The notes under the pieces were generated by a model. It did no database searches. It was given only the letters and a program-made list of their open reading frames with translations, and was not told the origin of the DNA. Made by a program: the position numbers and the translations under genes. From Petrotoga sp. 9PW.55.5.1 (GTDB lineage: Bacteria > Thermotogota > Thermotogae > Petrotogales > Petrotogaceae): DNA of 49,526 nucleotides. Of this stretch, positions 1 to 49,526 are shown one piece after another; within the stretch, counting starts at the first letter, position 1, and the number at the start of each line of letters is the position of its first letter. The stretch spans positions 79,053 through 128,578 of the forward strand of contig NZ_AUPM01000018.1 in assembly GCF_003265365.1 (NCBI RefSeq), written 5' to 3'.

Positions 1-390
1 ATCAATCACCTCTAATAATTCATTTATTCTGGAGTAATTATGAGTTAAAAAAAGGTAACCTATAACTGCTTCAAAGCCTGTAGATTTTCTATAATCCGCA
101 TCGTTTCCCCTTTTTTTTGCTCCGTTAGAATTTACAGCTCGCTTATAATAATTCATTTCCTCAGAAGTAAATTTGCTATAGATTAAATCCACAAATTTAG
201 AGTGCGATTTTGCACTTAAAAATTTTTTAGAATTTTCATATATAGTTCTGGTTTTAATACGACCATCATTTAACAGCCTTAATTTATATACCAAAGCAAT
301 TACAGCATCTCCTATATATGAAAAATTATCTATAGGGATCTCACGTAAATCAGCAAGTTGAAGATCCCATAACTCTTCTAAATCACTCAT
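1..390 (-). CDS. mrnC: Mini-ribonuclease 3 (MrnC), 3' end outside window
   Basis: I translated this reading frame by hand. It starts at ATG 390 behind a GAGGAG site at about 404-409 and runs 130 codons to the window edge without a stop, so only the last few residues are missing (the family is usually about 130-140 residues). It shows the family signature SYIGDAVIALVYK near residues 24-36, with the presumed catalytic Asp28, and a second conserved block around KKRGNDADYRKSTGFEAVIG. Mini-RNase III is an RNase III catalytic domain without the dsRNA-binding domain; in Bacillus it matures 23S rRNA. Usually it lies beside cysS, which would be beyond the edge. Partial only because of the window boundary. 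Confidence 0.85.
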   Translation of the reverse strand, partial: MSDLEELWDLQLADLREIPIDNFSYIGDAVIALVYKLRLLNDGRIKTRTIYENSKKFLSAKSHSKFVDLIYSKFTSEEMNYYKRAVNSNGAKKRGNDADYRKSTGFEAVIGYLFLTHNYSRINELLEVID

Positions 391-409
391 ACAGATATTA
401 TCTCCTCGT

Positions 410-652
410 ATAATATTAAATTGAGAAACACATTTTTCTTGGTTCTAAAATAGCCTTTTTCTTTTGTTTTTTATTCTTTTTTCTTTTATTCACTTTTCTT
501 TTTTTATTGTTCTTTGAAAAGAGGTATCCTAATGCTAGAATTAAGATACGACTCATCTAGTGAAGGAAGATTCTAGCGCCTCCTTGCAAAACCCTTTGGG
601 TTGTTGCCTGGGAAAGCGTGCTTCCTGACTTGGCTGTCATATGCTGCCAACT
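410..652 (-). other. Structured non-coding stretch, possible IS200/IS605 (TnpB) right-end relic
   Basis: About 240 bases without a convincing gene. A long stem pairs GCTAGAAT (534-541) with ATTCTAGC (570-577), extended by GAGG/CCTC, and a second hairpin pairs AACCC with GGGTT at about 590-602. Read on the minus strand, just after the transposase fragment, one frame gives a Gln/Arg-rich tail resembling the poorly conserved end of TnpB proteins, followed by the terminal stem; TnpB elements end in such a hairpin. This is a weak, pattern-based assignment. 430-510 is very T-rich on the plus strand with no recognisable site. Confidence 0.3.
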
Positions 653-982
653 TCAATTACTGCATCTCTTTGATGAGATCAACAGCAAGACTGTTGTTGA
701 AAGATGAATATCGTATTTTACTGATAAATCCATGGCTGAATGTTTTCCATCTATGTATTTTTTAACTACAGATATCTTGAATTCCTTTCTGTATGATTTA
801 TTTCTTTTTTTTGAGTCAAATACTTTTTCGCCATGTTTTATATATCTGTAATACCAGCTTCGTAAATTTGATTCGTCACACCCTATTGATTTTGCTATGC
901 TTTCAAAACTTCCTTTTCCCGCTATATAATCTTCACATGCTTTTATCTTTATTTCTTTACTATATTTCCCTTTTCTTGACAT
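653..982 (-). pseudogene. Truncated IS3-family transposase OrfA
   Basis: The first roughly 95 residues look like an IS3/IS150-type OrfA: two helix-turn-helix repeats, the first at KYSKEIKIKACEDYIAGKGS and the second at RKEFKISVVKKYIDGKHSAM, each followed by a DNA-recognition helix. The frame then breaks into an unrelated tail (LLLISSKRCSN) and stops. No OrfB/DDE part follows. I place the start at ATG 982, 11 bases after GGAGG (994-998), rather than the upstream TTG that overlaps this site. The gene is a dead fragment whose 3' part has been replaced by the structured sequence at 500-652. No clean terminal inverted repeats were seen. Confidence 0.75.
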
Positions 983-1083
983 AATAATTAATACCTCCAA
1001 AGTAGTTTTGCAATTTTTATTAATTACGTGTCTACTTTAGAGGTATCATATCATTGATAGAGGCCTTTAGAACTTATTAATGA

Positions 1084-1440
1084 TTAGTTCTCAATGGGTG
1101 GATCTTCGTCTAGCAAACCATCAAGTTCACTTTTGTCGGATAATTCCATTTTTACGATCCATCCTCTGTTTTCAGCATCTTCATTGACTATTTCAGGGTT
1201 ATCTTCTAGTTCATTATTAACTTCAATAACCTTCCCGCTTACGGGTGCATAAATGTCTTCAGCAGATTTTACAGATTCAATCGTACACAAAATATCACCT
1301 TTTTTAACTTCTTTTCCTACTTCTGGTAACTCAACATAAGTTACATCACCTAATTCTTCGGCAGCTTTTACAGATATGCCGATAGTAGCTACGTTACCTT
1401 CTACATCAACGTACTCATGAGCATTTGTGTATTTTTTCAT
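1084..1440 (-). CDS. gcvH: Glycine cleavage system H protein
   Basis: 118 residues, close to the family size of about 125. The protein carries lipoate and shuttles the aminomethyl group between the P, T and L proteins of glycine cleavage. The lipoyl attachment site is clear: ESVKSAEDIYAPVSG with Lys58 as the modified residue, preceded by GDVTYVELPEVGKEVKKGD. A good site (AAAGGAGG) precedes ATG 1440. It is the last gene of a minus-strand run after the ECF S component, 30 bases away. No gcvT/P genes and no glycine riboswitch are visible here, so its partners must be elsewhere. The acidic tail (SELDGLLDEDPPIEN) is slightly unusual. Confidence 0.93.
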   Translation of the reverse strand: MKKYTNAHEYVDVEGNVATIGISVKAAEELGDVTYVELPEVGKEVKKGDILCTIESVKSAEDIYAPVSGKVIEVNNELEDNPEIVNEDAENRGWIVKMELSDKSELDGLLDEDPPIEN

Positions 1441-1470
1441 TAAAAATTCCTCCTTTGCAAAGATAATTTA

Positions 1471-2067
1471 TTAATATCCGGCTTTTTTAACTGCTCTTAT
1501 TACTCCAACACAGATTAAAACCGCTATTATAATTTCGGGAATGCCATTAGTTAATGCGATAGCTAATAATACACCACCAACGGCATTAGTTCCTACACCC
1601 ATCGCGGTTGCTATTCTTTCAGAAAATATAAGATACATCATCCCTAATACCCCTGCTGTATTGATTAAAGTACCTAAAGCAGCACTTACTCCCACAGAAA
1701 CGCTTTCTTTCCATTTAGAAACTTTTTCTTTTTCACTCGAAAAGAATTTAAGAACTAACCAGTACGAATAATATGAAACCAACCCAATCAATATTCTGGG
1801 TAATACTGATACCAAAGGATTTATAAAAGCAAAAGATAAAATATTTGGCCTTAAAAGTGCTTGAATTATACTAGAAACTCCAAATATCAAACCAATAACC
1901 ATACCAGCAACTGGACCTTCCAAAATAGCTCCAATAATTACTGGAATATGCATAGTTGTAGCGTTTGCCGGTGGAATCGGAATAAACCCTAATGGTGTGA
2001 ATCCTAACACAAATGAGATCCCTGACAACAAAGAAATCGTTACTAACCTTTTTGTTTTTGAATGCAT
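1471..2067 (-). CDS. ECF transporter substrate-binding S component (membrane)
   Basis: 198 residues if started at ATG 2067, five bases after GGAGG; a GTG start at 2079 would overlap that site and is less likely. The sequence is strongly hydrophobic with about five to six membrane segments and the small-residue-rich N-terminus TISLLSGISFVLGFTPLG typical of vitamin-uptake S components. S components bind the vitamin and dock to a shared EcfT-EcfA-EcfA' module. The substrate cannot be told from sequence; resemblance is to the unassigned/pantothenate-type group. It follows the S9 peptidase by 18 bases. Two ECF ATPases lie 16 kb away (18102-19651), and no EcfT is in the window. Confidence 0.75.
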   Translation of the reverse strand: MHSKTKRLVTISLLSGISFVLGFTPLGFIPIPPANATTMHIPVIIGAILEGPVAGMVIGLIFGVSSIIQALLRPNILSFAFINPLVSVLPRILIGLVSYYSYWLVLKFFSSEKEKVSKWKESVSVGVSAALGTLINTAGVLGMMYLIFSERIATAMGVGTNAVGGVLLAIALTNGIPEIIIAVLICVGVIRAVKKAGY

Positions 2068-2085
2068 TTCTGCCTCCACTTAATT

Positions 2086-4086
2086 TTATTTCAAATATTT
2101 ATCAAACCATTGTGTTATTTCTTTCAGCCTTCTTATCCTATGTTTTGGTTTTCCACTTCTACTTAACTCATGGTTTTCTCCTCGAAACAGTACCAGTTTA
2201 GATTCAACTCCATTGTACTTAAGTGATGTGAACATCTGTAAGCCTTCAGCAAGCCAACAACGATAATCTTCTTCAGAGTGAATAAATAGGGTTGGAGTTT
2301 TTACTTTATCCGCATATTTCATTGGTGAATGAAACCATAATTTTTCATAATCATTCCACGGAGTCGATGCTTGTTGATCCTCAACAAAATAATATCCTAT
2401 ATCAGTAGTCCCAAATTTTGATATCCAATTAGCTATGCTCCTTTGAGAAGCTGCCGCTTTAAATCTATCCGTATGTCCTATTATCCAATTCGTCATATAT
2501 CCACCATATGAACCACCAGTTACACCTATTCTATTTTTATCTATAAAAGGATATTTTTCTAAAACTCTATCAACAAAATGCATTATATCTTCATAATCTA
2601 TCGTTCCATATTTCCCTCTTATATCGGCGAATTCATTTCCTCTTCCATCACTGCCTCTAGGATTACAAAAAAGAACTGTGTATCCTTCGTTAGCCCAATA
2701 TTGCATTTCATGAAAAAAAACTTCTCCACTATATACCGTCTTAGGTCCTCCGTGTATATCTAGTATAGCTGGATACTTTTTATTCTCTTCAAAATCAGTA
2801 GGTTTCATAATCCACCCTTCGATTTCAACATCGCCTTCGCCTAAAAAAGTTATTCTTTCAGGTTTTGACATCTTTTTTTCCTTAATAACCCACTCATTCA
2901 ATTCTGTCAACTGTTCTTCCTTATTTTCATCAAGCAAATACAGCTCTTGTAGTTTCACATCTCTCATTCCTACAAAGATAACTTTGCCATTAAATACATC
3001 AAAACCGTCTACAGAACCATTTTTTGTAGTTAATTTTTCTCTTTTGCCACTTTCATCTATTCTGTTTATATAAGAATTTCCCCACTCTGTTGTTTCAAAA
3101 TAAAAATAACTTCCTTCAACTTTGAAAGCATTATTAGAACCGTATCTACAATCAGAACCTACGGAACTCCACGTACTGTAATCAAAATCCGTTTCGATAT
3201 TTTTAACTTCTTTAGTTTGCATATTCATTAAATAAAATTTCGGATTTTCATTTATGCCATAACTTTTCATATCACTTCCTAAAAAGATAATATTACCATT
3301 GAAAAAGTCTGCATAAAAATAATTGAAAGGATCTTCGTGAGTTAATTTTTCTAAATTATTATTGTTTAAATCATATAAAAACAAATCGGATCTTATTTCC
3401 ATTTTATCTTTAAATGTATTAGATATGAAAAGGATTTTAGATTTTTCTTTGTTCAGTTTAAAACCTTCTACATTGGTTAATTCATCTGTTATTGGTTTCA
3501 TCTGATTATCATCTAAAGAAAACAAATACAATCTATTTCTTTTCTTATTGGTAAAACCCTGACCATTAGACCAATATGGAATTTCATCTAATACTTCGTA
3601 ATCTCTTTCTTCTTTAAAATCTTCTAACTTTTTTTCTTTCTCTTCACTGGATAATTTTTCAAAATCCTTATATTTTTCATCGTAAGATGCAGTTAATACA
3701 AACTTATTTTCTGAAATTGGTTCTATATCAGAAACAAAAAGAGGAATCTCAAAAAATTTTTCTGCCTCTCCTCCATAAATGTTAATCTTATAATATACAG
3801 TAAAGGGCTCTCCTTTTTCTTTTCTCTTTTTGTCTTTTTCATCTCTAATAGCTGAGAATAATATATTTTCATCGTCCATCCACACAAAAGAACTCTCTTT
3901 ATTAAAAGTAGTTAGTTTTCTGGACTTTTTATTATCAACGTCATACAACCAAATATTTGATAAATACTTGTTTTCATCTACGTCCATTTCGTGAACTACA
4001 TAAGCTAAATTCTTTCCATTAGGGGAAAATTTTGTCCCTGACAAAAACTTATACTTTGTAAAATCTTCCAAAGCTAGCTTTCCCAT
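2086..4086 (-). CDS. S9-family peptidase (acylaminoacyl-peptidase / prolyl oligopeptidase type)
   Basis: 666 residues. The N-terminal two-thirds is a beta-propeller of WD40-like TolB/PD40 repeats (for example NIWLYDVDNKKSRKLT near residue 40). The C-terminal third is an alpha/beta hydrolase. The catalytic triad is visible: nucleophile Ser526 in GGSYGGYM, Asp607 in HSEEDYR and His639 in GENHELS. The family cleaves short peptides, and no signal peptide is visible, so it is probably cytoplasmic. Start ATG 4086 follows a GGGAGGTAG site. The next gene upstream, an amidohydrolase, ends 22 bases before, which suggests an operon for peptide or amide scavenging. Confidence 0.9.
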   Translation of the reverse strand: MGKLALEDFTKYKFLSGTKFSPNGKNLAYVVHEMDVDENKYLSNIWLYDVDNKKSRKLTTFNKESSFVWMDDENILFSAIRDEKDKKRKEKGEPFTVYYKINIYGGEAEKFFEIPLFVSDIEPISENKFVLTASYDEKYKDFEKLSSEEKEKKLEDFKEERDYEVLDEIPYWSNGQGFTNKKRNRLYLFSLDDNQMKPITDELTNVEGFKLNKEKSKILFISNTFKDKMEIRSDLFLYDLNNNNLEKLTHEDPFNYFYADFFNGNIIFLGSDMKSYGINENPKFYLMNMQTKEVKNIETDFDYSTWSSVGSDCRYGSNNAFKVEGSYFYFETTEWGNSYINRIDESGKREKLTTKNGSVDGFDVFNGKVIFVGMRDVKLQELYLLDENKEEQLTELNEWVIKEKKMSKPERITFLGEGDVEIEGWIMKPTDFEENKKYPAILDIHGGPKTVYSGEVFFHEMQYWANEGYTVLFCNPRGSDGRGNEFADIRGKYGTIDYEDIMHFVDRVLEKYPFIDKNRIGVTGGSYGGYMTNWIIGHTDRFKAAASQRSIANWISKFGTTDIGYYFVEDQQASTPWNDYEKLWFHSPMKYADKVKTPTLFIHSEEDYRCWLAEGLQMFTSLKYNGVESKLVLFRGENHELSRSGKPKHRIRRLKEITQWFDKYLK

Positions 4087-4108
4087 TTCTCTACCTCCCG
4101 TAATTTTT

Positions 4109-5404
4109 TCATATTAGTGAATCTTCACTATACATTTCTGGCAATGATATTTCATCAAAAGGATTTTGATTAAAAATTAATGCCTTTTTTTCTATACTTT
4201 CTTCTCTATTAATATTATCAACTATTTCTGGGCTATAAGTTAGACGAAATAAAGAGTATTTGTAAGGAATACCCAATTCTTTCAATTTCTTCATATCTCT
4301 TAACCAATCTGGTTCTTCCACAGGTGCATCAGAAGATATAAAAAGAGGAATATTGTTTTTATACAATTCATAGAACTTAAATGCGTTATTGAGATTGTTA
4401 CCCAACCTACTTTTAATAAAAATCTTATCTGATTCTATAAACTGAGGTTGAACATCAATAATAAGATTGTATTTTTTAATTTTTTCAATCTGTTTTTCTT
4501 TTAATATTTGTGCGTGTATTATTCTATGTAGTAATTTAGGCTTAACTTCTTCAAAGACTTTCAGAATTTGTTGAACAGCTCCGTCTCCTATAGCATGCAT
4601 TGCCAAATGAAGACCTTTACTCTCACAAAATCTAACAATTTCATTCAGTTCGCTATCTTCCCACAATTTTTCCCCGAAAGTATTTGAGTCGTTATACTTA
4701 TCAATTAGGTAAGCTGTTCTTGCACCCAAAGAACCATCTAAATATATTTTAACACTTTTGAAGATTTTAAAATATCCATGATCATAATAATTTAAAAGTT
4801 GATCATAACTACTTACCGCAACTTTTTCATAAACAAAGAAATCAGTATCATTTAAAAATGGGAGTTCTTCTTTTGAAACTCCATGTAGATCATCTGAATG
4901 AACGAAGTTATAACCTTTTTTACTTAAATAAGTTTTTGCAGATTCATAATTATCTTTTATATTAGTAAAAGCACCGAAAGTTTCATAGAATCTGTCTATT
5001 GCTTTTTCTTTTAAAAAACCCTTTTCAAACTCTATATAATCTTCAAAATCTTTAAAATTAATCTGCTCAAACACTTTAGAATTAACTACTGCCTTATGAC
5101 CGCATCTTCTAACCAACATAATCGGAATATCTTCGCTTATATCGTCTAAAAACTTTTTATCAGGAATTGAAAATTCTTCTGACCAACCTCGTAAGATTAT
5201 TTTATCTGGATTCTTTTTCAATATATTAATTATAATTTCTTTTATTTCTGGTAAACTTTTATTTTCTAAAGAAGGTTGCACCAACTTTTCTCCAAATCCT
5301 AACAAATGGAGATGAGTGTCTGTAATGAAAGGTGTAACAAAAATATTTTTATTGTATTTGGTATTTATATATTTAAATTCGCCTTTTTTTGTAAGTTTAA
5401 ACAA
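4109..5404 (-). CDS. YtcJ-type amidohydrolase
   Basis: 431 residues, shorter than typical YtcJ proteins (about 530). The amidohydrolase metal motif DTHLHLLGFGE is near residue 29, followed by the family blocks DGSLGARTAYL, LAMHAIGDGAVQQIL, HRIIHAQIL and the late SSDAPVEEPDW, which supplies the last metal-binding Asp. The enzymes hydrolyse amide bonds in small molecules; the substrate is unknown. The start is TTG 5404, nine bases after AAGAGG, and no ATG fits the conserved N-terminus. It lies between a small ORF and the S9 peptidase on the same strand, all probably read from the promoter at 5675-5703. Confidence 0.85.
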   Translation of the reverse strand: MFKLTKKGEFKYINTKYNKNIFVTPFITDTHLHLLGFGEKLVQPSLENKSLPEIKEIIINILKKNPDKIILRGWSEEFSIPDKKFLDDISEDIPIMLVRRCGHKAVVNSKVFEQINFKDFEDYIEFEKGFLKEKAIDRFYETFGAFTNIKDNYESAKTYLSKKGYNFVHSDDLHGVSKEELPFLNDTDFFVYEKVAVSSYDQLLNYYDHGYFKIFKSVKIYLDGSLGARTAYLIDKYNDSNTFGEKLWEDSELNEIVRFCESKGLHLAMHAIGDGAVQQILKVFEEVKPKLLHRIIHAQILKEKQIEKIKKYNLIIDVQPQFIESDKIFIKSRLGNNLNNAFKFYELYKNNIPLFISSDAPVEEPDWLRDMKKLKELGIPYKYSLFRLTYSPEIVDNINREESIEKKALIFNQNPFDEISLPEMYSEDSLI

Positions 5405-5509
5405 ACTTTTATACCTCTTTTTTAAATTTCACTTTCATATTCAATATATTTTATCATATTTGCTGACTTAAAACTCCAATTTCTTGTCTAAGTATATATG
5501 GTAAATATA

Positions 5510-5623
5510 TCACAGTTTTCTGATGTTTTCTAAATAAAAATAAAATAATTCATCCGAGAGTTGGTCGAACCCGGTGTAATAAGATTCAACCTTTTTGATT
5601 TTTTTATTCGGTCTTCTCAACAT
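5510..5623 (-). CDS. Small basic ORF of 37 residues, unknown
   Basis: A short frame with good context. ATG 5623 follows a GGGGGAG ribosome site at 5631-5637 and ends in TGA at 5510. The product begins MLRRPNKKIKKVESYYTGFD and has a basic head and an aromatic tail (ELFYFYLENIRKL). A promoter with ideal spacing lies about 50 bases upstream. I recognise no family. It could be a small regulatory protein or a leader peptide of the amidohydrolase operon, which starts about 105 bases downstream. The strong ribosome site and promoter are the support; coding is not proven. Confidence 0.55.
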   Translation of the reverse strand: MLRRPNKKIKKVESYYTGFDQLSDELFYFYLENIRKL

Positions 5624-5674
5624 TTTAAACTCCCCCTTTAAAAATTTTGTTATTTATTTTAAAATTCTGATAAT

Positions 5675-5703
5675 ATCTTACCATATATTTTTAAGTTTGT
5701 CAA
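5675..5703 (-). promoter_or_regulatory. Sigma-70-type promoter for the minus-strand operon
   Basis: TTGACA (5703-5698) and TAAGAT (5680-5675) are separated by exactly 17 bases. The start of transcription would fall about 45 bases before the small ORF. It probably drives the small ORF, amidohydrolase, S9 peptidase, S component and gcvH. Confidence 0.75.
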
Positions 5704-5793
5704 GTCGTGACTAAAAATTATTTATTATTTTCGATAATTTTTTAATATAATTATATTTTTTTGATTTTAGATATAAATTGATTATATTTTAGA

Positions 5794-5802
5794 TGATATA
5801 AT
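5794..5802 (+). promoter_or_regulatory. Extended -10 promoter for the dihydrouridine synthase gene
   Basis: TGATATAAT with no convincing -35 box; the TG dinucleotide makes it an extended -10 element. Transcription would start about 30 bases before the ATG at 5836, which follows AAAGGAG. Confidence 0.5.
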
Positions 5803-5835
5803 TTAAATGTAAGATTAAAAAGAAAGGAGAAATAG

Positions 5836-6735
5836 ATGAAATATAAGATTGGATTAGCACCAATGGCAGATTATACCGATTATCCTTTTAGAAATTTAGC
5901 AAGGGAATTTGGAGCACAGTTTACCTTTACAGAGATGATTTCTGTAGATTCAATTTTAAGGGAAAATGAAAAAGTTGAGAAAATGCTTCCTCAAAAAAAT
6001 GAAAGAAATATAGGTATTCAACTTTTTGGTAATGAACCTAAAAAATTTGTTGAAGCGGCAAAAAGGGTTGAGCATTTAGCTAGTTGGATAGACATTAATG
6101 CTGCATGCCCTGCCAACAAAGTTATTAAGAAAGGATCAGGAGCAGCTTTATTAAAAACACCTGAATTATTAGGCAAGATAATTAGAAATTTAAAAGCTAA
6201 TATAAATTTACCTGTAGGAGTAAAAGTCAGAATAGGGTTCGATATAATTAATATCGAAGAAGTATCAAAAATTATTGAAGAAAATGGAGCAGATTACATT
6301 ATAGTTCATGGAAGAACAAAAACTCAATTATACTCAGGAAAAGCTGATAGAAGTTTCATTAAGAAATTAAAAGAAAATATCAATGTTCCATTAGGAGCAT
6401 CTGGTGATGTTTTTTGTAGAGAAGATATCGAAGATTATATAAATAATTATGGAGCAGACTTTGTCTTAGTCGCAAGGGGAGCAATAGGAAACCCTTGGAT
6501 ATTTATGAATAATAATTATATTCCTTCTAAAAAAGAACGTATAGAAGTATGTTTGAAACATTTAGCCTTAATGATTGATTTTTATAAGTCGGAAAATTTC
6601 GCAGTAAAAAAATTCAGAAAAGTACTAATTAAATACTTTTCTGGTTTTGAAGGTGCAAAAGAAATAAGAAAAAGAATGCACACTCTTAATACTTTTAAAG
6701 ACGTTTCTAATCTGATCGAAAATGTTTTAAAATAG
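5836..6735 (+). CDS. dus: tRNA-dihydrouridine synthase
   Basis: 299 residues, a TIM-barrel flavoenzyme that reduces uridine in tRNA D-loops. Visible motifs are the N-terminal LAPMADYTDYPFRNLARE, the catalytic-cysteine block DINAACPANKVIKKGSGAALL with Cys91, and the FMN-phosphate motifs IIVHGRTKTQLYSG and VLVARGAIGNPWIF. The usual DINMGCP is DINAACP here, a mild deviation. Start ATG 5836 has AAAGGAG eight bases upstream. It is the only plus-strand gene between two minus-strand blocks, and its stop nearly meets that of flaG. A short inverted repeat spans the two stop codons (6730-6749). Confidence 0.92.
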   Translation: MKYKIGLAPMADYTDYPFRNLAREFGAQFTFTEMISVDSILRENEKVEKMLPQKNERNIGIQLFGNEPKKFVEAAKRVEHLASWIDINAACPANKVIKKGSGAALLKTPELLGKIIRNLKANINLPVGVKVRIGFDIINIEEVSKIIEENGADYIIVHGRTKTQLYSGKADRSFIKKLKENINVPLGASGDVFCREDIEDYINNYGADFVLVARGAIGNPWIFMNNNYIPSKKERIEVCLKHLALMIDFYKSENFAVKKFRKVLIKYFSGFEGAKEIRKRMHTLNTFKDVSNLIENVLK

Positions 6736-6738
6736 CGA

Positions 6739-7116
6739 TTAAGCTATTTCATCTAATAATATTCCTTCAATATCGTTTAAGGCCTTCGCTAATTTTAGAG
6801 ACACCTCAGGGGGAATTTGTCTAATTACTTTTTCAGTTTCTTTATCAACTATCTTGACTATTAATATGTCTAAATCTCTTTCTAATTCAAACCTCGCTTC
6901 CCCTTTGAAAATTTGAGAAAGTTTATCTAGTTTTTCTTTTATGATTTCAGAAATTTTGTCTAATTCTTCATTAGTAATCTTTTGATTCGTCATAGATTCG
7001 TTATTTTGTTTCTGAGTATTTAGATTAATATTAACCATATCTTTCTCTCCATTGGGAGATTTTATCTGATTAATATTAAAATCAGTATTCCCGCCAATAT
7101 TTGATATCCCCATCAT
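6739..7116 (-). CDS. flaG: FlaG-family flagellar protein
   Basis: About 125 residues. The N-terminal 50 residues are polar and disordered (Asn/Gln rich). The C-terminal half matches the FlaG family: a long helix (EELDKISEIIKEKLDKLSQ), then FELERDLDILIVKIVDKETEKVIRQIPPE, with the characteristic V-I-R-Q-I-P-P-E strand. FlaG proteins influence flagellar filament length. I prefer ATG 7116, nine bases after AAGGA; TTG 7125 and GTG 7122 are too close to that site. Other flagellar genes here are fliS and its partner at 25820-26871, so the genes are scattered. Confidence 0.85.
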   Translation of the reverse strand: MMGISNIGGNTDFNINQIKSPNGEKDMVNINLNTQKQNNESMTNQKITNEELDKISEIIKEKLDKLSQIFKGEARFELERDLDILIVKIVDKETEKVIRQIPPEVSLKLAKALNDIEGILLDEIA

Positions 7117-7184
7117 GATCACCAATCCTTATTGAATTTTATCAATATTTTATCGTCTAATTTTTACTTAACTTTAATTTTTTA

Positions 7185-8210
7185 TTATATTATAAACATA
7201 GCATCGCCAAAGGAGAAGAAACGATATTCTTTTTCTTTTGCAATTTCATACGCGTCCATTATAAATTTATAATCAGAAAATGCTGAAACTAAAAAAAGGA
7301 GTGATGATTTAGGTAGATGAAAATTGGTTATAAGAGCGTCTACAATCTTAAATTCAAACGGGGGATAAATATACAGACTTGTTTTGTCAACTAATTTATT
7401 AGGGTTTCTTGAAATTGATTCAAGAGTTCTAACGACCGTTGTTCCAACAGCAATAACTCTTTTTCCTTGAGCTTTTGTTCTTGCAATTTCGTGAAGCACA
7501 TCCTTAGAAACATTAAAGTACTCTTCATGAATTTGATGATTTCTTATATCCTGTTCTTTAACAGGTCTAAACGTATCTAATCCTACATGAAGTGTGATTT
7601 CTGCAAATTTAATGCCTCTAACTTTTAATTCATCCATCAATTCTTTTGTGAAATGCAACCCTGCAGTTGGCGCTGCTACAGCGCCATCAAATTTTGCGTA
7701 TTCTGTTTGATACTTGTTTGGATCATCGAGTTCTTTTTTGATATACGGTGGAAGCGGAATTTCCCCTATTTGTTCCAACTTTGAATAAAATTGTGGCTCT
7801 TGAAATTCTAAAATCCTAGATCCATCGTCAAGATGTTCTACAACCGAGCAAGATAAGTTGTTTTTAAAATAAAGTTTATTCCCTGTTTTTATCTTACCTC
7901 CTGGTTTTACAAGAGCTTTCCATCTTTTTTCGCTACCGTCTTTCTCCAAAAGAAGAACTTCTACGTGAGCCCCTGTTTCTTTCCTACCGTATAACCTAGC
8001 TGGAATAACCTTAGTATTATTTAACACCAAAAGATCCCCCGGCTCAAGATAATCCCCAATATCTTTAAATATTTTATGTTCAATGCTTTTTGTTCTTCTA
8101 TTAATAACCATCAGTTTACAACTATCTCTAGGTTCGGCTGGTTCTTGAGCAATAAGTTCATCTGGCAAATTGTAATCATATCTTTCTAAATCAAATAATT
8201 CTTCACTCAT
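7185..8210 (-). CDS. queA: S-adenosylmethionine:tRNA ribosyltransferase-isomerase (queuosine synthesis)
   Basis: 341 residues, the usual size. QueA transfers the ribosyl part of SAM onto preQ1 at tRNA position 34 to give epoxyqueuosine. Recognisable blocks are YDLPDELIAQEPAEPRDSCKL-type N-terminus, GDLLVLNNTKVIPARL, VAAPTAGLHFT and ITNFHLPKSSLL. Start ATG 8210 has GGAGG seven bases upstream; a TTG one codon earlier is less likely. The start region overlaps the end of the NYN-domain gene by eight bases, so the two are translationally coupled. It is the last gene before a 68-base gap to flaG. Confidence 0.95.
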   Translation of the reverse strand: MSEELFDLERYDYNLPDELIAQEPAEPRDSCKLMVINRRTKSIEHKIFKDIGDYLEPGDLLVLNNTKVIPARLYGRKETGAHVEVLLLEKDGSEKRWKALVKPGGKIKTGNKLYFKNNLSCSVVEHLDDGSRILEFQEPQFYSKLEQIGEIPLPPYIKKELDDPNKYQTEYAKFDGAVAAPTAGLHFTKELMDELKVRGIKFAEITLHVGLDTFRPVKEQDIRNHQIHEEYFNVSKDVLHEIARTKAQGKRVIAVGTTVVRTLESISRNPNKLVDKTSLYIYPPFEFKIVDALITNFHLPKSSLLFLVSAFSDYKFIMDAYEIAKEKEYRFFSFGDAMFII

Positions 8211-9201
8211 CAATAAACCTCCGCAATTCTAATAATTTTTCTTTATCAAACTTATACTCCTGAAACTTGTCTTGGGAAATCATATAATACCCAAATTTAT
8301 TACTGAAATAAACTATAAGCTTATCGGCAGGTGATTCTAAGTAAACTCTCTTTTTTTCTATTAATCTTCGTAATATATTTTTATCTTCTTCACTTTTTAA
8401 AATATAATCAATATTTTTATCAAACACAATTACAGCAGGAAAAAATACCAAATTCTCAATATACAAGTTATCTAGCAAATCTAAAAAGATATTCATATTA
8501 TTTAAATCATTGTATCTAACCACATTACTTCCATCAATAACAACACCTTTTCTAGAATTTAAATTCATAAGCCTAAAATGATAGTAAGAAATGTTTTTTA
8601 ACTGAACTTCTACCATCTGTTTTTCGTACTGACCCAAACTTTTAAAAATATCCTTTATTTTTTTATACAAAGACAGTTTAGTTTCAAGTGGATCTATGCT
8701 TAATATTTCATCCAATAAATTTTGAACGAATGGAGTCTTCACATCCAAAGGTATATAAGTTATCAAGGAATAAAGATCTATGAAATCCTTAAAATTTAAT
8801 CTTTTTAATATAACTTGTTCGTTATAAAATTCGACACCGTATTTTTTCAACTTTTCGTTGTATCCACCTGGTGGAAATTTATTAGGAAAAATCAAAAACT
8901 TTAAATTATCAATGGCTTCTTGATTTAATTTATAATACCTTTTTAAATCCTCAAATCTGTTTTCTTTTGGCTTACGCAGTATATGCATGATCAAAAATTG
9001 AAAATCATTGATATGTTTTTTAGAAATTTTTAATTCTGCATCTCTACCTAATACTCTGTAAATCCAGAACATTTTTCTTGGATTTAATTCCCTTGGCTTT
9101 CTTATTATCCCATTGGCCTTTTCTATTAATGCCCTTGTCTTTCTACTGTGAGCTTTATAATCCTTTTCTGAAATTACGTTTAGTATGCGCTGAATCGACA
9201 C
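8203..9201 (-). CDS. NYN/Zc3h12a-type ribonuclease-domain protein
   Basis: 332 residues of two parts. The first 215 residues are a helical region I cannot assign. The C-terminal 115 residues look like a PIN-fold NYN (Zc3h12a-like) domain: VVIDGSNVVRYND with Asp223, a middle SPADKLIVYF with Asp293, and YYMISQDKF with Asp311, which is the order of acidic residues expected for a metal-dependent RNase. The start is GTG 9201, nine bases after AAGGAG. It overlaps tsaE by 47 bases upstream and queA by eight bases downstream, so all three are tightly coupled. A role in RNA processing is inference. Confidence 0.6.
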   Translation of the reverse strand: MSIQRILNVISEKDYKAHSRKTRALIEKANGIIRKPRELNPRKMFWIYRVLGRDAELKISKKHINDFQFLIMHILRKPKENRFEDLKRYYKLNQEAIDNLKFLIFPNKFPPGGYNEKLKKYGVEFYNEQVILKRLNFKDFIDLYSLITYIPLDVKTPFVQNLLDEILSIDPLETKLSLYKKIKDIFKSLGQYEKQMVEVQLKNISYYHFRLMNLNSRKGVVIDGSNVVRYNDLNNMNIFLDLLDNLYIENLVFFPAVIVFDKNIDYILKSEEDKNILRRLIEKKRVYLESPADKLIVYFSNKFGYYMISQDKFQEYKFDKEKLLELRRFIDE

Positions 9202-9685
9202 TAGAATATAACTCCTTTTCTATCTTTGATTTCAATTCTTCATACTTTTCTCCAAACGATTTGATATATAAATCTCGGTATCTGATATTTTCGTTGTATG
9301 AAATATGGATCTCTAACCTTTCTTCAGGTGTAAGATAATCTAAAAAGTTTGCCCATTCAATTATATAAACTCCATCAGAATCGGTAAAAATTTCCAAATA
9401 TTCTATTTCTTGAGGATCAGTCAATCTGTATAAATCTATATGGTACACTCTTGGATTAGTATCATAAACTTTTATCAAAGAAAAAGTTGGACTTGTTACA
9501 TTTATTGGTTTGTCAGACAGCCCGTTTATAATATATGAAGTTAAAGTAGTTTTTCCAGTTCCAAGATCTCCTAAAAGTAAAACTTTTGCTCCTGGAAATA
9601 GACATTTTGATACAGCGATACCTAATCTTTTAATATCATCAAGACCATATTTTTTTAAACTTATTATTATTGCGTCACTCCCCAT
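9155..9685 (-). CDS. tsaE: tRNA threonylcarbamoyladenosine synthesis ATPase TsaE
   Basis: 176 residues. TsaE is the small ATPase that works with TsaB-TsaD to make t6A37 in tRNAs reading ANN codons. It has the Walker A motif GDLGTGKTTL, the switch-like block NVTSPTFSLIKVY and the family hallmark HIDLYRL, followed by IIEWANFLDYL. The C-terminal extension beyond residue 150 is longer than usual and lies in the 47-base overlap with the NYN gene. Start ATG 9685 lies inside the end of the preceding glycosylase gene. The partner TsaD is at 36935-37939. Confidence 0.93.
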   Translation of the reverse strand: MGSDAIIISLKKYGLDDIKRLGIAVSKCLFPGAKVLLLGDLGTGKTTLTSYIINGLSDKPINVTSPTFSLIKVYDTNPRVYHIDLYRLTDPQEIEYLEIFTDSDGVYIIEWANFLDYLTPEERLEIHISYNENIRYRDLYIKSFGEKYEELKSKIEKELYSSVDSAHTKRNFRKGL

Positions 9686-10314
9686 TCACATTTTTCTTTT
9701 AAAAAACATTTTTTACAGTTCGGAACCTTTTTACAATATTCTTTAGAGTGGTTAACTATTAACGCATGGAATTCGTTAAAAAGTTGAGCATCTTTTGGCA
9801 AATTCTTCTCAAAAAAGTCTTTTATCTCATCATAATCTTTTGACAATCGAAATCCTAATCTTGTAAACATCCTTTTTGTGTATGCATCTACAACAAAAAC
9901 GGGTTTTTCAAATGCATATAAAAGTATAGAGTCTGCAGTTTCTTTACCTATCCCTTTTATACTAAGCAATTCTTCTCTCAAATTCAAAAGATCTTTTTGC
10001 TTTATTTTATTTACATCAAAATCATAACCCTTAAGCCATTTCAAAAAGTTTTTCAGTCTTTTACTTTTCAAATTATAAAAACCTGATGATTTAATCAATT
10101 CAGCCAGCTTTTCTTCGCTAATTCTATACAATTTAAAAGGTTCTAAAAGATCTTTATCTTTTAAATTTTCAATTGACTTTTCTACGTTTTTCCATGAAGT
10201 ATTTTGAGTAAGAATTGCCCCAACAACTACTTCAAACCAATTCTCTGCGGGCCACCAATGTTGTGAACCATAAAATTTATACAATTTTTGGTAAATTTCA
10301 TACACTCTATTCAA
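9667..10314 (-). CDS. Endonuclease III-superfamily DNA glycosylase (MagIII-like)
   Basis: 215 residues. It has the opening WWPAENWFEVVVGAILTQNT, a helix-hairpin-helix at LLSIKGIGKETADSILLYA, the catalytic Asp in VVDAYTKRM, and a 4Fe-4S cluster ligand set C-x5-C-x2-C-x5-C at the end. In classical Nth the residue after the hairpin Gly-x-Gly-Arg is the lyase Lys; here the sequence is GIGKET, with Glu in that place. This points to a monofunctional glycosylase related to endonuclease III-like/MagIII proteins that remove alkylated bases. TTG 10314 has GGAGG six bases upstream. It overlaps tsaE by 19 bases. Confidence 0.85.
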   Translation of the reverse strand: MNRVYEIYQKLYKFYGSQHWWPAENWFEVVVGAILTQNTSWKNVEKSIENLKDKDLLEPFKLYRISEEKLAELIKSSGFYNLKSKRLKNFLKWLKGYDFDVNKIKQKDLLNLREELLSIKGIGKETADSILLYAFEKPVFVVDAYTKRMFTRLGFRLSKDYDEIKDFFEKNLPKDAQLFNEFHALIVNHSKEYCKKVPNCKKCFLKEKCEWGVTQ

Positions 10315-10317
10315 TAT

Positions 10318-11280
10318 TTACCTCCAAACTACATGCTCTGGCACTTGTCCTTCTAAAGCTCTTATTACATCCTTTGCAACCATCAGAGACATCTTATTTC
10401 TCGTTTCATGGGTAGCTGAACCAATATGAGGGGTAAGAACAACGTTCTTTAAATCAGCTAATCCAGGAGTTAATTTTGGCTCATTTTCATAAACATCTAT
10501 AGCGGCTCCGCCAATTTCATTATTTTTTAATTTTTCATATAAAGCTTTTTCATCGATAACAGGGCCTCTTGCAGTATTTATAACAAAAGCGTCTTTCTTT
10601 ATTAAAGACAATTTTTCTCTATCCAACAAATGATAAGTTTCTTCTGTTAAGGGAACATTCAAACTTATAAAATCAGATACCTTTAAAAGTTCATCAAGAG
10701 GCAGATAAGAAATATTTAACTCCTCTTCCCTCTCTTTAGAAAGTCTGTGCCTTTGGTAATAATAAACTTTCATATCAAAACCTTTTGCCCTTCTTGCTAC
10801 CGCTTGACCTATACTCCCGCAACCAATAATTCCTAAAGTTTTTCCATACACATCAGTTCCAAGAAAAAGCTCCGGTTTCCACCCATCAAATTTTCCTTCC
10901 CTTGTAAACTTGTCCGCTTCAACTATTCTTCTTGCAACTGCTAACATCAAACTCCATGCTAAATCTGCTGTTGTTTCTGTCAAAACATCCGGCGTATTAC
11001 TTACGTAAATTCCCAATTCTTTCGCTTTATCTATATCTATATTATTGTATCCTACCGCATAATTTGCTACGATTTTTAATTTATTCTTGCCTTGGCTTAA
11101 AACTTCTTCATCTATTGGATCAGCTAACATCGTTATCAAAGCATCTGATTCCTTTGCAAGCTCCTTTAATTCATCTTTGGTCAATAATTTATCCTTCGGA
11201 TTGATCCAAACCTCGTATTCATTTTTTAATAAATTAACTCCCGATTCAGGAATCTTGTAAGTAATAGATACTCTTTTCAT
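10318..11280 (-). CDS. D-2-hydroxyacid dehydrogenase (glyoxylate/hydroxypyruvate reductase type)
   Basis: 320 residues. The NAD(P)-binding motif is GIIGCGSIGQAVARRA near residue 150. The catalytic set is visible: Arg in NTARGPVIDE, Glu in DVYENEP and His in TPHIGSATHETR. The family reduces glyoxylate, hydroxypyruvate or related 2-oxoacids. It may connect with glycine/serine metabolism, but the substrate is not readable from sequence. ATG 11280 is preceded by GGAGG. It is the first gene of the minus-strand run to queA, with only three bases before the glycosylase start. Confidence 0.9.
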   Translation of the reverse strand: MKRVSITYKIPESGVNLLKNEYEVWINPKDKLLTKDELKELAKESDALITMLADPIDEEVLSQGKNKLKIVANYAVGYNNIDIDKAKELGIYVSNTPDVLTETTADLAWSLMLAVARRIVEADKFTREGKFDGWKPELFLGTDVYGKTLGIIGCGSIGQAVARRAKGFDMKVYYYQRHRLSKEREEELNISYLPLDELLKVSDFISLNVPLTEETYHLLDREKLSLIKKDAFVINTARGPVIDEKALYEKLKNNEIGGAAIDVYENEPKLTPGLADLKNVVLTPHIGSATHETRNKMSLMVAKDVIRALEGQVPEHVVWR

Positions 11281-11338
11281 TATTCAATTAACCTCCATTA
11301 GAAGAATTCTGAAAGTACTCGCTAAATTTTCACAAATA

Positions 11339-11347
11339 ATTATATCA
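11339..11347 (-). promoter_or_regulatory. Extended -10 promoter of the dehydrogenase-queA operon
   Basis: On the minus strand the sequence reads TGATATAAT about 60 bases before the ATG at 11280. No clear -35 is visible. The gap 11281-11606 holds this and the divergent lepA promoters, with nothing else recognised. Confidence 0.45.
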
Positions 11348-11489
11348 TTAGTTTTTTAACTTTTTAAAAAACTCAGTTTATATAATATCAAACCATATAA
11401 ATAAGTTGAACACTATTGTGAAGAGGCACTGAATTTTGAGAGCTCTACTGTCTAAAAACAAAGGCTTTTAAGGTATAAAATTTCTTTTC

Positions 11490-11537
11490 TTGACAGGAAT
11501 TAGAAAAATACTATTTTCTATTCTTTTATGATATAAT
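11490..11537 (+). promoter_or_regulatory. lepA promoter region
   Basis: Two overlapping candidates. TTGACA at 11490-11495 has TATTTT 16 bases later. An extended -10, TGATATAAT, ends at 11537. The second is the better -10 and gives a leader of about 60 bases before the lepA start. Confidence 0.5.
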
Positions 11538-11606
11538 AATACTGGTTTTTATTTTAATTCATATAACCTATTTTAAACTAATCTCCCATTGGAGGTGCTT
11601 TTTTTC

Positions 11607-13427
11607 TTGTTCGATCCGAATTACATCAGAAATATCGCAATTATTGCCCATATAGATCATGGCAAAACTACTTTGATGGATAGAATTCTTGAGTTAACTC
11701 ATTCTATTGATGAAAGAAATATGAGAGAACAGTTTCTTGATTCGATGGATCTAGAAAGGGAGAAAGGTATAACAATTAAATCACACCCTGTAAAAGTATT
11801 TTACACAGCTAAAGATGGAAATAATTATGAGTTAAATATTTTAGATACACCTGGTCATATAGATTTTACTTATGAAGTATCACGTAGTTTAGCAGCATGT
11901 GAAGGCGCTATTTTATTAGTTGATGCCAGTCAAGGCGTTCAAGCTCAAACTGTTACTAATACTTATTTGGCGTTGGAAAATGATTTGGAAATCATAGGAG
12001 CAGTTAATAAGATAGATCTTGCAACAGCTAATATAGAAGAAACCATACTTGAAATAAATGATTTAGTTGGCATTGATGCCGATTCAATTGTAAAAATTAG
12101 TGCCAAAACTGGAGAAGGAGTAGAGCAACTATTAGAGTTAATTGTTAAGAAAGTCCCTTCCCCACTTAATAAAGAAGATATATCAGGAAAATTAAAAGGG
12201 TTAATCTTCGATGCAAAATACGATAAATATAAAGGAATAATCGTTTATTGTAGAATTTTTAGTGGCACGGTTAAGAAAGGAAAGAAAATTAAATTTATGA
12301 CTTCGCAAGAGGTTTATGAAGTGAGCGAAGTAGGGGTTTTCCATCCTGAAATGATGGAAACAGAAGATTTATCATCTGGTGAAATCGGTTATATTATAGC
12401 AGGTATTAAAGAGATTGAAGAAGCCAGAGTCGGAGATACTATAACCGATGCAGAAAACCCTATTGAAAAGCCGCTGCCGGGTTATAAAGAGGTTAAACCC
12501 ATGGTTTATGCAGGTTTGTATCCTGGCCTTCCTGAATACTATGAAGAATTAAGAAAAGCTCTTGAAAAATTAAAATTAAATGATGCTTCACTTGTTTTTA
12601 CTCCGGAAAATTCTCCTGCAATGGGTTACGGATTTAGAGCTGGTTTTTTAGGGCTTCTACACATGGAGGTAGTCAAAGAAAGATTACAGAGGGAATTTGA
12701 ACTTGCAGTTATATTAACTGTTCCAAGTGTTATATACAAAGCAAAGCTAAAAAATGGTAAAGAATTAGAAATTACTAACCCTTCTGAGTTTCCAGAAGAA
12801 GATACCATAGAAGAGGTTTACGAACCTTTCTGTAAGTTAGATATAATAACTCCTCCTGATTATATGGGGGATTTAATAAATTTAGCTCAAGTTGAAAAAA
12901 GAGGAAATTTTTTGTCCGTATCTAATGCGGGGAAAAATAGAGTTGTTTTACATTTTGAAATTCCCCTTGCAGATTTAATATTTGATTTTTTTGACAAAAT
13001 GAAAGCTGTTAGCAAGGGATATGCTTCGATGGACTATGAAATTACTGGTTATAAAGAATCTAATTTGCTTAAATTAGAAATTTTAATAAATAAAGAAAAA
13101 GTAGATGCCCTATCTTATGTAGTTCATGAAAGTCAAGCTTATACTGTTGCAAGGAATTTGGTTGATAAATTAAGGGATCTGATTCCAAGACATCAATTCG
13201 AAATTCCTATTCAAGCATACTGTAAAGGAAAGATTATAGCAAGATCAACAATAAAAGCTTTGAGAAAAGATGTCCTACAAAAATGTTACGGTGGAGATGT
13301 TACAAGAAAGATGAAACTTTTAGAAAAACAGAAAGAAGGAAAAAAGAGAATGAGAGAAATAGGAAAAGTAAACATTCCTCAAGAAGCTTTTCTTGCATTA
13401 TTAAGAGTAAACGAAGATGAAAAATAA
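11607..13427 (+). CDS. lepA: Elongation factor 4 (LepA), ribosomal back-translocase GTPase
   Basis: 606 residues, the usual length near 600. G motifs are G1 AHIDHGKTTL, G3 DTPGHIDFTYE and G4 NKIDLA; the LepA-specific C-terminal block GGDVTRKMKLLEKQKEGKKR is present. LepA acts on stalled ribosomes and affects initiation and assembly. I choose TTG 11607, nine bases after GGAGGTG (11591-11597), which gives MFDPNYIRNIAIIAHID. A TTG at 11589 would overlap this site. It is followed after a few bases by a small membrane protein on the same strand. Confidence 0.96.
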   Translation: MFDPNYIRNIAIIAHIDHGKTTLMDRILELTHSIDERNMREQFLDSMDLEREKGITIKSHPVKVFYTAKDGNNYELNILDTPGHIDFTYEVSRSLAACEGAILLVDASQGVQAQTVTNTYLALENDLEIIGAVNKIDLATANIEETILEINDLVGIDADSIVKISAKTGEGVEQLLELIVKKVPSPLNKEDISGKLKGLIFDAKYDKYKGIIVYCRIFSGTVKKGKKIKFMTSQEVYEVSEVGVFHPEMMETEDLSSGEIGYIIAGIKEIEEARVGDTITDAENPIEKPLPGYKEVKPMVYAGLYPGLPEYYEELRKALEKLKLNDASLVFTPENSPAMGYGFRAGFLGLLHMEVVKERLQREFELAVILTVPSVIYKAKLKNGKELEITNPSEFPEEDTIEEVYEPFCKLDIITPPDYMGDLINLAQVEKRGNFLSVSNAGKNRVVLHFEIPLADLIFDFFDKMKAVSKGYASMDYEITGYKESNLLKLEILINKEKVDALSYVVHESQAYTVARNLVDKLRDLIPRHQFEIPIQAYCKGKIIARSTIKALRKDVLQKCYGGDVTRKMKLLEKQKEGKKRMREIGKVNIPQEAFLALLRVNEDEK

Positions 13428-13445
13428 TTTTTGGAGGTGTTGGTT

Positions 13446-13817
13446 TTGCCAAAGTTAGATAATAAAGAAAAGAACAATCTTAATAAGAAGATTTATAGGA
13501 TAGTTCTGTGGATTGGAGGATTAGCTTCTGTATTCATTTTTTCTTTAGCCTTTAACCAACCGTGGATACTTTTTGCAATAACAGTTGTGGCATTATTTAG
13601 CAGAGAATGGCTTTTGGCTTTTATCATTACAGGGCTAAGAGGAACGGGAATCTTTGGTTTAATGGGTTCAGTTGAAATGTTATGGGTCACTCTTTGTATA
13701 TTTTTTATATTCATTTGGGCACTTTTTAGGTTTTTCTTTGATACCGATAGGTTTTTACGTAAAAAAATAAGAAGTATAGAAACCAACAACAAAAATAATA
13801 ATGCTAAAAAGGTGTAG
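13446..13817 (+). CDS. Small membrane protein, unknown
   Basis: About 123 residues if started at TTG 13446, six bases after GGAGGTG. There is a charged N-terminus and three hydrophobic segments (about IVLWIGGLASVFIFSLAF, then WILFAITVVALF and WVTLCIFFIFIWALF). The Asn/Lys-rich tail is probably cytoplasmic. I recognise no family. It follows lepA after 18 bases and shares a terminator, so it is probably cotranscribed; a functional link to LepA is not implied by sequence. Confidence 0.6.
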   Translation: MPKLDNKEKNNLNKKIYRIVLWIGGLASVFIFSLAFNQPWILFAITVVALFSREWLLAFIITGLRGTGIFGLMGSVEMLWVTLCIFFIFIWALFRFFFDTDRFLRKKIRSIETNNKNNNAKKV

Positions 13818-13832
13818 ATTTCTACACCTTTT
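13807..13832. terminator. Bidirectional terminator between lepA unit and lysO
   Basis: A perfect inverted repeat AAAAGGTGTAGA/TCTACACCTTTT is followed by a T run on the plus strand and preceded by an A run, so it can work for both converging transcripts. Its left arm overlaps the last codons of the membrane protein gene. Confidence 0.85.
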
Positions 13833-13838
13833 ATTTTT

Positions 13839-14411
13839 TTAAAATAATAACGTAATGATAATTGGTACTGACAAAGATATTATAACTCCCTGACCAAAAG
13901 CAATTAAAGTTGTTTCCTTATCGGTGCTTTTTGAAATAACCCCAAGCATAGTGTCCATAGATGTCGCCCCACCAACCGATACAGCCCCCAAAGGTGACCA
14001 TTTGGATATCAAAGGTATTAATACGATTGCCAAAACTTCTCTTATTACATTTGAACTGAATGAAATTGCACCTAAAAAAGGTGAATAAAGATTACTTATC
14101 ATAACTCCAGATAAAGAGTACCATCCGAAACCTGCTGATGCTCCTATTGATTCCAATAAATTTAAATCTGTAAAAAAAATTGCAAATGATGCAAAAGTAA
14201 GGGTCCCTAACATAGTTAAAATGGATTGAAATATTATATTTTTTAGGTTTACTTTCAATTTTGAAAGTATTTTCTCTTCGCTACCAATATCTACCCCAAC
14301 ACTGAAGACCAAAAACATCAGTAAAATAGTTACTAAATTTTCTGGTATACTTATATCAAGATAAATACCAGATATAATTCCTCCTAAAACAGCGGATAAG
14401 AGTAAAATCAT
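13839..14411 (-). CDS. lysO: LysO-family lysine exporter, C-terminal gene
   Basis: 190 residues, highly hydrophobic, with about six membrane segments and the conserved acidic/glycine blocks VFSVGVDIGSEEKIL, GFGWYSLSGVMI and GGATSMDTMLGVI of the DUF340/LysO family. LysO exports lysine in E. coli, where it is a single protein of about 300 residues. Here the N-terminal part is a separate gene just upstream, with two bases between stop and start. The frames differ, so this is a true two-gene arrangement or a frameshift at the boundary. ATG 14411 follows an AAGGAG-like site inside the upstream gene. Confidence 0.8.
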   Translation of the reverse strand: MILLLSAVLGGIISGIYLDISIPENLVTILLMFLVFSVGVDIGSEEKILSKLKVNLKNIIFQSILTMLGTLTFASFAIFFTDLNLLESIGASAGFGWYSLSGVMISNLYSPFLGAISFSSNVIREVLAIVLIPLISKWSPLGAVSVGGATSMDTMLGVISKSTDKETTLIAFGQGVIISLSVPIIITLLF

Positions 14412-14413
14412 CT

Positions 14414-14680
14414 TTATTTCTCCTTTTTAAAAAACTTTTCATAAAATGAGGTGAAAAGAACACTTCCTAATATTGAGAAAACAGCTATATATAATGCATA
14501 TACTCCAATTTCTTTTATTTGGGAAACCAAAGCATCATTATTACCTATTTCGTAACCCATGAAAAAAAGTAAAAATACCGTTGACAGCAAAACAGATTTA
14601 TATTTCTTCAACCATCTAAGCTTTCCTTTTAATCCGAATAGAAAACCTATTAAAAAAGCAATTAATATACCCGCCATCAT
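14414..14680 (-). CDS. LysO-family lysine exporter, N-terminal gene
   Basis: About 88 residues from ATG 14680, seven bases after AGAGG; GTG 14689 overlaps that site. It has three hydrophobic segments: GILIAFLIGFLFG, SVLLSTVFLLFFMG and ALYIAVFSILGSVLF. The motif FFMGYEIGNND is like the first half of LysO. It probably forms one transporter with the following gene. Such split DUF340 proteins are, as I recall, also found in other anaerobes, so the split need not be a mutation. Confidence 0.7.
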   Translation of the reverse strand: MMAGILIAFLIGFLFGLKGKLRWLKKYKSVLLSTVFLLFFMGYEIGNNDALVSQIKEIGVYALYIAVFSILGSVLFTSFYEKFFKKEK

Positions 14681-14761
14681 ATTGACCACCTCTTTATACC
14701 AAATTTATTAAACAGTTTCGTTTATTGAATAATATTATACTTCTTATCTTGAAATTTATAA

Positions 14762-14796
14762 AAAAATACTCCGTTGAATAAATAAGGAGTATTTTT
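14762..14796 (-). terminator. Terminator downstream of uvrB
   Basis: AAAAATACTCC pairs perfectly with GGAGTATTTTT, with a 13-base loop and a T run on the minus strand. It sits 30 bases after the uvrB stop, between uvrB and the lysO pair. Confidence 0.8.
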
Positions 14797-14826
14797 TAAA
14801 ACAATTATATTAATTAATAACTATAA

Positions 14827-16803
14827 TTAGTTTTGCTTTATATTATACTTTCTCTTTATTTTTTTAATTTCATCTCTGTACTTTGCGGCTTCTTCATAAT
14901 TTAATTCTGAAGCTGCCATATACATCTTTTCTTCAAGAAGTGAGATATAATCTTCGGGAGATAAATTCTCTTCAACAGCAAAAAGATAATCATCTTCTTT
15001 TATAGTATCATCTTTAAAAGGAGCAAATACATCTTCCGGTAGCTTTTTAATAATACTTCGAGGAGTTATATTGTGTTCTTGGTTGAATTTAATTTGTATT
15101 TCTCTTCTTCTGTTCGTTTCATCTATTGCAGTTTTCATTGCTTCCGTTATCCTATCTGCATATAATAAAACCTTTCCATCGACATTTCTCGCTGCCCTTC
15201 CAATCGTTTGGATAAGAGTAGTTTCTGATCTCAAAAAACCTTCTCTATCTGCATCCATTATTGCAACCAACGAAACTTCTGGCAGATCTAACCCCTCCCT
15301 TAGCAGGTTTACTCCAACAACGACCTCAATTTCACCATTTCTTAATTTCTTTACAACCTCTGACCTTTCGATAGTATCTAATTCAGAATGTAGATATAAA
15401 GATTTAACTCCCATTAAATTCAAATGATCTGAAAGTATTTCTGCATCCTTTTTAGTTAGAACAACCGCTAATGCTCTTCTACCATTTTGAACTACTTCTT
15501 TAACTTCACTTACAAAATCATCAACCTGTCCTTCGGTTTTTTTGACTTCAATTTTGGGATCAACAAGTCCTGTGGGCCTGATAATCTGTTCAACAATTTG
15601 CTCAGAAACCTCCATCTCAAATGGGCCAGGAGTCGCAGAAACAAAGATTATTTGATTGGTTTTTTCAATAAATTCTTCAAACCTTAAGGGTCTATTATCT
15701 AACGCAGAAGGTAATCTAAAACCGTATTCTACTAGGTTTTTCTTTCTTGCATAGTCTCCTCTGAACATGGCTCTTAATTGTGGAACAGCAATATGTGATT
15801 CATCTATAAAAGTTATGAAGTCATTTTCAAAATAATCTAGAAGTGTCCAGGGGGCATCTCCAGGTCTTCGACCATCAAAGTATCTTGAATAATTTTCTAT
15901 TCCCTTACAGTAACCTAAGGTCTGAAGAAATTCCATATCTTGACGTACCCTTTGTTCAATTCTTTGAGCTTCCAACAACTTTCCTTCGCTTTTGAAATAA
16001 GCTATTTGGGTTTCTAGATCCTTGTTTATTTCTTCGATAGCAGAAAGTATTTTCTCATCACTTGTAACAAATTCTTTAGCCGGATATATGGTTATTTTGT
16101 CGTATTCTTCCATTATCGTTCTGTTAAAAACATCGAAACGTTCTATTTTTTCTATCTCGTTATCAAAAAAAGTGGTTCTTATTCCAAAATCATCATAAGG
16201 TGGAAAGATTTCTAGAACTTCCCCTTTCCATCTAAAAGTTCCACCTAAAAAGTCTTTTTCCTGTCTGGTATATTGCATTTTTCCAAGTTTAGTTAAAATT
16301 TCTTTTCTTGAATACGCTTCTCCTTTTCTTAGATAAAGGTTTATATTGGAAAAATCTTGAGGGTTTCCTGAAGCGTATATAGCTGATACACTAGAAACAA
16401 CTATTACATCTCTTCTTGTTAAAATTGATTTTAATGTTGAAAGTCTCATTTTTACTAAAATATCATTTATATCAGCGTTTTTTTCTATATATATATCCCT
16501 TGAAGGTATGTAGGCTTCAGGTTGATAATAGTCATAATAACTGATGAAAAATTCTACTCTATTTTCAGGGAAAAACTCTTTGAACTCATTATATAGCTGA
16601 ACAGCTAAAATTTTATTTGGGGATAATACTAAAGTAGGTCTATTAACATTAGCGATTATATTGGCCATTGTGTAAGTTTTTCCAGAACCCGTTACACCCA
16701 ATAAAGTTTGAAATCTATAATCACTTTCAATTCCTTGAGTTAATTCTTCGATTGCTTTCGGCTGATCTCCTTGTGGACCATATTCGGACAAAAGTTTGAA
16801 CAT
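14827..16803 (-). CDS. uvrB: UvrABC excinuclease subunit B
   Basis: 658 residues, the normal length. UvrB is the damage-verifying helicase-like subunit of nucleotide excision repair. Walker A is [14 protein letters not shown] with Lys42. The beta-hairpin is in [16 protein letters not shown]. Other motifs are [23 protein letters not shown] and QTIGRAARN, and a C-terminal UVR motif for UvrC/UvrA contact lies near [16 protein letters not shown] 16803 follows TGGAGGGGC. No uvrA or uvrC is present in the window. The terminator at 14762-14796 closes the transcript. Confidence 0.97.
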
Positions 16804-16845
16804 AAATGCCCCTCCAGAGTTTCTTATTCTCGCTACCTTTTAATT

Positions 16846-18081
16846 TTAAAATCTAAAAGTTATACCTGCATTTAATCCAAAATAATTTTCTATTTCTGAT
16901 GTACCTTTAATTTCTAAAGGCCATAAAAAATTGTAGTTTGTTTCAAAAGACAAACCAAAAGTATCATTAAAATAATATGTATATTTAATAAAAGGAGCGA
17001 GTTTAAAATATGTAGCAGTAGCATCATTTGAATATGCAAAGCTTTCCATTCCAACTATAGAACCAATTGACAGAGTTGATTCACTTTCAGATTCGCTTTC
17101 AGTTAAATTGTTAAGATAACCAATTTTAAAATTAAAACTCGTACCGGTTAAGTCATTCCCAAACAAAAATTCTAAAGCCATGCCTAAATAAAAGTTACTA
17201 TACGTGTCAATCACAAGCTCAAACCCAAATCCGTTTCTTTCAAAATCTTGGCCAACATAATATAGATTTAATAGAGTTCTTATGGGGGATAAATCAGGGT
17301 TCTCTATAACATAGACGTCTTTCGTTTTGTAATCAAAACTCTTTGGAGGTTCTAGTATTCTTAATATACTAGAATTATCCATTGCCTGCTCAACAATAAG
17401 TTTCCCTTCATTAAGATCATAATAAATCCCATCTATCTCTTGACTTTTTACAAACTCAAACATCATACCTTCTTTAATTCCAATATTTCTTCCAGAATCA
17501 ATCCTAACAAATTTATCTTCAATAGAAACAATATTTGCTCTAATCCTAAAAAGATAATTTAATTGGTTGGATATGGATGAAGCAAGATTATTCACAGCCA
17601 AACGTCTAGCTGTATAAAGAGCTTCAAAATCACTTTGAGTTTGGGTTACATAAGAGGTCCCCACCGAAGAAAATGTTCTTGAAAACATACTTTCTCCACT
17701 AGAAATTTTTATTACCTGACATTTTGCATAAATTCTGTACTCCCACCACATTAAATCATCTGTTTTTTTTCTATATGGAAATGCCTCTATAATTTGAACA
17801 TAAACTAAAAAATCTGCTTGAATATTATCACTAATATAATCTTCTTGAGAAAGGCTCTTTAAGAGATTTTCTAATAATATATCTTCTTTTGTGACTACTC
17901 TATACTTACTTTGCCTTAAAAGATTATTCTCTAAAGAATTTTCTAATAACTGATTTAATTCCGCATCTCCTTCAACATATATCAAGAAAATTCTTCGCAT
18001 ATCTGGAGCTTTTGTTGACTGCGAAAAAGTAGTTAAGACAATAAATATAAATAATATAATCAAAAATATCTTCTTTTTCAT
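16846..18081 (-). CDS. Exported protein with CsgG/FlgT-like N-terminus and outer-membrane barrel tail
   Basis: About 411 residues from ATG 18081 (MKKKIFLIILFIFIV), a clear signal peptide cleaved near Ser-Gln-Ser. Residues about 30-190 alternate helices and strands with nucleotide-independent features like CsgG/FlgT-type lipoprotein domains (short-chain variation, LAVNNLASSISNQL). A middle strand-rich SH3-like segment contains VRIDSGRNIGIKEGM. The C-terminal 170 residues are amphipathic strands ending in GLNAGITFRF with a terminal Phe, as in outer-membrane barrels. An ESESESES stretch lies in one loop. It fits the Thermotogota outer sheath. The exact role is unknown. Confidence 0.6.
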   Translation of the reverse strand: MKKKIFLIILFIFIVLTTFSQSTKAPDMRRIFLIYVEGDAELNQLLENSLENNLLRQSKYRVVTKEDILLENLLKSLSQEDYISDNIQADFLVYVQIIEAFPYRKKTDDLMWWEYRIYAKCQVIKISSGESMFSRTFSSVGTSYVTQTQSDFEALYTARRLAVNNLASSISNQLNYLFRIRANIVSIEDKFVRIDSGRNIGIKEGMMFEFVKSQEIDGIYYDLNEGKLIVEQAMDNSSILRILEPPKSFDYKTKDVYVIENPDLSPIRTLLNLYYVGQDFERNGFGFELVIDTYSNFYLGMALEFLFGNDLTGTSFNFKIGYLNNLTESESESESTLSIGSIVGMESFAYSNDATATYFKLAPFIKYTYYFNDTFGLSFETNYNFLWPLEIKGTSEIENYFGLNAGITFRF

Positions 18082-18101
18082 AATTAATATCATCTCCATA
18101 A

Positions 18102-18908
18102 TTATAATAATGAAATCTTTTGAGCAAAATCAATTTTACCTTTTTTTAGAGCACATCTATATAGTTTAAGTTTTTCATCAAATACTATTCCTGCCTCTAA
18201 AAGAACCTTATCATCTAGTAAAGCAAAATCATCAAATTCTCCCTTAAAAGATATTTCTCCATTTTTTAACATCAAAATATTAGGTTTTAAACTCACAAAT
18301 TCATTTATCCAATGAGTAGATAAAATCACAGTTTTCCCCAAATTAAGTAATTCTTTTATTAGGTTAAAGATAGATTTTTTCGTTGTATAATCAAGACCAA
18401 CTGTCGGTTCATCAAAAATAATATAATCCGGATTGTATGATAAAACAGAAATTATTGCCACCTTTCTCATTTCTCCACCTGAGAGTTCAAAAGGATTTTT
18501 TTCTAGATAACTTTCTGGTAAATTTACCAATTCTAAATAATATTTCAACATCTCTTCATTGATTTCGTAATTGAAGTTTTTTGGTGCAAAAATAATTTCA
18601 TCTTTTATCGTTGGTTGGAAAAACTGAGATTCTGGGTATTGAAAAACAATCCCTATTTTTTTTCTTATCTCTTTGATATTAACCTTTTTATCTTTTGTAG
18701 ACATTCCTTCTACTATCACATTACCCTCTTGCGGTAAAAGTAACCCATTCATTAGACTCATTAAGGTTGTTTTACCAGATCCTGTATGTCCAACTAACAA
18801 CCATAATTCACCTTTATTAATTTCTAAATTAATATTCTCTAAGGCTTTTTTTTGAAAAGGAGTATTTATAGCATATGTAAAAGAAGTATTTTGTAAAATT
18901 ATCGGCAT
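18102..18908 (-). CDS. ecfA2: ECF transporter ATPase (EcfA2/CbiO type)
   Basis: 268 residues. ABC ATPase motifs are Walker A VGHTGSGKTTLM, Q-loop VFQYPESQFF, signature ELSGGEMRKVAI, Walker B YIIFDEPTVGL and the switch His in STHWI. The Q-loop PESQ is a hallmark of ECF ATPases. The protein pairs with the upstream ATPase to power vitamin uptake with EcfT and S components. ATG 18908 overlaps the end of the upstream ATPase gene by ten bases, showing coupling. EcfT, which usually follows these genes, is absent; a barrel protein follows instead. Confidence 0.9.
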   Translation of the reverse strand: MPIILQNTSFTYAINTPFQKKALENINLEINKGELWLLVGHTGSGKTTLMSLMNGLLLPQEGNVIVEGMSTKDKKVNIKEIRKKIGIVFQYPESQFFQPTIKDEIIFAPKNFNYEINEEMLKYYLELVNLPESYLEKNPFELSGGEMRKVAIISVLSYNPDYIIFDEPTVGLDYTTKKSIFNLIKELLNLGKTVILSTHWINEFVSLKPNILMLKNGEISFKGEFDDFALLDDKVLLEAGIVFDEKLKLYRCALKKGKIDFAQKISLL

Positions 18909-19651
18909 AATTCATCTACCAGCTCTTCTAAATTCCTGCTCACGCTTCGTTTTAATTTTTCTTTAAAAGGAAGTTCGGTTTCAATTATTCGTTTTGAATA
19001 AAAATCTTCTTTATCTCCTTCGAATACGATTTTACCCTCACTAAGCGCAATAATTTTATCGACTTTTTCTAAGTCAGAAGGATGATGCGATGCGATTATT
19101 ATTGTTTCACCCATTTGAAGTAACCTATCTATTACTTTGTATATTTCATTTCTTCCTTTGGGATCCAGCATAGAAGTTGGCTCATCCATAAGAATTACTT
19201 CTGGCTTCATGGCTAATATAGAAGCAATTGCTAATCTTTGTTTTTGACCCCCAGATAAAGTGTTGGGATCATTTTTATTAAAACCTGTCAAACCCACCGT
19301 TGAAAGTGCCCATTCAATTCTTTCACTCATTTGCTCTCTCGGAACACCTATATTCTCCAAACCAAATGCAACATCTTCTTCTACGGTAACGCCTATAATT
19401 TGATTTTCAGGGTTTTGAAAAATATATCCTACCTTTAACCTATTTTTATCATTAAGAATTTGATCATTGAAAATTATTTGTCCTTCTTCAGGTAAAAGGA
19501 TTCCACAAAGAAGCTTCAGAAGAGTGGACTTTCCGCTCCCATTACTTCCAACTAATCCAATAAAATCGCCTTTTTCTATCTCCAAATCAATTTCCTTTAA
19601 AACTTTATTTTCAGAGTATCCAAAAGATAATTTTTTACAACCAAAAAACAT
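18899..19651 (-). CDS. ecfA1: ECF transporter ATPase (EcfA1/CbiO type)
   Basis: 250 residues. Motifs are Walker A GLVGSNGSGKSTLL, Q-loop IFQNPENQIIG (the ECF PENQ motif), signature TLSGGQKQRLAIA, Walker B VILMDEPTSMLD and switch ASHHP. It forms a heterodimer with the next ATPase. Start ATG 19651 has AGAGGGG just before it, inside the end of the upstream methyltransferase gene, which is one base away. The only S component in the window is at 1471-2067. Confidence 0.92.
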   Translation of the reverse strand: MFFGCKKLSFGYSENKVLKEIDLEIEKGDFIGLVGSNGSGKSTLLKLLCGILLPEEGQIIFNDQILNDKNRLKVGYIFQNPENQIIGVTVEEDVAFGLENIGVPREQMSERIEWALSTVGLTGFNKNDPNTLSGGQKQRLAIASILAMKPEVILMDEPTSMLDPKGRNEIYKVIDRLLQMGETIIIASHHPSDLEKVDKIIALSEGKIVFEGDKEDFYSKRIIETELPFKEKLKRSVSRNLEELVDELCR

Positions 19652-19652
19652 T

Positions 19653-20402
19653 CTAACCCCTCTTTACAGAAAAATAAACTCTAAATCCACCAGATTTCTC
19701 AATCTCTTTTACGTTACCGAATACTTCCTTCATATAATTTTCTAAACTACGACCACCTTTATTATGATAAGCTACCAAAAACAGCTTACCATTTTGATTC
19801 AAATGTTTTTTTGATTCGTCTATCAACTCATGCAGAACATTTTTACCAGCAACAATTGGAGGATTCGTTACAATAATATCAAAAAAATCTTTTCCCCATG
19901 GTTCAAATAAATAGCCTTGTTTTATAGTTAAATTTGCGTTATTATTTTTTGCATTAATTTTCGCGAAATCCACCGCACGTCTATTAATATCACTCATATA
20001 TACTTCAGCGTTTGGAAATTCTTTTTTTAAGGTAACTCCTATAACTCCATAGCCACATCCCATATCCAAAACTTTTTCGTTAGAAAGTTGAATATTTTCA
20101 ATAAGCAAAATACTTGCCTTATCTATTCTTTTTCTTCCATAAACTCCTGATGGAGCTTTAAATTTATAAGTATGTCCATTTTTTAAGCTTAAACTCAGCA
20201 GTTTTGTAGTTAGTTTTGATGTTGGATTTTCAGTGTAATAATGTTCAAATTTATCAGGATTTATTTTTTTTATTTCTTTTTTTGTATTTAATTCTTTATT
20301 GACTTTTCTTATCACGTCTTCAACATTCATAAATGCAATGTCTTCTGGACCATATATTTGAACATCTTCCGTTTCTTCCCTATTTTTCTTACGATTAGCC
20401 AA
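19653..20402 (-). CDS. RsmC/RlmG-like class I SAM methyltransferase
   Basis: 249 residues. The first 60 residues are charged and unassigned. A Rossmann methyltransferase follows: motif I VLDMGCGYGVIGVTL near residue 110, an acidic loop VYMSDINRRAVDFAK, and catalytic motif IV DIIVTNPPIVAG. NPPI is typical of enzymes that methylate exocyclic amino groups such as guanine N2 in rRNA (COG2813, RsmC type). The real target is not known. Start is TTG 20402, ten bases after GGAGG. It lies 38 bases after the SRP RNA, whose promoter may also serve it. Confidence 0.85.
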   Translation of the reverse strand: MANRKKNREETEDVQIYGPEDIAFMNVEDVIRKVNKELNTKKEIKKINPDKFEHYYTENPTSKLTTKLLSLSLKNGHTYKFKAPSGVYGRKRIDKASILLIENIQLSNEKVLDMGCGYGVIGVTLKKEFPNAEVYMSDINRRAVDFAKINAKNNNANLTIKQGYLFEPWGKDFFDIIVTNPPIVAGKNVLHELIDESKKHLNQNGKLFLVAYHNKGGRSLENYMKEVFGNVKEIEKSGGFRVYFSVKRG

Positions 20403-20440
20403 TTCTTATATACCTCCACGGTTTATTATATAGCAAAGAT

Positions 20441-20537
20441 GGCTGGGTTACCCTGCTGCACCTAAGAATCACCGCTTATGGCTGCTCCCTTCCGGGCCTG
20501 ACCAGATTCACGGGTTCCTATTGCGCAGGACCCAGCC
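20441..20537 (-). ncRNA. ffs: Bacterial signal recognition particle RNA (4.5S)
   Basis: A 97-base hairpin closed by GGCTGGGT/ACCCAGCC, with the universal tip read on the minus strand as GGTCAGGCCCGGAAGGGAGC, a GGAA tetraloop and the asymmetric internal loop bound by Ffh. It guides membrane-protein ribosomes to FtsY. The ends may extend a few bases beyond the stem. The methyltransferase gene begins 38 bases downstream and I see no strong terminator between them. Confidence 0.95.
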
Positions 20538-20557
20538 TCAACTAATGGTGCAATTTA

Positions 20558-20586
20558 ATTATAACATTTTAAAATTGAAAAATCAA
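20558..20586 (-). promoter_or_regulatory. Promoter of the SRP RNA
   Basis: TTGATT (20586-20581) and TATAAT (20563-20558) have a 17-base spacer. Transcription would begin near 20551, close to the 5' end of the SRP RNA. Confidence 0.75.
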
Positions 20587-20682
20587 CTTTGGATTTTAAA
20601 AGATTTGTTAATGGCTAATTTAATTATCTTATGTATTATAAAAATGTGTTATTATTTTTATAGGGGATAAAAAAATTATACT

Positions 20683-20795
20683 TACCCACTTCAGAAATAG
20701 CAAAAAATAGTGGTTAAGCTGAGGTACAAAAGATTAAATAATAAGGAAAGAAGAACTAAAATATTGAATTCCAAGGAAAATGCTCTTTGAAAAAG
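20683..20795 (+). repeat. Direct repeat, copy 1 (about 113 bp)
   Basis: Begins TACCCACTTCAGAAATAGC and ends ..CTCTTTGAAAAAG. It matches 21851-21962 with a handful of mismatches and a one-base length difference. An imperfect inverted repeat, TACCcaCTTCAG/CTGAGGTA, lies within the first 45 bases. The two copies bracket the attC-flanked cassette. The 45 bases to the attC-like site show nothing else. Confidence 0.85.
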
Positions 20796-20840
20796 TCAAA
20801 AAACTTAAAGAAAGATAAAATGATAAATGGCAAACCCATC

Positions 20841-20929
20841 GCCTAACTCAGCATAAAAGGTTCGTGCCTAACGCCACTCACCCAAATGCCGCCTTCTGCG
20901 GAACTTCTTTTATGCGGGGAACGTTATCT
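20841..20929 (+). repeat. attC-like recombination site 1 (upstream of cassette)
   Basis: 89 bases with the integron attC architecture: R'' GCCTAAC (20841-20847), L'' GCATAAAAG (20851-20859), L' CTTTTATGC (20907-20915) and R' GTTATCT (20923-20929). L'' and L' are perfectly complementary over nine bases. R'' is not the complement of R', as expected when the R' core belongs to the following cassette. The ORF starts 35 bases later. Confidence 0.7.
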
Positions 20930-21833
20930 GTAATAGGTTGCCTTAATTACTTGGAGGTTTTAAATGTTTACGACAGAAAAACTTGAGCTCAAAGATTTTT
21001 ATCTACTTGAAGAATTTCAAATTGCATATTTGCCGGGATGGATTCCAGAAAGAGAATTTGCAGTAGCGTTGTGGGCTAATCCATCTATAGAAGACTTTCT
21101 AAAGAGAAAATGTCCTGTAATAACCGATTTCATCAATAGGATTAAGAAAGAAAATGAACCAATCAAGGACAACAACGAACTTGCTATTTGCATCAAGAAA
21201 GTCCTTCAAACTTGTTCTGATATTTTAATCTACAACAAGTGCCCAGAAGTTTATGATAAACTGGAATTTCATAATTGGGATTTCAAAGAGATAACATCTA
21301 TAACATCTTTGGATGCCAAAATTATATTAGATGGAGGTTCAGGAACAGGGCATGTCGCATTAGAAGCAGCTAAATATGCAAGATATGTTTTCGCAATGGA
21401 ACCTGTCACAAGACTTAGACAATTCATAAAAGAAAAGGCTAAAAAGCTAAAAACGGACAACGTATATGTGATTGACGGGTTTCTCCATTCAATCCCTTTA
21501 CCTGATAACTTTATAGATGTACTCATCACTTCCCACGCATTGGGATGGCAGCTAAAAGACGAGCTTATGGAATTTGAACGAGTTGTTAAAAATGAAGGGT
21601 ATATTATCCATTGTCCAGCGACAGTCGATAACCCTTCTGACCAGTCAACACATAATGAACTATTGAAATACAGTTATAGTTTTGATAAATATAAAGAAGC
21701 GGATGGATGGAAAAGAAAATACTGGAAGAAAGTAATAAAACGAAGATGAGATTTAAACGGCAACCTACAGCAGATAACAGCGTGTTTGCGATGCTTCGCT
21801 AAATCCTTCGGGACTTCGCAAACACGCGAGACG
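20924..21833 (+). mobile_element. Integron-type gene cassette carrying a methyltransferase gene
   Basis: The predicted cassette runs from the cut point G/TTATCT at 20924 to the G of GTTGTCC at 21833, about 910 bp, with one ORF and its own attC at the end. The cassette head (G)TTATCT is the exact complement of the R'' AGATAAC of its own attC at 21772-21778, which is the relation expected of a circularisable cassette. No integron integrase gene is in the window, so it would be a stranded cassette. No other cassette is visible beside it. Confidence 0.65.
20964..21749 (+). CDS. Class I SAM-dependent methyltransferase (cassette-borne)
   Basis: 261 residues. The first 110 residues are not recognised. 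Motif I follows at IILDGGSGTGHVALEAAKYA (residues about 120-139), then the acidic FAMEPVTRLRQF and PLPDNFIDVLITSHALG, a methyltransferase-11-like core with the small-molecule type of motif IV. The substrate is unknown. Start ATG 20964 is seven bases after GGAGG and 35 bases from the attC-like site, typical for a cassette ORF. The protein is complete and no defect was seen. Cassettes of this kind usually carry single promoterless accessory genes. Confidence 0.8.
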   Translation: MFTTEKLELKDFYLLEEFQIAYLPGWIPEREFAVALWANPSIEDFLKRKCPVITDFINRIKKENEPIKDNNELAICIKKVLQTCSDILIYNKCPEVYDKLEFHNWDFKEITSITSLDAKIILDGGSGTGHVALEAAKYARYVFAMEPVTRLRQFIKEKAKKLKTDNVYVIDGFLHSIPLPDNFIDVLITSHALGWQLKDELMEFERVVKNEGYIIHCPATVDNPSDQSTHNELLKYSYSFDKYKEADGWKRKYWKKVIKRR

Positions 21834-21839
21834 TTGTCC
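21772..21839 (+). repeat. attC-like recombination site 2 (cassette's own)
   Basis: 68 bases: R'' AGATAAC (21772-21778), L'' GCGTGTTTGCGA (21780-21791), L' TCGCAAACACGC (21816-21827) and R' GTTGTCC (21833-21839). The L arms are perfect over 12 bases. R'' pairs with the GTTATCT that heads this cassette rather than with GTTGTCC, which would belong to the next cassette or to the flanking site. Confidence 0.75.
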
Positions 21840-21850
21840 GAAATTGCAAA

Positions 21851-21962
21851 TACCCACTTCAGAAATAGCAAAAAATAGTGGTTAAGCTGAGGTAAAAAAG
21901 ATTAAATAAAAGGAAAGAAGAAATAAAATATTGAATTCCAAGGAAAATGTTCTTTGAAGAAG
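21851..21962 (+). repeat. Direct repeat, copy 2 (about 112 bp)
   Basis: Second copy of the 20683-20795 sequence. It begins 11 bases after the attC-like site and runs to TCTTTGAAGAAG, just before the truncated transposase at 21976. Confidence 0.85.
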
Positions 21963-21975
21963 GAACGAAAAGTGT

Positions 21976-22185
21976 TCATTTAACCTTTTGAACGAACAAA
22001 GCCTTAAGTAAAGAATGACGAGAATAACCAGTTCTACCGATCCTAGGATTGTTAAATTCAGGAACAGCAGACCAATCTATTTGATTTATCAAATCGAGTA
22101 AATATTTAAACTCAGAATTTTTATTAAAATAATCGGAATAAACAAAGTCGAAATACAGTTGATTGGATTCAGAATGAAGAGACAT
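21976..22185 (-). pseudogene. N-terminal fragment of an IS5/IS1182-type transposase
   Basis: About 69 residues from ATG 22185, which follows AAGGAGG (22194-22200). The end GRTGYSRHSLLKALFVQKV is the DUF772/InsH-like N-terminal domain of IS4/IS5/IS1182-type transposases. The catalytic DDE part is missing: the frame ends beside repeat copy 2. The gene was probably cut by the event that brought in the repeat-cassette block. Its promoter region is the tandem duplication 22231-22409. Confidence 0.75.
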
Positions 22186-22230
22186 CTGGTTGACCTCCTT
22201 ACGGGATAATAAATTTGTGGTACCAAATAG

Positions 22231-22409
22231 ATTATAACGTAGGGAGGTAACCACTTCAAACACAAGGTATTAAAAGTTAGTTAAATTCTGTGTTTCGGAA
22301 TTTCTAAAGACAGTAACATTGTAACGTAGGGAGGTAACCACTTCAAACACAAGGTATTAAAAGTTAGTTAAATTCTGTGTTTTGGAATTTCTGAAGACAG
22401 TAAAATTAT
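22231..22409 (-). repeat. Tandem 87 bp duplication carrying two promoters
   Basis: The unit 22236-22322 is repeated at 22323-22409 almost without change. On the minus strand each copy has TTGAAG, a 17-base spacer and a -10: TATAAT at 22236-22231 in one, TACAAT at 22323-22318 in the other. Both point at the truncated transposase. Each unit also holds an inverted repeat AAACACA/TGTGTTT. The duplication lies upstream of the nitroreductase relic on the other strand. Confidence 0.85.
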
Positions 22410-22431
22410 ACTTAGAAGGAGGTATCTAAAT

Positions 22432-22800
22432 TTGGAAATACTTAAAGAAATTTTGAATAGAAGAAGCATTAGAAAGTTCAAAAATCAAGAAGTTTCCAAT
22501 GAAATAGTAAAGCAACTCTTAAGAGCCGCCATGCAAGCTCCCTCTGCAAACAACGAACAGCCCTGGGAATTTATTGTCGTTAATAAGAAAGAAATTCTCG
22601 AAAAGATTTCAGAGGTTCATCCTTATGCTAAGATGGCTAAAGAGGCAGCAGTGGCAATTATAGTTTGTGGAGATCTCAAAAAAGAAGTTTCAAAAGGAAG
22701 ATGGGTTCAAGATTGTAGCGCCGCAATAGGATACCCAAACGAAGATAAAAGATACGAAGATAGATATAAAGAAGAAAGGGTTCATTATAACGAATGGTAA
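22432..22800 (+). pseudogene. Nitroreductase with internal deletion
   Basis: 122 residues against about 165-170 in the family. The N-terminal half is normal: RRSIRKFKNQEVSN, AAMQAPSANNEQPWEF and FMN contacts. After WVQDCSAA the sequence jumps directly to IGYPNEDKRYEDRYKEERVHYN, which is the normal C-terminus. About 45 residues, covering the middle block with the LGLGAVW-type motif, are missing with the frame kept. The protein would lack part of the FMN site and dimer core and is probably not functional. Start is TTG 22432 after AAGGAGG. Confidence 0.75.
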
Positions 22801-22801
22801 A

Positions 22802-22829
22802 AAAAAGGCCTTATATTAAAGGCCTTTTT
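22802..22829. terminator. Bidirectional terminator
   Basis: AAAAAGGCCTT/AAGGCCTTTTT with a six-base loop, placed between the converging nitroreductase relic and aldo/keto reductase genes. Confidence 0.85.
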
Positions 22830-23654
22830 CTAAAAATCATCAGGATGGGCTCCAAATCTTTCATTACGATCTAAACCATCTATAATTCTCATCTCTTCTT
22901 TGGATAACTCAAAATCAAATATGTCAGAGTTTTCCTTGATTCTTTCTTCATGTACAGATTTTGGAATTGTTACAACTTCATGTTGTAAATCCCATCTTAA
23001 AACTATTTGAACAGGAGTTTTGTTATACTTTTTTGCAATATCTTGTATCTCTCTAATAGAATTAACTCTTCCTCTCATTAAAGGGCTCCAAGCTTCAAGT
23101 TGTATCTTATTTTCTTTACAAAATTCTAAAAGTTCTCCCTGTAATAAATAAGGATGAAACTCTACTTGATTTACCATCGGGATTATTTCACAATTGTTAA
23201 TAACATCTTGCAAATGATGTATCAAAAAATTACTAACTCCTATTGCCTTTACTCTGCCTTCTTTATAAATTTTTTCAAGAGCTTTCCATGTTTCCAAATA
23301 TTTCCCACTTACTGGCCAATGAATTAAATATAAATCCAAATAATCTGTTTGGAGCTTTTTTAAAGAACTATCAAAGGATTTAAGTGTATTATCGAACCCT
23401 TGATTTGTATTCCAGACTTTCGAGGTTATAAACAACTCTTCTCTTGGAACGTTACTCTCCTCAATAGCTTTCCCTATTTCTTCCTCGTTTTGGTACATTT
23501 CAGCAGTATCGATAAGTCTATAACCAATATTCAAAGCAAATTTCAGCCCTTCTTTCAACCCATTCCCTTGAGCCTTATAAGTACCATAGCCCAACCAAGG
23601 CATTTTAACTCCATTTGCCAATTCAGTTTTATCAAAAATACTTGTGATCTTCAT
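22830..23654 (-). CDS. Aldo/keto reductase
   Basis: 274 residues from ATG 23654 with GGGAG upstream; earlier in-frame starts lie within the end of the thymidine kinase gene. It is an NADPH-dependent (beta/alpha)8 barrel. The catalytic tetrad is visible: Asp and Tyr in LIDTAEMYQNE, Lys in FITSKVW and His in YLIHWP. The AKR signatures GVSNFLIHHLQ and IPKSVHEERIKEN (cofactor binding) follow. Closest in pattern to 2,5-diketo-gluconate reductase-like AKR5 enzymes; substrate unknown. It begins 18 bases after tdk and is probably cotranscribed. Confidence 0.92.
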   Translation of the reverse strand: MKITSIFDKTELANGVKMPWLGYGTYKAQGNGLKEGLKFALNIGYRLIDTAEMYQNEEEIGKAIEESNVPREELFITSKVWNTNQGFDNTLKSFDSSLKKLQTDYLDLYLIHWPVSGKYLETWKALEKIYKEGRVKAIGVSNFLIHHLQDVINNCEIIPMVNQVEFHPYLLQGELLEFCKENKIQLEAWSPLMRGRVNSIREIQDIAKKYNKTPVQIVLRWDLQHEVVTIPKSVHEERIKENSDIFDFELSKEEMRIIDGLDRNERFGAHPDDF

Positions 23655-23671
23655 GTTTGAACCACTCCCTG

Positions 23672-24247
23672 TTAATTTTCTTCCGTTAATTCTTTTTTCT
23701 GCTTTAACTTTGAGTAGCAATCCCTGCAAACCGCTATATATTTTTCAAAACCCCCGACATCAATTTCTTCTCCGTTATCAACAATTTTGTATGAAATCGT
23801 TCCCTTATATTCTCCGCATTCATGGCAAACCGCCTTCTTTTTAATTACTGTATCTGCATGAGCCATTAAAAGAGAAGTAACTTTAAAAGGATTGTTTTTA
23901 TAACTCAAATCCAATCCAGCACAATAAACATCTTTACCCGAATTTATTAACTCAACCACTGTTTCTCTCAAATATTCATCTAAAAATTGTATCTCATCAA
24001 TAAAAACTGCTTTTTCATCTCCGTCTATATGGAACAATATTTCTTTGGAATTATTAATGGGTATAGCTTTTATAGAAGTATTGGAATGTGAAACTATGTA
24101 AGTATCATTGTACCTATTGTCAAGTATAGGTTTAAATACCTTGTATCTTTTCTTTCCAAGCGAATATATTTCTATAAAAGATATTAACTCAGATGTTTTT
24201 CCTGAATACATTGGTCCAACGATAACAATTAAATTACCAGAATTCAT
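23672..24247 (-). CDS. tdk: Thymidine kinase, type II
   Basis: 191 residues. The P-loop is VGPMYSGKTSELISFIE, the Walker B-like segment VFIDEIQFLDE, and a zinc site uses the two pairs CHEC and CRDC in the C-terminal lasso domain. It phosphorylates thymidine in the salvage pathway. ATG 24247 has only a weak GGGCG-like site about 14 bases upstream. It lies 41 bases after the phospholipase-like gene. Confidence 0.95.
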   Translation of the reverse strand: MNSGNLIVIVGPMYSGKTSELISFIEIYSLGKKRYKVFKPILDNRYNDTYIVSHSNTSIKAIPINNSKEILFHIDGDEKAVFIDEIQFLDEYLRETVVELINSGKDVYCAGLDLSYKNNPFKVTSLLMAHADTVIKKKAVCHECGEYKGTISYKIVDNGEEIDVGGFEKYIAVCRDCYSKLKQKKELTEEN

Positions 24248-24288
24248 TCTATTTTTTGCACGCCCTTTCTTTAATATTAAGAAATTTT

Positions 24289-24981
24289 CTAAAAATTATT
24301 GGAAATTAATTTGTTTACTTCATTTAAAGATTCTTTCCATAAAGTACTTATTCCATAATCATTCAAAATATCTGATGAAGGAGTTTTAAAAATAAAATAA
24401 TCCTTATAATTAAAATTTCCAAAAGAAACAAAAAACAACACATGTGAAAAAATTGATTTAATTGGATACCATCTATATAACGTATAAAAATGTTTTATGA
24501 ATGCTTCATAAATTCTTTTTATATTTACTCCCTCAATCCCATAATAGCGATAAAGTGCTTCATCAAAAAGCCTTATAAATCGTGCAGGCAATTTATTTGG
24601 AAAAAAATTTTTATCTAGTCTGAAAATTGTGGTATTCCATTCTTCTTTTAATAAAGCAGCGTCAATTAAAGTTTCAATTTTCGTATGAGATTTTCCGGTT
24701 TTTCTCTCTATTAATTGAATTCGTGGATGAATTTTTAAATCTAAATAAGAATGCAGGTACAATCCTAACGCATACTCCTCACTTGTTGATTTAATCTCAT
24801 TAATTAATTTAGTAATATCAACATTATGAAGGGTTTCTCCAACAATTCGAAATTTTGGATCAGATATATCATAGTAAAATATATCCGGTCCAATTAACCC
24901 CAAATTAAACATCTTTACATTTTTTAAACTGCTAGGAAAAATCTTATGTCCAAATATAATATGGGTTAGATAGCCCGGCAT
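24289..24981 (-). CDS. Zinc-dependent phospholipase C-like protein
   Basis: 230 residues from ATG 24981, after TAGGAG. The start MPGYLTHIIFGHKIF and the blocks NLGLIGPDIFYYD, LHNVD, GLYLHSYLDLKIHP resemble the zinc-dependent phospholipase C/S1-P1 fold family: His13, Asp and the HSYLD pattern suit metal binding. No signal peptide is visible, unlike secreted phospholipases, so it is probably an intracellular member of unknown substrate. It may form a unit with tdk and the reductase. Confidence 0.7.
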   Translation of the reverse strand: MPGYLTHIIFGHKIFPSSLKNVKMFNLGLIGPDIFYYDISDPKFRIVGETLHNVDITKLINEIKSTSEEYALGLYLHSYLDLKIHPRIQLIERKTGKSHTKIETLIDAALLKEEWNTTIFRLDKNFFPNKLPARFIRLFDEALYRYYGIEGVNIKRIYEAFIKHFYTLYRWYPIKSIFSHVLFFVSFGNFNYKDYFIFKTPSSDILNDYGISTLWKESLNEVNKLISNNF

Positions 24982-25050
24982 GTTTTTAACTCCTAACAAA
25001 ATTTATATATTTTTATTTTATCATATATAAATTTCAGTTTGGATAATAAA

Positions 25051-25293
25051 TTAATTGGAAAAAACTCTTTTATGAAATCTTAGAGAGTTCTCTCCCAAAA
25101 CCTTTTTTATTTGGACCTCATTGTATCCAATATCTAAAAGTTTTTTAATCAACAATACAGTATTAGAATGATTGTCTAGAATCTGAAAAGTAGGCTCCCC
25201 CTTTATTTTTGAGACAAATTCAGAATTATACTTTTTCAAATGGCCGCAAAAATCAAAACATAATCCCAACTGGTGAACATTCGTTAAGATCAC
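25051..25293 (-). pseudogene. C-terminal relic of an M19 membrane dipeptidase
   Basis: About 80 residues. The pattern HQLGLCFDFCG resembles the M19 block with the DFDG metal-adjacent motif, and the end LLDIGYNEVQIKKVLGENSLRFHKRV matches the usual C-terminus (helix, then LGENFLRV). The N-terminal roughly 230 residues are absent. An in-frame start codon exists by chance. Its neighbour on the other strand is also a relic. Confidence 0.6.
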
Positions 25294-25426
25294 TCCCCTT
25301 ATTTATGCCTTTTGCTCAAATGACGAGATATTTGGTATTTTTATAATTATACTATTTTTGGCAAATTTTATAAAATCAAAAGAAAATTAAAGATATTTTT
25401 CAATAAACGCAAATAATTGTTTATAA

Positions 25427-25777
25427 ACAACCTTACGGGTATCTAATCAACTTGCTATTATTACTTCTGCTGTTCCAGTAGGATTTGAAAGATTAGTTGA
25501 GATAAGAACTTCTGCAAGGGCTCAGGATAACCAAATATTTTCTATTGGAGTTAATGCGGTTGGTAAGCCTTCAAATAATTCCCCAAAATATTGCGGGAAT
25601 TCAATCGCTGTTGACCCACATGGAGACATTTTGCTTAAATTAGGAAATGAAGAAGATTTAATTGCAAAAGTTACTATCGATACTGAGGAAATTCTACAAG
25701 AGAGATCAATGGAGCCATCTTTGAGAGATTTAAAAATGATAAAAATCTATGATCATATTGGTAACAATATAGATTAA
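25427..25777 (+). pseudogene. C-terminal relic of a carbon-nitrogen hydrolase (nitrilase family)
   Basis: Read by hand from an open frame after TAA 25424 to TAA 25777, about 116 codons without a start. It contains ERLVEIRTSARAQDNQIFSIGVNAVG, then YCGNSIAVDPHGDILLKLG and TIDTEEILQERSMEPSLRDL, the C-terminal third of the nitrilase/omega-amidase family after the catalytic Cys. The Glu-Lys-Cys active site is lost. 25294-25426 holds nothing I recognise. Confidence 0.7.
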
Positions 25778-25780
25778 AAT

Positions 25781-25815
25781 ATAATCCCCTTAGTTTAATA
25801 GACTAAGGGGATTAT
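25781..25815 (-). terminator. Terminator downstream of fliS
   Basis: ATAATCCCCTTAGT/ACTAAGGGGATTAT is a perfect 14-base stem with a seven-base loop. It is four bases after the fliS stop and also follows the nitrilase relic on the other strand. Confidence 0.85.
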
Positions 25816-25819
25816 TTAA

Positions 25820-26254
25820 TTAATATTGTAGATCAAATTTTGGATCTAAAGTTTTAGCGTTCAGTTCTCTTGAAGTTTTAACTTCTTTTTTTCTTACTTC
25901 TTTCCATGTTTCTAGAAGATCTTCCAATAATTCTTTTACTTCATTTAAAATCCCTATATCTTTTTTAGTGTTGGCTTCTAATAGTTTTGCATACATAAAA
26001 TTATAGAGAGATCTGAGATTTTTAGCAACCTCTCCACCCTTTTCTAAATTCAAAGAAATATTTAGTTCCATTATTATATCTTCTACTCTAATTATCTGTT
26101 TATTAGCTTCTTGTAAATTATTGTTTTCAATGGATTTAATAGATTTATTCAATCTTTCAATTGAGTTTTGATATAATAATTCTATTAATTTTGCTGGACT
26201 GGCTGTATTTACACTATTTTCAAAGTAAGGATTAGAGTTTGGTTTATTATACAT
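25820..26254 (-). CDS. fliS: Flagellar secretion chaperone FliS
   Basis: 144 residues. The start MYNKPNSNPYFENSVNTASPAKLIELLYQ-type sequence is typical: a polar N-terminus, then ASPAKLIELLY, followed by a four-helix bundle with the block EDIIMELNISLNLEKGGEVAKNL. FliS binds the flagellin C-terminus and prevents early polymerisation. ATG 26254 follows AAGGGGTG that lies in the end of the upstream gene, two bases away. It is the second gene of a two-gene unit closed by a strong terminator. Confidence 0.93.
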   Translation of the reverse strand: MYNKPNSNPYFENSVNTASPAKLIELLYQNSIERLNKSIKSIENNNLQEANKQIIRVEDIIMELNISLNLEKGGEVAKNLRSLYNFMYAKLLEANTKKDIGILNEVKELLEDLLETWKEVRKKEVKTSRELNAKTLDPKFDLQY

Positions 26255-26256
26255 AT

Positions 26257-26871
26257 TTACACCCCTTGATTTTCTAAAGTTTTTTCAGCGTCGTTAAGTA
26301 TCTTTTCAAAATTAACTAATACATTTTCAAAATCAACTTCAAAAATATCAGAAAGCTCTAAATAATCTTGCTGATTTTGTGCATTAACAATATCCTTTAT
26401 AACAACCTGAACCTGATTCAATTCATCATGATCATAATAATCTTCCTCGGTAAAAACTTTTGTTTGTTCTATAACATCTAACAATGCTTGCATTCCCTCG
26501 GCAATGCTATTGAGCATTTTATGTCCTTCGTTACTGTTTAACAAAATTTCCTTAGAAATTTCTTCTAAATTCTCTCTTACTTTTTTTATATATTCTTTTG
26601 ATTGATTAATAAGATCTAGCAAAACCTTTTTCTTTGAAGTAAATTCTAATTCAACACTTTCTCCACCCTCAAAAAAGGCGTCTTTTATTTCATCATAATA
26701 ACTTAAGGGTACTTCTTTTTCATTAATTTTTATCTTTGTTAAAACACCTTTTGTTTTATTTAGATAATCCTTAACCATTTCTTCAAAAGAACTATATTTA
26801 TCTATAGGAACATCGGTATTTTCGCTTGTTATTCCTTCAATTTTTAAATTTATCTTTTCTTGATCATCCAT
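26257..26871 (-). CDS. Unknown acidic coiled-coil protein upstream of fliS
   Basis: 204 residues, rich in Glu, Lys and Asn, with predicted helices (for example QSKEYIKKVRENLEEISKEIL) and no membrane segment or signal peptide. A beta-rich N-terminal part (about residues 1-75) includes LTKIKINEKEVPLSYY. I recognise no family. The good site AGGAGGAG before ATG 26871 and the two-base gap to fliS show one transcription unit. A flagellar role, such as a secretion or filament-related factor, is inference from location. Confidence 0.75.
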   Translation of the reverse strand: MDDQEKINLKIEGITSENTDVPIDKYSSFEEMVKDYLNKTKGVLTKIKINEKEVPLSYYDEIKDAFFEGGESVELEFTSKKKVLLDLINQSKEYIKKVRENLEEISKEILLNSNEGHKMLNSIAEGMQALLDVIEQTKVFTEEDYYDHDELNQVQVVIKDIVNAQNQQDYLELSDIFEVDFENVLVNFEKILNDAEKTLENQGV

Positions 26872-26955
26872 TTAATCCACTCCTCCTGATTATGTTTTCA
26901 TAATTTTATCGTCTTAAAAAAATATTTCTTTAGAAAAAACCAAGCAACTTATTGA

Positions 26956-26964
26956 TGATATAAT
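26956..26964 (+). promoter_or_regulatory. Extended -10 promoter of the M24 aminopeptidase unit
   Basis: TGATATAAT lies 38 bases before TTG 27002. No -35 box is visible. It lies in the short divergent gap between the unknown fliS partner and the aminopeptidase. Confidence 0.5.
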
Positions 26965-27001
26965 AAGTAATAGCAACAAATATTCGAGGAGGTGCAATAG
27001 A

Positions 27002-28237
27002 TTGCTTACAAAAAGAAGAAGAGAAAAAATTTTTGAAACTATAGAAGAAGATTCAATATTAATTTTATATTCTGGACAAAGCTCTGTAAAAAGCGGGGAT
27101 GAAACCTATAATTTTACCCCCGATAGAAATTTTTATTACTTTACTAATTTAGATATAGAAAAATCTTTTTTTGTTATTCAAAAAAGTGAATCGAAATATG
27201 AGGAAAAACTTTTTATACAAAGAACCAATCCTCAGTTGGCTAGATGGGTTGGTGAAAACCCAAGTAAAGAGCATTGTTCTCAAATTAGCGGCATAAAAGT
27301 TGGAGATATACTTTATTTGGATGAATTTGAAGGGTACTTAGAAAACGTACTTTCAAGAACAAACATAGAAAATATATACCTTTATTTAAAAAAGCCTATC
27401 TTACAAAAGGAATCTATGGAATTAAAAATAGCACAAGAAATACAAAATAAGTTGCCTTTTTTAAATGTTAAGGACATATCAAAAAAGATATCAGAATTAA
27501 GAATTATAAAGGATGAAGAAGAAATAAATAATATTAAAAAAGCAATTGAAATTACAAAAGAAGGAATTATGAATTTAATAACAAATTCTAAACCTGGAAT
27601 GTATGAATATGAATTAGAAGCTTATTTTGACTTCACACTACGAAAAAAAGGTGTCAAAGATTTTGCTTTTAAGCCCATAGTTGCTTCTGGTAAAAATTCC
27701 ACCATCTTGCATTATTCTTCAAACAATTCACAAACTCAAGAAGGGGATTTGGTATTATTAGATTTGGGAGCTCAATATAACTATTATAGTGGGGATATAT
27801 CTAGAACATTTCCCATAAACGGTAAATTTACTGAAAGGCAAAAAGAAATTTATAGTATCGTATTATCCACTATGAAAAAAGTAGAATCTTCTGCAAAACC
27901 AGGAATAACTCTGTTTGAATTGAATGAGATAGCTAAAAAATCTTTATCTGAAGAGTGCAAAAAAATTGGATTGATAACTTCAGAAGAGGAACTTCAGAAA
28001 TATTATTTTCACTCCGTTAGTCACTTTTTAGGTTTAGATACTCACGATGTTGGTAACAAGCATATTCTGTTGAAACCCGGTATGGTAATTACCAACGAAC
28101 CTGGTTTATACATTGAAGAAGAAGAGATTGGTATACGTATAGAAGATGATCTTCTTATTACTGAAGGTGGTTGTGAAAATTTATCAAAAGATGTCCCAAA
28201 AGAAATAGAAGAAATCGAAAGTTTATGGGGTGTATAA
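27002..28237 (+). CDS. pepP: Xaa-Pro aminopeptidase (M24B)
   Basis: 411 residues. The N-terminal AMP-N domain contains ILYSGQSSVKSGDETYNFTPDRNF-type sequence. The C-terminal pita-bread domain has the dinuclear metal set: Asp in LLDLGAQ, Asp in YSGDISRTFP, His in VSHFLGLDTHD, Glu in TNEPGLY and Glu in IRIEDD. The enzyme removes N-terminal residues before proline. The TTG 27002 start has GAGGAGGTG nine bases upstream. The stop is three bases from ruvC, so the gene heads an operon with ruvC, polC and the clamp-like gene. Confidence 0.92.
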   Translation: MLTKRRREKIFETIEEDSILILYSGQSSVKSGDETYNFTPDRNFYYFTNLDIEKSFFVIQKSESKYEEKLFIQRTNPQLARWVGENPSKEHCSQISGIKVGDILYLDEFEGYLENVLSRTNIENIYLYLKKPILQKESMELKIAQEIQNKLPFLNVKDISKKISELRIIKDEEEINNIKKAIEITKEGIMNLITNSKPGMYEYELEAYFDFTLRKKGVKDFAFKPIVASGKNSTILHYSSNNSQTQEGDLVLLDLGAQYNYYSGDISRTFPINGKFTERQKEIYSIVLSTMKKVESSAKPGITLFELNEIAKKSLSEECKKIGLITSEEELQKYYFHSVSHFLGLDTHDVGNKHILLKPGMVITNEPGLYIEEEEIGIRIEDDLLITEGGCENLSKDVPKEIEEIESLWGV

Positions 28238-28240
28238 GAT

Positions 28241-28732
28241 ATGGTTATCTTAGGAATTGATCCGGGGTATGGGAGAATTGGTTTTGGTTTATTAGAAAAA
28301 AAAGGTAATAACTTTAAAACAATTGATTATGGAGTAATTTATACTGACAAAAATCAAGAACTTCCAAAAAGATTGTTAAAAATAAACTATGATCTTAAAA
28401 TGTTGATAGAAAAGTACAATCCTAATGAATCTGCTGTTGAAAAATTATACTTTTTTAAAAATGTAGCTACCGCGATTCAAGTAGGAGAAGCCAGAGGTGT
28501 GATTTTACTTTGTTTGGAGAAAGAGAATATACCAATATATGAATACACTCCATTTCAAATAAAACAAGCTGTAACCGGATATGGCAGGGCAGAAAAGGGT
28601 CAAATTCAAAGAACTTTAAAAATTTTACTAAATTTAGAAAAAACCCCAACCCCTGACGATGCAGCGGATGCCCTGGCAACGGCTTTTTGCCATGGAAATT
28701 TTAGAAGGAGTTTAAAAAATGCAGAATATTAG
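28241..28732 (+). CDS. ruvC: Holliday junction resolvase RuvC
   Basis: 163 residues. The RNase H-fold active site is visible: Asp7 in LGIDPGYGRIGFG, Glu in NESAVEKLYFFKNV and the Asp pair in TPDDAADALATAFCH. The DNA-binding block GYGRAEKGQIQRTL is intact. RuvC cuts Holliday junctions with RuvAB. ATG 28241 follows the pepP stop by three bases. Its last 14 bases overlap the polC start. Confidence 0.95.
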   Translation: MVILGIDPGYGRIGFGLLEKKGNNFKTIDYGVIYTDKNQELPKRLLKINYDLKMLIEKYNPNESAVEKLYFFKNVATAIQVGEARGVILLCLEKENIPIYEYTPFQIKQAVTGYGRAEKGQIQRTLKILLNLEKTPTPDDAADALATAFCHGNFRRSLKNAEY

Positions 28733-31700
28733 TGAATTTTTACAAGATTATATTGGTTTTATACCTTTTGAAGTTAACGGGGAAATACATATAAGTGATG
28801 GCAAAGTTGAAATTCATCTAAAGCAACTTAACAACGAGGTAACTGAAAACAAATTAAAACTTTTTTTTCAGAATCTTCTAAAAAAGGAAGTAAATATTTT
28901 AATAAGCAACGATAAAGGCCCTGAATTTATTGTCAATAATTGGGAAAACATAGTTAAAAACCATCATTTGAAGGATTATCTAAGGCTATTAAATCCAGAA
29001 TATTCCTCAAAAAATCAAATTATATTTAAAACATATTCTCCCATTGTAAAAAATAAATTAGATAATGAAAGAGAACAAATTGAATCAATTTTATTTAAAT
29101 ACAGTGGAAATAAATTTCCATACAAAATTGAAATAGATGAAAGTCTGAAATCTGACTTTTCTGAAAGTCTTCAAAATAAAACCGTTCAAGGAAATACTTA
29201 CGAGTCTCATTCAATTATCAATTCAAAAGATTTCAATGACTCTGAACAACTGATTATCTTAGGTAAAAGTTTTAAAAAAGTTCCAATCCCTTTGTCAATT
29301 TTACCTTCAAACGAGGGAAGCAATGTCGCTGTTAGCGGAAAGATATTTGAAAAAGAATTCAACGAAAAAGGTCCCATAACAACAATATATTTAACGGATC
29401 TTAAAAGCTCTACAGTGGTAAAATCTTTCGGTGAAACCGCTAATATTTTAAACGAAAAATTAGATATCAATGACAATATTTTAGTTGAGGGAAACATCTT
29501 CTACGATACATATAGCCACGAATTTGCTATAAAACCTTTAAACGTAATAAAACTGAAAGAAGATCCGTTAGAGAGAAAAGATGAATACCCATCAAAAAGA
29601 GTTGAACTTCATTTACATTCAAAATTAAGTGCTATGAACGGACTTCTTGATGTGGATGAGATAATAAAAACCATAAAAAAATGGGGTCATTCAGCCGTAG
29701 CAATAACAGATTCTGGTGTTTTACAAAGTATTCCTGAATTTTATGATAAAGCTATAACTGCAGGAATAAAACCAATATTTGGAATTGAGGCTTATGTCGC
29801 TGATGAGTACGTTAGTATAGTAAATTTAATGAAAAATGACCAGAAAATAAGGGAATCGGAATTTGTAGTTTTCGATATTGAAACTACCGGTTTAGAACCC
29901 GCAATGAATGAAATAATAGAGATAGGGGCTGTCAGAATAAAAAATATGAAAATAGCAGATACCTTTCATAAATTAATAAAACCAAAAAAGGCCATCTCTA
30001 ATTTCACAACTAATTTAACAGGAATTACTAACCAGATGTTAGAAAACGAAAAATCAATTGAAGAAATATTACCTGAATTTTTAAGTTTTATAGAAGGATC
30101 TATTCTCGTAGCTCATAATGCTAATTTCGATTATAGGTTCATAAGAGAATGGGTAAAGAAGGTATATAACGAACATTTTGAACAAACTTATATAGACACT
30201 GTATCCCTGTCTAAATCCCTTTTAACTCTTGGAAGTTATAGTTTAAACAAAGTTGTCGATGCATTAAAATTAGGTGATTTTGAACATCACAGAGCACATG
30301 AAGATGCACATGTCACTGCTTTATTATTTTTAAGATTAATTGATAAAGCTAAATCGAAGAATGTAGAAACGCTAAGTGATTTACAAAAATTGAATAAGTT
30401 TATAGATTATAAAAGAGTACATCCAACCTACACGACAATATTGGTAAAAAACAAAGAAGGTTTAAAAAATCTATACAAGTTGGTATCTAATTCACATGTT
30501 AAATACTTTTATAAAGAACCAAGAATTTTAAAAAGCGAATTATCAAAAATGCGAAATGGTCTAATTGTTGGAAGCGGTGGAGAGGAGGGGGAGATTTTTC
30601 AAGCCTACCTTAGAGGAGCATCTCACGATGAAATTGTGGAAATGGCTAAATTTTATGATTACTTAGAAATAACCCCATTAGACGCACTAGAATCTAGCAA
30701 GAATATTTCTTCTGCCCAATTGAAAAAGATTTATCACGAAATTTATAATCTTGGTAACGAATTAAATATGCCTGTTATAATGGTCTCTAATGCTCATTAT
30801 TTAAATAAAGAAGACATCATTTTCTTAAATACATTAAAATTTGCAGATAAACGGAACCTTTCCAACTCAAATAGATACTTAAGAACAACAGATGAAATGA
30901 TAAAGGAAGCTTTAAATATCTTTGAAGATAAAGAGATCGCAGAAAAAATTGTAATTTTTAATACAAACAAAATTGCTAACCAAATTGAAGAAATCAAGCC
31001 TCTCAGCAATAAACTTCATCCTCCAAAAATCGAAAATGCTGAAAATGATATTGAAAAACTTTCTTTAGAAAAGGCTTATAAAATATATGGGAATCCTTTA
31101 CCAGATATAGTAAAAAAAAGGTTAAAAAGAGAATTAGAATCCATTATTAAGCATGGGTATGCTGTACTATATTTAATTGCCCAAAAAATCGTTCAAAAAT
31201 CAAAAGAAGACGGTTATTTAGTAGGTTCAAGAGGATCAGTCGGATCATCTCTTGTTGCAACTATGTTGGGAATTACTGAGATCAATCCTTTATCTCCTCA
31301 TTACATTTGTCCTAATTGCAAAAAAAGTATATTCTTTACTGATGGAAAAATAGGTTCTGGTTATGATCTTCCAGATAAAAAATGTGATAGCTGTGGAACA
31401 GAAATGCTTAAGGACGGTCAAGATATTCCTTTTGAAACATTCATGGGATTTGAAGGAGATAAGATACCCGATATCGATTTGAACTTTTCAGGAGATTATC
31501 AAACAAAAGCACATAAATATATTGAACAGATGTTTGGTGAAGATCATGTTTTTAGAGCAGGCACAATATCCACTATAGCGGACAGAACTGCATTTATGTT
31601 TGCAAAAAAATATTGTGAAAATAAAGGAATTCTAAAGAATAGCGAGATATTAAGAATTGCTAAATCAATTACGGGTGTAAAAAGGACAACTGGGCAGCAT

Positions 31701-32885
31701 CCCGGTGGTCTAATGATTGTTCCAAAGGAAGATGAAGTATATGATTACACTCCTATTCAATTTCCTGCTAATGACTCTAAATCAGGGGTTCAAACTACTC
31801 ATTTTGATTACCATGTTATTCATAATGATCTAGTAAAACTTGACGCCCTTGGACATGATGACCCCACTTTTATAAAAATAATGTCTGATTTAACAGGAAT
31901 TGATCCTATGTCTATACCTATGGATGATAAAGATACATTAAGCTTATTTTCTTCGACAAAAGTTTTAAAAATCGATTTAAAAAACGAATTAGGAACCTCT
32001 GTAGGAACACTGGGAATACCCGAATTTGGTACTACATTTGTTAGAAGAATGTTGGAAGATACTAGACCAAAAACTTTTTCTGAGTTAGTTAGAATATCTG
32101 GTTTATCCCATGGTACAGACGTTTGGTCGGGAATCGCCAAAAATTGGATAGATATGAGAATCGCTACACTTGAGGAAGTCATTTCATGTAGAGACGACAT
32201 AATGAATTATCTTCTAACGAAAGGGGCTCCACCAAAACAAGCTTTTTCTATTATGGAAAAAGTAAGAAAGGGAAAGGGTATAGATGAAGTTGATATCAAA
32301 TTAATGAAGGAAATTAATGTACCCGAATGGTTTATAATCTCATGTCAAAAAATAAAATATCTTTTCCCGAAGGCACACGCCGCAGCTTATGTTAGTATGG
32401 CTTTCAGAATAGCATGGTTTAAAGTACATTACCCACTGGCTTTTTACTCCACTTATTTTACCGTTAAAGGGGATGAATTTAATTTAAAAGTTATCTTCTC
32501 AGGAAAAGAGGCAATAAAAAAAAGAATATTTGAACTTAGAAATACTGAACTAGACGTAAGAAAAAAGAATGAAATGATTGTTTTGGAATTAGCTTTAGAA
32601 ATGATGATGAGAGGATTTTCTTTTAAGATGGTTGATTTATATAAATCTGATTCTAAAAAATTCATTATGGATAATGATTATCTTATTGTTCCTTTTATCA
32701 AAGTCCCTAACCTTGGAGAAAAAGCTGCGGAAAGTATTGTCAAGACACGAGAGGAAGGATTCAAATCTATTGAAGATTTCTTAGCAAAAACAGGTTGCAA
32801 TAAAACTAACGTACAAACGCTGAAGGAATTAGGCGTTTTAAGAGGACTACCTGAATCTAACCAAATTTCTTTATTCAAAGGATGA
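28719..32885 (+). CDS. polC: DNA polymerase III alpha subunit, PolC type
   Basis: 1388 residues. An N-terminal PolC-specific domain and an OB region are followed by a PHP domain starting at VELHLHSK (His298 and His300). A DEDD proofreading exonuclease is inserted in the PHP part (FDIETTG, Asp386 and Glu388). A Cys-rich zinc knuckle near residues 865-905 comes next, then the palm with PDIDLNF (Asp918 and Asp920). PolC is the replicative polymerase of Firmicutes and is also found in Thermotogota. Start ATG 28719 has AGAAGGAG upstream. It overlaps ruvC by 14 and the next gene by four bases. Confidence 0.97.
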   Translation: MQNISEFLQDYIGFIPFEVNGEIHISDGKVEIHLKQLNNEVTENKLKLFFQNLLKKEVNILISNDKGPEFIVNNWENIVKNHHLKDYLRLLNPEYSSKNQIIFKTYSPIVKNKLDNEREQIESILFKYSGNKFPYKIEIDESLKSDFSESLQNKTVQGNTYESHSIINSKDFNDSEQLIILGKSFKKVPIPLSILPSNEGSNVAVSGKIFEKEFNEKGPITTIYLTDLKSSTVVKSFGETANILNEKLDINDNILVEGNIFYDTYSHEFAIKPLNVIKLKEDPLERKDEYPSKRVELHLHSKLSAMNGLLDVDEIIKTIKKWGHSAVAITDSGVLQSIPEFYDKAITAGIKPIFGIEAYVADEYVSIVNLMKNDQKIRESEFVVFDIETTGLEPAMNEIIEIGAVRIKNMKIADTFHKLIKPKKAISNFTTNLTGITNQMLENEKSIEEILPEFLSFIEGSILVAHNANFDYRFIREWVKKVYNEHFEQTYIDTVSLSKSLLTLGSYSLNKVVDALKLGDFEHHRAHEDAHVTALLFLRLIDKAKSKNVETLSDLQKLNKFIDYKRVHPTYTTILVKNKEGLKNLYKLVSNSHVKYFYKEPRILKSELSKMRNGLIVGSGGEEGEIFQAYLRGASHDEIVEMAKFYDYLEITPLDALESSKNISSAQLKKIYHEIYNLGNELNMPVIMVSNAHYLNKEDIIFLNTLKFADKRNLSNSNRYLRTTDEMIKEALNIFEDKEIAEKIVIFNTNKIANQIEEIKPLSNKLHPPKIENAENDIEKLSLEKAYKIYGNPLPDIVKKRLKRELESIIKHGYAVLYLIAQKIVQKSKEDGYLVGSRGSVGSSLVATMLGITEINPLSPHYICPNCKKSIFFTDGKIGSGYDLPDKKCDSCGTEMLKDGQDIPFETFMGFEGDKIPDIDLNFSGDYQTKAHKYIEQMFGEDHVFRAGTISTIADRTAFMFAKKYCENKGILKNSEILRIAKSITGVKRTTGQHPGGLMIVPKEDEVYDYTPIQFPANDSKSGVQTTHFDYHVIHNDLVKLDALGHDDPTFIKIMSDLTGIDPMSIPMDDKDTLSLFSSTKVLKIDLKNELGTSVGTLGIPEFGTTFVRRMLEDTRPKTFSELVRISGLSHGTDVWSGIAKNWIDMRIATLEEVISCRDDIMNYLLTKGAPPKQAFSIMEKVRKGKGIDEVDIKLMKEINVPEWFIISCQKIKYLFPKAHAAAYVSMAFRIAWFKVHYPLAFYSTYFTVKGDEFNLKVIFSGKEAIKKRIFELRNTELDVRKKNEMIVLELALEMMMRGFSFKMVDLYKSDSKKFIMDNDYLIVPFIKVPNLGEKAAESIVKTREEGFKSIEDFLAKTGCNKTNVQTLKELGVLRGLPESNQISLFKG

Positions 32886-33958
32886 ATTCTATGGAAGGTT
32901 GGTTAACTTTTGTTGAATTAAAAAGAATCACAAAGTTTTTAGATGCTTTTTGTGGAACTGTTGAACCCTCTTTTCGCAACGTATATTTTTATTATGATAA
33001 CGCCTTGAAAGTCTATGCTACAGATGGTTGTGCTAAACTTTATCTTAACGTCACAAAAGAATTTTTACCTTTTAATGGAATGGCTGCAATTCCTATACAA
33101 TATTTAAAAGGAATAATTAGAGATAGAAATTTGGAAGATGACTCATTGGTCAAACTTTCTGTAGATAATGAAAATATACTTTTTGAAATACAAGGAATGA
33201 CTTTAAATAGCAAAATTCAAAAGATTAATAAGAAAGAGATAGAAATAAATAAAGAGTTCTCTGTAATAACGAAAAAAAAACTAAATGTGTTTCTAAATAA
33301 ACTCGATTTTGTCTCTGCTTCAGCTAATGAAGGGGATATAATTGATATTTTTACTCATGAAAACAAACTTTTATTTGGGTATTTAAGCAATTATTATAGG
33401 TTAAATACTGTCTACTCGCAAATTAAAATACAATTACATAGAGAAATTCCATTTATCTCTTCAAGACATCTAGTTAAATCTTTGAATCATTTAAAAAAAG
33501 ATAATATTTTAGAGTTAGGTGTTGATGAAAAAAACATCATACTTAAGACACAAGGTATATTCATTAAAATTTGTTCCACACATCCTTCATTTAGCAAAAA
33601 ATTAATAAACTTTGAAGATAAATTTTTAGAAAAAAAAGTAATCAACGCAAAAGAATTAAGAAATGTTTTAGACAAATTGTATGTAACTTTTCACGGAAGT
33701 AATATAGCCTATCTGGTTTTCAACAAAAAAAATAGTTACGTATATAAAGAAGATAATAATTCTAAAATTTCATTTAAATTATCCTACTCTTTCGATAATC
33801 AATATTTGATAACCATACACACTAGAAAAATGAGATCTATATTGTCAAGGATGTCAGATAATTTAAACGTTTATCTATCACCTAAAGAGTTAATTTTTGA
33901 AGATGAGAAAAATGAAAAGAAAGCTAGTTTTTCAGTCAGTGAATTTAATATTAAATAG
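32882..33958 (+). CDS. Putative sliding-clamp-like protein coupled to polC
   Basis: 358 residues. No family signature is strong, but the layout resembles a DNA polymerase III beta clamp: three repeats of about 120 residues, each starting with a strand-helix unit (LTFVELKRITKFLDAF, FSVITKKKLNVFLNKL, KVINAKELRNVLDKL). Other clamp-like pieces are VYATDGCAKLYLN and MAAIPIQYLKGIIRDRN. The true DnaN is presumably elsewhere. Its ATG overlaps the polC TGA (ATGA), which implies coupled translation. It could be a polymerase-accessory paralogue or another replication factor. The clamp assignment is inference. Confidence 0.5.
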   Translation: MNSMEGWLTFVELKRITKFLDAFCGTVEPSFRNVYFYYDNALKVYATDGCAKLYLNVTKEFLPFNGMAAIPIQYLKGIIRDRNLEDDSLVKLSVDNENILFEIQGMTLNSKIQKINKKEIEINKEFSVITKKKLNVFLNKLDFVSASANEGDIIDIFTHENKLLFGYLSNYYRLNTVYSQIKIQLHREIPFISSRHLVKSLNHLKKDNILELGVDEKNIILKTQGIFIKICSTHPSFSKKLINFEDKFLEKKVINAKELRNVLDKLYVTFHGSNIAYLVFNKKNSYVYKEDNNSKISFKLSYSFDNQYLITIHTRKMRSILSRMSDNLNVYLSPKELIFEDEKNEKKASFSVSEFNIK

Positions 33959-34028
33959 CAAGTGGTGATTTGTCTTTTAAAAACGTTAACTCTATTTAAG
34001 AAATTTATCTTTTTATCGAAAAGTTTAT

Positions 34029-34043
34029 CTTATATAATATAAG
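34029..34043 (+). promoter_or_regulatory. Palindromic operator-like site upstream of cysE
   Basis: CTTATATAATATAAG is a perfect 7-1-7 palindrome and includes a TATAAT -10-like hexamer at 34033-34038. It lies about 50 bases before the cysE start. A repressor bound there would block the -10. The regulator is not known. The gap 33959-34094 holds also a TTGACA at 34052-34057 whose spacing leaves too short a leader. Confidence 0.35.
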
Positions 34044-34094
34044 AAATAATGTTGACAAATTTAGTTGAATTTAACTCTAATAGGGAGAGTGAAT

Positions 34095-34706
34095 ATGAGA
34101 GGGGTTTTGAATTTTTTTAAAGATTTCGTAAATATTTTCAAAGATTTAGGAAAAGATTTAAGTATGTACATAGAAAAAGATCCAACTGCTAAAAGAAAAT
34201 GGAAAGTTTTTCTGACCTCAATTTCCTTTCATGGTTTAATGTCATATCGTTTTGCTAATTTTTTTTATAAATATAAAATCTATCCAGTTGCATATTTTAT
34301 TTATGTACTTAGTAAAATATTTCACTCAATGGACATTCACCCAGCAGCACTTATTGAGCCTGGAGTTGTAATAGACCATGGTTTTGGTGTTGTGATCGGT
34401 GAAACTGCTAGTATTGGTTCTGGCACATTAATATACCATGGGGTTACCTTGGGAGCTAAAAAAGTTACTAATGGAAAAAGGCATCCAATAGTTGGAAAGA
34501 ATGTAATGATTGGTTCTGGGGCAAAGGTTTTGGGCCATATATATATAGGAGACGAATCAGTAATCGGGGCAAATTCAGTTGTTTTAATGGATGTCCCACC
34601 GAAATCTCTTGCCGTTGGTGTTCCAGCTGAAATAAAAAAGATTAATTGCCCGTCTTCCAATTATTATGAATTAAACAATACAATTAATTCAGATTTTGTT
34701 ATTTAA
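34095..34706 (+). CDS. cysE: Serine O-acetyltransferase
   Basis: 203 residues from ATG 34095, five bases after GGGAGAG; a start 30 bases earlier would precede that site. The N-terminal helical domain contains FLTSISFHGLMSYRFANFFY. The C-terminal left-handed beta helix has hexapeptide repeats with DIHPAALIEPGVVIDHGFGV (catalytic His and Asp region), GVTLGAKK and a VIGANSVVLMDVPP turn. It acetylates serine as the first step of cysteine synthesis. cysK follows 32 bases downstream. Confidence 0.95.
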   Translation: MRGVLNFFKDFVNIFKDLGKDLSMYIEKDPTAKRKWKVFLTSISFHGLMSYRFANFFYKYKIYPVAYFIYVLSKIFHSMDIHPAALIEPGVVIDHGFGVVIGETASIGSGTLIYHGVTLGAKKVTNGKRHPIVGKNVMIGSGAKVLGHIYIGDESVIGANSVVLMDVPPKSLAVGVPAEIKKINCPSSNYYELNNTINSDFVI

Positions 34707-34738
34707 AAATCCATAAGATGATTTTAGGAGGCAATATT

Positions 34739-35629
34739 TTGATTTATACATCGATAGGAAACACACCAATTATAACTTTATCAAATTTGATAGAACCAGG
34801 TAGAGTTTTTATTAAACTAGAAAAAAATAATCCCGCTGGAAGTGTAAAAGACAGGCCAGCGTTCTTTATGATTAAAGACGCGGAAATTAGGAATAAACTT
34901 AATGAGTCCCAAAATATTATTGTTGAACCTACTAGTGGTAATACAGGTATTGCACTTGCTGCTATTGGAAGAAGTAAAAGATACAGAGTAATTTTAACTA
35001 TGCCAGAAAGTATGAGCGTAGAAAGAAGAAAAATTTTGAAACTTCTTGGAGCTGAGCTAATTTTAACACCGGCAGATCAAGGAATGAAAGGTGCTATAAA
35101 TAAGGCTTTAGAAATAGTTAAAGATACAAATGGTTTCATGCCCAATCAATTTTCAAATCCGGTTAATCCCTATTCTCATGAAGTGACTACTGGACCAGAA
35201 ATAATAAAACAAATGGATTATTCTTTAGATGCCTTTGTAGCAGGAGTAGGAACGGGAGGAACCATTACAGGAGTAGCAAGAGCAATGAAAAAAATATTCG
35301 CAGGATGTGTTAGAATTGTTGCTGTAGAACCAACTAATTCTGCTGTTATATCTGGTAAACAACCAGGTAAACACAAAATTCAAGGAATAGGAGCTGGGTT
35401 CATACCAGATAACCTAGATACCAGTTTAATAGATGAAATAATACAGATAGGCGACGAAGAAACTTACGAAATAACCAAAAAATTGGCTAAAGATGAAGGA
35501 TTGTTTGTTGGTGTATCTTCTGGAGCGAATATTTTAGCCGCTATTAAAGTTGCCAATAGATTAGGTAAAGGAAAAAGAGTAGTGACAGTTGCTCCAGACA
35601 GTGGAGATAAATATATAAGTGTTTTATAA
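34739..35629 (+). CDS. cysK: Cysteine synthase (O-acetylserine sulfhydrylase)
   Basis: 296 residues. I choose TTG 34739, after TAGGAGG, because this gives MIYTSIGNTPIITL; an ATG at 34718 lies before that site. PLP is bound by Lys37 in NPAGSVKDRPAFF. Substrate and phosphate loops are EPTSGNTGIALA and GTGGTITG. Ser in SSGANILAA matches the PLP pyridine contact. It turns O-acetylserine and sulfide into cysteine and follows cysE, forming a two-gene cysteine unit. Confidence 0.95.
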   Translation: MIYTSIGNTPIITLSNLIEPGRVFIKLEKNNPAGSVKDRPAFFMIKDAEIRNKLNESQNIIVEPTSGNTGIALAAIGRSKRYRVILTMPESMSVERRKILKLLGAELILTPADQGMKGAINKALEIVKDTNGFMPNQFSNPVNPYSHEVTTGPEIIKQMDYSLDAFVAGVGTGGTITGVARAMKKIFAGCVRIVAVEPTNSAVISGKQPGKHKIQGIGAGFIPDNLDTSLIDEIIQIGDEETYEITKKLAKDEGLFVGVSSGANILAAIKVANRLGKGKRVVTVAPDSGDKYISVL

Positions 35630-35703
35630 ACTTGTTTTAACAACAAAATGATAAAATAAATTATATCTATACAGGAAACGGAACAATACGGGAGGAATTT
35701 TTA

Positions 35704-36933
35704 ATGTCAGAAAAATACTGTTCTTTTTGCGGAAAACCTTCTAGCGAAGCAGATGCTTTAATAGCTGGACCAAATGGCATCTATATTTGTGATGAATGCA
35801 TTAATCTTTTTCAAGAATTAGTGGACGAAAATAAATCAAAAAATATTGAAAAAGAATTAGGGGTTAGTAAAAATCTACCCACACCTCAAAATATTAAATC
35901 TCAGCTAGATAAATACGTTATTGGCCAAGAAAAAGCAAAGAAAATAATATCAGTTTCTGTATATAATCATTATAAAAGGATATTATCTTCAACTAAAAAT
36001 AATGAAGTAGAATTGGATAAATCAAACGTTTTACTTATTGGACCAACTGGAACGGGAAAAACTTTGATAGCTCAAACCCTATCTAAAATATTGGATGTTC
36101 CGTTTGCTATTGCAGATGCAACGACCTTAACTGAAGCTGGTTATGTGGGAGACGATGTTGAAAATGTTATTTTAAGATTATTACAAGCTGCAGATTACGA
36201 TGTTAAAAAAGCAGAAAAAGGAATTATCTATATAGATGAAATTGATAAAATTGCAAGAAAATCTCCTAATCCTTCAATCACTCGAGATGTTTCTGGAGAA
36301 GGAGTTCAACAGGCATTGCTTAAAATAGTAGAAGGAACTACCGCAAACGTACCTCCCCAAGGAGGAAGAAAGCACCCATACCAAGAGTTCATTCAAGTAG
36401 ATACTTCTAAAATACTTTTTATCGCTGGTGGAGCTTTTGATGGATTAACTGATATAATTAAACACCGAATTAAAAACTCTTCTTTAGGATTTGGAGCAGA
36501 AATAAAAAGTACTAAGAAACAACGCGACGGAGAAATTTTACAAAATATAGTTCAGGATGATTTAATAAAATATGGTTTAATTCCTGAATTCGTAGGTAGA
36601 TTCCCTGTAGCGGCAACATTAAGTGATTTAGATGAAAATGATTTAATAAGAATCGCTACAGAACCAAAAAATGCTTTACTAAAACAATATGAAAAAATGT
36701 TGGAAATGGAAGGGATTACCCTAGAAATAACTCAACCGGCTTTGAAAAAAATTTGTTCTCAGGCATTGAAAAAAGGTACTGGAGCACGCGCTCTTAAAAC
36801 TATTTTCGAAGAAATCATGCTAGATATAATGTATGACGCTCCTGAACATAAAACCAAAGTGAACAAAATTGTTATAGACGAAGAAGTTGTAGAAAAAAAG
36901 AAGCCTGTTTTTAATAGAAAGGAGACAGCTTAA
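35704..36933 (+). CDS. clpX: ATP-dependent Clp protease ATP-binding subunit ClpX
   Basis: 409 residues. The zinc-binding domain is [20 protein letters not shown]-type with CDEC. AAA+ motifs are Walker [16 protein letters not shown], Walker [12 protein letters not shown], pore loop [11 protein letters not shown] and the ClpP loop IGFxG-type segment in [10 protein letters not shown], followed by sensor FVGRFP and GARALK. ClpX unfolds substrates and feeds ClpP, which is not in the window. ATG 35704 follows GGGAGGAA. Its stop is one base away from the inferred ATA start of tsaD. Confidence 0.97.
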
Positions 36934-36934
36934 A

Positions 36935-37939
36935 ATAAGAGAAGATATAGAGCCAATAATTTTTGCAATTGAAACCTCTTGTGATGAAACTGCTGTTGCA
37001 ATTCTAAAAGGAAAAAACAAATTATTATCTAATTTAATATATTCTCAAATAGAAGATCATAAAATTTTCGGTGGTGTAGTTCCTGAAATTGCTGCAAGAA
37101 AACATGTAGAAATCTTGTATAAATTAAGTATGACAGCTTTTGAGGAGGCTAATATTGAGCCAGAAGATCTAGATTGTGTAGCCGTTTCTTATGGACCTGG
37201 TTTAATTGGTTCGTTATTAATTGGAAGTAGTTTTGCCAAAGGCATGTCACTATCGTTAAATAAACCTTTAATAGGTATAAACCATTTAATTGGGCATATT
37301 TATGCGAATTTTCTTGAATTTCCAGATCTAAAACCTCCATTCCTTACCCTTTTAGTTTCGGGTGGACATACTATGATCATTATGGTAAAGGATTATTTTG
37401 ATTTTGAAATAATAGGAGAAACATTGGATGATGCCGCAGGTGAAGCTTTTGATAAAGTTGCCAGAATTTTAGATTTAGGCTATCCTGGTGGGCCTTCAAT
37501 AGAGGAGCTTTCAAGAAAAGCAAAAACTACTTACAATTTCCCAAAACCTTTATACAATAAAGGTTTTGATTTTTCTTTTTCGGGTTTGAAAACTTCTGTA
37601 TTATATTTTGTAAAAGATCATCCCGAAGCTAATAAAGCAGATATAGCTGCATCTTTTCAAGAATCCATAATAGACACTTTAGTTCATAAAACAACTAAAT
37701 TTGCTTTAAAGGAAAATATAAAAGATGTAGTAATAGCCGGCGGGGTGGCGGCTAATTCGCTCTTAAGAAGCAAAATGGACAATTTTAAAGATCAATTAAA
37801 CATATACTATCCGAGATTATCTTTGTGTACTGACAATGCCGCAATGATTGCAAGAGCAGCGTATGAAAAGTATATAAGAAAAATGTTTGATGATCTAGAT
37901 ATGGATATAATTCCAAACTTAGGTCTCACAAAAGTCTAA
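36935..37939 (+). CDS. tsaD: tRNA threonylcarbamoyltransferase TsaD, non-canonical ATA start
   Basis: The conserved N-terminus IFAIETSCDETAVAIL lies upstream of every ATG, GTG and TTG in this frame, and the frame is open back to TAG 36914. The best start is ATA 36935, ten bases after AAAGGAG (36918-36924), giving 334 residues, the normal size. The first standard codon, TTG at 37112, would remove the ATP-site Asp/Glu block. The metal motif HLIGHIYA follows, and later GGVAANSLLR and DNAAMIARAA. It makes t6A37 with TsaE and TsaB. A sequencing error or rare start is possible. Confidence 0.85.
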   Translation: MREDIEPIIFAIETSCDETAVAILKGKNKLLSNLIYSQIEDHKIFGGVVPEIAARKHVEILYKLSMTAFEEANIEPEDLDCVAVSYGPGLIGSLLIGSSFAKGMSLSLNKPLIGINHLIGHIYANFLEFPDLKPPFLTLLVSGGHTMIIMVKDYFDFEIIGETLDDAAGEAFDKVARILDLGYPGGPSIEELSRKAKTTYNFPKPLYNKGFDFSFSGLKTSVLYFVKDHPEANKADIAASFQESIIDTLVHKTTKFALKENIKDVVIAGGVAANSLLRSKMDNFKDQLNIYYPRLSLCTDNAAMIARAAYEKYIRKMFDDLDMDIIPNLGLTKV

Positions 37940-37957
37940 TTTCATAATAATTTTTTG

Positions 37958-37986
37958 TTGACGATGTTTAGTTATTATGATATAAT
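37958..37986 (+). promoter_or_regulatory. Promoter of the tRNA-Ser gene
   Basis: TTGACG at 37958-37963 and TATAAT at 37981-37986 have a 17-base spacer; TGATATAAT also gives an extended -10. Transcription would start about 30 bases before the tRNA. Confidence 0.8.
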
Positions 37987-38021
37987 ATCTGCGGTAAAAT
38001 TAACAAAAATAATGTAAATCT

Positions 38022-38112
38022 GGAGAGATGGCCGAGCGGTCGAAGGCGCACGCCTGGAGAGCGTGTGACGGTTAAAAGCTGTCCGTGGGTTCAAATCCCA
38101 CTCTCTCCGCCA
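38022..38112 (+). tRNA. tRNA-Ser (GGA anticodon)
   Basis: 91 bases with CCA encoded at the end. The acceptor pairs GGAGAGA with TCTCTCC. The anticodon loop is CTGGAGA, with anticodon GGA reading UCC/UCU. A long variable arm (GACGGTTAAAAGCTGTCC) identifies class II serine tRNA. The T arm is GTGGGTTCAAATCCCAC. Type III restriction-modification genes begin 217 bases downstream. Confidence 0.97.
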
Positions 38113-38118
38113 GAACAT

Positions 38119-38197
38119 TAGCTATCTATTAATAAAAGAAATTTTGTTGTTAGATGGCTATGTTTTTATCTGAAAGTCCAGTAATACTGGACTTTTT
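38119..38197 (+). terminator. Terminators downstream of tRNA-Ser
   Basis: Two hairpins: TAGCTATCTA/TAGATGGCTA (38119-38160) followed by TGTTTTT, and AAAGTCCAGT/ACTGGACTTT (38173-38195) followed by a T run. The second is a strong factor-independent terminator. From 38198 to 38328 I see only non-coding sequence and a weak ribosome site before 38329. Confidence 0.75.
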
Positions 38198-38328
38198 CGT
38201 ATTTATAGTTTTTACCGAAGAGGTACTGAATGCAATAGAAATGAATTTATCTTATCTGGCACATCCCGCAACAGGAACGTGAACGCGGCAATCAATGTCA
38301 GCCTGCGAAGAGGAGTGATTTTTTAGCC

Positions 38329-38514
38329 ATGACCAAAGAACAGAAATTTTACAAAGCACTGCAAGATGTTTTCATTGGTGCTAAAATTGAAGGCGAAGGC
38401 GGCTTTGTTAATTTGATGAGAATAAAATCAAATTACTACCGCAAGATTGAAGACATTCTAAAAAAAGATATTGAATCTGCTCTAGAAAATTATCCTTCAT
38501 TTAGGGACGAACTT
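38329..38514 (+). repeat. Direct repeat of mod 5' end, copy 1
   Basis: 186 bases with about six differences from 41901-42086. It ends at the deletion junction. Confidence 0.9.
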
Positions 38515-39041
38515 ATGGAAACTCCGTGTTTTTCTGTGATATCAAGAGTATGAAAGAGATTCATAAAAGAGGGATTTTGAAAGTATTCAAGGAAGAAAAT
38601 TGGGAATATAAATTAAAAATCAAGAAATATTTATACAATGCTGACGGCACAATTAATGGGAATATTGTAAAAAGCGTATTAGAGAAGGACAATACTCAAT
38701 TTAATATTGGCGGGACATCTCAAGGAACTAGAGAGCTCAAAGATATGTTCAATAAGGAGACCTTTAAAAACCCAAAGCCTTCGAGCTTGATTTCTTTGTT
38801 AATATATATCTCAACGAAAATTAAAGACGAAAAAATCTATATTTTGGATTTTTTTGCAGGATCTGGTACCTCAGCTTACTCCGTTATGAAATTAAATAAA
38901 GAAGATGGCGGAAACAGAAAGTTTATCCTAGTAGAAATGGCAGATTATTTCGATGCAGTTATTATTCCAAGAATCAAGAAATTATCATATTCACTTAATT
39001 CGGGAAATGGACAGCCACAAGATACTTACGGAACGGGAGTT

Positions 39042-39389
39042 TTTTTCAAATACTACGAACTTGAGCAATACGAGGAAACATTGGCAAATTGCAAATACAA
39101 AGATGGTGATTTGTTCCAAGTTCCTGGGAGATCCCCCTATCAGAAATATGTATTTATGAAAGACGAGAAAATGCTTGAATGCCTCGAGATTGATTACAAA
39201 AAGGGAAAAGTCGATGTTGATTTAGACAAACTTTATCCAAGTATAGACATTGCCGAAACATTGTCTAACTTAACTGGCAAATGGATTACGAAAATCACCG
39301 ATAGCGAAGTAGAATTTGAGGGCGGAACAAAAATAAATACAAAAGAATTGGATTATAAATTAATAAAACCTTTAATATGGTGGGATTGA
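39042..39389 (+). repeat. Direct repeat of mod 3' end, copy 1
   Basis: 348 bases of the same length as 44016-44363 and mostly identical at protein level (FFKYYELEQYEETL to KPLIWWD). It ends at the mod stop, where the ImmA-like gene takes the place of res. Confidence 0.85.
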
Positions 39390-39390
39390 T

Positions 39391-40515
39391 ATGAAAGTAA
39401 CAAACATAAATATCAACATCTTAAAAGAAATTTTACAGAGAATGCCTGAAAAAGAGATTCAGGTAAAAAAGAACTTTCCAAAATATGACAAATGGTTAGA
39501 AGAAAAAGATTATCCAACATATAATCAATTAGTTGAACTTTCTAAAATTTTTCATATTCCTTTTGGCTATTTCTTTTTAGAAAAATTACCCGAAAGAAAA
39601 TATCCTATTCCACATTATAGAACTACTCAAAACGGAGATTTTAAACCATCCAGTGAATTATTAGACACTATTTTGTTTGCTCAAAAAATACAAGAATGGG
39701 CTAGGGATATTTTATTAGAGTGGGGTCAAGAAAAACTGCTTTTTTGTGGTAAATACAAAGATAACTATAATATAGAAGGAGTAATAGAAGAATTAAAAAG
39801 AATATTTGAAATTGAGAATAATTGGGCAAGCAGAAAATCCACATGGACAGAAGCATTGAATTATTTAATTGAAAAAGCAGAAGAAAAAGGAATATTTGTT
39901 CTTAGAAATGGAGTAGTTGGAAACAATACTCATCGCAAATTAATTATAGATGAATTTAGAGGATTTGTTTTATACGACGAAATAGCGCCTGTAATATTTA
40001 TTAATAATAATGATGCTATATCTGCTAAAATTTTTACGCTTATTCATGAAATAGTTCATATTTTAATTGGTCAAAGTGCATCTTTTGATTTACGAAATTT
40101 ACAATCTTCAAATAATGAAATTGAACAATTTTGTGATAAATGTACAGCTGAATTTTTAGTGCCAGCAGGAGAAATCAGAAATATCTATACCCAAAAAACA
40201 GATTTAGAAGAGTTGGCAAGACATTTTAAAGTTAGCCAGATAGTGATACTGAGGAGATTATTAGATACATCTATAGTTACACAACAAGAATTTTATATAC
40301 AATTAAAAGACTTATACAAAAAAGAAATTAAAATACCACAGAGTTCTGGTGGTGATTTTTATCATACTATTCCTAATCGTTTAAGCAAAAGATTTATACA
40401 TATATTGAATAGTGCAGTTAAAAACAACACTATTCTATTTAGAGATGCATTAAGAATTACCAACTTGAGTGCCAAAACTTATGATAATCTTATTAATAGG
40501 ACAAGAACAATATGA
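39391..40515 (+). CDS. ImmA/IrrE-family metallopeptidase
   Basis: 374 residues. The N-terminal 65 residues resemble an XRE-type regulator tail (PTYNQLVELSKIFHIPFGYFF). The zinc protease motif is HEIVH with His219, Glu220 and His223, and the third ligand is Glu254 in CTAEFLVP. Such proteins, found with PIN-type toxins or in mobile elements, cleave repressors or act as antitoxins. ATG 39391 starts two bases after the mod relic stop, exactly where res begins in the intact copy. The gene overlaps the DUF4411 gene by four bases. Confidence 0.85.
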   Translation: MKVTNININILKEILQRMPEKEIQVKKNFPKYDKWLEEKDYPTYNQLVELSKIFHIPFGYFFLEKLPERKYPIPHYRTTQNGDFKPSSELLDTILFAQKIQEWARDILLEWGQEKLLFCGKYKDNYNIEGVIEELKRIFEIENNWASRKSTWTEALNYLIEKAEEKGIFVLRNGVVGNNTHRKLIIDEFRGFVLYDEIAPVIFINNNDAISAKIFTLIHEIVHILIGQSASFDLRNLQSSNNEIEQFCDKCTAEFLVPAGEIRNIYTQKTDLEELARHFKVSQIVILRRLLDTSIVTQQEFYIQLKDLYKKEIKIPQSSGGDFYHTIPNRLSKRFIHILNSAVKNNTILFRDALRITNLSAKTYDNLINRTRTI

Positions 40516-41012
40516 TATACCTAATTGACTCAAATACTTTTATGACTGCTGCAAGAACGTTTTACTCTTTTGATTATGGATCAAAATTTTGGGACTTTAT
40601 AAAGGAACAAGCTAAAAATAATGCATTGGCGAGTATTGATAAGGTATTTGAAGAAATTAATAAAGGTAACGATGTGCTCAAGGATTGGGCAAATGAAGAA
40701 TTTTCAAACTATTTTTTAACAACAAAAGAAGAATCGATCTTTCAAAAATATGCAGAACTTGTTCGATTTGCAGAAAATCAAGGTAATCATTATACAAGAA
40801 ATGCTATAGATGAATTTATGAAAGAAGATAATGCGGATCCATGGTTAATAGCATATTCTTTAGCCAAAAATAAAAATTATACAATTGTTACCTTTGAGAA
40901 AGCTAATGAAAATAGAAAAAATAAAATCCCTATACCAAATGTATGTAATTATTATAAAATAAAATATTGCGATTTATATGAAATGCTTAGGAATTTAAAT
41001 TTTCGATTATGA
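40512..41012 (+). CDS. DUF4411-family PIN-like protein (putative toxin)
   Basis: 166 residues. It starts IYLIDSNTFMTAARTFYSFDYG with Asp6, then has KVFEEINKGND, NADPWLIAYSLAK and IVTFEKANENR, the acidic pattern of PIN-fold ribonucleases of the DUF4411 type. It is coupled with the ImmA-like gene (ATGA overlap). Together they look like a toxin-antitoxin-type pair. Enzyme activity is inferred from the family; no cognate RNA can be named. Confidence 0.75.
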   Translation: MIYLIDSNTFMTAARTFYSFDYGSKFWDFIKEQAKNNALASIDKVFEEINKGNDVLKDWANEEFSNYFLTTKEESIFQKYAELVRFAENQGNHYTRNAIDEFMKEDNADPWLIAYSLAKNKNYTIVTFEKANENRKNKIPIPNVCNYYKIKYCDLYEMLRNLNFRL

Positions 41013-41014
41013 TT

Positions 41015-41041
41015 ATTAAACCTTTAATATGGTGGGAGTGA
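41015..41041 (+). repeat. Scar of a mod 3' end
   Basis: The last nine codons of mod (IKPLIWWE plus TGA) survive here. The 20 bases AAACCTTTAATATGGTGGGA (41018-41037) also end both mod copies (39366-39385 and 44340-44359). The scar ends six bases before the nuclease gene start. Confidence 0.8.
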
Positions 41042-41047
41042 TAAATT

Positions 41048-41794
41048 ATGCCTACACAACGGGAAAAAATAATTAAAAAGATATATGAAATTTTAGAGAA
41101 TCAACCAGATGGAATTCGGTATGCAGATTTGATTCGTAAAATCAGTGAAGAATTACCAGGAGTCAAAGTTAATACTATTCATGGTACAATTTGGCAATTT
41201 AATCAAGACACTGATAAAGGAAAGATAAAAGATGTTTTAAGACCAGAAAAAGGTTTGTATGTTTTAAAAAAGTATTTTCAAGAAGGTAAAATAGAAGATG
41301 AGACACGCGAACGGACAAATGAAGAAGTTTTTTATAAACCATTTGCTGATTATTTAGTCAATGACCTAGAGGAATGCACGAAAGCTATTCCATTGGGTGG
41401 AAATAGATTTCAGGATAAATGGGGAACTCCTGATGTAATAGGAGCTTATAGAATATTAGGTTTAGGGCATATTCAGCCGCCGATTGAGATAGTTAGTGCA
41501 GAGATAAAAATCGATATTAGACAATTAATTACTTCCTTTGGCCAAGCTTGTTCTTATAAGCTTTTTAGTCATAAAGTTTATTTAGTTATTCCAAAAGACT
41601 CTAATGGAACAGATATAAAAAGAATGGAATCTTTATGTTTGAAATTTGGGATTGGTCTAATTCTTTTTGACAGAAACAATAAAGAAAATCCTGGCTTTGA
41701 AATTTTAACTCGCGCTATTAAAAACGAACCCGACTATTTTTATTTGAATAGATACCTAAAATTAATTGAAGACAAAATAATGGAATTGTTGTAG
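41048..41794 (+). CDS. Winged-helix PD-(D/E)XK nuclease-like protein
   Basis: 248 residues. Residues 1-80 form a winged-helix-like domain (REKIIKKIYEILENQPDGIR, then TIHGTIWQFNQD) like HARE-type helix-turn-helix regions. The C-terminal part has GTPDVIG with Asp129, then VSAEIK with Glu152 and Lys154, and a QAxxY-type QACSY with Gln166, as in PD-(D/E)XK restriction-like nucleases. I recognise no named family. It stands between a mod scar and a res scrap, so it was placed at the mod/res junction. It may act as an extra restriction or anti-phage factor. Confidence 0.6.
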   Translation: MPTQREKIIKKIYEILENQPDGIRYADLIRKISEELPGVKVNTIHGTIWQFNQDTDKGKIKDVLRPEKGLYVLKKYFQEGKIEDETRERTNEEVFYKPFADYLVNDLEECTKAIPLGGNRFQDKWGTPDVIGAYRILGLGHIQPPIEIVSAEIKIDIRQLITSFGQACSYKLFSHKVYLVIPKDSNGTDIKRMESLCLKFGIGLILFDRNNKENPGFEILTRAIKNEPDYFYLNRYLKLIEDKIMELL

Positions 41795-41796
41795 TT

Positions 41797-41856
41797 ATGG
41801 CTAGATTATATTTGCAAAACATCATAGAAGACATTTTTTTGAAAACTTGCCAATGA
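41797..41856 (+). pseudogene. Scrap of a res gene 5' end
   Basis: ATG 41797 is followed by ARLYLQNIIEDI, which matches the start of the intact Res (TKLYLQKIIDDI). The frame then shifts in a run of seven T; the +1 frame continues FFENLPMN, like SFETLPIT of Res, and stops matching after about 60 bases. It shows that a whole mod-nuclease-res unit once stood here. Confidence 0.75.
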
Positions 41857-41900
41857 ATACGGAGCTATTTATGAACTTCCATTTTAGGAGGTAAAGGAAA

Positions 41901-42086
41901 ATGTCCAAAGAACAGAAATTTTACAAAGCACTGCAAGATGTTTTCATCGGCGCTAAAATCGAAGGCGAAGGCGGCTTTGTTAATTTGATGAGAATAAAAT
42001 CAAATTACTACCGCAAGATTGAAGACATCCTAAAAAAAGATATTGAATCTGCTCTAAAAAATTATCCTTCATTTAGGGACGAACTT
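41901..42086 (+). repeat. Direct repeat of mod 5' end, copy 2
   Basis: Partner of 38329-38514, about 97% identical by eye over 186 bases. Confidence 0.9.
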
Positions 42087-44363
42087 TTTGATAAGCTCTA
42101 TTCCTTTTTTAGTCGATACTTCACCGAAAGTGGATCAATTTATTTCAATTCAACACCATTCCATAACAATATCTACGAAAAGGTTTATACCGATGAAAAG
42201 GATGTCATCCTCTTCTGGAAAACACAGATGCTTTACTATGTTAAAACTGACAAGATTTTTAGAAGTTTACCAGTTGAGTTTGATGGATTTAAGTTTTACT
42301 TTGACGCTTCAAAAATAGAAAACAAAAAAGCAAACGAAAAACGATCTCTGGTTTTTGAGTTAAATAAAATTCATGAAGATGGCACAATTGTTTTTGACGT
42401 TCAATACTCCGAAAGAGGCAGAAAAACAAAACAAGAAGATATATTAAAAGCCATAAAGAGAAAAGGCATAGCAATTACAGAAGAACAATTAGAACGCTCC
42501 TTTAGAGTTTTTGAAAAACAAAGTGAAGTTGATTTCTTTATCAACAAAAATGCCAAAGCATTTTTGCAAGAGCAGTTTAAACTCTGGAGTTATCAATACT
42601 TCTGGGAAGGAGCAAAAAAGTGGAGTACTGATAGAGTTAATCAATTGCAAATCCTAAAAGACATTGCTTTTAAATTAATTGACTTCATCTCACAGTTTGA
42701 AGATGAACTGGTAAAAATCTGGAATAAACCGAAGTTTGTTAAAAACTCTAATTATGTTATTACCCTTGATAGAATTAATAAAATTGAGCTAATTGAAAAG
42801 ATATTGAAACATGAAAATATGAATGAACAAATTGAAGAATGGCAAGAGCTTGGAATAGTAGATGAGAATTTTAAGACAAGCGATGTTTTTACAACTGATT
42901 TAATAGGCAAGCATTTGTTTGAAAAATATCAACATTTGCCCATTGATACCAAGCATTTTAAGGATTTAGAGCTAGAGATTTTAAGTCAGTTTGAAGATTT
43001 AGATAAATCTTTAGACGGCTGGCTGATAAAAAGTGAAAACTATCAGGCATTAAATACAATCCTACCGAAATTTAAAGAAAAAGTGCAGACAATTTACATT
43101 GATCCGCCGTTTAATACAGGAGATGATTTTGATTATGTAGATAGGTATCAAGATAGCTCGTGGTTATCTCTAATAGAGAATAGGATAGTGTTATCAAAAT
43201 ATTTTTTAAATGCTCATGGTAGCTTTTTTGTGAATCTCGATGAAAATGCTGATTTTTTTGGCAGAATCTTATTAGAAGAATTACATTTTGAAGAAATTAA
43301 AAAAATTACATTTGACACAAATGCTACCAAAGATGAAGAAGCAGATTTATTTGGATATAAAAGTTTTGGCAATAACTTTGCCTTAAAATCATCTACAATT
43401 TATTTCTGTAAAAATAAGAATAGCAAATTTTATAAGTTATGGAAGCCAAACAGGAATTTAACTAATCTCAACATTGGATGGTTAGATTTAATCGCTTTCC
43501 CCAAAAAAGATAGAAGTAAGTTTAATAAAATAGAAGATTTTGATTATTTTATAGAGAAATATGATACTAATGGACATCTGGAATATTTGAAAATAGATAT
43601 AAATGAAAAGATATATCCTGTCGGTGATATTTGGAATGATATTTATTCTTTTACTCAATCAGAAATGCGAACAAGCGAAAACTTATCTTTCCAAACGCAG
43701 AAGCCAGAAAATTTTTTACGACGTATTATTCAAGCTTCATCTACACAAAAAGAGATTATTTTAGATTTTTTTGGTGGCAGCGGAACTACTTATGTGGTTG
43801 CTCATAAATTAAACAGAAAATGGATTGGAATTGAAATGGGAGAATACTTCTATGAATTCTATGAAGAATGGGACAAAACACAAAACAAGTTTATTAAAAA
43901 ATTGGGCATTCTCGGTAGATTAAAAAATGTTCTTGCTGGCGACAAAGAGTTTAAAGCAGTAACTAAAAACAGGAGGAGTCATCTTTCAAAGGATATTAAC
44001 TGGCAGGGTGGTGGGTTTTTCAAATACTACGAACTTGAGCAATACGAGGAAACACTGGCAAATTGCAAATATAAAGATGGTGATTTGTTCCAAGTTCCTG
44101 GAAGATCTTCCTATCAAGAATATGTATTTATGAAAGACGAAAAAATGCTTGAAGCGTTAGAAATTGATTATGAAAACAATAAAGTCAAGGTTGATTTAGA
44201 CAAACTTTACCCAAATATAGACATTGCCGAAACCTTGTCTAACTTAACTGGCAAAGGGATAAAGAAAATCAATGACGATGAAGTAGAATTTGAAGATGGA
44301 ATGAAAATCAACACCAAAGATTTAGATTATAAACTAATAAAACCTTTAATATGGTGGGATTGA
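41901..44363 (+). CDS. mod: Type III restriction-modification methyltransferase (Mod)
   Basis: 820 residues, longer than usual Mod. Beta-class order is seen: DPPF catalytic motif at TIYIDPPFNTGD (Asp401), then FxGxG SAM motif at LDFFGGSGTTYVVA (Asp622). The stretch between them (about 430-600) is the target-recognition region and is unlike the decayed copy. Mod gives base specificity to the Mod-Res complex and methylates adenine on one strand. ATG 41901 follows AGGAGG. Its TGA is one base before the res ATG. It shares both ends with the decayed copy, suggesting recombination between them. Confidence 0.92.
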   Translation: MSKEQKFYKALQDVFIGAKIEGEGGFVNLMRIKSNYYRKIEDILKKDIESALKNYPSFRDELFDKLYSFFSRYFTESGSIYFNSTPFHNNIYEKVYTDEKDVILFWKTQMLYYVKTDKIFRSLPVEFDGFKFYFDASKIENKKANEKRSLVFELNKIHEDGTIVFDVQYSERGRKTKQEDILKAIKRKGIAITEEQLERSFRVFEKQSEVDFFINKNAKAFLQEQFKLWSYQYFWEGAKKWSTDRVNQLQILKDIAFKLIDFISQFEDELVKIWNKPKFVKNSNYVITLDRINKIELIEKILKHENMNEQIEEWQELGIVDENFKTSDVFTTDLIGKHLFEKYQHLPIDTKHFKDLELEILSQFEDLDKSLDGWLIKSENYQALNTILPKFKEKVQTIYIDPPFNTGDDFDYVDRYQDSSWLSLIENRIVLSKYFLNAHGSFFVNLDENADFFGRILLEELHFEEIKKITFDTNATKDEEADLFGYKSFGNNFALKSSTIYFCKNKNSKFYKLWKPNRNLTNLNIGWLDLIAFPKKDRSKFNKIEDFDYFIEKYDTNGHLEYLKIDINEKIYPVGDIWNDIYSFTQSEMRTSENLSFQTQKPENFLRRIIQASSTQKEIILDFFGGSGTTYVVAHKLNRKWIGIEMGEYFYEFYEEWDKTQNKFIKKLGILGRLKNVLAGDKEFKAVTKNRRSHLSKDINWQGGGFFKYYELEQYEETLANCKYKDGDLFQVPGRSSYQEYVFMKDEKMLEALEIDYENNKVKVDLDKLYPNIDIAETLSNLTGKGIKKINDDEVEFEDGMKINTKDLDYKLIKPLIWWD
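44016..44363 (+). repeat. Direct repeat of mod 3' end, copy 2
   Basis: Partner of 39042-39389; both are 348 bases long. Confidence 0.85.
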
Positions 44364-44364
44364 T

Positions 44365-47300
44365 ATGACTAAACTATATTTGCAAAAAATCATAGATGAT
44401 ATTTCTTTTGAAACCTTACCTATAACATGGCAGGGATTTGATTTTGCGCGATTTTCAAAAGACAAAACACTTTTTGACTTTCAGCAGAATGCACTTAAAA
44501 ATGCTTTGCGTGGCTTATGGCTTTATTTCAAAGGAAACACCCCGTCCCTTCGGGACACCCCTCTACAAGAGGATCCAAATCCAACAGGGGCTAATTTTGA
44601 GGGGAATGAATTGAAGCAAAGTTTGTTTAATCACTATAAATTAAATGGATTTGAAGAAAACTTTGATTACGATTTGAAAAAGAAAAAAGATAGCAAAACC
44701 GCAAAATATCTTTTACAATACGACGAAGATTATCCAGTCAGAGATTCTAAGATTTCTTTTTCGCATTTTATCAATCGAATGAGTTTTTGGATGGCAACGG
44801 GTTCTGGTAAAACGTTGATTATCGTTAAATTGATTGAGCTTTTAGGACTGCTTATTTCAAAAGGTGAAATTCCCAAAAACGGTATTCTATTTTTGGCACA
44901 CAGGGAGGATTTGTTAGAACAGTTCAAAAATCACGTTGATGAATTTAACAGCTTCAATTTTGACACAAAGATCAATCTCAAAAATTTGAGGGATTATGAG
45001 AGCGTAAAGCATGAAAATGCCCTGCCTTTTGCCAAAAACGAGATTACTGTTTTTTATTATCGTTCCGACTTGATTTCCGATGAAAAAAAAGAAAAAATCG
45101 TGAATTTTAAAAATTACGATAATAGTGGCAAGTGGTACATTCTTTTGGATGAAGCACACAAAGGCGACAAGGAAGACAGCAAGCGGCAGATTTTATACTC
45201 CATACTTTCAAGGAACGGATTTTTATTTAATTTTTCCGCAACCTTTACCGACCCGAGGGACTTTGCAACCTGCGCCTTTAATTTTAATCTTTCAAGGTTC
45301 GTTGAAGAAGGATACGGCAAGCATATTTATGTATCGGGGCAAGATATAAAAGCATTCAAAGAAAAAACTGATTTTTCAGAACAAGAAAAGCAAAAAATTG
45401 TTTTGAAAACCCTTTTACTTTTGACTTACATCAACAAGTATTTTGAAAAAATTAGGAAGGTTGTAAACACCCTGTCTGCTAGCGCAGACACCCCTCTAAA
45501 AGAGGGGAATTTATACCACCGACCACTTCTTTTGACACTCGTTAATTCTGTATCTGTAGAAGATTCTGATTTAGAGCTGTTTTTTAGAGAATTAGAAAAG
45601 GTTGCGAAAAATGAAATTAGATCTGATTTGATCAAAGAAGCAAGAGAGGAACTTGGCCAAGAGTTTCGCAATGATGCAAAATTTGAATTTGAAGATTTGA
45701 AATTTGATATTGACACAGATTTAATTTCAAAATTGGAATACAAAGATATTTTGAAATATGTTTTCAATGCCGAAACTCCTGGCAAGATTGAGGTTTTGAA
45801 AATCCCAGGGAATCGCCAAGAGTTGATTTTTAGGTTAATGACTGCTGATAAACCGTTTGCGTTAATCAAAATCGGCGATATTTCCGGCTGGCTGAAAGAT
45901 AAACTTGAAGGATATGAAATAAACGAAAGTTTTGAAAACGAAAGTTATTTCAGACGAATAAATCACGATGATTCCGACATAAATATTTTAATGGGTTCGC
46001 GCTCTTTTTACGAAGGCTGGGATTCAAACAGACCAAATATTCTTTTATTCGTGAATATCGGGGTTGGAAGCGACGCTAAAAAATTCGTTCTGCAATCGGT
46101 TGGCAGAGGTATAAGAATAGAGCCGCAAAAATACCAGAGAAAACGACTTCAAAATTTGTTCAACGCAGGAAAAGTTAATGTGCAGTTATTTGAAAAAGTT
46201 AAAAATCTGATTTTACCAATTGAGAGCTTGTTTGTTTTTGGGACTAACGCCGAAAACCTGAAAGAAATTATCAAAACGCTGAAAGAAGAAAAGCAAGATA
46301 AAAACTTGGGTGAAGAATTCATTTTAAATCCCGAAGCGGATAAACATCTTCTTTTGATACCGGTTTATAAAACAGCAGAGAGAATTTTTGCCGAGGAACA
46401 AAACCCTCAAAAGTATCCTATCAGCCGTGAAGATTTTGATATAACATCTCAATTTTACGAATTTCTAGGCGATAAAATCACTTTGGCTAAATATGATTGT
46501 GAAGTGAAAGTTTTGGATAAAGCAAAAGAAAGTTTTTCTGTGAAAAATAAAAATAGATATTATACGCTTGGCAAAGATGAACCATCGCTTTTTGAACCAG
46601 AGTTAATTCTTGAGCGGATTTTTGATTATCTTGGAGTTAAAAGCAAAGAGTTTGAGAAGTTCAAAGAGTTGGAAAATGAAATCGTGCATTTCAAACATGT
46701 TAAATTTATTGATTCCGAAAAATACGAAGAAATAAAAAAGAAAATTGATGTAATGAAGCACTACCCAGAAATGAAAAAAGAGTTAGACGAAAGTTATGGC
46801 AAAGTATCCCCAGATAAATATGCTGAGCAGTTGAAGCTATTTGAAGAAGCAGGAAAGTATGAAGTCAAAAACCAAAAAATCAAAATCAAGTATTTGGCTA
46901 ACCATTACTACCTTCCTGTGATCGTTTCAGAAACCGAAAAAATTGATTATCTCAATCATATTATCAATGTTGATAGTGAGGTAAGATTTATTGAGGAATT
47001 GGAAGAATATCTTGCCAAACCAAATAATGTATTTACGAAATTTGACTGGTGGATGTTTTCAAAGCTTGACCAAACGCTAGACGAAGTATTTATCCCTTAT
47101 TACAATCCAAAGGAAAATAAAATCTCAAAGTTCAAACCGGATTTTATATTTTGGATGCAAAAAGACAATCAATATTTAATTTTATTTGTTGATCCAAAAG
47201 GAACAGAACACGCAGATGGATATAGAAAAATTGACGGGTATTCAAGTATATTTGAATATGGCGCACAAAAGCAAAGTAGAGATTTTTCGTACAACGGATT

Positions 47301-47415
47301 TGTCATAAACACAAAACTATTGCTCAAACCGAGGCGAGGGATAGCCGATGTTTTGGAAAATTACAGAAAATACTGGTTTGACAATTTTGATGATTTTGCA
47401 AGCAAAATCAGTTAG
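44365..47415 (+). CDS. res: Type III restriction endonuclease subunit (Res)
   Basis: 1016 residues. The SF2 helicase part has Walker A MATGSGKTLIIVK (Lys149), DEAH at ILLDEAHKGDK (Asp262-His265) and QSVGRGIRIEPQ as motif VI. The C-terminal nuclease has PDFIFW (Asp926) and FVDPKG (Asp943, Lys945), a PD-(D/E)XK site. Res translocates along DNA and cuts between two head-to-head sites with Mod. Two in-frame palindromic inserts (residues about 57-74 and 367-382) lie in the helicase part. It seems intact and is the last gene of the island. Confidence 0.92.
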   Translation: MTKLYLQKIIDDISFETLPITWQGFDFARFSKDKTLFDFQQNALKNALRGLWLYFKGNTPSLRDTPLQEDPNPTGANFEGNELKQSLFNHYKLNGFEENFDYDLKKKKDSKTAKYLLQYDEDYPVRDSKISFSHFINRMSFWMATGSGKTLIIVKLIELLGLLISKGEIPKNGILFLAHREDLLEQFKNHVDEFNSFNFDTKINLKNLRDYESVKHENALPFAKNEITVFYYRSDLISDEKKEKIVNFKNYDNSGKWYILLDEAHKGDKEDSKRQILYSILSRNGFLFNFSATFTDPRDFATCAFNFNLSRFVEEGYGKHIYVSGQDIKAFKEKTDFSEQEKQKIVLKTLLLLTYINKYFEKIRKVVNTLSASADTPLKEGNLYHRPLLLTLVNSVSVEDSDLELFFRELEKVAKNEIRSDLIKEAREELGQEFRNDAKFEFEDLKFDIDTDLISKLEYKDILKYVFNAETPGKIEVLKIPGNRQELIFRLMTADKPFALIKIGDISGWLKDKLEGYEINESFENESYFRRINHDDSDINILMGSRSFYEGWDSNRPNILLFVNIGVGSDAKKFVLQSVGRGIRIEPQKYQRKRLQNLFNAGKVNVQLFEKVKNLILPIESLFVFGTNAENLKEIIKTLKEEKQDKNLGEEFILNPEADKHLLLIPVYKTAERIFAEEQNPQKYPISREDFDITSQFYEFLGDKITLAKYDCEVKVLDKAKESFSVKNKNRYYTLGKDEPSLFEPELILERIFDYLGVKSKEFEKFKELENEIVHFKHVKFIDSEKYEEIKKKIDVMKHYPEMKKELDESYGKVSPDKYAEQLKLFEEAGKYEVKNQKIKIKYLANHYYLPVIVSETEKIDYLNHIINVDSEVRFIEELEEYLAKPNNVFTKFDWWMFSKLDQTLDEVFIPYYNPKENKISKFKPDFIFWMQKDNQYLILFVDPKGTEHADGYRKIDGYSSIFEYGAQKQSRDFSYNGFVINTKLLLKPRRGIADVLENYRKYWFDNFDDFASKIS
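44535..44572 (+). repeat. In-frame palindromic element in res, copy 1
   Basis: Two adjacent hairpins: GTCCC/GGGAC with a TTC loop, then CCTCT/AGAGG with an ACA loop. They code for NTPSLRDTPLQE in the Res frame. The layout is the same as at 45465-45510. Confidence 0.75.
45465..45510 (+). repeat. In-frame palindromic element in res, copy 2
   Basis: GTCTGC/GCAGAC with a four-base loop, then CCCCTCT/AGAGGGG with an AAA loop. It codes for NTLSASADTPLKEGN in the same frame as copy 1. Both begin AAACACCC and share GACACCCCTCTA. Confidence 0.8.
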
Positions 47416-47581
47416 TTTGAAATGGAGATTGTTCCCAAAGGGTAGAATGCCAATATCTGAATTATAGCCATATGTGGTAACAACCCGAACAAACCATACC
47501 AATTGGCAATATGGACGTTCAAATTTAACGATTTATGGTCTAGGTATGCATTTTATCAATAGATGGCACTAATACCAATTA

Positions 47582-47614
47582 AAAAAATGCTGGAAATTAA
47601 TTCCAGCATTTTTT
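47582..47614. terminator. Bidirectional terminator closing the island
   Basis: AAAAAATGCTGGAA/TTCCAGCATTTTTT with a five-base loop, between res and the converging oxidoreductase operon. The 165 bases before it (47416-47581) hold a palindromic ACCAATTGGCA but no gene and no recognisable copy of the tRNA 3' end. Confidence 0.85.
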
Positions 47615-47615
47615 A

Positions 47616-48158
47616 TTATTTTACAGTTTCTCTCATTCCTGCTTTTATTGCCTTTTTATTAATTTCAAGCAATTTACTTTTTTTGCCATATAACTTTTCT
47701 TCTAAAGCTTTTTCTATAGCTTGTAAACTCACACATTTTGTAGCTTTTATGTAAGCTCCCAACATAACCATATTTAATACCTTTAAATTACCTAATTCTT
47801 CTGCAATTTCATTGGCAGGAACTTTAATAATATTTATATCTTTTCTTTCTGGTTTTCTATCGATTACCGAAGAGTTTAATAATAAATATCCACCTTCTTT
47901 TAAAGTTTTTTCAAACTTTATCATAGACGGAATATTAAAAGCTACTACTTCGTTGGGTTCATCTAATACAGGAGAAGCTATGTATTCATCTGAAACAACG
48001 ACTGTACAGTTTGCGGTACCTCCTCTCATTTCTGGTCCATAGGAAGGTATCCAAGTCGTGTGTTTTCCATCAATCATTGCTGCTAAAGAAATTATTTGTC
48101 CAAAAAGCATAACACCTTGACCACCAAATCCGGCTGCTATTAAGCCATGAAAACTCAT
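47616..48158 (-). CDS. 2-oxoacid:ferredoxin oxidoreductase, gamma subunit
   Basis: 180 residues from ATG 48158, six bases after GGAGGTG. The family block is LIAAGFGGQGVMLFGQIISLAA, followed by SYGPEMRGGTANCTVVVSD and NMVMLGAY. It is the gamma part of the thiamine-dependent 2-oxoacid:ferredoxin oxidoreductase, which contacts CoA. The order alpha-beta-gamma and the subunit types suggest a 2-oxoglutarate/isovalerate (Kor/Vor) enzyme rather than pyruvate, but the substrate is not sure. It is the last gene of the operon, 17 bases after beta. Confidence 0.9.
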   Translation of the reverse strand: MSFHGLIAAGFGGQGVMLFGQIISLAAMIDGKHTTWIPSYGPEMRGGTANCTVVVSDEYIASPVLDEPNEVVAFNIPSMIKFEKTLKEGGYLLLNSSVIDRKPERKDINIIKVPANEIAEELGNLKVLNMVMLGAYIKATKCVSLQAIEKALEEKLYGKKSKLLEINKKAIKAGMRETVK

Positions 48159-48175
48159 TTTGTTCACCTCCATTA

Positions 48176-48931
48176 TTATCGGGCATCTCCAATTTTATCT
48201 ACATAAACTCCTAAAGGAAATTCCTTAACCATATTTTTTTCTAACCATTCCATAGATTCTATTGGAGTTAATCCCCAATTAGTAGGACAAGTAGACAAAA
48301 CTTCGACCAATCCAAAACCTATATTATTAATTTGAGCTAAAAATGCTTTTTTTAAGTATTTCTTTGTTTTAATAACATCTTGGGGAGTAGTTACTTTTGT
48401 TCTTGCTAAAAATGCCACTCCATTTAACTCTTTTAAAACCTCAGAAACATGTATAGGATAACCTTCAACATTTTCCCTTCTTCCATACGGGGTTGTGGTT
48501 GTTTTCATTCCAAGCAAAGAGGTTGGTGCCATTTGTCCACCTGTCATACCATAAATTGCATTATTTATAAATATTGTTGTGATTCTTTCTCCTCTATTAG
48601 CCGCATGTATAATTTCTGTTGTACCAATAGCAGCTAAATCTCCATCACCCTGATAAGTAAAAACTATGCTATCAGGATTAGCCCTTTTCATACCGGTAGC
48701 TACTGCGGGAGCTCTTCCGTGAGCTGCAACGGTTCCATCCACATCAAAAAACTCGTAAGAAAATACAGCGCATCCAACAGGAGCAACCATTAAAGTTTCT
48801 CCTTGTATATTCAGTTCATCTATTACCTCAGCTATTAATCTATGAACGATTCCATGATGACATCCGGGACAATAAGTAAATTCTTTTTCGCTTAAAGCTG
48901 TAGGTGTTTTAAATCTTTCAGTATATGCCAT
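48176..48931 (-). CDS. 2-oxoacid:ferredoxin oxidoreductase, beta subunit (TPP-binding)
   Basis: 251 residues. Thiamine diphosphate/Mg binding motif GDGDLAAIGTTEIIHAANRG runs to NNAIYGMTGGQ. FTYCPGCHHGIVHRL at the N-terminus is the beta-subunit Cys motif. AHGRAPAVATGMK is the domain that faces the alpha subunit. ATG 48931 is preceded by AAAGAAGGTG. It works with alpha and gamma to decarboxylate a 2-oxoacid and reduce ferredoxin. Confidence 0.93.
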   Translation of the reverse strand: MAYTERFKTPTALSEKEFTYCPGCHHGIVHRLIAEVIDELNIQGETLMVAPVGCAVFSYEFFDVDGTVAAHGRAPAVATGMKRANPDSIVFTYQGDGDLAAIGTTEIIHAANRGERITTIFINNAIYGMTGGQMAPTSLLGMKTTTTPYGRRENVEGYPIHVSEVLKELNGVAFLARTKVTTPQDVIKTKKYLKKAFLAQINNIGFGLVEVLSTCPTNWGLTPIESMEWLEKNMVKEFPLGVYVDKIGDAR

Positions 48932-48966
48932 TATTTTTCACCTTCTTTGTTATATTTACTATTTAG

Positions 48967-49526
48967 TTAAACAAGTTCCATTAGTTTAGCCAATACTTCG
49001 GCTGGAGTAGGTATTATACCCCCCATTCTTCCATAGAATTCGATGGGTACTTTCCCGTTAACTGCAAGTTTAACATCTTCTATCATTTGACCTGAACTCA
49101 TTTCTACGGTTAAAAATAAATTTGCAGTTTTACTCCACTTTTCTAACTCAAGATATGGAAATGGCCATAAACTTATTGGCCTAAAAACACCAGCCTTAAT
49201 ACCTTTTTCTCTTGCCATATCTGCAACAGATTTAACAATTCTTCCCATAGTACCGTAGGCTACTAATATTACTCCAGCATCCTCTAATTTATACTCTTCA
49301 AATAATTTTTCGTTTTTTTCAGCTTTTTTATATTTTTCCTGATATCTCAAATTCATTTTTTCTAATTTAACTGGATCCAAATCAAAAGATGTAACCCTAT
49401 GAGCTTCTCTTTTTATTTTGGTTCCTCTCAAAGCCCAGTTTGAATGATCAGGCAAAGTAGTTAAGTTTCTAAAATCCGGAAAAGAAACAGGTTCCATCAT
49501 TTGGCCAAGTAGACCTATCTGATTAA
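48967..49526 (-). CDS. 2-oxoacid:ferredoxin oxidoreductase, alpha subunit, 5' end outside window
   Basis: The frame is open to the window edge, beginning NQIGLLGQMMEPVSFPDF, so the ATG at 49500 is internal. It covers the last 186 codons: the tail RVTSFDLDPVKLEKM, then the transketolase-C domain (GVILVAYGTMGRIVKSVADMAREKG, VFRPISLWPFPY, FLTVEMSSGQMIEDVKLAV) and end IPTPAEVLAKLMELV. The first part with the CoA/2-oxoacid site lies outside. Confidence 0.9.
   Translation of the reverse strand, partial: NQIGLLGQMMEPVSFPDFRNLTTLPDHSNWALRGTKIKREAHRVTSFDLDPVKLEKMNLRYQEKYKKAEKNEKLFEEYKLEDAGVILVAYGTMGRIVKSVADMAREKGIKAGVFRPISLWPFPYLELEKWSKTANLFLTVEMSSGQMIEDVKLAVNGKVPIEFYGRMGGIIPTPAEVLAKLMELV

Follow-up and report, generated by a model that had tools for sequence, protein, structure and literature searches.

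A probable stranded gene cassette in Petrotoga, from an integron-like system unlike known integrons

A strain-specific block in the genome of the heat-loving bacterium Petrotoga sp. 9PW.55.5.1 is best explained as a stranded, CALIN-like cassette that belongs to an integron-like system distinct from the integrons known so far, a reading to which we give a probability of about 77%. The block lies within the stretch of 49,526 nucleotides analyzed here, which we call the window, and carries one gene between two hairpin sites (Table 1). An initial annotation had described two attC-shaped sites bracketing a complete methyltransferase ORF, and its coordinates and letters proved accurate. The two sites belong to a family with covarying stems, cross-matching ends and tandem arrays, and in related loci such arrays are linked to an attI-like site and a tyrosine recombinase gene without the I2 segment.

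Table 1. Features of the cassette and of the block that contains it (window positions).
Feature	Position	Strand	Details
Strain-specific block with cassette and IS remnants	20612..22830		2,219 bp; all five congeners without block
IS left-end remnant	20683..20825	+	Cuts short the cassette before site 1; 96% match to copies in G002 and at G000:C18:35117
attC-like site 1	20841..20929	+	R'' GCCTAAC 20841-20847; R' GTTATCT 20923-20929, cassette head from its TT onward
Site 1 arms	20851-20859; 20907-20915	+	L'' GCATAAAAG; L' CTTTTATGC; from sequence
Site 1 TT bulge	20905-20906	+	On the L' arm
Gene cassette	20924..21833	+	Predicted 910-bp circle; head/tail cross-match; G/TT cut in each R' presumed from known attC biology
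GGAGG ribosome-binding site of cassette gene	20953..20957	+	From sequence
Cassette gene, class I SAM-dependent methyltransferase	20964..21749	+	261 aa, complete; Pfam Methyltransf_11, E 1.5e-10
attC-like site 2	21772..21839	+	R'' AGATAAC 21772-21778; R' GTTGTCC 21833-21839
Site 2 arms	21780-21791; 21816-21827	+	GCGTGTTTGCGA / TCGCAAACACGC; 12 bp, perfect pairing
Head of lost next cassette	21834..21848	+	15 bases, TTGTCCGAAATTGCA; GnAAT cassette-head motif as at other sites
Internally deleted copy of same IS (MITE-like)	21849..22316		IS homology begins 21848/21849
Probable transposase remnant inside deleted IS copy	21976-22263	-	No Pfam match
Further IS-derived repeat	22316-22424		In window
Truncated nitroreductase gene	22432-22800		Within block

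Both sites follow the general integron site plan, with R'' and R' carrying AAC and GTT, L arms and a variable loop. The R'' of site 2 (AGATAAC) is the complement of the head of site 1 (GTTATCT) at 7/7 positions, and the extended match between head and tail covers 17/20 bases (GTTATCTGTAATAGGTTGCC against the complement of GGCAACCTACAGCAGATAAC). By the same logic, the R'' of site 1 points to a lost upstream cassette that started GTTAGGC. A search for the geometry R''-3-L9...L9-7-R' with perfect L arms returned exactly two matches in the window, which are sites 1 and 2; the same search gave 0 sites in 200 mononucleotide shuffles (one strand). We built two covariance models, R1 from six sites and R2 from 48, which scored site 1 at 64.5 and 72.3 bits and site 2 at 55.0 and 51.0 bits, respectively, with the window sites included in the training of both. 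Covariance E-values are rough. Since this overlap affects both models, we also made a leave-window-out profile from 46 related sites. It recovered site 1 at E 1.3e-15 and site 2 at E 7e-6, and its next best match in the 49.5 kb had an E-value of 2.3. Folding of the bottom strand gave z-scores of -1.9 and -3.2 for the two sites. An Rfam scan at gathering thresholds returned only an SRP RNA and one tRNA, with no attC match.

At the E <= 0.001 threshold, R2 found the family in 15 of the 103 genomes of the phylum, and R1 recovered it in other phyla too. Arrays with three to six members were found in G062, G013, G005, G003, G188, G103 and G238. The stems covary strongly, and in the L arms structure is conserved more than the letters. 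Across 48 aligned sites, 83.8% of cells pair (shuffled, 72.9%; slid, 29-46%), and two-sided changes appear in 16 of the 20 stem pairs, including 12 of the 13 pairs in the L arms. The inner AAC/GTT pairs are almost invariant and the outer three are frequently broken, which is expected if the outer bases of R' belong to the next cassette. Spacing is regular, with 3 nt between R'' and L'' in 45/48 sites and 7 nt between L' and R' in 41/48, and a 2-nt bulge on the L' arm is conserved (T in 41/48 and T in 48/48).

The genome itself holds a second array, on contig C49 (L096), with sites at 4315-4389 and about 5548-5626 that follow the cross-match rule. The cargo there is a gene like the candidate defense family PDC-S11 (nuclease). 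Genes for TIR, AbiJ, HSDR_N, Thoeris ThsB-like, NUDIX and HicB proteins are carried in other arrays. Locus L104 (G062:C1, 3594-9332), in another genus of the phylum, has six sites with ThsB-like TIR, NUDIX and HSDR_N cargo; L160 (G238:C83, 832-7324), in another phylum, also has six sites, with heads that are mostly GTTAGGC or GATAGGC.

The initial annotation had treated the match between one site's R'' and the preceding site's R' as the signature of a cassette. A control bears this out: in a Vibrio superintegron, 21 of 22 pairs have an R'' that matches the R' of the preceding site, against 3 in which it matches the R' of its own site. Within the family, R'' fully matches the R' of the previous site in 19/34 consecutive pairs and its own R' in 5/34. 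Random pairing gave a mean of 3.6 and a maximum of 12 in 20,000 trials. The full match is missing in the other 15/34 pairs, which likely reflects missed or decayed sites in between; at L101, the expected R'' was found at a missed site between a non-matching pair.

The claim that these are attCs stands for the architecture and fails for the covariance model of ordinary attCs. This model, R3, was built from 24 attCs of Vibrio and class-1 integrons only. In the Vibrio array it detects 34 sites, and beside a true IntI gene in G188 (L147) it detects six. It found neither window site, even with filters off, and matched nothing else in the family except for one weak match. By the refutation criterion of the initial annotation itself, the window sites are therefore not ordinary attCs, and we treat them as members of a separate attC-like family.

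All five congeners lack the block, and in each of them the sequence equivalent to window position 20611 runs into 22831, give or take a few bases. No congener showed the clean loss of the cassette by itself (20923-21834) that the initial annotation had proposed to look for; what is missing is the whole 2,219 bp. None of the five has the cassette methyltransferase gene. IS sequence cuts off the cassette region on both sides, and this accounts for the loss of the outer cassettes. The IS-derived repeats of the window (20683-20825, 21849-22316 and 22316-22424) have many relatives across the genus. A small SRP RNA (Rfam RF00169, 70 bits) lies just upstream of the block at 20438-20537 on the minus strand, and in one congener a lone family site (L047, 5026-5114) is separated from the same SRP locus by about 2.3 kb.

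The closest relatives of the methyltransferase are 58-59% identical and come from WOR-3 and Dehalococcoidales MAGs; we looked for family sites flanking those relatives and found none. A metagenomic contig (L025) has two sites, at 1104-1198 and 2960-3033, whose R' starts with ATT instead of GTT, and this pair adjoins a fragment of the same methyltransferase. The window had no plasmid match. The initial annotation had also reported no integrase, and the search of the whole genome bears this out: no IntI was found, and a PF13495 search gave no match either. The two sites lie 843 bp apart. If such sites count as attC, the block is a CALIN as proposed, since that term covers at least two attCs less than 4 kb apart without intI. 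A recombinase on contig C60 of the same genome was considered as a candidate and dropped as Xer-like.

Recombinase genes lie upstream of family sites, in the same orientation, at seven loci in six genomes, one of them in the phylum: G188:C55 (3 sites), G188:C202, G059:C19, G270:C9, G103:C82 (3 sites), G362:C1 and G263:C5. At E <= 1e-30, G059 has the phylum's single integron-integrase-like gene, which sits in an array of family sites and has two internal stops. Its contig is native, with a SecD 92% identical to that of a same-genus genome. The linked genes in the other five genomes are relatives of this one. In all linked recombinases that could be compared, the 45-residue, IntI-specific I2 segment is replaced by 7-8 residues. 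The linked recombinases score 208-226 bits against TIGR02249 (integrase_gron), under its curated cut-off of 265, and 234-240 bits against NF040815, their best NCBIfam match, over its cut-off of 220. By TIGR02249, the two true IntI genes of G188 score 467 and 439 bits. In contrast to the plain integron reading of the initial annotation, the family is linked to this I2-less recombinase and not to a canonical IntI. In the recombinase tree, which is weakly resolved at depth, G059 is not grouped with the other linked recombinases, and the tree does not fix their relation to IntI.

Behind the recombinase gene is an attI-like site with the core GAACnA-GTTRNNY-GnAAT and, in several loci, an inverted repeat, TATATCCGAAC...GTTCGGATAT. 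This core follows the gene in 8/8 close relatives and in 0/18 distant ones with testable sequence (G278 had none). The recombinase of G108 has neither sites nor the core. The attI-like head matches the R'' of the first downstream site fully (4/4) in five loci (G059, G188 twice, G270, G103), and in G362 it matches the R'' at an exact site 1.8 kb further on. The general integron plan, with attI next to the recombinase gene and joined to the first cassette, is thus found in the related loci and not in the window.

Could the sites be lineage-specific attCs of an ordinary integron, with a canonical IntI that acts in trans or was lost, and the I2-less recombinase just a neighbor or cargo? Canonical IntI1 accepts very diverse attCs (PMC8618304), the cross-match rule is identical in ordinary integrons, and the top matches of R2 in control arrays are genuine Vibrio attCs, though at weak scores of just 14-15 bits. 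Yet no canonical IntI over the cut-off was found in G059, G270, G362, G103 or G263. G188 holds both systems, and its canonical IntI loci have ordinary attCs and no family sites. In all 8 close relatives, moreover, the I2-less gene is directly followed by the attI-like site. We consider this explanation unlikely. We judge it equally doubtful that the I2-less recombinase uses the sites as double-stranded DNA, in the manner of Xer, with the hairpin serving some other purpose. The NF040815 scores against those for TIGR02249 fit such an enzyme, and the attI-like inverted repeats resemble double-strand Xer-type sites. What argues for the hairpin itself as the recognized form is that the L arms keep their structure over their sequence, and that the 2-nt bulge is conserved.

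If the look of a cassette were coincidental, the sites could be transcription terminators or copies of a REP-like palindrome, for both are strong hairpins that fold better than most shuffles, and site 2 comes right after a gene. No T run follows the hairpins, and the presence of the gene varies. A terminator or repeat would have no use for AAC/GTT ends that stay fixed while the bases outside them vary, for the cross-match or for attI-like heads. We discarded both readings on the cross-match rule and regard them as very improbable.

In the cassette reading, which we prefer, the family sites would act as single-strand hairpin recombination sites, much as attCs do. A tyrosine recombinase would pair two such sites, or one site and the attI-like site, and probably cleave the R' core (GTTRNNY) at its G/TT step, so that a circle of one gene and its site is excised or inserted. 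Because gene and site would move together as this circle, each R'' would remain complementary to the head of its own cassette. The likely recombinase is the IntI-like enzyme without I2 that other genomes encode upstream of co-oriented arrays. The Petrotoga genome has no copy of it, which suggests that the cassette was captured elsewhere or that the platform was lost, and IS elements would have cut away the neighboring cassettes in a later step. Against this reading, recombination is deduced from sequence, and the sole array-side copy of the recombinase in the phylum, in G059, has stops. IntI is also reported to need I2 for its activity (Messier and Roy 2001, cited in PMC9668308), so an I2-less enzyme may be unable to handle hairpin sites. 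The 15 consecutive pairs short of a full match and the position of G059 in the tree also weigh against the reading, as does the restriction of R3 to Vibrio and class-1 sites.

The family shares much with integrons and CALINs such as the Vibrio superintegron and class 1: one-gene cassettes, co-oriented tandem arrays, R''-L''-loop-L'-R' sites with AAC/GTT, the cross-match rule, an attI-like first site, and cargo rich in defense-like genes. It differs in its 7-nt L'-R' spacer and in the TT bulge on L', whereas the bulges of ordinary attCs are on L''. Its sites are missed by the ordinary attC model, its recombinase lacks I2, and the recombinase gene runs toward the array. In the Treponema reverse integron (PMC3607928), intI is likewise transcribed toward attI and the cassettes; as described, though, the L box of its attCs shows the usual protruding G, and its enzymes are classed as IntI, whereas I2 is absent here. 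XerA, XerC and XerD (NF040815, TIGR02224, TIGR02225) share the catalytic domain and the lack of I2; the recombinases described here are distinguished by their linkage to an attI-like site and arrays of hairpin sites, and by a segment of about 90 additional residues at the N-terminus. In archaeal integrons (PMC9668308), too, attI directly follows the integrase gene and many CALINs are found in MAGs, but archaeal IntIs retain the additional domain.

The published lists of integron-carrying phyla consulted here do not include Thermotogota (PMC8618304, PMC9024848). Our full-text literature search found no report of integrons in this phylum; subscription papers were outside its scope, and an earlier description is possible. 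The remark that integrons are unfamiliar in this phylum thus stands for the literature and falls short for the genomes, in which family arrays exist, one of them beside a broken recombinase gene. Acquisition of I2 has been proposed as the origin of integron integrases and of single-strand hairpin recombination, with intermediates said to be lacking (PMC7790495). An I2-less recombinase beside its own attI-like site and hairpin arrays makes this idea directly testable. We lean toward the view that a distinct system extends over several phyla, this one among them, in which I2-less tyrosine recombinases use hairpin sites and an attI-like site to capture and shuffle cassettes, as either a surviving pre-I2 stage of integron evolution or an independent solution. 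In practice, the presence of I2 serves to define IntI (PMC9176274), and surveys that require I2 or ordinary attC models would miss the family arrays. Our results suggest that the integron has a second version that has so far been overlooked. If this is true, the phylum would be added to the published lists of integron carriers, and the family would represent an additional reservoir of defense-like cassettes.
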